NCBI GenBank assembly: GCA_947172415.1
Contig: OX359200.1
Span: 7,386,001 to 7,450,000, forward strand
Reading direction: 5' to 3'
Origin: Chondrosia reniformis
Lineage: Eukaryota > Porifera > Demospongiae > Chondrillida > Chondrillidae
Length of the DNA: 64,000 bases
Part shown: piece after piece, positions 1 through 64,000 of the stretch
Position numbering within the stretch: position 1 is the stretch's first letter
Layout of the letters: every line of letters begins with the position of its first letter
Notes under the pieces: generated by a model
Told to the model about the DNA's origin: nothing
What the model saw: the letters and a program-made list of their open reading frames with translations, nothing else
Databases searched by the model: none
Made by a program: the position numbers and the translations under genes

Positions 1-3000
1 ACCTATCTCTCACCATACATTAATTTCTTATATCAGTATTTCAATGTACATTTGGTGCTATAACTCTACCAAATGGAATGATATGTAGCTTAAATTTGGT
101 GTAGGCACTCACAGACATGTATGAAACATTTCCAATGATAATTTCAAATTTTTATAAATCTTTACATTTGCCCTATCTTTCACAATACATTAATTTCGTA
201 CATCAGTATTTCAATGTACATTTGGTGCTATAACTCTATCAAATGGTATCATATGAAGCTTAAATTTGGTGGAGGCACTCACAGACATGTATGAAACATT
301 TCCAATGAGAATTTCAAATTTTTATAAATCTTTACATTTGCCCTATCTTTCACAATACATTAATTTCGTATATCAGTATTTCAATGTACATTTGGTGCTA
401 TAACTCTATCAAATGGTATCATATGAAGCTTAAATTTGGTGGAGGCACTCACAGACATGTATGAAACATTTCCAATGAGGATTTGAAATTTTCAAAAATC
501 TTTACATTTGACCTATCTCTCACAATACATTAATTTTGTATATCAGTATTTCAATGAACATTTGGTGCTGTATCTCTATCAAATGGAATCATATGAAGCT
601 TAAATTTGGTGTAGGCACTCACAGACATGTATGAAACATTTCCAATGAGGATTTGAAATTTTCAAAAATCTTTACATTTGCCCTATCTCTCACAATACAT
701 TAATTTCGTATATCAGTATTTCAATGTACATTTGGTGCTTTAACTCTACCAAATGGAATAATATGAACCTGAAATTTGGTGTAGGCACTCACAGACATGT
801 ATGAAACATTTACAAGGAGGATTTGAAATTTTCAAAAATCTTTACATTTGCCCTATCTCTAACAATACATTAATTTCGTATATCAGTATTTCAATGAACA
901 TTTGGTGCTATAACTCTACCAAATGGAATCCTTTGTAGCTTAAATTTGGTGTAGGCACTCACAGACATGTATGAAACATTTCCAATGAGAATTTCAAATT
1001 TTTATAAATCTTTACATTTGCCCTATCTTTCACAATACATTAATTTCGTATATCAGTATTTCAATGTACATTTGGTGCTATAACTCTATCAAATGGTATC
1101 ATATGAAGCTTAAATTTGGTGGAGGCACTCACAGACATGTATGAAACATTTCCAATGAGGATTTGAAATTTTCAAAAATCTTTACATTTGCCCTATCTCT
1201 CACAATACATTAATTTTGTATATCAGTATTTCAATGAACATTTGGTGCTGTATCTCTATCAAATGGAATCATATGAAGCTTAAATTTGGTGTAGGCACTC
1301 ACAGACATGTATGAAACATTTCCAATGAGGATTTGAAATTTTCAAAAATCTTTACATTTGCCCTATCTCTAACAATACATTAATTTCGTATATCAGTATT
1401 TCAATGAACATTTGGTGCTATAACTCTACCAAATGGAATCCTTTGTAGCTTAAATTTGGTGTAGGCACTCACAGACATGTATGAAACATTTCCAATGAGA
1501 ATTTCAAATTTTTATAAATCTTTACATTTGCCCTATCTTTCACAATACATTAATTTCGTATATCAGTATTTCAATGTACATTTGGTGCTATAACTCTATC
1601 AAATGGTATCATATGAAGCTTAAATTTGGTGGAGGCACTCACAGACATGTATGAAACATTTCCAATGAGGATTTGAAATTTTCAAAAATCTTTACATTTG
1701 CCCTATCTCTCACATTACATTAATTTCGTATATCAGTATTTCAATGTACATTTGGTGCTTTAACTCTACCAAATGGAATAATATGAACCTGAAATTTGGT
1801 GTAGGCACTCACAGACATGTATGAAACATTTACAAGGAGGATTTGAAATTTTCAAAAATCTTTACATTTGCCCTATCTCTAACAATACATTAATTTTGTA
1901 TATCAGTATTTCAATGAACATTTGGTGCTGTATCTCTATCAAATGGAATCATATGAAGCTTAAATTTGGTGTAGGCACTCACAGACATGTATGAAACATT
2001 TCCAATGAGAATTTCAAATTTTTATAAATCTTTACATTTGCCCTATCTTTCACAATACATTAATTTCGTATATCAGTATTTCAATGTACATTTGGTGCTA
2101 TAACTCTATCAAATGGTATCATATGAAGCTTAACTTGGTGGAGGCACTCACAGACATGTATGAAACATTTCCAATGAGGATTTGAAATTTTTAAAAATCT
2201 TTACATTTGCCCTATCTCTCCAATACATTAATTTTGTATATCAGTATTTCAATGAACATTTGGTGCTGTATCTCTATCAAATGGAATCATATGAAGCTTA
2301 AATTTGGTGTAGGCACTCACAGACATGTATGAAACATTTCCAATGAGGATTTGAAATTTTCAAAAATCTTTACATTTGCCCTATCTCTCACAACACATTA
2401 ATTTCGTATATCAGTATTTCAATGTACATTTGGTGCTTTAACTCTACCAAATGGAATAATATGAACCTGAAATTTGGTGTAGGCACTCACAGACATGTAT
2501 GAAACATTTACAAGGAGGATTTGAAATTTTCAAAAATCTTTACATTTGCCCTATCTCTAACAATACATTAATTTCGTATATCAGTATTTCAATGAACATT
2601 TGGTGCTATAACTCTACCAAATGGAATCCTTTGTAGCTTAAATTTGGTGTAGGCACTCACAGACATGTATGAAACATTTCCAATGAGAATTTCAAATTTT
2701 TATAAATCTTTACATTTGCCCTATCTTTCACAATACATTAATTTCGTATATCAGTATTTCAATGTACATTTGGTGCTATAACTCTATCAAATGGTATCAT
2801 ATGAAGCTTAAATTTGGTGGAGGCACTCACAGACATGTATGAAACATTTCCAATGAGGATTTGAAATTTTCAAAAATCTTTACATTTGCCCTATCTCTCA
2901 CAATACATTAATTTCGTATATGATAATTTTAATGAACATTTGGTGCTTTAACTCTACCAAATGGAATGATATGAAGCTTAAATTTGGTGTAGGCACTCAC

Positions 3001-3700
3001 AGACATGTATGAAACATTTCCAAGGAGGATTTGAAATTTTCAAAAATCTTTACATTTGCCCTATCTCTCACAATACATTAATTTCGTATATAATAATTTC
3101 AATGAACATTTGGTGCTGTATCTCTACCAAATGGAATCATATGAAGCTTAAATTTGGTATAGGCACTCACAGACATGTATGAAACATTTCCAATGAGAAT
3201 TTCAAATTTTCATAAATGTTTATATTTGCCCTATCTCTCACAATATATTAATTTCGTATATGATAATTTTAATGAACATTTGGTGCTGTAACTCTACCAA
3301 ATGGAATGATATGAAGCTTAAATTTGGTGTAAGCACTCACAGACATGTATGAAACATTTACAAGGAGGATTTGAAATTTTCAAAAATCTTTACATTTGCC
3401 CTATCTCTCACAATACATTAATTTCTTATATCAGTATTTCAATGTACATTTGGTGCTATAACTCTACCAAATGGAATGATATGAAGCTTAAATTTGGTGT
3501 AGGTACTCACAGACATGTATGAAACATTTACAATGAGGATTTGAAATTTTTAAAAATCTTTACATTTGCCCTATCTCTCACAATACATTAATTTCTTATA
3601 TTATAATTTCAATGAACATTTGGTGCTGTAACTATACCAAATGAAATGATATGAAGCTTAAACTCACAGACATGTATGAAACATTTCCAATAAGGTTTTA
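1..3700. repeat. 170-bp satellite array, block 1
   Basis: AT-rich tandem array with a 170-bp period, seen for example in the spacing of the 'tttggtgcta' motif at 51, 221 and 391. It continues beyond the left edge. Monomers differ by several percent and fall into recurring types: a variant with 'gaacctgaaa' near 766, 1786 and 2465 recurs at multiples of the monomer, so several-monomer higher-order units are present. The length is nucleosome-sized, as in many centromeric or pericentromeric satellites, but the sequence alone does not show centromere function. No gene is visible. Confidence 0.95.
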
Positions 3701-4840
3701 AAATTTTAATGTCTACCAAAATTTACCTTATATCGCCATGCATTAAACTACTATACACCTCATAATTGCGTAATAGTAAAAATGTCCGACCTTGAGTAGG
3801 TAGAACGCAAATTCAGTATTATGTATATGAATCTGATAAACTAGAGCGCTTTCAAAGATTTCTTATACACATGTATATACACTTTGTAGTACTTGATTGT
3901 TGGTGAAGTAGTATCTTTCCATATAAACTATCTGGAAGCCGTTATAGTGAAATTTCGCCAATCGACAGCCAACGAAACTCCAAAGAAATAAAATTGGACC
4001 ATACCGAACGCTACCATCCACGACGCTCAGAGGCCGGGATCGGTGGTAACGTTCAGCTTATCGAATCTGCCGAAGCAAATTACTACTGAGTTGAACTTTG
4101 GGTGTCACTTGCGTGAGAAGAACCAGTTCTTCTCGATATGGCCGACTCATATGAATCCTAAGATATCAGATGCCAATCCCACATTACGTGGAACCCCCCC
4201 GAAATCCGGATTATTGGTGAGCACGTCTCTATGGCACCAACCGATTAGGAGACAGCTTCAGAGTCTAAGCGCTACCAACCCCTATGGGAACAGCTACCAC
4301 CATAGGGATGTGTCCAGGTAGGCCTACTTTATAAGGTTTTGCGCTTCTATTTAAACAACAAAATTTCGAAAGAAAACGGTTGTGGTTGGCGCTATTCCAT
4401 ACTTAAGAATAGGGTATTTGCGAGAAAAATATAGTCCAAATATTTCAAGTTCATTACAGATCAAGGCATCGTTTCAAGCAATTTTGCAGGTATACTCAGT
4501 ATTTGTGGTCCATCTCGAAACTGGGAAAAATGGATAAAACCCTGTGGGTGTCTTCATAGGCCGAGGAGAGGAGCTTTTCTGGTCCCACGTAGAAACGATT
4601 TTAGCGAGAGGTGTTCCGATATCAACGTTTAATACTATAACCAGCCACACTCAATTTCAAGTGCTGTAAAACGATAATGGCTGCATACATCTATATAGAC
4701 ATCTTCTGATAACTGTGTTTAAGGTGCCTCTATGGGTTTCTAGTTGCCCCATGCATGTAAAAACCTTTATAACTTGAGGTGTTCCGATAATTTGCATAAT
4801 ATTATCGCTCAATCTAAATACTATACTGTCTTGTACTAGT
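3701..4840. repeat. Interspersed 1.1-kb module, copy 1
   Basis: Non-satellite sequence that replaces about 1.1 kb of the array; satellite resumes on both sides with truncated monomers. It is richer in GC than the satellite, especially around 4010-4330. A stop-free frame runs from 3992 to 4321 (about 109 sense codons, no ATG near its start). Its end has a hairpin with arms 'ccctatgg' and 'ccatagggg'-like sequence, and it finishes beside 'cag/gtagg', which resembles a splice donor. The 14-mer 'gaggtgttccgata' occurs twice (near 4608 and 4776). No terminal inverted repeats, target-site duplication or known protein or RNA family was recognised. Confidence 0.85.
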
Positions 4841-7800
4841 GTACATTTGGTGCTGTAACTCTATCAATAAAGCTTAAAGTTGGTGTAGGGACTCACAGAC
4901 ATGTATGAAACATTTCCAATGAGAATTTCAAATTTTTATAAATCTTTACATTTGCCCTATCTCTCACAATACATTAATTTCGTATATGATAATTTCAATG
5001 AACATTTGGTGCTATAACTCTACTAAATGGAATCATATGAAGCTTAAATTTGGTGTAGGCACTCACAGACATGTATGAAACATTTACAATGAGGATTTGA
5101 AATTTTCAAAAATCTTTACATTTGACCTATCTCTAACAATACATTAATTTCGTATATCAGTATTTCAATGTACATTTGGTGCTTTAACTCTACCAAATGG
5201 AATAATATGAACCTGAAATTTGGTGTAGGCACTCACAGACATGTATGAAACATTTCCAATGAGGATTTGAAATTTTTAAAAATCTTTACATTTGCCCTAT
5301 CTCTCACAATACATTAATTTCGTATATCAGTATTTCAATGTACATTTGGTGCTATAACTCTACCAAATGGAATGATGTGAAGCTTAAATTTGGTGTAGGC
5401 ACTCACAGACATGTATGAAACATTTTCAATGAGGAATTGAAATTTTTATAAATCTTTACATTTGACCTATCTCTCTCCATACATTAATTTCTTATATCAG
5501 TATTTCAATGTACATTTGGTGCTATAACTCTACCAAATGGAATGATATGAAGTTTAATTTGGTGTAGGCATTCGCAGACATGTATGAAACATTTCCAATG
5601 AGGATTTGAAATTTTCAAAAATCTTTACATTTGCCCTATCTCTCACAATACATTAATTTCGTATATCAGTATTTCAATGTACATTTGGCGCTATAACTCT
5701 ACCAAATGGAATCATATGTAGCTTAAATTTGGTGTAGGTACTCACAGACATGTATGAAACATTTACAAGGAGGATTTGAAATTTTCAAAAATCTTTACAT
5801 TTGCCCTATCTCTCACAATACATTAATTTCGTATATGATAATTTCAATGAACATTTGGTGCTATAACTCTACTAAATGGAATCATATGAAGCTTAAATTT
5901 GGTGTAGGCACTCACAGACATGTATGAAACATTTACAATGAGGATTTGAAATTTTCAAAAATCTTTACATTTGACCTATCTCTCACAATACATTAATTTC
6001 GTATATCAGTATTTCAATGTACATTTGGTGCTTTAACTCTACCAAATGGAATAATATGAAGCTTAAATTTGGTGTAGGCACTCACAGACATGTATGAAAC
6101 ATTTCCAATGAGGATTTGAAATTTTTAAAAATCTTTACATTTGACCTATCTCTCACAATACATTAATTTCGTATATCAGTATTTCAATGTACATTTGGTG
6201 CTATAACTCTACCAAATGGAATGATGTGAAGCTGAAATTTGGTGTAGGCACTCACAGACATGTATGAAACATTTTCAATGAGGAATTGAAATTTTTATAA
6301 ATCTTTACATTTGACCTATCTCTCACCATACATTAATTTCTTATATCAGTATTTCAATGTACATTTGGTGCTATAACTCTACCAAATGGAATGATATGAA
6401 GTTTAATTTGGTGTAGGCATTCGCAGACATGTATGAAACATTTCCAATGAGGATTTGAAATTTTCAAAAATCTTTACATTTGACCTATCTCTCACAATAC
6501 ATTAATTTCGTATATCAGTATTTCAATGTACATTTGATGCTTTAACTCTACCAAATGGAATAATATGAAGCTGAAATTTGGTGTAGGCACTCACAGACAT
6601 GTATGAAACATTTCCAATGAGGATTTGAAATTTTTAAAAATCTTTACATTTGCCCTATCTCTCACAATACATTAATTTCGTATATCAGTATTTCAATGTA
6701 CATTTGGTGCTATAACTCTACCAAATGGAATGATGTGAAGCTTAAATTTGGTGTAGGCACTCACAGACATGTATGAAACATTTTCAATGAGGAATTGAAA
6801 TTTTTATAAATCTTTACATTTGACCTATCTCTCACAATACATTAATTTCGAATATTAGTATTTCAATGTACATTTGGTGCTATAACTCTACCAAATGGAA
6901 TGATATGAAGTTTAATTTGGTGTAGGCATTCGCAGACATGTATGAAACATTTCCAATGAGGATTTGAAATTTTCAAAAATCTTTACATTTGCCCTATCTC
7001 TCACAATACATTAATTTCGTATATCAGTATTTCAATGTACATTTGGTGCTTTAACTCTACCAAATGGAATAATATGAAGCTTAAATTTGATGTAGGCACT
7101 CACAGACATGTATGAAACATTTCCAATGAGGATTTAAAATTTTTAAAAATCTTTACATTTGACCTATCTCTCACAATACATTAATTTCGTATATCAGTAT
7201 TTCAATGTACATTTGGTGCTATAACTCTACTAAATGGAATGATGTGAAGCTTAAATTTGGTGTAGGCACTCACAGACATGTATGAAACATTTTCAATGAG
7301 GAATTGAAATTTTTATAAATCTTTACATTTGACCTGTCTCTCACCATACATTAATTTCGTATATCAGTATTTCAATGTACATTTGGTGCTATAACTCTAC
7401 CAAATGGAATGATATGAAGTTTAATTTGGTGTAGGCATTCGCAGACATGTATGAAACATTTCCAATGAGGATTTGAAATTTTCAAAAATCTTTACATTTG
7501 ACCTATCTCTCACAATACATTAATTTCGTATATCAGTATTTCAATGTACATTTGGTGCTTTAACTCTACCAAATGGAATAATATGAAGCTGAAATTTGGT
7601 GTAGGCACTCACAGACATGTATGAAACATTTCCAATGAGGATTTGAAATTTCTAAAAATCTTTACATTTGCCCTATCTCTCACAATACATTAATTTCGTA
7701 TATCAGTATTTCAATGTACATTTGGTGCTATAACTCTACCAAATGGAATGATGTGAAGCTTAAATTTGGTGTAGGCACTCACAGACATGTATGAAACATT

Positions 7801-9839
7801 TTCAATGAGGAATTGAAATTTTTATAAATCTTTACATTTGACCTATCTCTCACCATACATTAATTTCTTATATCAGTATTTCAATGTACATTTGGTGCTA
7901 TAACTCTACCAAATGGAATGATATGAAGTTTAATTTGGTGTAGGCATTCGCAGACATGTATGAAACATTTCCAATGAGGATTTGAAATTTTCAAAAATCT
8001 TTACATTTGACCTATCTCTCACAATACATTAATTTCGTATATCAGTATTTCAATGTACATTTGGTGCTTTAACTCTACCAAATGGAATAATATGAAGCTG
8101 AAATTTGGTGTAGGCACTCACAGACATGTATGAAACATTTCCAATGAGGATTTGAAATTTTTAAAAATCTTTACATTTGCCCTATCTCTCACAATACATT
8201 AATTTCGTATATCAGTATTTCAATGTACATTTGGTGCTATAACTCTACCAAATGGAATGATGTGAAGCTTAAATTTGGTGTAGGCACTCACAGACATGTA
8301 TGAAACATTTTCAATGAGGAATTGAAATTTTTATAAATCTTTACATTTGACCTATCTCTCACAATACATTAATTTCTTATATCAGTATTTCAATGTACAT
8401 TTGGTGCTATAACTCTACCAAATGGAATGATATGAAGTTTAATTTGGTGTAGGCATTCGCAGACATGTATGAAACATTTCCAATGAGGATTTGAAATTTT
8501 ACAAAATCTTTACATTTGCCCTATCTCTCACAATACATTAATTTCGTATATCAGTATTTCAATGTACATTTGGCGCTATAACTCTACCAAATGGAATCAA
8601 ATGTAGCTTAAATTTGGTGTAGGTACTCACAGACATGTATGAAACATTTACAAGGAGGATTTGAAATTTTCAAAAATCTTTACATTTGCCCTATCTCTCA
8701 CAATACATTAATTTCGTATATCAGTATTTCAATGTACATTTGGTGCTATAACTCTACCAAATGGAATAATATGAAGCTTAAATTTGGTGTAGGCACTCAC
8801 AGACATGTATGAAACATTTCCAATGAGGATTTGAAATTTTTAAAAATCTTTACATTTGACCTATCTCTCACAATACATTAATTTCGTATATCAGTATTTC
8901 AATGAACATTTGGTGCTATAACTCTACCAAATGGAATGATGTGAAGCTTAAATTTGGTGTAGGCACTCACAGACATGTATGAAACATTTTCAATGAGGAA
9001 TTGAAATTTTTATAAATCTTTACATTTGACCTATCTCTCACCATACATTAATTTCGTATATCAGTATTTCAATGTACATTTGGTGCTATAACTCTACCAA
9101 ATGGAATGATATGCAGTTTAATTTGGTGTAGGCATTCGCAGACATGTATGAAACATTTACAAGGAGGATTTGAAATTTTCAAAAATCTTTACATTTGCCC
9201 TATCTCTCACAATACATTAATTTCGTATATCAGTATTTCAATGAACATTTGGTGCTTTAACTCTACCAAATGGAATGATATGAAGCTTAAATTTGGTGTA
9301 GGCACTCACAGACATGTATGAAACATTTCCAATGAGGATTTGAAATTTTTATAAATCTTTACATTTGCCCTATCTCTCACAATACATTAATTTCTTATAT
9401 CAGTATTTCAATGAACATTTGGTGCTTTAACTCTACCAAATGGAATAATATGAAGCTTAAATTTGGTGTAGGCACTCACAGACATGTATGAAACATTTCC
9501 AATGAGGATTTGAAATTTTTATAAATCTTTACATTTGCCCTATCTCTCACAATACATTAATTTCTTATATCAGTATTTCAATGTACATTTGGTGCTATAA
9601 CTCTACCAAATGGAATGATATGAAGCTTAAATTTGGTGTAGGTACTCACAGACATGTATGAAACATTTACAATGAGGATTTGAAATTTTTAAAAATCTTT
9701 ACATTTGCCCTATCTCTCACAATACATTAATTTCGTATATGATAATTTCAATGAACATTTGGTGCTGTAACTATACCAAATGAAATGATATGAAGCTTAA
9801 ACTCACAGACATGTATGAAACATTTCCAATAAGGTTTTA
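4841..9839. repeat. 170-bp satellite array, block 2, with trimeric higher-order repeat
   Basis: Same 170-bp monomer. A distinctive monomer ('gaagtttaatttgg' followed by 'gcattcgcagac') occurs at 5551, 6400, 6909, 7418, 7927 and 8436. The last five are exactly 509 bp apart, which is a three-monomer higher-order repeat. Short stop-free stretches here are chance frames in repeats, not genes. Confidence 0.95.
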
Positions 9840-10979
9840 AAATTTTAATGTCTACCAAAATTTACCTTATCTCGCCATGCATTAAACTACTATACACCTC
9901 ATAATTGCGTAATAGTAAAAATGTCCGACCTTGAGTAGGTAGAACGCAAATTGAGTACTATGTATATGAATCTGATAAACTAGAACGCTTTCAAAGATTT
10001 CTTATACACATGTATATACACTTTGTAGTACTTGATTGTTGGTGAAGTAGTATCTTTCCATATAAACTATCTGGAAGCCGTTATAGTGAAATTTCGCCAA
10101 TCGACAGCCAACGAAACTCCAAAGAAATAAAATTGGACCATACCGAACGCTACCATCCACGACGCTCAGAGGCCGGGATCGGTGGTAACGTTCAGCTTAT
10201 CGAATCTGCCGAAGCAAATTACTACTGAGTTGAACTTTGGGTGTCACTTGCGTGAGAAGAACCAGTTCTTCTCGATATGGCCGACTCATATGAATCCTAA
10301 GATATCAGATGCCAATCCCACATTACGTGGAACCCCCCCGAAATCCGGATTATTGGTGAGCACGTCTCTATGGCACCAACCGATTAGGAGACAGCTTCAG
10401 AGTCTAAGCGCTACCAACCCCTATGGGAACAGCTACCACCATAGGGATGTGTCCAGGTAGGCCTACTTTATAAGGTTTTGCGCTTCTATTTAAACAACAA
10501 AATTTCGAAAGAAAACGGTTGTGGTTGGCGCTATTCCATACTTAAGAATAGGGTATTTGCGAGAAAAATATAGTCCAAATATTTCAAGTTCATTACAGAT
10601 CAAGGCATCGTTTCAAGCAATTTTGAAGGTATACTCAGTATTTGTGGTCCATCTCGAAACTGGGAAAAATGGATAAAACCCTGTGGGTGTCTTCATAGGC
10701 CGAGGAGAGGAGCTTTTCTGGTCCCACGTAGAAACGATTTTAGCGAGAGGTGTTCCGATATCAACGTTTAATACTATAACCAGCCACACTCAATTTCAAG
10801 TGCTGTAAAACGATAATGGCTGCATACATCTATATAGACATCTTCTGATAACTGTGTTTAAGGTGCCTCTATGGGTTTCTAGTTGCCCCATGCATGTAAA
10901 AACCTTTATAACTTGAGGTGTTCCGATAATTTGCATAATATTATCGCTTAATCTAAATAGTATACTGTCTTGTACTAGT
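9840..10979. repeat. Interspersed 1.1-kb module, copy 2
   Basis: Collinear with copy 1 over the full length at an offset of 6139 bp. The open-frame segment, with GTG at 10182 and stop at 10460, is identical by eye to copy 1. The few differences lie in the flanks, for example 'gaaggtata' where copy 1 has 'gcaggtata'. Confidence 0.85.
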
Positions 10980-13900
10980 GTACATTTGGTGCTGTAACTC
11001 TATCAATTAAGCTTAAAGTTGGTGTAGGCACTCACAGACATGTATGAAACATTTCCAATGAGAATTTCAAATTTTTATAAATCTTTACATTTGCCCTATC
11101 TCTCACAATACATTAATTTCGTATATCAGTATTTCAATGTACATTTGGTGCTTTAACTCTACCAAATGGAATAATATGAAGCTGAAATTTGGTGTGGGCA
11201 CTCACAGACATGTATGAAACATTTCCAATGAGAATTTGAAATTTTTAAAAATCTTTACATTTGACCTATCTCTCACAATACATTAATTTCGTATATCAGT
11301 ATTTCAATGTACATTTGGCGCTATAACTCTACCAAATGGAATCATATGTAGCTTAAATTTGGTGTAGGTACTCACAGACATGTATGAAACATTTACAAGG
11401 AGGATTTGAAATTTTCAAAAATCTTTACATTTGCCCTATCTCTCACAATACATTAATTTCGTATATCAGTATTTCAATGTACATTTGGTGCTTTAACTGT
11501 ACCAAATGGAATCATATGAAGCTGAAATTTGGTGTAGGCACTTACAGACATGTATGAAACATTTTCAAGGAGGATTTGAAATTTTTAAAAATCTTTACAT
11601 TTGACCTATCTCTCACAATACATTAATTTCGTATATCAGTATTTCAATGTACATTTGGTGCTGTAACTCTACCAAATGAAATGATATGAAGCTTAAATTT
11701 GGTGTAGGCACTCACAGACATGTATGAAACATTTCCAATGAGGATTTGAAATTTTTATAAATCTTTACATTTGACCTATTTCTCACAATACATTAATTTC
11801 TTATATCAGTATTTCAATGTACATTTGGTGCTTTAACTCTTCCAAATGGAATAATATGAAGCTGAAATTTGGTGTAGGCACTCACAGACATGTATGAAAC
11901 ATTTCCAATGAGGATTTGAAATTTTCAAAAATCTTTACATTTGCCCTATCTCTCACAATACATTAATTTTGTATATCAGTATTTCAATGTACATTTGGTG
12001 CTGTGACTCTACCAAATGGAATGATGTGAAGCTTAAATTTGGTGTAGGCACTCACAGACATGTATGACACATTTACAAGGAGGATTTGAAATTTTTAAAA
12101 ATCTTTATATACATTTGCCCTATCTCTCACAATACATTAATTTCTTATATGATAATTTCAATGAACATTTGGTGCTATAACTCTACTAAATGGAATCATA
12201 TGAAGCTTAAATTTGGTGTAGGCACTCACAGACATGTATAAAACATTTCCAATGAGGATTTGAAATTTTCAAAAATCTTTACATTTGACCTATCTCTCAC
12301 AATACATTAATTTCGTATATCAGTATTTCAATGTACATTTGGTGCTTTAACTCTACCAAATGGAATAATATGAAGCTGAAATTTGGTGTAGGCACTCACA
12401 GACATGTATGAAACATTTCCAATGAGGATTTGAAATTTTTAAAAATCTTTACATTTGCCCTATCTCTCACAATACATTAATTTCGTATATCAGTATTTCA
12501 ATGTACATTTGGTGCTTTAACTCTACCAAATGGAATCATATGAAGCTGAAATTTGGTGTAGGCACTTACAGACATGTATGAAACATTTACAAGGTGGATT
12601 TGAAATTTTTAAAAATCTTTACATTTGACCTATTTCTCACAATACATTAATTTCTTATATCAGTATTTCAATGTACATTTGGTGCTTTAACTCTACCAAA
12701 TGGAATAATATGAAGCTTAAATTTGGTGTAGGCACTCACAGACATGTATGAAACATTTCCAATGAGGATTTGAAATTTTCAAAAATCTTTACATTTGCCC
12801 TATCTCTCACAATACATTAATTTTGTACAACAGTATTTCAATGTACATTTGGTGCTGTAACTCTACCAAATGGAATGATGTGAAGCTTAAATTTGGTGTA
12901 GGCACTCACTGACATGTATGACACATTCACAAGGAGGATTTGAAATTTTTAAAAATCTTTATATACATTTGCCCTATCTCTCACAATACATTAATTTCTT
13001 ATATGATAATTTCAATGAACATTTGGTGCTATAACTCTACTAAATGGAATGATGTGAAGCTGAAATTTGGTGTAGGCACTCACAGACATGTATGAAACAT
13101 TTCCAATGAGGATTTGAAATTTTCAAAAATCTTTACATTTGCCCTATCTCTCACAATACATTAATTTTGTATATCAGTATTTCAATGTACATTTGGTGCT
13201 GTAACTCTACCAAATGGAATGATGTGAAGCTTAAATTTGGTGTAGGCACTCACTGACATGTATGACACATTTACAAGGAGGATTTGAAATTTTTAAAAAT
13301 CTTTACATTTGCCCTATCTCTCACAATACATTAATTTCGTATATCAGTATTTCAATGTACATTTGGTGCTGTAACTCTACCAAATGGAATGATGTGAAGC
13401 TTAAATTTGGTGTAGGCACTCACAGACATGTATGAAACATTTCCAATGAGGATTTGAAATTTTCAAAAATCTTTACATTTGCCCTATCTCTCACAATACA
13501 TTAATTTTGTATATCAGTATTTCAATGTACATTTGGTGCTGTAACTCTACCAAATGGAATGATGTGAAGCTTAAATTTGGTGTAGGCACTCACAGACATG
13601 TATGAAACATTTCCAATGAGGATTTGAAATTTTTAAAAATCTTTACATTTGCCCTATCTCTCACAATACATTAATTTCGTATATCAGTATTTCAATGTAC
13701 ATTTGGTGCTGTAACTCTACCAAATGGAATGATGTGAAGCTTAAATTTGGTGTAGGCACTCACAGACATGTATGAAACATTTCCAATGAGGATTTGAAAT
13801 TTTCAAAAATCTTTACATTTGCCCTATCTCTCACAATACATTAATTTTGTATATCAGTATTTCAATGTACATTTGGTGCTGTAACTCTACCAAATGGAAT

Positions 13901-15830
13901 GATGTGAAGCTTAAATTTGGTGTAGGCACTCACTGACATGTATGACACATTTACAAGGAGGATTTGAAATTTTTAAAAATCTGTATATACATTTGCTCTA
14001 TCTCTCACAATACATTAATTTCTTATATGATAATTTCAATGAACATTTGGTGCTATAACTCTACTAAATGGAATGATGTGAAGCTGAAATTTGGTGTAGG
14101 CACTCACAGACATGTATGAAACATTTCCAATGAGGATTTGAAATTTTCAAAAATCTTTACATTTGCCCTATCTCTCACAATACATTAATTTTGTATATCA
14201 GTATTTCAATGTACATTAGGTGCTATAACTCTACCAAATGGAATGATGTGAAGCTTAAATTTGGTGTAGGCACTCACAGACATGTATGACACATTTGCAA
14301 GGAGGATTTGAAATTTTTAAAAATCTTTATATACATTTGCCCTATCTCTCACAATACATTAATTTCGTATATGATAATTTCAATGAACATTTGGTGCTAT
14401 AACTCTACTAAATGGAATCATATGAAGCTTAAATTTGGTGTAGGCACTCACAGACATGTATAAAACATTTCCAATGAGGATTTGAAATTTTCAAAAATCT
14501 TTACATTTGACCTATCTCTCACAATACATTAATTTCGTATATCAGTATTTCAATGTACATTTGGTGCTTTAACTCTACCAAATGGAATAATATGAAGCTG
14601 AAATTTGGTGTAGGCACTCACAGACATGTATGAAACATTTCTAATGAGGATTTGAAATTTTTAAAAATCTTTACATTTGCCCTATCTCTCACAATACATT
14701 AATTTCGTATATCAGTATTTCAATGTACATTTGGTGCTATAACTCTACCAAATGGAATGATGTGAAGCTTAAATTTGGTGTAGGCACTCACAGACATGTA
14801 TGAAACATTTTCAATGAGGAATTGAAATTTTTATAAATCTTTACATTTGACCTATCTCTCACCATACATTAATTTCTTATATCAGTATTTCAATGTACAT
14901 TTGGTGCTATAACTCAACCAAATGGAATGATATGAAGTTTAATTTGGTGTAGGCATTCGCAGACATGTATGAAACATTTACAATGAGGATTTGAAATTTT
15001 CAAAAATCTTTACATTTGACCTATCTCTCACAATACATTAATTTCGTATATCAGTATTTCAATGTACATTTGGCGCTATAACTCTACCAAATGGAATCAT
15101 ATGTAGCTGAAATTTGGTGTAGGTACTCACAGACATGTATGAAACATTTACAAGGAGGATTTGAAATTTTCAAAAATCTTTACATTTGACCTATCTCTCA
15201 CAATACATTAATTTCGTATATCAGTATTTCAATGAACATTTGGTGCTTGAACTCTACCAAATGGAATAATATGAAGCTTAAATTTGGTGTAGGCACTCAC
15301 AGACATGTATGAAACATTTCCAATGAGGATTTGAAATTTTTATAAATCTTTACATTTGCCCTATCTCTCACAATACATTAATTTCTTATATCAGTATTTC
15401 AATGTACATTTGGTGCTATAACTCTACCAAATGGAATGATATGAAGCTTAAATTTGGTGTAGGCACTCACAGACATGTATGAAACATTTCCAATGAGGAT
15501 TTGAAATTTTTATAAATCTTTACATTTGCCCTATCTCTCACAATACATTAATTTCTTATATCAGTATTTCAATGTACATTTGGTGCTATAACTCTACCAA
15601 ATGGAATGATATGAAGCTTAAATTTGGTGTAGGCACTCACAGACATGTATGAAACATTTACAATGAGGATTTGAAATTTTTAAAAATCTTTACATTTGCC
15701 CTATCTCTCACAATACATTAATTTCGTATATGATAATTTCAATGAACATTTGGTGCTTTAACTCTACCAAATGAAATGATATGAAGCTTAAACTCACAGA
15801 CATGTATGAAACATTTCCAATAAGGTTTTA
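10980..15830. repeat. 170-bp satellite array, block 3
   Basis: Satellite monomers including variants with 'gctgtaactc', 'gacacattt' and an inserted 'tata' before 'catttgccc'. The order of variants matches the block at 16,971-22,330 almost base for base, so the two blocks are a recent duplication. No gene seen. Confidence 0.95.
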
Positions 15831-16970
15831 AAATTTTAATGTCTACCAAAATTTTTCTTATATCGCCATGCATTAAACTACTATACACCTCATAATTGCG
15901 TAATAGTAAAAATGTCCGACCTTGAGTAGGTAGAACGCAAAATGAGTACTATGTATATGAATCTGATAAACTAGAGCGCTTTCAAAGATTTCTTATACAC
16001 ATGTATATACACTTTGTAGTACTTGATTGTTGGTGAAGTAGTATTTTTCCATATAAACTATCTGGAAGCCGTTATAGTGAAATTTCGCCAATCGACAGCC
16101 AACGAAACTCCAAAGAAATAAAATTGGACCATACCGAACGCTACCATCCACGACGCTCAGAGGCCGGGATCGGTGGTAACGTTCAGCTTATCGAATCTGC
16201 CGAAGCAAATTACTACTGAGTTGAACTTTGGGTGTCACTTGCGTGAGAAGAACCAGTTCTTCTCGATATGGCCGACTCATATGAATCCTAAGATATCAGA
16301 TGCCAATCCCACATTACGTGGAACCCCCCCGAAATCCGGATTATTGGTGAGCACGTCTCTATGGCACCAACCGATTAGGAGACAGCTTCAGAGTCTAAGC
16401 GCTACCAACCCCTATGGGAACAGCTACCACCATAGGGATGTGTCCAGGTAGGCCTACTTTATAAGGTTTTGCGCTTCTATTTAAACAACAAAATTTCGAA
16501 AGAAAACGGTTGTGGTTGGCGCTATTCCATACTTAAGAATAGGGTATTTGCGAGAAAAATATAGTCCAAATATTTCAAGTTCATTACAGATCAAGGCATC
16601 GTTTCAAGCAATTTTGAAGGTATACTCAGTATTTGTGGTCCATCTCGAAACTGGGGAAAATGGATAAAACCCTGTGGGTGTCTTCATAGGCCGAGGAGAG
16701 GAGCTTTTCTGGTCCCACGTAGAAACGATTTTAGCGAGAGGTGTTCCGATATCAACGTTTAATACTATAACCAGCCACACTCAATTTCAAGTGCTGTAAA
16801 ACGATAATGGCTGCATACATCTATATAGACATCTTCTGATAACTGTGTTTAAGGTGCCTCTATGGGTTTCTAGTTGCCCCATGCATGTAAAAACCTTTAT
16901 AACTTGAGGTGTTCCGATAATTTGCATAATATTATCGCTTAATCTAAATAGTATACTGTCTTGTACTAGT
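15831..16970. repeat. Interspersed 1.1-kb module, copy 3
   Basis: Full-length module 5991 bp after copy 2. Its left flank reads 'tttttcttatatcg' and is shared with copy 4, while its right flank ('caattaagctt') is shared with copy 2, as expected for a tandem duplication with its edge inside a module-plus-array unit. The frame from 16173 to 16451 is identical to the other copies. Confidence 0.85.
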
Positions 16971-19900
16971 GTACATTTGGTGCTGTAACTCTATCAATTA
17001 AGCTTAAAGTTGGTGTAGGCACTCACAGACATGTATGAAACATTTCCAATGAGAATTTCAAATTTTTATAAATCTTTACATTTGCCCTATCTCTCACAAT
17101 ACATTAATTTCGTATATCAGTATTTCAATGTACATTTGGTGCTTTAACTCTACCAAATGGAATAATATGAAGCTGAAATTTGGTGTGGGCACTCACAGAC
17201 ATGTATGAAACATTTCCAATGAGAATTTGAAATTTTTAAAAATCTTTACATTTGACCTATCTCTCACAATACATTAATTTCGTATATCAGTATTTCAATG
17301 TACATTTGGCGCTATAACTCTACCAAATGGAATCATATGTAGCTTAAATTTGGTGTAGGCACTCACAGACATGTATGAAACATTTACAAGGAGGATTTGA
17401 AATTTTCAAAAATCTTTACATTTGCCCTATCTCTCACAATACATTAATTTCGTATATCAGTATTTCAATGTACATTTGGTGCTTTAACTGTACCAAATGG
17501 AATCATATGAAGCTGAAATTTGGTGTAGGCACTTACAGACATGTATGAAACATTTTCAAGGAGGATTTGAAATTTTTAAAAATCTTTACATTTGACCTAT
17601 CTCTCACAATACATTAATTTCGTATATCAGTATTTCAATGTACATTTGGTGCTGTAACTCTACCAAATGAAATGATATGAAGCTTAAATTTGGTGTAGGC
17701 ACTCACAGACATGTATGAAACATTTCCAATGAGGATTTGAAATTTTTATAAATCTTTACATTTGACCTATTTCTCACAATACATTAATTTCTTATATCAG
17801 TATTTCAATGTACATTTGGTGCTTTAACTCTTCCAAATGGAATAATATGAAGCTGAAATTTGGTGTAGGCACTCACAGACATGTATGAAACATTTCCAAT
17901 GAGGATTTGAAATTTTCAAAAATCTTTACATTTGCCCTATCTCTCACAATACATTAATTTTGTATATCAGTATTTCAATGTACATTTGGTGCTGTGACTC
18001 TACCAAATGGAATGATGTGAAGCTTAAATTTGGTGTAGGCACTCACAGACATGTATGACACATTTACAAGGAGGATTTGAAATTTTTAAAAATCTTTATA
18101 TACATTTGCCCTATCTCTCACAATACATTAATTTCTTATATGATAATTTCAATGAACATTTGGTGCTATAACTCTACTAAATGGAATCATATGAAGCTTA
18201 AATTTGGTGTAGGCACTCACAGACATGTATAAAACATTTCCAATGAGGATTTGAAATTTTCAAAAATCTTTACATTTGACCTATCTCTCACAATACATTA
18301 ATTTCGTATATCAGTATTTCAATGTACATTTGGTGCTTTAACTCTACCAAATGGAATAATATGAAGCTGAAATTTGGTGTAGGCACTCACAGACATGTAT
18401 GAAACATTTCCAATGAGGATTTGAAATTTTTAAAAATCTTTACATTTGCCCTATCTCTCACAATACATTAATTTCGTATATCAGTATTTCAATGTACATT
18501 TGGTGCTTTAACTCTACCAAATGGAATCATATGAAGCTGAAATTTGGTGTAGGCACTTACAGACATGTATGAAACATTTACAAGGTGGATTTGAAATTTT
18601 TAAAAATCTTTACATTTGACCTATTTCTCACAATACATTAATTTCTTATATCAGTATTTCAATGTACATTTGGTGCTTTAACTCTACCAAATGGAATAAT
18701 ATGAAGCTTAAATTTGGTGTAGGCACTCACAGACATGTATGAAACATTTCCAATGAGGATTTGAAATTTTCAAAAATCTTTACATTTGCCCTATCTCTCA
18801 CAATACATTAATTTTGTACAACAGTATTTCAATGTACATTTGGTGCTGTAACTCTACCAAATGGAATGATGTGAAGCTTAAATTTGGTGTAGGCACTCAC
18901 TGACATGTATGACACATTCACAAGGAGGATTTGAAATTTTTAAAAATCTTTATATACATTTGCCCTATCTCTCACAATACATTAATTTCTTATATGATAA
19001 TTTCAATGAACATTTGGTGCTATAACTCTACTAAATGGAATGATGTGAAGCTGAAATTTGGTGTAGGCACTCACAGACATGTATGAAACATTTCCAATGA
19101 GGATTTGAAATTTTTAAAAATCTTTACATTTGCCCTATCTCTCACAATACATTAATTTCGTATATCAGTATTTCAATGTACATTTGGTGCTGTAACTCTA
19201 CCAAATGGAATGATGTGAAGCTTAAATTTGGTGTAGGCACTCACAGACATGTATGAAACATTTCCAATGAGGATTTGAAATTTTCAAAAATCTTTACATT
19301 TGCCCTATCTCTCACAATACATTAATTTTGTATATCAGTATTTCAATGTACATTTGGTGCTGTAACTCTACCAAATGGAATGATGTGAAGCTTAAATTTG
19401 GTGTAGGCACTCACTGACATGTATGACACATTTACAAGGAGGATTTGAAATTTTTAAAAATCTTTACATTTGCCCTATCTCTCACAATACATTAATTTCG
19501 TATATCAGTATTTCAATGTACATTTGGTGCTGTAACTCTACCAAATGGAATGATGTGAAGCTTAAATTTGGTGTAGGCACTCACAGACATGTATGAAACA
19601 TTTCCAATGAGGATTTGAAATTTTCAAAAATCTTTACATTTGCCCTATCTCTCACAATACATTAATTTTGTATATCAGTATTTCAATGTACATTTGGTGC
19701 TGTAACTCTACCAAATGGAATGATGTGAAGCTTAAATTTGGTGTAGGCACTCACAGACATGTATGAAACATTTCCAATGAGGATTTGAAATTTTCAAAAA
19801 TCTTTACATTTGCCCTATCTCTCACAATACATTAATTTCGTATATCAGTATTTCAATGTACATTTGGTGCTGTAACTCTACCAAATGGAATGATGTGAAG

Positions 19901-22330
19901 CTTAAATTTGGTGTAGGCACTCACAGACATGTATGAAACATTTCCAATGAGGATTTGAAATTTTCAAAAATCTTTACATTTGCCCTATCTCTCACAATAC
20001 ATTAATTTTGTATATCAGTATTTCAATGTACATTTGGTGCTGTAACTCTACCAAATGGAATGATGTGAAGCTTAAATTTGGTGTAGGCACTCACTGACAT
20101 GTATGACACATTTACAAGGAGGATTTGAAATTTTTAAAAATCTGTATATACATTTGCTCTATCTCTCACAATACATTAATTTCTTATATGATAATTTCAA
20201 TGAACATTTGGTGCTATAACTCTACTAAATGGAATGATGTGAAGCTGAAATTTGGTGTAGGCACTCACAGACATGTATGAAACATTTCCAATGAGGATTT
20301 GAAATTTTCAAAAATCTTTACATTTGCCCTATCTCTCACAATACATTAATTTTGTATATCAGTATTTCAATGTACATTAGGTGCTATAACTCTACCAAAT
20401 GGAATGATGTGAAGCTTAAATTTGGTGTAGGCACTCACAGACATGTATGACACATTTGCAAGGAGGATTTGAAATTTTTAAAAATCTTTATATACATTTG
20501 CCCTATCTCTCACAATACATTAATTTCGTATATGATAATTTCAATGAACATTTGGTGCTATAACTCTACTAAATGGAATCATATGAAGCTTAAATTTGGT
20601 GTAGGCACTCACAGACATGTATAAAACATTTCCAATGAGGATTTGAAATTTTCAAAAATCTTTACATTTGACCTATCTCTCACAATACATTAATTTCGTA
20701 TATCAGTATTTCAATGTACATTTGGTGCTTTAACTCTACCAAATGGAATAATATGAAGCTGAAATTTGGTGTAGGCACTCACAGACATGTATGAAACATT
20801 TCTAATGAGGATTTGAAATTTTTAAAAATCTTTACATTTGCCCTATCTCTCACAATACATTAATTTCGTATATCAGTATTTCAATGTACATTTGGTGCTA
20901 TAACTCTACCAAATGGAATGATGTGAAGCTTAAATTTGGTGTAGGCACTCACAGACATGTATGAAACATTTTCAATGAGGAATTGAAATTTTTATAAATC
21001 TTTACATTTGACCTATCTCTCACCATACATTAATTTCTTATATCAGTATTTCAATGTACATTTGGTGCTATAACTCAACCAAATGGAATGATATGAAGTT
21101 TAATTTGGTGTAGGCATTCGCAGACATGTATGAAACATTTACAATGAGGATTTGAAATTTTCAAAAATCTTTACATTTGACCTATCTCTCACAATACATT
21201 AATTTCGTATATCAGTATTTCAATGTACATTTGGTGCTATAACTCTACCAAATGGAATGATGTGAAGCTTAAATTTGGTGTAGGCACTCACAGACATGTA
21301 TGAAACATTTTCAATGAGGAATTGAAATTTTTATAAATCTTTACATTTGACCTATCTCTCACCATACATTAATTTCTTATATCAGTATTTCAATGTACAT
21401 TTGGTGCTATAACTCAACCAAATGGAATGATATGAAGTTTAATTTGGTGTAGGCATTCGCAGACATGTATGAAACATTTACAATGAGGATTTGAAATTTT
21501 CAAAAATCTTTACATTTGACCTATCTCTCACAATACATTAATTTCGTATATCAGTATTTCAATGTACATTTGGCGCTATAACTCTACCAAATGGAATCAT
21601 ATGTAGCTGAAATTTGGTGTAGGTACTCACAGACATGTATGAAACATTTACAAGGAGGATTTGAAATTTTCAAAAATCTTTACATTTGACCTATCTCTCA
21701 CAATACATTAATTTCGTATATCAGTATTTCAATGAACATTTGGTGCTTGAACTCTACCAAATGGAATAATATGAAGCTTAAATTTGGTGTAGGCACTCAC
21801 AGACATGTATGAAACATTTCCAATGAGGATTTGAAATTTTTATAAATCTTTACATTTGCCCTATCTCTCACAATACATTAATTTCTTATATCAGTATTTC
21901 AATGTACATTTGGTGCTATAACTCTACCAAATGGAATGATATGAAGCTTAAATTTGGTGTAGGCACTCACAGACATGTATGAAACATTTCCAATGAGGAT
22001 TTGAAATTTTTATAAATCTTTACATTTGCCCTATCTCTCACAATACATTAATTTCTTATATCAGTATTTCAATGTACATTTGGTGCTATAACTCTACCAA
22101 ATGGAATGATATGAAGCTTAAATTTGGTGTAGGCACTCACAGACATGTATGAAACATTTACAATGAGGATTTGAAATTTTTAAAAATCTTTACATTTGCC
22201 CTATCTCTCACAATACATTAATTTCGTATATGATAATTTCAATGAACATTTGGTGCTTTAACTCTACCAAATGAAATGATATGAAGCTTAAACTCACAGA
22301 CATGTATGAAACATTTCCAATAAGGTTTTA
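16971..22330. repeat. 170-bp satellite array, block 4
   Basis: Near-identical to block 3 but 509 bp longer, which is three monomers. One extra piece is visible as a direct duplication of a two-monomer segment near 21,076 and 21,416 (spacing 339-340 bp). No gene seen. Confidence 0.95.
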
Positions 22331-23469
22331 AAATTTTAATGTCTACCAAAATTTTTCTTATATCGCCATGCATTAAACTACTATACACCTCATAATTGCG
22401 TAATAGTAAAAATGTCCGACCTTGAGTAGGTAGAACGCAAAATGAGTACTATGTATATGAATCTGATAAGCTAGAGCGCTTTCAAAGATTTCTTATACAC
22501 ATGTATATACACTTTGTAGTACTTGATTGTTGGTGAAGTAGTATTTTTCCATATAAACTATCTGGAAGCCGTTATAGTGAAATTTCGCCAATCGACAGCC
22601 AACGAAACTCCAAAGAAATAAAATTGGACCATACCGAACGCTACCATCCACGACGCTCAGAGGCCGGGATCGGTGGTAACGTTCAGCTTATCGAATCTGC
22701 CGAAGCAAATTACTACTGAGTTGAACTTTGGGTGTCACTTGCGTGAGAAGAACCAGTTCTTCTCGATATGGCCGACTCATATGAATCCTAAGATATCAGA
22801 TGCCAATCCCACATTACGTGGAACCCCCCCGAAATCCGGATTATTGGTGAGCACGTCTCTATGGCACCAACCGATTAGGAGACAGCTTCAGAGTCTAAGC
22901 GCTACCAACCCCTATGGGAACAGCTACCACCATAGGGATGTGTCCAGGTAGGCCTACTTTATAAGGTTTTGCGCTTCTATTTAAACAACAAAATTTCGAA
23001 AGAAAACGGTTGTGGTTGGCGCTATTCCATACTTAAGAATAGGGTATTTGCGAGAAAAATATAGTCCAAATATTTCAAGTTCATTACAGATCAAGGCATC
23101 GTTTCAAGCAATTTTGAAGGTATACTCAGTATTTGTGGTCCATCTCGAAACTGGGAAAAATGGATAAAACCCTGTGGGTGTCTTCATAGGCCGAGGAGAG
23201 GAGCTTTTCTGGTCCCACGTAGAAACGATTTTAGCGAGAGGTGTTCCGATATCAACGTTTAATACTATAACCAGCCACACTCAATTTCAAGTGCTGTAAA
23301 ACGATAATGGCTGCATACATCTATATAGACATCTTCTGATAACTGTGTTTAAGGTGCCTCTATGGGTTTCTAGTTGCCCCATGCATGTAAAAACTTTATA
23401 ACTTGAGGTGTTCCGATAATTTGCATAATATTATCGCACGATCTAAATAGTATACTGTCTTGTACTAGT
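22331..23469. repeat. Interspersed 1.1-kb module, copy 4
   Basis: Full-length module, 6500 bp after copy 3, with a one-base deletion near its right end. The open frame from 22673 to 22951 is unchanged. Confidence 0.85.
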
Positions 23470-26400
23470 GTACATTTGGTGCTGTAACTCTATCAAAAAA
23501 GCTTAAAGTTGGTGTAGGCACTCACAGACATGTATGAAACATTTCCAATGAGAATTTCAAATTTTTATAAATCTTCACATTTGCCCTATCTCTCACAATA
23601 CATTAATTTCGTATATCAGTATTTCAATGTACATTTGGTGCTTTAACTCTACCAAATGGAATAATATGAAGCTGAAATTTGGTGTAGGCACTCACAGACA
23701 TGTATGAAACATTTCCAATGAGGATTTGAAATTTTTATAAATCTTTACATTTGCCCTATCTCTCACCATACATTAATTTCTTATATCAGTATTTCAATGT
23801 ACATTTGGTGCTTTAACTCTACCAAATGGAATAATATGAAGCTTAAATTTGGTGTAGGTACTCACAGACATGTATGAAACATTTACAATGAGGATTTGAA
23901 ATTTTCAAAAATCTTTACATTTGCCCTATCTCTCACAATACATTAATTTCGTATATCAGTATTTCAATGTACATTTGGTGCTGTAACTCTATCAAATGAA
24001 ATGATATGAAGCTTAAATTTGGTGTAGGCACTCACAGACATGTATGAAACATTTACAAGGAGGATTTGAAATTTTTAAAAATCTTTACATTTGACCTATC
24101 TCTCACAATACATTAATTTAGTATATCAGTATTTCAATGTACATTTGGTGCTTTAACTCTACCAAATGGAATAATATGAAGCTTAAATTTGGTGTAGGTA
24201 CTCACAGACATGTATGAAACATTTCCAATGAGGATTTGAAATTTTTAAAAATCTTTACATTTGCCCTATCTCTCACAATACATTAATTTCGTATATCAGT
24301 ATTTCAATGTACATTTGGTGCTGTAACTCTATCAAATGGAATGATATGAAGCTTAAATTTGGTGTAGGCACTCACAGACATGTATGAAACATTTCCAATG
24401 AGGATTTGAAATTTTTAAAAATCTTTACATTTGCCCTATCTCTCACAATACATTAATTTCGTATATCAGTATTTCAATGTACATTTGGTGCTGTAACTCT
24501 ATCAAATGAAATGATATGAAGCTTAAATTTGGTGTAGGCACTCACAGACATGTATGAAACATTTCCAATGAGGATTTGAAATTTTTATAAATCTTTACAT
24601 TTGCCCTATCTCTCACAATACATTAATTTTGTATATCAGTATTTCAATGTACATTTGGCGCTATAACTCAACCAAATGGAATAATATGAAGCTGAAATTT
24701 GGTGTAGGCACTCACAGACATGTATGAAACATTTCCAATGAGAATTTGAAATTTTTAAAAATCTTTACATTTGCCCTATCTCTCACAATACATTAATTTT
24801 GTATATCAGTATTTCAATGAACATTTGGTGCTGTATCTTTACCAAATGGAATGATATGAAGCTTAAATTTGGTGTAGGCACTCACAGACATGTATGAAAC
24901 ATTTCCAATGAGGATTTGAAATTTTTATAAATCTTTACATTTGCCTTATCTCTCACAATACATTAATTTCGTATATGATAATTTCAATGAACATTTCGTG
25001 CTGTAACTCTATCAAATGAAATGATATGAAGCTTAAATTTGGTGTAGGCACTCACAGACATGTAAGAAACATTTACAATGAGAATTTGAAATTTTTATAA
25101 ATCTTTACATTTGCCCTATCTCTCACAATACATTAATTTCGTATATCAGTTTTTCAATGTACATTTGGTGCTATAACTCTATCAAATGGAATCATATGAA
25201 GCTTAAATTTGGTGTAGGCACTCACAGACATGTATGAAACATTTACAAGGAGGATTTGAAATTTTTAAAAATCTTTATATACATTTGCCCTATCTCTCAC
25301 AATACATTAATTTCGTATATGATAATTTCAATGAACATATGGTGCTGTAACTCTACCAAATGGAATGATATGAAGCTTAAATTTGGTGTAGGCACTCACA
25401 GACATGTATGAAACATTTACAATGAGGATTTGAAATTTTTATAAATCTTTACATTTGCCCTATCTCTCACAATACATTAATTTCGTATATCAGTTTTTCA
25501 ATGTACATTTGGTGCTTTAACTCTACCAAATGGAATAATATGAAGCTTAAATTTGGTGTAGGCACTCACAGACATGTATGAAACATTTCCAATGAGGATT
25601 TGAAATTTTTATAAATCTTTACATTTGCCCTATCTCTCACAATACATTAATTTCGTATATCAGTATTTCAATGTACATTTGGTGCTTTAACTCTACCAAA
25701 TGGAATAATATGAAGCTTAAATTTGGTGTAGGCACTCACAGACATGTATGAAACATTTTCAATGAGGATTTGAAATTTTTATAAATCTTTACATTTGACC
25801 TATTTCTCACAATACATTAATTTCGTATATCAGTATTTCAATGAACATTTGGTGCTATAACTCTACCAAATGGAATGATATGAAGCTTAAATTTGGTGTA
25901 GGCACTCACAGACATGTATGAAACATTTACAATGAGGATTTGAAATTTTTATAAATCTTTACATTTGCCCTATCTCTCACAATACATTAATTTCGTATAT
26001 CAGTATTTCAATGTACATTTGGTGCTTTAACTCTACCAAATGGAATAATATGAAGCTTAAATTTGGTGTAGGCACTCACAGACATGTATGAAACATTTCC
26101 AATGAGGATTTGAAATTTTTATAAATCTTTACATTTGCCCTATCTCTCACAATACATTAATTTCGTATATCAGTATTTCAATGTACATTTGGTGCTTTAA
26201 CTCTACCAAATGGAATAATATGAAGCTTAAATTTGGTGTAGGCACTCACAGACATGTATGAAACATTTTCAATGAGGATTTGAAATTTTTATAAATCTTT
26301 ACATTTGCCCTATCTCTCACAATACATTAATTTCGTATATCAGTATTTCAATGAACATTTGGTGCTTTAACTCTACCAAATGGAATGATATGAAGCTTAA

Positions 26401-26838
26401 ATTTGGTGTAGGTACTCACAGACATGTATGAAACATTTCCAATGAGAATTTCAAATTTTTATAAATCTTTACATTTGCCCTATCTCTCACAATACATTAA
26501 TTTTGTATATCAGTATTTCAATGTACATTTGGTGCTATAACTCTACCAAATGGAATCATATGTAGCTTAAATTTGGTGTAGGCACTCACAGACATGTATG
26601 AAACATTTACAATGAGGATTTGAAATTTTTAAAAATCTTATACATTTGCCCTATCTCTCACAATACATTAATTTCGTATATGATAATTTCAATGAACATT
26701 TGGTGCTGTAACTCTACCAAATGGAATGATATGAAGCTTAAATTTGGTGTAGGCACTCACAGGCATGTATGAAACATTTCCAAAGAGGTTTGGAAATTTT
26801 TATAAATCTTAACATTTGCCCTATCTCTCACAATACAT
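23470..26838. repeat. 170-bp satellite array, block 5
   Basis: Satellite array of the same monomer with its own order of variants, for example alternating 'gctttaactc' and 'gctataactc' types. An approximately 510-bp repetition is visible around 25,480-26,340. No gene seen. Confidence 0.95.
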
Positions 26839-27926
26839 ACACCTCATAATTGCGTAATAGTAAAAATGTCCGACCGTGAGAAGGTAGAACTCAAATATTC
26901 AGTACTATGTATATGAATCTGATAAACTAGAGCGCTTTCAAAGATTTCTTATACACATGGATATATACTTTGTAGTACTTGATTGTTGGTGAAGTAGTAT
27001 CTTTCCATATAAACTATCTGGAAGCCGTTATAGTGAAATTTCGCCAATCGACAGCCAACGAAACTCCAAAGAAATAAAATTGGACCATACCGAACGCTAC
27101 CATCCACGACGCTCAGAGGCCGGGATCGGTGGTAACGTTCAGCTTATCGAATCTGCCGAAGCAAATTACTACTGAGTTGAACTTTGGGTGTCACTTGCGT
27201 GAGAAGAACCAGTTCTTCTCGATATGGCCGACTCATATGAATCCTAAGATATCAGATGCCAATCCCACATTACGTGGAACCCCCCCGAAATCCGGATTAT
27301 TGGTGAGCACGTCTCTATGGCACCAACCGATTAGGAGACAGCTTCAGAGTCTAAGCGCTACCAACCCCTATGGGAACAGCTACCACCATAGGGATGTGTC
27401 CAGGTAGGCCTACTTTATAAGGTTTTGCGCTTCTATTTAAACAACAAAATTTCGAAAGAAAACGGTTGTGGTTGGCGCTATTCCATACTTAAGAATAGGG
27501 TATTTGCGAGAAAAATATAGTCCAAATATTTCAAGTTCATTACAGATCAAGGCATCGTTTCAAGCAATTTTGAAGGTATACTCAGTATTTGTGGTCCATC
27601 TCGAAACTGGGAAAAATGGATAAAACCCTGTGGGTGTCTTCATAGGCCGAGGAGAGGAGCTTTTCTGGTCCCACGTAGAAACGATTTTAGCGAGAGGTGT
27701 TCCGATATCAACGTTTAAAACTATAACCAGCCACACTCAATTTCAAGTGCTGTAAAACGATAATGGCTGCATACATCTATATAGACATCTTCTGATAACT
27801 GTGTTTAAGGTGCCTCTATGGGTTTCTAGTTGCCCCATGCATGTAAAAACCTTTATAACTTGAGGTGTTCCGATAATTTGCATAATATTATCGCTCAATC
27901 TAAATAGTATACTGTCTTGTACTAGT
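26839..27926. repeat. Interspersed 1.1-kb module, copy 5 (short left flank)
   Basis: Starts within the module at 'acacctcataattgcg' directly after a truncated satellite monomer ('caatacat'), so about 60 bp of the left end found in copies 1-4 are missing. It shares the 'gaccgtgagaagg' variant only with copy 6, marking a second subfamily. The frame from 27129 to 27407 is identical to the other copies. Confidence 0.85.
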
Positions 27927-28400
27927 GTACATTTGGTGCTGTAACTCTATCAATAAAGCTTAAAGTTGGTGTAGGGACTCACAGACATGTATGAAACATT
28001 TCCAATGAGGATTTGAAATTTTTATAAATCTTTACATTTGCCCTATCTCTCACAATACATTAATTTCGTATATCAGTATTTCAATGAACATTTGGTGCTT
28101 TAACTCTACCAAATGGAATGATATGAAGCTTAAATTTGGTGTAGGTACTCACAGACATGTATGAAACATTTCCAATGAGGATTTGAAATTTTTATAAATC
28201 TTTACATTTGCCCTATCTCTCACAATACATTAATTTTGTATATCAGTATTTCAATGTACATTTGGTGCTATAACTCTACCAAATGGAATCATATGAAGCT
28301 TAAATTTGGTGTAGGCACTCACAGGCATGTATGAAACATTTCCAAAGAGGTTTGGAAATTTTTATAAATCTTAACATTTGCCCTATCTCTCACAATACAT
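27927..28400. repeat. Satellite remnant between modules 5 and 6
   Basis: Fewer than three 170-bp monomers, making this the shortest spacer between modules. The last monomer carries the 'aggcatgtatg' variant that also precedes module 5, so modules 5 and 6 with their left flanks arose by one local duplication of about 1.56 kb. Confidence 0.9.
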
Positions 28401-29488
28401 ACACCTCATAATTGCGTAATAGTAAAAATGTCCGACCGTGAGAAGGTAGAACACAAATATTCAGAACTATGTATATGAATCTGATAAACTAGAGCGCTTT
28501 CAAAGATTTCTTATACACATGGATATATACTTTGTAGTACTTGATTGTTGGTGAAGTAGTATCTTTCCATATAAACTATCTGGAAGCCGTTATAGTGAAA
28601 TTTCGCCAATCGACAGCCAACGAAACTCCAAAGAAATAAAATTGGACCATACCGAACGCTACCATCCACGACGCTCAGAGGCCGGGATCGGTGGTAACGT
28701 TCAGCTTATCGAATCTGCCGAAGCAAATTACTACTGAGTTGAACTTTGGGTGTCACTTGCGTGAGAAGAACCAGTTCTTCTCGATATGGCCGACTCATAT
28801 GAATCCTAAGATATCAGATGCCAATCCCACATTACGTGGAACCCCCCCGAAATCCGGATTATTGGTGAGCACGTCTCTATGGCACCAACCGATTAGGAGA
28901 CAGCTTCAGAGTCTAAGCGCTACCAACCCCTATGGGAACAGCTACCACCATAGGGATGTGTCCAGGTAGGCCTACTTTATAAGGTTTTGCGCTTCTATTT
29001 AAACAACAAAATTTCGAAAGAAAACGGTTGTGGTTGGCGCTATTCCATACTTAAGAATAGGGTATTTGCGAGAAAAATATAGTCCAAATATTTCAAGTTC
29101 ATTACAGATCAAGGCATCGTTTCAAGCAATTTTGCAGGTATACTCAGTATTTGTGGTCCATCTCGAAACTGGGAAAAATGGATAAAACCCTGTGGGTGTC
29201 TTCATAGGCCGAGGAGAGGAGCTTTTCTGGTCCCACGTAGAAACGATTTTAGCGAGAGGTGTTCCGATATCAACGTTTAATACTATAACCAGCCACACTC
29301 AATTTCAAGTGCTGTAAAACGATAATGGCTGCATACATCTATATAGACATCTTCTGATAGCTGTGTTTAAGGTGCCTCTGTGTGTTTCTAGTTGCCCCAT
29401 GCATGTAAAAACCTTTATAACTTGAGGTGTTCCGATAATTTGCATAATGTTATCGCACGATCTAAATAGTATACTGTCTTGTACTAGT
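28401..29488. repeat. Interspersed 1.1-kb module, copy 6
   Basis: Same short-left subfamily as copy 5, but with the 'gcaggtata' variant of copy 1. A few unique substitutions occur near the right end, for example 'ctgtgtgtttcta'. The frame from 28691 to 28969 is identical to the other five copies. Confidence 0.85.
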
Positions 29489-29600
29489 GTACATTTGGTG
29501 CTGTAACTCTATCAATATGAAGCTTAAAGTTGGTGTAGGCACTCACAGAGAACAATGAAACATTTCCAATGAGGTTTTGAAAGTTTATTAATCTATATTT
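29489..29600. repeat. Right-hand end of the satellite
   Basis: A single decayed monomer (recognisable up to 'gaaacatttccaatgaggttttgaaa') fades into unique sequence near 29,575-29,600. The eIF5B stop codon lies less than 100 bp further on. Confidence 0.85.
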
Positions 29601-29664
29601 ATCCCATAATACATTTCACCATAAACACAAGAGATAGATACGGATATGTAATTTTAAAGTTGGA

Positions 29665-32600
29665 TTAGAGAATGTGAAACTGTTTCTTTAGTTCTACCAT
29701 TAAGTGCCAGTCGTTCTTTGAGAGATCTTCACGGAAATACTCCTTGATTGCATCAATGGAGCGACGTGTGATCTATAGAGTGAGCGGATAACATAGTTAC
29801 ATATTTTACATCACAGCTTTATACTCAGGGATTATTCAGCTAGCCTTACCTTGCTAACAAGAAGGTCTTCATGATCAAAATGTCTACCGTAGAGCCGTGG
29901 TGCCTCTCCGGGTACAGGTTCAATCTTGATACAGATTTCACTTCCTTTTCTAGCGCTCTCTACGGGTTTGTGGTTCAACTCCATACTTGTGACAATCCCA
30001 ATATCACAGAACTGGACAGGAAGAAGAGGTCATTTGAACTCAAATAGTGTTAAGGCTAAAAATGACAGGCTAGTCCTTACATTTTTGCTGGGCACTGTGA
30101 GAGGTGTCCCTTGCTTGAGGATGCCTCCTTCAATCTGTACACCCAATACAATGGGGTCTCGGGTATTAAATATACAGTTGGGTAAAATCTTCAGTTTGCA
30201 CGGGAAGACAGCAATATCTTTGTGTTGCTCTCTCAATCTCTGCTTCAGGTCCTGCAACAGAGTGGGGCATGAAATGACAAAATTCCTGTACACTACCACT
30301 TCCTGTACACTACCACTTCCTGTACACTACCACTACCTGTACACTATCACTTCCCATACACTACCACCCCAGTGTAGGCCTTACCTCCCTGTATTGCATA
30401 AAGTTGTCAAAGAGGTGGTAGATAATGTCTGCAGTGAATATCTTCACCCCCAGCTGGTCAGCGTACTCCTGTGCCTCCCTCTCCACACGGACATCAAAGG
30501 CTAGAATTACAGCATAGCTATATACAAAGATGGACAGACATTTTTACTGCTGCTGAACATCACAAGCAAGGTCTTACTCATTCTTGTGCTCCAGCATAAC
30601 TGATGCTTTCATGACATCTCTTTTGTGAACAGGGCCAATATTAACTGCACAATACTATGCAGAATAAGAACAATATTATAATTATATACTTACACACACT
30701 TTACAACAGTATAAATGACAGCCATACAGGTATCTTTGACTGCTTAAGAAACTCCACCAGCGCCTCAAGGGAGCCTAAAGTGGAGGCTTGCACATATACT
30801 CCCACATCCTGACACTTGATTGCATTGAGACTCTCTTCCAGGTATTTGGCAGCTACACTCTACAGGAGGGGAGGGGCAGGGGGAGGGGTAAGGGGAGGGG
30901 CAAGGGGAGGGGTAAGGGGAGGGGCAGGGGGAGGGGTAAGGGGAGGGGCAGGGGGAGGGTAAGGGGAGGGGCAGGGGGAGGGGTAAGGGGAGGGGCAGGG
31001 GGAGGGGTAAGGGGAGGGGCAGGGGCAGGGGCAGAATGGTAAAACTACAAATCAAATTAATTGTTCATCACTTGTTGTCAGAATGAAAGCATTTACAACA
31101 TGTACTGTTGCCATGCCAACCAAAACTGACTATCAATATATCACAAATCACATGAGTGTCACATGACAGTCACACATTTTAGATGTTCTTTGTGATTTGC
31201 CTATAAAACTACACTTTACCTTGAAATAATCCACCTCATCTGGTTGCTTAGCAACAAACAAGGGTGTACCAGCTAGTGTCTTTTCCAGTTCCTTGCCGGT
31301 CAACTTGACTCCTTGAGCAGCTGCCAGCTCCTTGTGCTGGATGTAGGCATTCTACACACAAGGAGACAGTAGAGGTAGGGGTGGGGTATTCCGGGGGTAG
31401 GGGGTGGGGTATTCCGGGGGTAGGGGGTGGGGTATTCCGGGGGTAGGGGGTGGGGTACTCCGGGGGGTAGGGGGTGGTGTATTCCGGGGGTAGGGGGTGG
31501 TGTACTCCGGGGGTAGGGGGTGGGGTATTCCGGGGGTAGGGGGGGTATTCCGGGGGTAGGGGGTGGGGTACTCCGGGGGTAGGGGGGGTATTCCGGGGGT
31601 AGGGGGTGGGGTACTCCGGGGGTAGGGGGTGGGGTATTCCAGGGGTAGGGGGTGGGGTATTTACCTTTACTCTTAGCTCTCTGAGAGGCTGAGGAGTGAG
31701 AAGAGTTCTAATTTGAGTGGAATATGGTCCATCCGACCCACAGAGCACTACAGTGTCCCCTTCCTTCAGCATGCCATTCCTCAAGATCACATCCACTGTA
31801 GTTCCCAGACCAGGTAGGGCCTTCACCTAGAAGAGGAAATAAGTGGGCGTGTCTCTTAGTGGGTGTGTCTCTTAGTGGGTGTGTCCCAAGTGGGTGTGTC
31901 CCAAATGGGCATGGTAAGAGCGGACCTCTAGGACATGACATTCCAATTCTTCTGAGAACATCAGCTTCTCCTGTAGTTGTTTCTGCGAGACTAAGGCGAG
32001 CAGTGCCATCAGATCTCCCATCCCATCTCCAGTAATGGCTGATGTTGGGCACACAGGCACATAGTCTTTGGAACTGACCTTCTCCCAGAACAAGGATACA
32101 TTGATACCCTGCAGGTAGTGACACAGTACAGCCACGAATGTGGAGGCGGAGCTATGACATCATAGCTATGATGTCATCTTCTTGGCCTTACTTGTTCTGC
32201 AAAGTCACTGATGGCCTTCCTAAAGCGATCATCAAACTGAGAGGTGGTGGTTGCTTTCTGTTTCTTGAGGTTTTCCCTGATTCCACTGGTTGGGTTCCGC
32301 CTCCAGTCCAACAGACGGTCCACCTTGTTCAAGGCAACCAAAAAAGGGACTTTCCCTTTCTTCAATATGTTGATGGATTCAATAGTCTGGGGCTCCAGCC
32401 CATGCATCAAGTCAACCACCAAAATGGCTACATCACACAGGGAGGATCCCCTGGTCCTCAGGTTGCTGCACAGCAAAGCAGAGTGGTGGCACTAGTATAG
32501 CCGGACCTAATTGAGGAGCTCACCTAAAGGACTCGTGTCCCGGTGTGTCAATAATAAGAAAACCTGGAATCTTGAGCTCCTGTTTAGAAAACTGCACAAG

Positions 32601-35007
32601 GCAAGGAGATGAGGTAACAAAGGCTCTACAGCCAGACCACACAGGGAAGCCATTTTACCTCCTTGAGGTGTTTGGTTTGATTGCGGATTGCATCATCCGG
32701 GACATATGTGGCCCCAATCTGCTGTGTGATGCCTCCTGCTTCTCCATCCTGCACATTTGTGTGTCTAATCTTGTCCAATATCTTTGTCTTTCCAGTGTCT
32801 ACGTGACCAAGGACACAGATGACAGGACAGCGAAGAAACTCCGGTGAACGATTCTTCAACGCTCTTTCTTTACGTTTCTATTGCAACACAGACAGATAAG
32901 ATCAACCACAACTACTTAGTACATGAGGTCCCCTTCACTCACATGAATCCTGTTAGCTACTCTGTCTGTGATGGAGGCACATTCATCTTCATCTGAGCTA
33001 CTCTCCTCTGAACTACTTGTCTCCTCCTCACTCTCTCCCTCTGACAGACTGCCGGCCTGTAGTTCCGTTACTTTTGTTGGAGCCTCGGAAGCATTTTTGT
33101 TAGAGTTTGCTTCAGTAGTGGCTTCCGATTCTTTCCTTTCCTTCTCACTCTCGCCCTCCCCTTCCTCCCCACTGCTGGCATCCCAAGTGTCCTTCACATT
33201 ACTGCCTTGGTCACCCTCTGCATCCAAGTCTTCCCAGCTATCCAGTATCTCATCCTTACCCTCCCTTGGGATGGTTGTGGTTTCCTTATCTTCAGAGGTT
33301 ATTACGTCATCACTAGTTGCTACTTCCTCAACTTCTTTGTTCTTTTTGTTGCGTCTGCTGCCATATTTCACAGGCTTCCTCTCAGCTTCCTGATTCAATC
33401 CTGGAATATTCACTCCTATAGAGTCACACATAGTTATACACTTTGACCCCTGCACTTTGAACTTGAGCCAGCTACCTTGTGCTATCAGCGCATCCAAGTG
33501 AGCTTGTTGTTTCATCTTTTTCTGCCTCTCAGCTTTTGTAAAGTAAGTTCCTTCCTTCTTCCTCCTCTCCTTTCTCTCCTTTTCTTTCTGTTTCAGCTTC
33601 ATCTTTCTCTCCTCCTCCAGTCTCAGTTTCTCCAGTCTCTCTGTCTCCCTGCGTTCCTCTTCCTCCCTCATCCTTCTCTCCTCCTCTTCCCGCTGCTTCT
33701 GAGCTACTCTCATAGCTTCAACACGCTTCTTAATAGCAGACCCAACAGTAGACTTCTTTGGCTTCTCTGCAGCTGCACTAGCACCACTTTTCTTCTTCTT
33801 TTTCTTCTTCTTCTCTCCAGCCTCTCCCCTGCCGCACACAGAACAATCTTCCAGACTTCAATCACTACATCTTCCTAGTAACTCACTCTTCCTGAGCTTC
33901 CATTTCATTAGATTTATCTTCTTGGGGCTCTTCTTTAATAGCCTGGGGCTCTTCTTTGGTAGCCCCAAGGGCTTCTTTGGTAACACTAGTAGCCTGGGGC
34001 TCTTCTTTAGATTTGCTAGAAGGCCCAATCTCCAATTCTGCTAAAGCTACCTCACACTCTTCCTCTCTACAAAGGCAATGAACTTGTACCTAAAGAGGAA
34101 GATTTTGGTAAGAGGTACTCACTGGTGGCCTCCCTTTGCCTTCTTCCCTTTCTTTGTCTTCTTCCCCCTGCTCTCCTTGACAACCTCCTGGCTGCTCTCC
34201 TTGACAACCTCCTGGCTGCTCTCCTTGACAACCTCCTGGCTGCTCTCCTTGACAACCTCCTGGTTGCTCTCCTTGACAACCTCCTGGCTGCTCTCCTTGA
34301 CAACCTCCTGGTTGCTCTCCTTGACAACCTCCTGGCTGCTCTCCTTGACAACCTCCTGGCTGCTCTCCTTGACAACCTCTACAGAGCTGGCTCCCTCGCT
34401 ATACACAAGACCATCTCAAGTACTGTCAGAGGACGTCACAGCGAAAGGGGACTTACACTTTATCACTTTCTCCTTTCTTTTCTTCCCTTTTACCAGTCTC
34501 TTCTGTCACTTCCAACTTTGCGCCTTCATCAATGCGACCCAGTTCACTTTCCATGTCAAAATCTTCATCCCTGAACAAAGAGTTAAGGAGTACACAGTTA
34601 ACAAATGCCTACTTGACGGAGCATGCATAGACCAGATCTCTCATTCATTACTCTGTAAACATATATTACATAAACCAACTGACCAATCAGCTTTCTTGCC
34701 TTTCTTTTTCTTCTTTTTGCCTTCCTTAGCTCCTCCCACCTCCTCCTTTACACTAAATTACAGGATTATCCTCATTGACAGTCTTAATGAGACAAACCTA
34801 AAAACTACAAGTTAAACTCACTCCTCCTTCATTCCCTCAGGAGGCGGAACACCTAAATCCTCTGAATCTACTCCCTTCGTCACGACCTCTTCGACACTAC
34901 AGGAGAGAAGTCATTAGAGACCAGTATAAATAAAGCCTATTAAAGGATAGGCATCCGTACTCGTCCAAGTCGAGATCCTTTTGCTTTTTGCCTTTCTTTT
35001 TACCCAT
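29665..35007 (-). CDS. eIF5B: Eukaryotic translation initiation factor 5B (IF2-type GTPase), multi-exon
   Basis: Translational GTPase that joins ribosomal subunits and delivers initiator tRNA in the cytoplasm. The N-terminus ([10 protein letters not shown], start codon 35,005-35,007) is followed by a long lysine/glutamate-rich region, including a charged coiled-coil-like exon at about 32,920-33,830. The G domain is complete: G1 GHVDTGKT, switch [12 protein letters not shown]3 DTPGHESF, G4 NKVD, G5 near 'PTSAITGDG'. Domains II-IV follow, for example '[12 protein letters not shown]'. The last exon (29,665-29,772) encodes '[12 protein letters not shown]' and ends 'KKQFHIL', close to the human C-terminus. 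Exon 1 is 34,961-35,007. One intron near 33,417-33,473 is only about 60 bp. Introns and one exon carry minisatellites. It is head-to-head with RELCH. Identification is secure; middle exon borders are approximate. Confidence 0.95.
30287..30366. repeat. Short tandem repeat in an eIF5B intron
   Basis: About four to five units of an approximately 18-bp motif, 'cctgtacactaccactt' with variants, just downstream (in gene direction) of an exon encoding domain IV. Confidence 0.8.
30865..31034. repeat. G-rich minisatellite abutting an eIF5B 3' splice site
   Basis: Tandem 'ggggaggggcaggg' and 'ggggtaagg' units on the plus strand. On the sense (minus) strand this is a C-rich polypyrimidine tract that runs straight into the acceptor '...cctcctgtag' before an exon encoding 'AAKYL'. 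Dense G-runs make strong G-quadruplex potential on the template strand. Confidence 0.9.
31373..31660. repeat. Minisatellite filling an eIF5B intron
   Basis: About 13 units of a roughly 20-23-bp motif (plus strand 'ggggtattccgggggtaggg'). On the gene's sense strand it starts within a few bases of the donor 'gtaaatacccc' and extends nearly to the acceptor 'ccttgtgtag'. Confidence 0.9.
31842..31910. repeat. Small minisatellite in an eIF5B intron
   Basis: Four to five units of a roughly 16-bp motif, 'agtgggtgtgtctctt' with variants, between exons encoding the end of the G domain and the start of domain II. Confidence 0.75.
34171..34381 (-). repeat. Coding octapeptide repeat in eIF5B
   Basis: Nine tandem 24-bp units in frame with the eIF5B N-terminal region, encoding EVVKESSQ or EVVKESNQ. 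Flanking residues on both sides (serine/glutamate-rich before, '[11 protein letters not shown]' after) fit the low-complexity eIF5B N-terminus. Units are almost identical, pointing to recent expansion. Confidence 0.8.
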
Positions 35008-35072
35008 TTCTCGGTCATGTCCTGAAGCGTTAATACAGTCCCTGTATTGGGCCTCGAGATGACTTGCACAAA
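35008..35072. promoter_or_regulatory. Bidirectional promoter region, eIF5B/RELCH
   Basis: Only 65 bp separate the eIF5B start codon (minus) from the first RELCH ATG (plus). The two genes must share promoter sequence, or their leaders overlap. No TATA box is seen; 'tattggg' near 35,046 is a possible inverted CCAAT element. Confidence 0.6.
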
Positions 35073-38000
35073 ATGGCTGATGATGAGATTACAAAACGGA
35101 AATTAACGGCAACTAATGTACGTCCTCTACATGCAAATGGCTGCTAAATTTAAGTGGGACGATATTGCAGAAGTACTTTTAGATCACAAGTTTTATTTGA
35201 CAGCGTTAGAGCTGCACACGGAACTGCTGGAACATGGCAAGGAAAACAAGACGCTGAAAGATTTCTTTTCAAATCCTGGCAACTTTGTCTCCGCCACACC
35301 CCATTCCCTGGCCCCTCCCGGAGTCAGTACTGATTTGTGTAAGTGTATGACGTTTCCTCATATTCCTCTAATGTCTTTCATTGAAACAATAGTTATGTTG
35401 TCAGCTCGACCTAGCTTGGAGCTGCGTAGGCGGATCGCGATCTCGGCATAGCAACTTTATATGCCCTTTGTCATTCCTCTTGTCCCAGCCCGTACTCCGA
35501 GCGTCTCCAGTTTAGACTCGCTGGAGCTGACCCGCTATTCTGACGATGGAAATGCAGTTCACTCGGACGAGAGAGTGGCAGTGTTGGAATTTGAGTTGCG
35601 CAAAGCAGACGAGACGATCAAGTCACTGAGAGCTAGTCTCACTAAAGCTTCTAGTGAGCCTCTTATAGGAGCTGCCATTTTATTCTTCATGTCTATAAAT
35701 GTGTAGCTTTTCATGATAATATAGTAAAAAACACATTCAGTCCATCCCCCCCTCCCTCCCCTCCAGAGCAAGCTGGAGGAGGTTCATCTGCGGCCAACCA
35801 GGAGCCAATCAAACCTCACGAGAGGAAAGTTGTAAACTATCTCATTCATGACTTTCTCCTGCAGCAGTCAAACAAGATGACAGCGATCACATTTTGTGAA
35901 GAGAACAGTGATCAGGTACTGTGTGAGCTATCTTTAGTTCTGCGAGACTGAATGGTTCTTTTTTATTTTAAGGATTTTGATGACTGGAGTGATGTAGGTC
36001 TGAACATTGCGAAACCTCCCGGACTGTTGCAGCTGTTTAGGAACTATTGCAAGATCACCATCGACAACAAGGAGTACATTGAGCAGTTGCAGAGGAAAGT
36101 CAACACTCAAGGCTCCCAGATTCTGGCACTGCAGAGAGAAAATGAAGTGTACTCCAACAAAATTAGAAATTTAGAAAAGTATGCAATTATCAATTATTCA
36201 ATTTTATCTTTCATGTCAGTTTCCTGCACGAGACTAGGTTGATTCAGACAATGGACAGTGAATGGGCTTTAAGTGGAAGAATGCGTAATGTGGCCTCCCA
36301 GCAGCAGTTCAACCCGGCTGTCCAGTCCAGCCTTGTGAGGCATGCGAGAAACAGGTCTCTGGACAGTAGCACTGTGAAGCAGCTCGTCTCAGACAGTGTG
36401 AACCTCAGTGAACAGAAGAGACTAGACAACGACAGGCAACCTTCTGGGTCCCCGCAAGAAGGGGAAACTCCCCAGCCAGGGGACACTCCCCAACCTGCAG
36501 CAGCTATAGACAGTGATGGAGAGGGGTCTCCCGAAGGTCAAACAACCAAAGTCTCATTTCAGTTGGACACTCCAGTTGATGAGAAGCAGTTTTTCAATGA
36601 TGAAACAGTGGGAAAGGATTCTGGTTACCTAGATACCGGACTATTTAAGGACAAGCAATTGTTGAGACAGTTTAGAGAATCAGTTTTGAGTCTAATACAA
36701 ATTGAGGAGACAAAGTTGACCACTGAGGTGAGTCACATGACTTTTGCATGGGTGTCACATGACTTTCACATGGGTGTCACATGGATGTCACATGACAGCA
36801 TGATACCTTTTATGCTTTAGATTTCAAGTTTATCAGAACTGGAAAAGGAGGATTTGATTAACTTGATTGCAAAAACACTACCAAATATTGTGCAACACTT
36901 GGGCAAGCATAAACAGGTTGGTCCACAGAGTCCCGCCCACATCTATATTATCCAATCAAATGTTGTTCTCCCACAGGAGCTGCTTCCACTGTTGGTGTGG
37001 GTGGCCTCGTATCACCAAGACAGCAAGACACGGAGCGACGCCTTGGAGAGGATGATGAATATCTTTCAGAAGCCTAATCGAAAGGAGCGCGATGCCCTTC
37101 TCTGTGCAGTGGTGACCTATGCCAAGCTGAACGGCTCGGAGAAGCTGCTTGAGGAGATGATGTTGCATTGGTCTCAGCTGCTGGAGGACAAGTCTTATGA
37201 AAGGAGAATGCTGGCTGGAGAAGTCTGTGCCAGTTTGGTGACACACCTACCAGTAAGTGACACACCTACCAGTAAGTGACACGCCCACCAATATGTGACA
37301 CACCCACCTAGGATTGACAGGTTTTTCTCAAATTAGGTGGAATTTCGCAGTTCATTTCTCCTGTCAATGCTGGATCAGCTCCTCGCTTCAGAGAGAGTTG
37401 AGGTTGTCAGGGAAACGGCAGTCAAGTCCCTAGCAGTGCTGGTCATGTTTGTGGATGACAACAGAAAGTTCAACCAGGTACGTACCTGACCGACACATTC
37501 CAGTGCCAAGTGACTGCTACTCGTGTAATAGTGTTGGGAGCTGCTTCAGAAGGCACTTAACGACAGGTCCCAGCTGGTGGTGTCCAGTGCCCGCACTTGT
37601 CTCCTCCCCTCCCTCTCTGCGTGGGCGTACCAGATGGACAAGCTGAATGAGGTTGTCATCTCCTACTACCTGAACCAGATCACTGTCTGTACCAAGGTTT
37701 GTGTATGCTGCCCTGTGTGGAGGAATGATTCAGATCCATCCAATTTCCCATTCCCATTAGCAAATTTCAAAACTGGAAGGGGAATCTGGTGCTACTGAGC
37801 GATGTGTGCATTACCTGCAGAACCTATTCTATGTGGTTCCTTGGCAAATGGTAGCCATTTTGTTATCACCTGATGTCAAGTCAGCTGCAAAGAAACAAAC
37901 TAAATTTAAATGTACACTTTGTTTGACAATACCTCATTAGTTCAAGGCCGGCCACAGGGGCCGGCTCCGGCCCTGTAGTTAGGTACGTGTTGTCCTATTC

Positions 38001-40317
38001 TCATGCAGTGTCCCTTCCAAAGGCTCCCTGTCCGCTGCTGGACCTGACTGCATTACTGGGGGGCAGTGCCAACGCAGCCTCACTAATAGAGTCCTTGCAA
38101 GCATCTACTGACAGCCATTCCGCCGAGGTGCAGTGGCTGATCAACCACTAGTAGGTCATGTGACCTCTCTCAGTCCCTCCAGTAACTCCTCCCTCTCTTC
38201 TCTCCTGCAGTTTGACATCATTAATCAAGTCTATACGTGAGTTTAGGCCATTTAGTATACGCAGCGAGAACTAAGTGATTAATGTGGTCCCTCCTCTCAG
38301 TAATGGTAGGGTTTTCCCAGCCTGAGGTTATACACCAGTTCTGTGTTTTAATCTGTTCAATATGTCAATATTTGGGATACAACTTCACTAATACAATGGC
38401 AAGTGTCACATGATTGTCATGTGACATTATGCCTTGAATGTGTGTGGTTATGCTGTCTGTAGATCCGCCCCCTCTTCCTGAAGCAGTTTGAGATTCCTGC
38501 CCTAGAGGGCCAGCTTGCAGTAGCCAACAACAGAACTGGACTCACCACAGTGGCCGTTCCAGTGTACATTTGTGGGATACTGGTCTCGTTCAGCGAGTTC
38601 CAAGATAACATTGTGCATTTCATTAAAGATACTCTCGTCACTCTGTCTACATACTACGCTGAGACACACTCTATAAATGCAGCAGTACAAGAACTAAGGT
38701 AGCCACGCCCCTGCTCTCCTCTGCAGCCACACCCCTCCTCACCTGCAGCCACACCCCTCCTCACCTGCAACCACATCCCTCCTCACCTGCAGCCACACCC
38801 CTCCTCACCTGCAGCCACACCCCTCCTCTGTAGCCACACTCTTCACCTGCAACCACACCCCTCCTCACCTGCAGCCACACTCCTCACCTGCAGCCACACC
38901 CCTCCTCACCTGCAACCACATCCCTCCTCACCTGCAGCCACACCCCTCCTCTGTAGCCACACTCTTCACCTGCAACCACACCCCTCCTCACCTGCAGCCA
39001 CACTCCTCACCTGCAGCCACACCCCTCCTCACCTGCAACCACATCCCTCCTCACCTGCAGCCACACCCCTCCTCTGTAGCCACACTCTTCACCTGCAACC
39101 ACACCCCTCCTCACCTCCAGCCACACCCCCCTCTCCTCTGTAGCTCGCACTTCTCCCACCATCACATCTTACTGGAGTTGCTAGAGGAACTGGCTGGCCA
39201 TCCGAAGATGATTGTTAGAGAACACATTCCTCAGCTAGTGGGGGTGTGTAGTGCACCGTCAGACACACCCACTTCTTGTCTCTCCAACTGACCACTTCTC
39301 CTCTCACAGGCTGTTGCAAAGTGTGCAAATGAGAAGTTCACTCACCGCAGAATAATACCCTTTCTCTCCAAACTATCTCGGGACTCGCACATGTGAGGAA
39401 TGTCCTTCTTCCTTCTTGCACTCCACCCACTCCACCCTCCACCTCCCACTCTGCCTCGTAGGGCTGTACAAGAAGGTGTCATTCCTGTTCTAGGAGAGAT
39501 GATGGCAAAGTCAAAGAGTCGTGAGATTGTCTCAAACTGTGGAAAGCTCTTTAGACGGTTTGTGGAGGATGAGTCATTGGCTCACGTGCACACTGTCAAG
39601 ATGGCCGTCCTCAAGACTCTAACTCAAACAGCCACCAAAGTGGATGCACATTTTAGAGAAGAGTGTAAGCATTACCTTCTCACTTGCCAACCTCTCTCTA
39701 CATCCCCTCCCCATCCTCCACTCAATTCTACAGTTCTAATTCCTCATCTGTACAACATGACAGAGCTCAACTCCTCAGACGACAACGTAACTCGGAAAAC
39801 AGACATTACTCGTGCTCTTGTAGCAACTTATAAGGAACTTGTTTATTGCTGTATCCTCTGCATCACTTTGTGTTGTAATACAGTACTGTTTCAGATACCT
39901 TCCTTAAGTTTGCTTAGATATGTCTGCAGAACAGGTGATGCAATACGTGTTGCCGGGATTACAGCATCTGATAGACGATGTGTGTAAACTTGCACCTGAT
40001 CTTGAGGTATGAAGTCTGAACCACGCCCACCCACAATACAACCACGCCCACCCACAGTACAACCACGCCCACACACCTACATATTATGTACCTTTGCTCT
40101 CGGATGCACTTTAGGAGGTAGTGCAGACGATGATCAAAGAACAAGAGGAAAAGGTGAAAAATGTAACTCCAGAAGGCACGCCCACTACCAGGTATGTTCC
40201 CTCCCCTTTACAGACCAGTATGTCAATATTGTCTCACTTTCCAGTACTCCAGTTAAAAAGGAATCAAAATCCTTTATATCACCAGGAAGACTTCGGTTCA
40301 AAAGGAGCAAAAATTAG
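35073..40317 (+). CDS. RELCH: RELCH homologue (KIAA1468; LisH, coiled coil and HEAT repeats)
   Basis: RELCH is a RAB11-binding protein that tethers recycling endosomes to the trans-Golgi network for cholesterol transfer. Conserved pieces appear in order: LisH 'YLTALELHTELLE', 'SNPGNF', 'LDSLELTRYSDDGN', coiled coil 'VAVLEFELRKADETIKSLRA', a second LisH-like stretch ending 'DDWSDVGLNIAKPPGLLQLF' (35,850-36,050), HEAT repeats from about 36,980 to 39,960, and a short basic tail ending 'GRLRFKRSKN'. Many small exons with GT-AG introns. The start is uncertain. ATG 35,073 (MADDEITKRK) needs a 37-nt intron (35,118-35,154) to reach the LisH; ATG 35,116 reads directly into it. One intron is filled by a minisatellite. 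It converges on DUS2. Confidence 0.92.
37800..38008. other. RELCH intron with a GC-rich palindromic patch
   Basis: About 210 bp of intron before the acceptor at about 38,008. The only structure seen is a small hairpin-capable patch near 37,945-37,975, with 'ggccggc' and 'gccggctccggcc', in otherwise AT-rich sequence. Confidence 0.5.
38703..39140. repeat. Minisatellite filling a RELCH intron
   Basis: About 20 units of a roughly 22-bp motif, 'cctgcagccacacccctcct', with variants containing 'ctctgtagccacac' and arranged in longer blocks. It begins at the intron donor ('gtagccacgcccc') and ends at the real acceptor ('cccctctcctctgtag'). Every unit contains a pyrimidine tract followed by cag or tag, so the intron offers many decoy 3' splice sites. 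Confidence 0.9.
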
Positions 40318-40336
40318 AGAATTCTTTTATGTCAAC

Positions 40337-40342
40337 ATTAAA
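40337..40342 (+). terminator. Possible RELCH poly(A) signal (ATTAAA)
   Basis: The common ATTAAA variant lies 20 bp after the RELCH stop codon. If used, RELCH transcripts would end before the hammerhead ribozyme; if bypassed, the ribozyme would lie in the 3' UTR. Confidence 0.4.
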
Positions 40343-40467
40343 TTTTCATATTTCACGACTTCTAGAAATTGTTTTGATACATTGATGGCAAACACTAGAC
40401 AAGTTATATGCCATGATAACTTGTAAATGTAGAATTATAAAAGAATTTGTTGGAACTTACATTATAG

Positions 40468-40553
40468 CCACTCAAACTTCCATCATAACATACTGATGAG
40501 TCCTAATAAGGACGAAAACAGCTGTCTATGGCTCTGACCATCTTTTTGAGTGG
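40468..40553 (+). ncRNA. Type I hammerhead ribozyme
   Basis: The full core is present in order. Outer stem I is 'ccactcaaa' (40,468-40,476) paired with 'tttgagtgg' (40,545-40,553), nine perfect pairs. Inner stem I is 'cata' (40,489-40,492) with 'tatg' (40,527-40,530). The core CTGATGA is 40,493-40,499; stem II is 'gtcct' (40,500-40,504) and 'aggac' (40,509-40,513) closing an AATA loop; GAAA is 40,514-40,517; a short palindromic stem III (around 'acagctgt') leads to the GTC cleavage triplet, with predicted cleavage after C40,526. The internal loop in stem I (40,477-40,488 against 40,531-40,544) is where such ribozymes make tertiary contacts. One extra A lies next to stem III, which is too short to be stable alone; in many metazoan type I hammerheads such stems work as dimers. 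Related motifs occur in Penelope-like elements and retrozymes. No second copy was found here. Confidence 0.85.
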
Positions 40554-40732
40554 AAAAGGGAAGACGCTAGTTTCCCTTAAGTGTACTTTGGTACCATCCA
40601 TATACTCGTTGTGCTCCTCAGGAGACATGCATGAAAGGGTTAATCAGGAGTCGGATGAGATGGTGATTTAATAGCTGTTAATTATGCATAATCAAAGCCT
40701 TATTAATTACATAAAAACAATCAAAAGATTAG

Positions 40733-48612
<7,880 letters not shown>

Positions 48613-48904
48613 ATAACTTTTTATATTTTTATTGAAATAAGAGATGCTTTCTCTTTAGAAGCCATACTAGTATACCTTGTGTTTCTGTTATGAATGAGAT
48701 TATGTCACATGGATATGGAATGTGAGGATTGTACTGAGCATGACACAAGTCACACATTCACCAGACAATTTGTATAAGCTATTTCTTGTATCCAAATATG
48801 GAATGTGGTTAAGAAAACAAAGCTGCCATCATCAGATATAAAAGGTTCATTAGGACAGACCTCTTCAGAGACATCTCCACTAGTTTCAAGTGCTGAACAA
48901 CAAG
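48613..48904. other. CCNDBP1/P450 intergenic region
   Basis: 292 bp between the CCNDBP1 stop and the P450 ATG. AT-rich; no gene or recognisable regulatory motif seen. Confidence 0.6.
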
Positions 48905-51184
48905 ATGAGGTCGCTGCAGAAGGTAAACTGTATGATTGCAGGCATTAGGCACTTTGCAGTCTACACTGGCAAGACTGAGGAGCTCACAGACGCGGGCACC
49001 AGGAGCCTAAAGGAGCTGCCAGGACCCAAGGGAGTGCCAGTGCTGGGGATGGCCCACAAGCTGGCAGCTACTCCCTTGCATGAGCTACTGGAGATGGAGC
49101 GGCAGATCTACGGAGACCTCTTCAAGATTCACCTTGGGTTTGGCAACACAGCAGTGGTAGTGTCCCGCCCTGACCTGATAGAGGCAGTGTGCCGGGGAGA
49201 GGGGCCCCATCCCAGCCGGGGTGCTGCCCTGGGCCTGCTGGGGAAGGCTACCTATGAAGTACAAGGCAGCCAGATACTGGTACTCTTGTAAGTTTAGTGA
49301 AGTGCTCTGCCCAGCTCCTGAGTGAATGTTGCTGCTGCGCACATGTAGGGAGGGAGAGGAGTGGAGGAGAGTTAGGACAGCACTGTCACAACCTCTTGTT
49401 CCACGTAAACTAACCAGTCATCTTCCTGACCTAAACAAGAGTGTGCAAGACCTGATTGAGTCCTTCTTGAAAGAAGCTTCTAACAGCAAAGATGGTCTTG
49501 TGCATGATATCAATGAGCCACTAAGCAAGTACACTTTGGAAGGTGAGCACTTCACGTTGGAGAGGTGACTGTAATTGAAAGTTGCAACTCTAGATCTCAC
49601 TCTGCATGCTCGTGATGAGAGTTTGCACCATTTGAATGAGACATGAGCTAGTCACTGGTCACATATTTCATGTTCTCTGTCTCTTGTAAGGTTTGTCCGG
49701 ATTTGTGTTCCCGCAAAAGATGTCATTCCAGCGCAACCCGACTGCAACTGGTCTGAAGTTGATGAGAGCCATACAGGACCAAAACAAGTATTTTGGGGAT
49801 ACCCTGTTCTTCCCTTCATGGCTGCTGCCTCTTTACACTCCCAAGTCCTACCACAAGCTAAAGGAGGCGGTAGTTCGGCTGTATGAGGCGGGAGAGGTCC
49901 TCCTAATGGATGTCTACAACCTCCTCCAGGAGAGATTGGAGAGAGGAGAGAAGTTGGAGGAGGCCAGCCTTATGGAGCAGTGGGTGGTGAACTCTACACT
50001 GACCCCTCCAGAGCTCCTCACCAACGCTGCCAACATTCTAGCTGGTGGCATTGATACAGTAAGTAGTCACGATTGAAACGCTCGTCTGTGATCATGAGAA
50101 ATGTTCTCCTCAAAGCATTCCAAAGATAGAGGTCTAGACCTGATACCTGAGACTCGAGTGTGATTGTAACATAGTCCATAGTGATATACTGATTATAATA
50201 TACTTACTCTTTAGATCTTATTTTACTATCATTTCCTGAATTAAGATTGTTATCAATTTGTACTTGTTATCACAAACCTAATTATATATCTTCCACACAC
50301 TCTGTAGATCCACTATGTAACACTGTGTATACATATATACATGCTGAGTGCTTCCTTTTGTGTAGACTGCAAACACTTGCACATTTCTGCTACATCTTTT
50401 GGCAACTAACCCTGCCGTTCAAGAGAGGCTACACTCGGAGGTTGCCATGGCAATAGGGGAGGATGGTGCAGTCACAGCAGAATCACTGCAAGAGATGCCA
50501 TTGGTCAAAGGGAGTGTCAAAGAGGCAATGAGAATGTTTCCTATAGCTCCACTTCATGTCCGGCAGCTCAGCAAAGCACAAAATATTGATGGCTATCACA
50601 TGCCAGCAAAGGTATTCTCTCAGTCTAGCTCTCACTAGCCTTTTCCTCTAAGTACATGTAGGAGGTACTCTCTCACATGTATACATGAGGCAAACATGCC
50701 ATACGGTACAGTATAGGTGAAGTGGCTACACGTTGTATTCCTACAGACAACATACATAATGCCAACATGGTCTATTGGCAGAGATGCAGCCAATTATGAG
50801 GAACCTTTGGCATTCAGACCAGAAAGATGGCAAGCAGACAAACATAAAATGTCACCCTTCACTCAACTAGCTTTTGGGATAGGTCCTCGGCAGTGTTATG
50901 GTGAGCCCCTAGTACACACAGTCGTGCGACAACAACCACTCTCTCTCTCTCTCTCTCTCTTTAAAGGACGAAGAATAGCAGAGCTAGAAATGTGGCTACT
51001 GGTGGCTAAAGTGAGTCAACTGATGTTGTCACAGGACGTCATGTGACAAAATGTAAATACTTTCCTTTTGCAGCTGATGCAAAACTTTCAATTGACAACT
51101 GATGACTCCAGTGATCTCAAGACAGTGGGGACCATTCTAAAACCCACACGACCAATAAACATTAAGTTAACCTCAAGAAAGTGA
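48905..51184 (+). CDS. Cytochrome P450, mitochondrial clan
   Basis: Haem monooxygenase of the clan that includes CYP11, CYP24 and CYP27; members work in the mitochondrial matrix with adrenodoxin, mostly on sterols and related lipids. Visible in order: a basic, acid-poor N-terminus (MRSLQKVNCMIAGIRHFAVY) suited to mitochondrial import; proline hinge 'LPGPKGVPVLG'; 'EGEEWRRVRTALSQPLVPRKL' (C-helix); I-helix 'AGGIDTTANT', split by an intron; K-helix 'VKEAMRMFP' (ExxR); 'FRPERW'; haem loop 'FGIGPRQCYGRRIAELEM' with the cysteine ligand and the GRRIAELE signature of the clan. An intron within the haem loop ends in a CT microsatellite. The stop TGA is 51,182-51,184. All key motifs are intact; the substrate cannot be predicted. 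Confidence 0.93.
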
Positions 51185-51444
51185 AACAATATGTATTACC
51201 GTGTATAATTGTGTGTTTTTATATCTCTTCCAGTCAGTTTATTAAATTTGACAATTATTTGTCCAAGCTTTGATTGATTGTATTTATAATGAAACTTGAT
51301 CACATTAAAGCATTACAGTTAGGGTTACGTTACTGTCTCATTTCCAGTCACGAATCTGAAAGTGTCAAATAACTTATAATTAGGGATATCCAACTAATTG
51401 ATATCACTGAAATTTTAAAAAGTTACAGAGGAAAATGAAAATAG
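51185..51444. other. P450/CEP89 convergent intergenic region
   Basis: 260 bp between stop codons of converging genes. An ATTAAA at 51,241-51,246 is a likely poly(A) signal for the P450. Nothing else seen. Confidence 0.6.
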
Positions 51445-54400
51445 TTACAAAAATTCTGCTTTTAGTTTGGAAAGTTTAATGTATTCTTGAAGCTTTCTGC
51501 ATCACGTACGTACGTAGATAAAAAATATGGTCACTTCATAGAACATGTGACTTGAATGGCAAACCTACCTTTTCTCTTTAGACACAACTGATAATTCCTC
51601 TTTCTTGTCTTGAAGTAGTCTCTTTAGATGTGACATGTCCTTTTCGTGTCTCTTCTGCAACTGTTTCTGTTCCTCTGATTGCTGATCCAAACTACACAAT
51701 AAGATCTGATAAAGTGAGCATTTACCAACAAATACGTAGCAACTAGCTCAATGTCTTACAGTTCGTTCACTTCTCTCATGTACTGCAGACTGTGGTCCTT
51801 GTGGCTCTATAAGAGAAGAGCAGACTCATCATAGGGATTGCTAATTAGGTGCACATCAATCATGAGACATTAGACACTCTCTATTAGTACGTAGGTCAGC
51901 AGTCACAGGTCTGTCCACACAGGGTCAGATGTAACTTGATAGCACCAGTTGGCAGGCTGGTCTTAAGAGTGTCTCCCTTCCTGGAGTACACTGTCAGATG
52001 TGATCTCAGAGTCAAAGGGTACAGTACTACTGATTGAAAAGCAAGGCTCTGCTCTGTTCAAAGGAACCATTAAGACACCTTTTGAGTGACACAAGTGGTC
52101 ATGCCACATTGTATAGCCTCAGCTGACAGTGATTGATGACTGAGTTATTAATGGTATGTGTGAAACAGGAAGTGCCATCAGGGAGTATTTCTAAGGCTTC
52201 ATGACGGTCTTGAACATTAACAGCTAGTCAAGTTTCACTTCAGCTTTGTAACTCTATACTGCATGTGGAGGACAGCCAAATCAATCCCCAACCTACGTAT
52301 GTATACGTACTTTGAGTTGCTTCTCAAGTCGATACACTTTGGCTTCATATTTCTTCAGTTGAGCTGCTGTAGTCTCCTTCTGCGTCTTCAGCTAAACAGA
52401 GCGGAAATACAGTTCACACAAGTCTACCATTCAATTATGTCATAAAGAGTCAAGCAAACAACTGGCCAAAATCTTTTTACCATTTTCACAAGACTATCCC
52501 TCTCTCCAGCTGTCCTCTCTGATTGCACAACAACCTTACTTAGTTGCACATGGACCATTGCATCTTTGTCCTTTGACCTCTCCAGATCAGTCTGTAGATG
52601 GACTATCATTGCTTCTCTCTCTTCTAACGACTCTTTCAGCACTTCACACTTCTGTTCCAACTGGACAGTGCCCGCCTTTCCATCTACCATATTTGGTAGA
52701 GACACAAATGACCACTGGAGGAATGGCTGATGTATGCTCAACCTAATACGTACCTGCCAACTTCCTCAAAAGAGACTTCTTTTCTCTCTTCAGTGACTCC
52801 AGCTCCTGTTCCAAGTGATCTGCTCCCTCTCTAGTTTCCTCCTTCAAATCATCCACTGCTCTACACATACATATATACGTACGTACATATGGCAGGTCAC
52901 ATTGACAGATTCACTTGTCACATGTTTTTTGTGTGTCACGAGTTGTTGAGTACAGACTTACTGTTGTAGCTTGCTCATTGCATTGCGATGTTCTTCAAAT
53001 GAAATGCATTTGGCGTTCACTTTGAGAGTCTCACTCAGTCTTCCCTCCAAAGATGTCTTTGCAGACCTCATTGCCTCATACTCGAGAACAATTTTCTCCT
53101 TTTCTAACTTCTCCTTCTGCAACTCTTTACACACCTGAAAAACTGCACATACAACTTACATTTGATACACACCTTTACTGAGACACACCCCTTTACTGAG
53201 ACCGACTCTTCATGTAAACTTACACTTCTTCTGGTGACTGTCCTTTGCTGACTGTAACTCCAGTTTAGCATCACTAAGCTCCTCCATAACTTTCCTGTTC
53301 ACTTCACTCAATTCCTTCAGCTCAGACTGAAGCTCAGAGCTACACAGAAACACATTAAATGGTGTCTCACAAAAGTGGTCTACCCCGGGCTCTCAACTAA
53401 CCACTTCTGATGCTTCAAGTCTAACTCTCTCTTCAACTGGCTGTGAACAGTCTCCTCCCGAGTGGTCACATTATGATTCTGCTCCACCTCCCCCAGGCTG
53501 GCCTGCCGCTCCATGAGGACCTCTCTCTGGTCCACAGTCTGCTGGAGGAGAGACGCCTCCATCTCTGCCCTCAGCTCCTTATTGCGCAACTCTAGCCTTT
53601 CAATTATCTTTTTGTATGTCTCGTGCATGCTGTCAATGGTCGACTGTCTAGGGTCTTTCAGAGGAGAAGAACTGGAGGAATCAGACGGTTCTACCCGATC
53701 TATTGGATCTCCACCAGTTACCTTATGCAAGTCAGGCTGACTCTCTGGTGGGTGTGTCTGCTCTATGGGTGGGTGTGTCTGCTCTATGGGTGGGTGTGTC
53801 TGCTCTATGGGTGGGTGTGTCTGCTCTATGGGTGGGTGTGTCTGCTCTATGGGTGGGTGTGTCTGCTCTATGGGTGGGTGTGTCTGCTCTATGGATCGAT
53901 GAACTTGCACTTGTGTTGTAGCAACTGGTGGGTGTGTCTGCTGATTTGCTGCATATGAGTATGAATAATTTGTGGGTGGAGTCTGCTGTTCCAATGGGCG
54001 GGTCTGGGGGTGTGTCCCTTGCGTTGTTGAGTACGGCTGTGGGTGTGTCAATTGGTCTTGTGGGCGGAGCTGTTCCTCCAGCACATAGGAGGCATCATTG
54101 ACTGTCATCAGATGCATATCTTCATGTGGGAAGGGAGTGCTGGTAAGAACTTGTGGTTTGTGTGTCTGATAAGGGATTGGGTTAATAGCACTGTGACCAA
54201 GTACTGGGAGGAGCTGCTCACGAAGAGGTGTCCTCGGAGGAGGGGGTGGGTTCTCCTGCTGCTCTGTCGGAGTTGCTAAAAAGAACTGTTTAGATCCATC
54301 AAGGCCTGTCATTTCAACAATCTTTCCTCCTCCGTTAACTTGCCCTATTATCTTAGCCTCCATCTTCTCAGTATCCTCAGAACCATCACTTCCCTCATGA

Positions 54401-55343
54401 TGAGGAGAAGGAGACCTCGCAGTCTTCTGATAGCCCCTTCCCTCATGGTGAGGAGAAGGAGATCTCGCAGTCTTCTGATAGCCCCTCCCCTCATGGTGAG
54501 GAGAAGGAGACCTCGCAGTCTTCTGATAGCCCCTTCCCTCATGGTGAGGAGAAGGAGACCTCGCAGTCTTCTGATAGCCCCTTCCCTCATGGTGAGGAGA
54601 AGGAGACCTCGCAGTCTTCTGATAGCCCCTCCCCTCATGGTGAGGAGAAGGAGACCTCGCAGTCTTCTGATTGCCCCTCCCCTCATGGTGAGGAGAAGGA
54701 GACCTCACAGTCTTCTGATAGCCCCTCCCCTCATGGTGAGGAGAAGGAGACCTCACAGTCTTCTGATAGCCCCTCCCCTCATGGTGAGGAGAAGGAGATT
54801 TCTGGTACGTCCTTACATATTGTGAGGATGGTTCCCTAACTTTATGAGATTGATACTCTTGCGGTGAGTGACCAGTAATTCCTCTCTCGTCCACAGCTGG
54901 GTCTACAATGGTCATTAGGACGCGGTGGGGAGACTTTGGTAGGCTCTCCATCGGACCTATCTCTTCAGACTCATCGATTGAGCTGTTTGGAGTTATCGAG
55001 GGAAAGCTACTCACTTCGCTCAGAGATCCTCTGGGGAACGAAGCTTGTACACCTGCCTCACTGTACCGAGGTGGGGTAGAGGAGGACCTCTGTCGCAATT
55101 GAGGCGTGGGCGTGCGAGGCGCAACTGTTAGAGCAGCGGGAGGCAGCACGGCACTGGCGATATGTGACTACAAAGCGAAGGAAAGATTCATTTCAAGGAA
55201 AAGCATACTACAGGAAAGTACAGTATCATTTAAGCGACTTTAGGGTACATGCCCAAGTGCGTCAGAAGGCTTGGTATATTAATTATATAACTCACAAAGG
55301 ATTTTTCCTTTTTCTTCTTGTTACGTGAAAAGAAACTCGGCAT
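51445..55343 (-). CDS. CEP89: Coiled-coil centrosomal protein, probable CEP89 (CCDC123)
   Basis: CEP89 is a centriolar distal-appendage protein needed for ciliogenesis. A basic first exon (MPSFFSRNKKKKEKSF) joins 'SHIASAVLPPAALTVAPRTP', resembling the human CEP89 start. A large exon (about 53,400-55,165) is proline/serine-rich and contains two in-frame minisatellites. The remainder is coiled coil, with 'AKDSHQ', 'ERDSLVKM' and C-terminal 'DMSHLKRLLQDKKEELS' resembling human CEP89 'AKDSHQ', 'ERDSLMCLAK' and 'EMRHLHQVLKDKQEVLD'. The last exon ends 'YIKLSKLKAEFL', stop at 51,445-51,447. Similarity is scattered and recalled from memory, so another coiled-coil centrosome protein is possible. Divergent from CIMIP1, with which it shares an X-box promoter. 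Confidence 0.65.
51840..52310. other. Long intron of the CEP89-like gene
   Basis: About 480 bp, longer than neighbouring introns, between exons encoding 'HSLQYMREVNE' and 'KKYEAKVYRLEKQLK'. No repeat or gene recognised in it. Confidence 0.5.
53749..53895 (-). repeat. Coding heptapeptide repeat in the CEP89-like gene
   Basis: Seven tandem 21-bp units in frame encoding IEQTHPP. Nearly identical units suggest recent expansion. Related 'QTHPP' remnants occur just upstream in the protein. Confidence 0.9.
54372..54800 (-). repeat. Coding 16-residue repeat in the CEP89-like gene
   Basis: About nine tandem 48-bp units in frame encoding GRGYQKTARSPSPHHE with few substitutions (Y/N, A/V). Rich in serine-proline, arginine and histidine; likely disordered and a possible target for proline-directed kinases. 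Confidence 0.9.
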
Positions 55344-55503
55344 CTTCACGCATATTCTACGCCATTTTGATTGGTTGCCAAGTAACCAAAATATTGCGCA
55401 ATAAAGGTGTCTATTTTATAGTATCCAAGGGAACAGTTAATCTCCTAGCTAGAAGACCTTATAATCGCAGACTCTTTCCACACAGCTATTTAGGTGGGTC
55501 GAA
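55344..55503. promoter_or_regulatory. Bidirectional promoter with RFX X-box, CEP89-like/CIMIP1
   Basis: 160 bp between opposed start codons. At 55,374-55,386 the sequence is GTTGCC-A-AGTAAC, two half-sites that match the RFX X-box consensus with a one-base spacer. An inverted CCAAT box ('gattgg', 55,369-55,374) directly abuts it. RFX factors drive ciliary genes throughout animals, so the site fits both neighbours. Confidence 0.7.
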
Positions 55504-56056
55504 ATGGTGCAAGGAAAGCCTACAGCTGCCGGTTGCAACATGGTACACAGCGACGAGATCTGGTAAGCGGCGAGGAGAAGCTCGGTAGGGCTGTGTCATG
55601 CTCCCGTGCACTTCTGTAGGAAGGACCACGTGCAGCACGAGTATACTGCTATGAAGACGTGGCCGGCGACCTGGGGCTTCCTTCAGAACGAGTACAAACA
55701 GGTATATACACACTTCTCCAACACGCTAATATAACAATTGTGAAATATAATTTTAATACATTTTTTCTGTATATTTCACTCCTTAGCTCAATAAAACCGT
55801 AACAGGTGCTCGCGCCAAATGGGTCAGCCGGTCCCCCAGCGCTAACGACCAGATGTCCCCCGGGGAGGACCTGCACCTCCCCCCTCTCCCCTGCCCCAAA
55901 CAACACAGCTCCAGACCCTTCCCCAACACAACCTCTCGAGAGGTGGGCTGGCTCTCCACTCAGAAGGAGAAGCAGTTGGAGATATTTGGCTGCTGGGCCC
56001 GCGGCAAGGGGAGCATTGTGAAGCAACTGAAGTGGCCGCACGACGCAGTTCCATAA
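55504..56056 (+). CDS. CIMIP1: Ciliary microtubule inner protein 1 (CIMIP1; C20orf85/LLC1)
   Basis: Small protein of the axonemal doublet microtubule lumen. Three exons: 55,504-55,562, 55,620-55,701 and 55,787-56,056, all GT-AG and in frame, giving 136 residues against 137 in human as I recall it. Conserved landmarks: 'DEIW' spanning the first intron, 'WPATWGFL', 'TTSREVGWLS' and the C-terminal 'KGSIVKQLKWP'. The start MVQGKPTAAG is the first ATG after the promoter. No signal peptide or membrane segment. It lies between two centrosome genes, sharing a promoter with one and converging with the other. Confidence 0.88.
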
Positions 56057-56145
56057 CATAACCACATATATAGACTACGCATATACCTACATATACATAT
56101 ATACCTGTTATATTGTGAAAATGTAGCTACTTAAAAATCCATTTG

Positions 56146-56151
56146 AATAAA
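56146..56151 (+). terminator. Poly(A) signal of CIMIP1 (AATAAA)
   Basis: Canonical AATAAA 90 bp after the CIMIP1 stop and 32 bp before the CEP192 stop on the opposite strand, so the two 3' UTRs must nearly touch or overlap. Confidence 0.65.
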
Positions 56152-56182
56152 ACAGTTATGTTGCATGCAGACAAGTCTTGTT

Positions 56183-59100
56183 TTAGGCAGACTTTCCTTT
56201 CAGTACAGCAAAGATTTGGTGCCTCTGCTCAGTTTTAACTGCTAATATTGACTTGTAATTAAAACATGGATCTTTGGGACAAAAGGTTATCGGTAAACGT
56301 GCAAACTGCCTTGGGCTGCATACAGAGATGAGACAACAAAGAGTATATACATAGGATGGTGATAGTGTGAGAGTGTTCACAAGGCTCACCTCAGCTCAAA
56401 GTGATAGTGCTGCACTGAAAATGGCTCACAAGGTTTGATCACAGTAAACTAAGAAGGAGACCACAAATGACAGGACAGCTGTTGACGAGGACAGAGTAGC
56501 TCACCTTGTGTGGGCGGGAGTCCCTGTTACAGATCCGCACTTTTATCGTCTCTTCTCTTCCGACAGGAACGTCAGAGAACTTGACAATCTCCTTGTCAAT
56601 GTAGATCAGTCGCTTACTCAATGCTGGTTGCTCCTGCTGGATGGCCACATCAGGCCGAGGGGGAGGGGCTCTAGGAAAAGTGGGCGGGTCAACAGATAAA
56701 GGAGATTTCTGAAACAAAGATGTCTGCGTGGCAGCAGCTGAGAGGGAGTAGTCTAGCACTCTCTTGACCGGAGGGGTCTCATTAGGGACACCCTGGAGGT
56801 GGAGAAAAGGGGTGGGGTCACTATTGGTAACCATAGTAACACATGCACGTAATAAATTTAACTAACTCTTCCAGTAAAATTGACTGTCAGCTGATGAGTT
56901 CTGCCCACTGAGTGCAACGTAACATCCCAGGACTGCGAGTAGGACCCTTCATACCTCGGATGGAAGGTGACTGGGACCTGTGGTTTACAGGACAGAGAGA
57001 TGAGGACAGCTCAAAGCAACCAACTTGTCTCACTTTTCGTGATTCAAAAGGAGCCAATTCTCCGCTGAGTTGGTGGACCCAGAACACAGAGTAGGTTGTC
57101 TTAAACATGGCTGCCTCCGAGTTGGGAGTGTCTCTGACATAAGGAGCTGCAGAGTGGGTCATGTACCACTTGGACGGGGAGCCCTCTTGGTTGCGCAACT
57201 CAAACACACCATCTACAGAGGAGGCAAAAGATCAATGAAACACTGCTCATTTACTTGTACTGAGGCAACTTACCATTAAACTTGCCGACTGGAGTGTCTT
57301 GGAAAGAGATGGTCTGAAGGGGAACAGTCATCGGCCTGTGGGTCGGAGGGCTCCTGGTTGACCCACCCACATCCCTCTTCTGGACAGGTTTAGTCACACT
57401 AAATAGACCTTGAGATGGGGAATTCCCTGGTTGTTCAGTTTCTATGATGTTGGGGGAAGGTGGATGAATGGCCTCAGCCAATAAGGGAACTCCATTGGAT
57501 GGACCAGCCTCCTCTCTCTTGGCCCTTTCCTGTCTGTCTTCACGGGAGCTGACCATTATCAGCTTGATCTTGTAGCTGGGTCCGTCTGGGTCGCCTCTCA
57601 TTATCAGACTGGCCTCCTCGCGGCACTGGCACCGCGGAGCAGTGTAGATGATCATCACAGTAGACTCTGTGTTTGGTGCCAAGGTCACTCTGCTCGGAGT
57701 CACTGTGATGCTATCTCGAGGAGGCTGCAACTTGAGGACAATGTTCAAGGAAATATTACCTATATTCTTCAGTGGTATATCAGAACTGACGGCACTTCCA
57801 GGTTTGGTCACCATGGTAACAGTCTGCATGGTACGGGGAGCATACAGTCTTGCCACTCCCAAAGTGGCCTTGACTTCAATCTGGTGTAGCAGTCTCCCAC
57901 GAGCACGCAAGCCGTCCAACTTGACCAGCACAGAAGTAGCCACTTCAGTAGCTGGGCCCAGGGGAAGAACACTGTTGTGGACTGGTTTGGGTGACTTGAG
58001 CTGGAGGCTGAGGGGACAACCCTGGTCTGACGAGCTCACTGGATTGAGTATGGAGTAGGATAGCCCCCTTCCTGGAGAAGTGAGTGACACCAACCTCTTG
58101 TTGGCGGGCAGGACCAGGGACACGCTGGTGGCAGAGGGGATGAGGGTGGATCTGTGTACAATGTCTTCAGGGACATCTGTAAAGGAGAAGTAGTGCCAGG
58201 TTATCGACTGAGTTGTGTCCATAGAAAGATGGAGAGGCACATCAGAGAGACCGAGGTTCAGCAGCACAAAGGAGGTCTTAGCAGTGGCACCCTGCTGCAG
58301 CACACCAAAGTCCAGAGCAGCTGAGAGCTTCTTACCGACCATCACCTGGTAGGGAAAGTTTGGTAAGGACTATATAGCGGGTGTGGGGGTGTTGCAGATG
58401 GGTGTGGGGGTGTGGCAGATGGGTGTGGGGGTGAGGCAGATGGGTGTGGGGGTGTTGCAGATGAGTGTGGGGGTGTGGCAGATGGGTGTGGGGGGTATGG
58501 CAGATGAGTGTGGGGGTGTGGCAGATGGGTGTGGGGGTGTGGCAGATGAGTGTGGGGGGTATGGCAGATGGGTGTGGGGGTGTGGCAGATGGGTGTGGGG
58601 GTGTGGCAGATGGGTGTGGGGGGTATGGCAGATGGGTGTGGGGGTGTGGCAGATGGGTGTGGGGGTGTGGCAGATGAGTGTGGGGGTGTGGCAGATGGGT
58701 GTGGGGGTGTGGCAGATGGGTGTGGGGGGTATGGCAGATGGGTGTGGGGTGTGGCAGATGAGTGTGGGGGTGTGGCAGATGAGTGTGGGGGTGTGGCAGA
58801 TGGGTGTGGGGGTATGGCAGATGAGTGTGGGGGTGTGGCAGATGAGTGTGGGGGTGTGGCAGATGGGTGTGGGGGGTATGGCAGATGGGTGTGGGGGGTA
58901 TGGCAGATGGGTGTGGGGTGTGGCAGATGGGTGTGGGGGTGTGGCAGATGGGTGTGGGGGTGTTGCAGATGAGTGTGGGGGTGTGGCAGATGAGTGTGGG
59001 GGTGAGGCAGATGGGTGTGGGGGTGAGGCAGATGGGTGTGGGGGTGTGGCAGATGGGTGCGGGGTGTGGCAGATGGGTGTGGGGGTGTGGCAGATGGGTG

Positions 59101-62100
59101 TGGGGGGTATGGCAGATGGGTGTGGGGTGTGGCAGATGGGTGTGGGGGTGTGGCAGATGGGTGTGGGGTGTGGCAGATGGGTGTGGGGTGTAGTTTAAGG
59201 CTTACTCTAATTTGTGGTTCTTCAGCTGTTGCCTTTAGAATGATGTTTGTCCGTGACTTTGGTTCAGTGTCGGGCTTGACAGAGAGAAGAGGGCCGGACT
59301 GTATTACCAGAATAGCTTCATAAGTGGCAGCCTTTTCTGGAGAGAATGTCACCTGATGAGAAGCAAGAAATCTGTCACACAGAGGAATACAACACAAACA
59401 GGAGCGGTACAGTCCTACCTTAATACTGTCCTCTTTACCGGGCCCCAGGTGGCAGCTTCCAGGCACAATGAACGGAGATGCATCGCCCTCTGACATCTAA
59501 ACAAGATGAGCATAGTGTGTGAGGAGCTCACTCTCAACATTGTGCAGTTTCTAACCTTTTCTCCATCTCTGAATATCTCTGTGACCTGTATCTTATTTTC
59601 TGTCCACCGCTCACTGTTTGAAGAGAGAAGAATTGACTCACTGACAGATGAACTGATACAGCACACTCGAGAGAAGACCACACGACTCGGGGCTGACACC
59701 AAGTCCTTGAACAATGTCTTCTTTGGGATGGTTAGTGCCCCCATGTGGTCAAGATGGTAGTGCTGGGACGGAGGAGAAGCAGCGAATGGAGATTGGACAG
59801 AAGAAGTGTACTTCAAGTTGGGGCTGGAGCTCAAAGGAGCTTTCTTGGTCACGTGGGACTGGCCTGAGGGGTGGCTGGTGGGTGTGCCAGTGCTGATGGG
59901 CGTGGCTTGTTTGAGAGAATGGGTGTGGCCAGCAGGTAGGGAGGTTGTTGCAGAGAAATGGAGATGTCCTGGAAGTGGAGACGTTGCTGAGCTTTCTGTT
60001 ACGGAGAAAGGTGACTTGTGAGGTGACCGCAAATGCACACTTGTGGGCGTGGTCTTCAGATATGGGACAAGGAAAGACGGCTCAACTGTGGCAGTAGACA
60101 TGAATGTTCCGGAAGGAAGACCCTTAACAGGAGGAGAGGAGTGGACAAATGAGGTTGACTTGGGATCTGCTGATGGACAGTCAAGCAGAGAATCTGCCTC
60201 AATTACTCCTGCTGTAAAATATGAAGTGGGTGTGGCAGTTAAGGGTGGACCACTCCTCACAGGTAAAGTGGGTGTGGCAGTCAAGGGTGGACCACTCTTC
60301 AGAAATGAAGTGGGTGTGGCAGTCAAGGGTGGACCACTCTTCAGAAATGAAGTGGGTGTGGCAGTCAAGGGTGGACCACTCTTCAGAAATGAAGTGGGTG
60401 TGGCAGTCAAGGGTGGACCATTCCTCACAGGTGAAGTGGGTGTGGTAGTCAAGGGTGGACCACTCTTCAGAAATGAAGTGGGTGTGGCAGTCAAGGGTGG
60501 ACCATTCCTCACAGGTGAAGTGGGTGTGGTAGTCAAGGGTGGACCACTCTTCAGAAATGAAGTGGGTGTGGCAGTCAAGGGTGGACCATTCCTCACAGGT
60601 AAAGTGGGTGTGGTAGTCAAGGGTGGACCACTCTTCAGAAATGAAGTGGGTGTGGCAGTCAAGGGTGGACCATTCCTCACAGGTGAAGTGGGTGTGGCAG
60701 TTAAGGGTGGACCACTCTTCAGAAATGAAGTGGATTTCGGAGGGTTGGATGGTACGTGGGACTCAAGTGAAGCTGAAAGAAGGTTGAGATTGGAAGATCT
60801 CTGCTCAAAGTCTTTCAGCAGTTCTCTGGTAATGTGAGATCCATCAGTGGACCTAGGTTGAGGGGCTGCAACAATAAAACTGGGACTTTCCCCATCCAGT
60901 GACGGCGTTAACGACTCCTTTTTCCCAAAAGATGTTGCTCTGGAAGCAGGCAACTGCAGACCTTTTGAGGAAACTGGCTGACTAGCAGATACCTGGTGGG
61001 CGGGTGGAGGCTGGTGAGTGTCTGGAGGCTGGTGAGTGTCTGGAGGCTGGTGAGTGGCTGGAGGCTGGTGGGCAGGTGGAGGCTGGTGGGCAGGTGGAGG
61101 CTGGTGGGCAGGTGGAGGCTGGTGAGTGGCTGGAGGTGCTGGAGGCTGGTGAGTGTCTGGAGGCTGGTGGGCAGGTGGAGGCTGGTGAGTGTCTGGAGGC
61201 TGGTGGGCAGGTGGAGGCTGGTGAGTGTCTGGAGGCTGGTGGGCAGGTGGAGGCTGGTGAGTGGCTGGAGGCTGGTGGGCAGGTGGAGGCTGGTGAGTGG
61301 CTGGAGGCTGTTCACTGTCAGAAGTGTCAGAAGATAAGTCTATACTGGAAGTAACACTTGTGGTTACATCACTCTTAGATCCTGATAAGCCAGCCTTCTT
61401 CATAGCCAGCATCTCACCAATGGATCCACGATCTGCCGTCTCTGAAGTGAATTGTGTCATGAAACTGCTATTGGCACTCAATGTTTGGCAGTTGTGTGAA
61501 GTGGCTGGCTGCGTGAGGGTAAGGTACTGAGTGAGGTGAACCCCTGGGGGTGTGACCATGTCAGAACCAGACACCTCCAAGTCCCCTGCTATTGTTGTCA
61601 TGGTAACATCTCCAACCAAGAGAGTAGAATCACCTTCCTGGCTGTGAGGGATTTCCCTGGGGGATTCCCTCTGTCCTTCCAGTACTTTTGGAGTTCCTTC
61701 AGAGACTAGAGTATTGTCTGCCTCGACAATCTCATCTTCTCTCTCCTCCTTCATTTCACTGTCAAACATCTCCTCTGGGTCATCCTTCAACTGGAAAAAT
61801 TAAGTAATCTTTCATTAAAATACACATGAAAACTGCTAAAGACAGCTTCCATATAGAGGGGGCATGTACAGTGCAGGTCTATAGACTATACGTACCTTGG
61901 GTAGGCCAAGCTCTGTGTAGCCGGAAGGATTCCTTCCGGTAAAGTATCCAGTGATGGACTGGTTGGCAGTGAGGACACTGACGTGGAGCTCTCCCTTCTC
62001 TTGCAATCCCAACCTCTCGTCTATCACAGAGTTGGACCACGGCCATGAGCCCACTCGCTCTGGCGGCTGGTGAAACTGGTCCATTTCTCTTTCTTGTTCA

Positions 62101-63972
62101 TCTAATTCTGCCATCAGTGTACTTGCATTCTGAAAGGAGCTGAATTCAAAGCCACTTTGTTCTGCTGCAAACTCTACATTCAGATATAAATTGCTACTCA
62201 CAAACCTAAATTGAAACTGCACCATATGTATAAGTCGGGTTTAATTGACAACTATTACAATTTCATTTGGTGAATTCATCTTTTCAAATAAAGTGACACA
62301 TCCTCAAGCTCACCTGCCCCAAACGGGTTGGAGGGCTGCGAGGCTGAAAACTCAATGCTCCCATCGCTGCTCTGCTCCACCATGCTACTGCTGCAGGAGG
62401 AGGTAGTGCTGCACCTGTCCGCGGGGGTGGGGTGCATGAGAGCCAGCTGAGCTACCACATCGGAAGCCTCTGGAATGGTGGTTGAACTACTTTGCAAATC
62501 CATCTTCATCCTTCTGACTACATCTTTGTCTTGACCATTCATGTTGCTTAGCAACTCTCTACTAGCTTGAGGGCTGACAGTATCAGAGAAATATCCTTCT
62601 GAAGTGAGTTTTGGAAGGCTACTCCGTCCAGCAGAGGTTAGGTCATCTGCACTTTTGTACTTCATCGGCCATTTACCTTTGCTCTTTGGCAACATCTCCC
62701 CTCCATCCCCGGGTGGGGTATCCCCTCCATCCTTTGGTACCACCTCCTCTCCGTCCTTCTCCCCGAGGACCACTGGACGCTGGTGTTCCGTCAACAGAAG
62801 CTTGCCAGCTGACAGAAAGCTGGACCTGATTGTAGAAGCAGACGGAAGGGAGTTTGGAGGAGGCTCCTGTGTTGAGGTGGACCCACTCACTGAGGGGGTG
62901 GGGTCAGATGCTAAACCTTTAGGAGCACCTTCACTCTCCTCCTGACCAGCCACAATGGGTGGGCGTGTCAGGCTCTCTCTGTCCAGGAGGGACTGCATGA
63001 GAGTGGCATCAAGGTGACTCATCTGCAGCACCTCGTTCATGAGGCTGGGAGGGTCCGTGTTCACAATGAGACTGTTGTCCTCCAGAAGCAGATCCGAACG
63101 ACTGGAGCTCTGAGAGATGGTGAGACTTGTCGAGTTATCATCCACTCCATCGCCATCTCTGCCCACCCGATTGGGCTCGCTCTGGCCCTCCCCTCCACTC
63201 CCCATCCCTCTGATGTCATTGGCACTCTCCCCGTCCAGCAAGGCAGGACGACCACTGTTCTGTTGTTGTTCATTCTCTTGTCCAACAGTCCTCAGACGTA
63301 CCTCTTCAGCCACTCCCCCTTCCTCCTCCTCCTCCTCCTCAGTGAAGTCAGAGGGCGTGTCCTCAAGATCTAGCTGACCTGCTCTACCCAAAGAATCATC
63401 ACTGCTAAAGGTACCACTGGAACAAGTATCCTCAGTGTTACCATGGTTACCAGTATTTGGCTGGACAAGATGATTCAGTTGATCTGTTCCGCCATCGCCT
63501 CTCAGTCTGGGGAGTACGAGCGACCCGCCCCTGGGCCGGCCGGCGTCCGAGAGGGGGAGCAAGCCGTCCCAGAGGGCCGGTAATGAGGAGCTTTGAAGCG
63601 CATCTCTAGAAGACTGCCTTTGGAGGACACTGGAAGGAGTCGTGGGGTCTCTCGACAGCGAAGCGCTTTGCACCTGACCTGTTTCTACTGGTACAGAGTT
63701 GCTCGAGACGGTCGGGTCCGCCTCGTGGTCGCGAGACTGCATTAAGGACGTAATGAGGAACTTGGAGAAGGACCCATCTGGAGAAGAGGGAACACGAGTA
63801 AGCAAGGTCGAGCAAAGTCGCTGAACTATGCAGACTTACCGGGCAACTTTTCCAAATCAATAACTCCCAGAGATTCTTCGCTACTTGAGTCACTGAGGAG
63901 ACGCGAGGAAGAAAACATTACTATCAAGCAAGCGCGATCGTTGTGCTCAATGTCTAAGCCTTACTCGTCCAT
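56183..63972 (-). CDS. CEP192: CEP192/SPD-2 homologue, centrosome scaffold
   Basis: CEP192/SPD-2 recruits PLK4, Aurora A, PLK1 and pericentriolar material during centriole duplication and mitosis. The preferred start at 63,972 uses an 8-nt first coding exon (ATGGACGA, then gtaag) spliced to 63,840-63,892, giving M-D-D-D-S-S-S-E-E-S; ATG 63,918 is the alternative. The N-terminus 'DGSFSKFLITSLM' resembles human 'EESFPSFLTNSL'. A long disordered region (63,800-59,500) includes two coding minisatellites. The C-terminal half is the SPD-2/ASPM-type Ig-like region: 'FGVLQQGATAKTSFVLLNLG', 'LYAPRTMQTVTMV', 'GNISLNIVLKL', 'SPSKWYMTHSAAPYV', 'VKFSDVPVGREETIKVRICN', ending 'QIFAVLKGKSA'. One intron is filled by an 0.8-kb minisatellite. 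An upstream five-codon frame (MAVQK) starts at 64,000. Confidence 0.88.
58380..59195. repeat. 0.8-kb minisatellite filling a CEP192 intron
   Basis: About 40 units of a 19-22-bp motif, 'gtgtgggggtgtggcagatg', with recurrent variants ('atgagtg', 'ggtatggcag', 'gtgaggcag'). On the sense strand it is C-rich, starts about 15 bases after the donor (near 59,205) and ends about 35 bases before the acceptor 'ttccctaccag'. Long open frames seen across it on both strands are artefacts of the repeat. Confidence 0.93.
60226..60735 (-). repeat. Coding 14-residue repeat in CEP192
   Basis: Twelve tandem 42-bp units in the CEP192 frame, encoding GPPLTATPTSFLKS alternating with GPPLTTTPTSPVRN. Alternation of the two types shows expansion as 28-residue dimers. 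Rich in threonine-proline and serine-proline. Confidence 0.9.
61000..61310 (-). repeat. Coding proline/histidine repeat in CEP192
   Basis: About 20 tandem 15-bp units encoding variants of PPAHQ, PPATHQ and PPDTHQ in frame within the disordered N-terminal half. Confidence 0.88.
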
Positions 63973-64000
63973 ATTCTTGCTCCTATTTCTGGACCGCCAT

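What the first reader, a model, noticed from the sequence alone, without database searches (positions are those of the whole stretch)
40468..40553. Hammerhead ribozyme in the gap between RELCH and DUS2
All core elements (CTGATGA, stem II, GAAA, GTC) are in place, and stem I closes with a perfect nine-pair outer helix plus a four-pair inner helix around an internal loop. It sits 150 bp past the RELCH stop in the sense direction and opposite the DUS2 3' end. It could cleave extended RELCH transcripts (setting 3' ends, or releasing the tail) or be the remnant of a Penelope-like element or retrozyme. No flanking repeat partner is visible, so it may be domesticated.
Basis: partly seen in the sequence, partly recalled or inferred. 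Interest (0 to 1): 0.85.

Follow-up and report, generated by a model that had tools for sequence, protein, structure and literature searches.

The report
Decayed hammerhead copy of sponge retrozyme
The hammerhead-ribozyme-like stretch is a worn-out copy of a small jumping RNA element that is repeated hundreds of times in this sponge genome, and the evidence does not suggest that it now does a job for the neighbouring gene.

Summary
The hammerhead-like motif at 40468-40553 (+) is real, but it is one old, 5'-truncated copy of a dispersed repeat, not a one-off ribozyme. Contig sizes identify the genome as Chondrosia reniformis (kidney sponge), chr12. It holds 258 cores within 3 mismatches of the family core, 0 in the reversed control. 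Younger copies are ~350-nt units, some in tandem, some with 8-14 bp target-site duplications: the anatomy of an animal non-LTR retrozyme.

The window copy scores 25.9 bits against Rfam Hammerhead_1 (cut-off 34), and 82.8 bits (E 3e-19) against a family model built without it. It has an extra A in the catalytic core (GAAAA), seen in 1 of 105 distinct copies, and a shortened stem I. Its hammerhead helices make up ~0.2% of the predicted ensemble, versus 75-76% in the two other copies folded. Self-cleavage in RELCH transcripts is therefore unlikely.

Beyond the finding: 31 of 70 independent sampled insertions are head-to-head foldbacks, whose outer ends mostly lie at two preferred 3' ends. This suggests twin-primed reverse transcription. 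My searches found no paper on it.

The parts
40465..40629 (+). retrozyme-derived insertion, firmly alignable part (unit positions 1-165); probable decayed continuation to about 40658-40670
   Evidence: u1-165, 83%; matches that start at query position 1 end between 158 and 194, i.e. 40622-40658; the stretch after 40629 taken alone is not significant (178 of 1000 shuffles as good)
40465..40556 (+). degenerate type I hammerhead with outer closing helix
   Evidence: family covariance model R1 82.8 bits, E 3e-19; Rfam RF00163 25.9 bits at 40487-40532, below cut-off 34
40468..40476 (+). outer stem I helix, 5' strand (pairs with 40545-40553)
   Evidence: 100% complementary
40545..40553 (+). outer stem I helix, 3' strand
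40489..40492 (+). inner stem I, 5' strand, 4 bp with 40527-40530 (family: 6 bp)
40493..40499 (+). CTGATGA core, 5' half
40500..40513 (+). stem II and its loop, identical to the majority of the other copies
40514..40526 (+). GAAAA core 3' half with one extra A, palindromic stem III ACAG/CTGT, and predicted cleavage position after 40526
   Evidence: insertion in 1 of 105 distinct copies; a pattern with the extra A fits 5 places genome-wide within 3 mismatches, the window included
   Evidence: ORF 40006-40317; LisH E 0.026, below cut-off

Best explanation
The stretch is an old, solitary, 5'-truncated insertion of a sponge non-LTR retrozyme, a small element without a long open frame whose better copies carry a type I hammerhead. 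Shown: membership in the dispersed family; retrozyme-like unit length, tandem copies and target-site duplications in other copies; a damaged hammerhead here. Inferred from published retrozymes: intact copies are transcribed, self-cleave, circularise and are copied back by the reverse transcriptase of an autonomous element. Inferred: this copy was made when reverse transcription stopped just beyond the hammerhead hairpin (5' end at unit position 1). It has since decayed and cleaves little or not at all, so it does not set RELCH 3' ends.
For:: 42 matches besides itself at 80-86% identity, 39 of them starting at window 40464-40466; one search shows the same left edge; 258 cores within 3 mismatches, 0 in the reversed control; 65 listed Rfam hammerhead matches at E <= 0.001 (73 of 11,921 candidates scored), 51 over cut-off, the window copy not among them. 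Six direct-repeat pairs 350-355 bp apart among the places listed; a 350-bp unit, 46% GC, longest open frame 66 aa. TSDs of 8 bp or more in 25 of 70 independent insertions, null 2.4%; 19 of 70 after dropping low-complexity words (no matching null run). In 55 copies 94.7% of pair cells are standard pairs, 30-40% when slid. Window lesions: extra A, 1 of 105 distinct copies; stem I 4 instead of 6 bp, and hammerhead-helix ensemble share 0.002 against 0.75-0.76 in L036 and L051. Window copy ranks 73rd of 89 family-model matches, many of the others being training rows. Its 5' end lies in a zone shared with other copies: 15 of 180 segment 5' ends fall at u1-10.
Against: No TSD was found for the window copy, so its own insertion event is inferred from homology. 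The hammerhead part has fewer substitutions than the arm: 4/90 against 19/73, Fisher p 9e-5; counting indels 7/92 against 19/73, p 0.002. This could hint at constraint. However, the copy was picked because its hammerhead looked good. Core-selected old copies show the same skew (L092 4.3% against 24.7%, L102 6.5 against 20.0, L081 7.6 against 20.8), while the five arm-selected copies in the table (L120, L123, L124, L126, L127) show similar rates in both parts. Covariation support for the family structure is weak: 8 both-sides cells beat all 500 shuffles, but slid versions reach 7-11. The folding comparison enforced only the outer, stem I and stem II helices, not stem III, the core or tertiary contacts, and used two other copies. 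No RNA or activity data were available.
Confidence: 0.92

Rival explanations
1. A domesticated hammerhead in the RELCH 3' region that cleaves read-through RELCH transcripts.
For: Sense orientation 151 bp past the predicted stop; hammerhead part has fewer substitutions than its arm; outer helix still a perfect 9 bp.
Against: Extra base inside the catalytic core, shortened stem I, predicted misfold that pairs UGAUG of the core away, score under cut-off, hundreds of related copies elsewhere, and a palindromic stem III without a loop; weak helix III is reported to prevent monomer cleavage in many type I cases (PMC7761336, passage).
Confidence: 0.04
2. Remnant of a Penelope-like element, whose terminal repeats can carry minimal hammerheads.
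For: At least one Penelope-like ORF (RVT_1 plus GIY-YIG on a 772-aa frame) exists in the genome.
Against: That element shows no hammerhead by Rfam (E <= 0.1) or by the family model in 4001 bases. The family is a ~350-nt unit whose longest open frame is 66 aa, with a 6-bp inner stem I plus an outer helix. Only one Penelope-like element was examined, of 38 listed GIY-YIG places.
Confidence: 0.03
3. Chance match.
For: The bare motif pattern was reached in 15 of 100 shuffles.
Against: Family model E 3e-19 and DNA identity over about 165 nt to dozens of copies.
Confidence: 0.005

Closest known systems
Metazoan non-LTR retrozymes with type I hammerheads (Cervera and de la Pena 2020, PMC7229834: abstract, part 1 of 3 of Results, Discussion and find passages seen)
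   Same: Short unit without a long open frame (350 nt against ~170-400 nt reported), type I hammerhead, tandem copies, TSDs longer than 4 bp, GC below 50% (46% here)
   Different: Sponge host, not mentioned in that paper ('sponge', 'porifera', 'amphimedon' 0 hits). 31 of 70 sampled insertions are head-to-head foldbacks with two preferred 3' ends; 'inverted', 'head-to-head' and 'opposite orientation' have 0 hits in that paper. The window copy itself is damaged and solitary
Rfam RF00163 Hammerhead_1
   Same: Core and stem layout; 51 of 65 listed places in the genome score over the cut-off
   Different: Window copy 25.9 bits, below 34, with an inserted core base
Penelope-like elements and Terminons with minimal hammerheads
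   Same: Type I hammerhead in a retroelement (PMC7229834 passage); complex inverted and tandem insertions (recalled)
   Different: No long ORF in the unit; the one Penelope-like element examined has no such hammerhead
Plant LTR retrozymes
   Same: Name and proposed life cycle
   Different: Type III hammerheads, LTRs and 4-bp TSDs there (PMC7229834); here type I and TSDs of 8-14 bp

Membership tests
Hammerhead_1 (RF00163), window copy | Score at or above the gathering cut-off of 34 bits | tested here: not met
   25.9 bits
Hammerhead_1 (RF00163), window copy | Uninterrupted core CUGANGA ... GAAA ... H (core rule recalled) | tested here: not met
   One extra A, GAAAACAG
Hammerhead_1 (RF00163), the family in the genome | Score above cut-off | tested here: met
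   51 of 65 listed matches over cut-off
Metazoan non-LTR retrozyme (family) | Short repeat unit with a type I hammerhead, ~170-400 nt | tested here: met
   350-nt unit in L054
Metazoan non-LTR retrozyme (family) | Tandem copies | tested here: met
   Six direct pairs 350-355 bp apart among the listed places; tandem is the minority: 9 of 38 single-orientation insertions exceed 360 nt
Metazoan non-LTR retrozyme (family) | Target-site duplications longer than 4 bp | tested here: met
   8 bp or more in 25 of 70 independent insertions, null 2.4%; 19 of 70 without low-complexity words
Metazoan non-LTR retrozyme (family) | Expressed linear and circular RNAs, self-cleavage | not testable with these tools
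   No RNA data or bench assay
Metazoan non-LTR retrozyme (window copy) | Homology to the unit | tested here: met
   83% over u1-165, family model E 3e-19
Metazoan non-LTR retrozyme (window copy) | Own target-site duplication | tested here: not met
   Longest shared word 4 nt; no 7-mer or longer in a wider search. TSDs occur only 'when present' in the published family, and the 3' end here is blurred
Penelope-like element | Reverse transcriptase plus GIY-YIG ORF with the hammerhead in its terminal repeats | tested here: inconclusive
   Penelope-like ORF in L129 without hammerhead; one of 38 listed GIY-YIG places examined

The most novel reading that the evidence does not exclude
This sponge retrozyme inserts by twin priming. 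Two RNA 3' ends, one at the GATGATGA tail and one just after a T-run, are primed from the two nicked target strands, giving head-to-head foldback insertions bounded by one target-site duplication. Templates are not the hammerhead-cleaved linear RNAs, since no sampled segment end falls at the cleavage site. This would point to circular or uncleaved templates, and to a Penelope- or LINE-type reverse transcriptase as the mobiliser.
Probability: 0.4. Interest if true: 0.55.

Novelty: new member of a known kind. Interest (0 to 1): 0.33.

Why it matters
It replaces a candidate gene-regulating ribozyme with a known kind of mobile element, in a phylum (Porifera) for which my searches of the held open-access library found no retrozyme report: 'retrozyme' with 'Porifera' gave 0 papers, 'hammerhead' with 'ribozyme' and 'Amphimedon' gave one on an unrelated protein, and in three of the five papers that pair 'hammerhead ribozyme', 'Penelope' and 'sponge' every shown use of 'sponge' means a microRNA sponge (12 of 13 places shown in one of them); the other two were not opened. 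The family has many similar copies, intact and broken hammerheads and readable insertion ends, so it is a usable record of how retrozymes integrate, a step for which published work names only candidate machineries (PMC7229834 Discussion).

Tried and rejected
Rejected: a unique or domesticated ribozyme (copies genome-wide, lesion in the core). Chance (family-model E 3e-19). Penelope remnant (one Penelope-like element examined, no hammerhead). DNA transposon with terminal inverted repeats: the foldback look suggested it, but TSDs vary from 8 to 14 bp and the ends lie at two unequal positions. A shared subfamily as the cause of the diverged arm: the arm search found no close relative among its 39 other rows, 74-89% over parts, with 40 of 107 candidates scored. 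Why the arm differs more than the hammerhead stays partly unexplained; ascertainment is my best guess.

Led nowhere: a TSD for the window copy; homology of the 100 bases upstream of 40465 to the unit on either strand (212 and 807 of 1000 shuffles as good); a first paper search with an assembly size (0 papers); a four-term paper search with at least two terms, which listed 25 sponge papers of 3,593, none of the listed holding the hammerhead term. Pfam gave no firm RELCH domain; a sub-threshold Tc-toxin-repeat match on one exon (18.6 bits, cut-off 29) is read as chance.

Bias: loci L059-L118 were chosen from places matching the core pattern and L001-L008 by Rfam score, so good hammerheads are over-represented and segment ends inside the hammerhead under-represented in the main segments. 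carry that bias; the 63 short segments, not chosen for a core, also have no end in u51-70. One search kept one representative of each of 71 flank clusters out of 128 items and dropped one satellite-embedded cluster of 32. Segment ends come from local alignments and can be off by a few bases. Two poor rows seen (L012:2297-2376, L060:566-657), the window row (L009) and 13 others were left out of alignment A1 (55 of 71 rows used).

Full report
Where it is. The window is G000:C12:7386001-7450000 of a 117,379,552-base, 15-contig genome. The lengths of contigs 1-14 agree with chromosomes 1-14 of the kidney sponge Chondrosia reniformis assembly odChoReni1.1 to within 0.01 Mb (PMC12181767, passages seen). 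The window is therefore on its chromosome 12.

The observation. Rfam Hammerhead_1 matches 40487-40532 on the plus strand with 25.9 bits, E 0.00048 for the 601-base stretch searched, below the curated 34 bits. At gathering thresholds nothing is found in the window. The bare motif is not safe on its own: a loose core pattern was reached in 15 of 100 shuffles.

It is a repeat. Searching the genome with 40440-40620 gives 43 matches, 42 besides itself, at 80-86% identity; 39 of the 42 start at window 40464-40466. A longer query gives the same left edge, and the matches that start there end between 40622 and 40658. The Rfam family has 65 listed matches in the genome, 51 over the cut-off, from 73 scored of 11,921 candidates; the window copy is not among them.

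What the family is. One dimer (L054) gives a 350-nt unit, 46% GC, longest open frame 66 aa. Among the places listed, six pairs lie 350-355 bp apart in the same direction. The unit holds a type I hammerhead whose 6-bp inner stem I continues through an internal loop into a 12-bp outer helix. In 55 aligned copies 94.7% of pair cells are standard pairs, against 30-40% when partners are slid. Covariation is weak: eight cells change on both sides against 2.2 in shuffles (0 of 500 reach it), five in stem I, two in stem II, one in the outer helix; but slid versions reach 7-11 such cells, and two other shuffle measures are unremarkable (66 and 70 of 500) and a third is not raised at all (309 of 500). 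Seventy-two of 105 distinct copies have an intact core and stem III; these copies were mostly selected for a good core.

How it inserts. Grouping all family segments in the loci held at that point gives 128 items, 71 flank clusters and, after dropping one satellite-embedded cluster of 32, 70 independent insertions. Twenty-five of 70 have a flanking direct repeat of 8 bp or more (null with mismatched flanks 2.4%), 15 of 70 have 10 bp or more (null 0.3%); without low-complexity words 19 of 70 remain (no matching null run). Segment 3' ends concentrate at u200-210, the GATGATGA tail, and at u245-263, the end of a T-run: 53 of 69 right outer ends and 27 of 31 left outer ends. Thirty-one of 70 insertions are head-to-head (minus segment, then plus), one is tail-to-tail and 38 are single. 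Of the 32 with both orientations, 18 have a TSD of 8 bp or more around the whole composite, 14 without low-complexity words. Those are best read as single events and not nested insertions. No 5' or 3' end among 180 segments falls in u51-70, where the ribozyme would cut (u63). Most loci were chosen for a good core, which biases against such ends; the 63 short segments, not chosen that way, show none either. My reading is target-primed reverse transcription with frequent twin priming, from circular or uncleaved RNA. That is inference.

The window copy. It begins at u1, a zone shared by 15 of 180 segment 5' ends, is a single plus segment and has no detectable TSD. Against the majority of other copies it has an extra A in the core, a 2-base deletion and two substitutions in stem I, an extra T, and two substitutions at the end of the outer helix. 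The GAAAA insertion occurs in 1 of 105 distinct copies. A pattern with the extra A finds 5 places genome-wide including the window; the other four also have the core G changed. With outer, stem I and stem II helices enforced, the window RNA keeps about 0.2% of its predicted ensemble, against 75-76% for L051 and L036; its best fold pairs UGAUG of the core with an upstream CAUCA. This calculation leaves out stem III and tertiary contacts. A model built from 55 other copies gives the window 82.8 bits, E 3e-19, 73rd of 89 matches over 79 held loci, many of which trained the model. So descent is secure and activity is doubtful.

A result against my reading. The hammerhead part carries 4 substitutions in 90 sites (plus 3 indels), the arm 19 in 73 (Fisher p 9e-5, with indels 0.002). 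That might suggest constraint. Core-selected old copies show the same skew (L092, L102, L081), while the five arm-selected copies in the same table show similar rates in both parts. The window copy came to attention because of its hammerhead, so I take the skew mainly as ascertainment and give constraint low weight.

Neighbourhood. The plus-strand ORF ends at 40317. DUS2 on the minus strand is supported: Dus domain and best solved-structure matches named tRNA-dihydrouridine(20) synthase [NAD(P)+]-like. Between them lies a LINE-type reverse transcriptase ORF at 41143-43707, minus (RVT_1, E 4.4e-39; 'LINE' is my reading).

Known work. Animal non-LTR retrozymes are the closest kind (PMC7229834: abstract, part 1 of 3 of Results, passages, Discussion; PMC7761336: passages). 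That Discussion names LINEs or Penelope-like elements as possible mobilisers. A Penelope-like ORF with RVT_1 and GIY-YIG exists here (L129), without a hammerhead within 4001 bases. In the held open library 'retrozyme' with 'Porifera' gives 0 papers, 'hammerhead ribozyme' with 'twin priming' 0, 'hammerhead' with 'ribozyme' and 'Amphimedon' one on an unrelated protein. 'hammerhead ribozyme' with 'Penelope' and 'sponge' gives five; in the three I searched, the uses of 'sponge' shown mean microRNA sponge, and the other two were seen as a listing only. Subscription papers and preprints are not held, so absence in print is not shown.

Verdict. A real hammerhead descendant, wrongly read as possibly domesticated: an ordinary decayed copy of a sponge retrozyme family that is itself a new member of a known kind and has an unusual foldback insertion habit.

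Noticed in passing
L030, L050, L060, L067, L088, L090, L096 and others: Head-to-head foldback insertions of the retrozyme, many bounded by one target-site duplication: 31 of 70 independent insertions, against 1 tail-to-tail.
   Followed up: partly
L002:1479-1568 and L005:1477-1568: A second hammerhead family with a compensated stem II (GCCC/GGGC) and a different arm, over the Rfam cut-off (41.6 and 40.3 bits).
   Followed up: partly
window 41143-43707 (-): LINE-type reverse transcriptase ORF (854 aa, RVT_1 E 4.4e-39) between RELCH and DUS2; three TCAAG repeats at 40840-40854 look like its 3' tail, unlike the retrozyme tail.
   Followed up: partly
L129:735-3053 (G000:C6): Penelope-like ORF with RVT_1 and GIY-YIG, followed by long direct and inverted repeats (seen by eye); candidate mobiliser.
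   Followed up: partly
L051, L047, L076, L077, L079 and others: A number of retrozyme copies sit inside repetitive flanks with ACTAGT-type units (one flank cluster of 32 items).
   Followed up: no
window 40465-40629: Hammerhead part has fewer substitutions (4/90) than the downstream arm (19/73); not fully explained.
   Followed up: partly
window 38700-39290 and 40020-40076: Minisatellite-like repeats inside the RELCH gene region (seen by eye in ORF translations and sequence).
   Followed up: no
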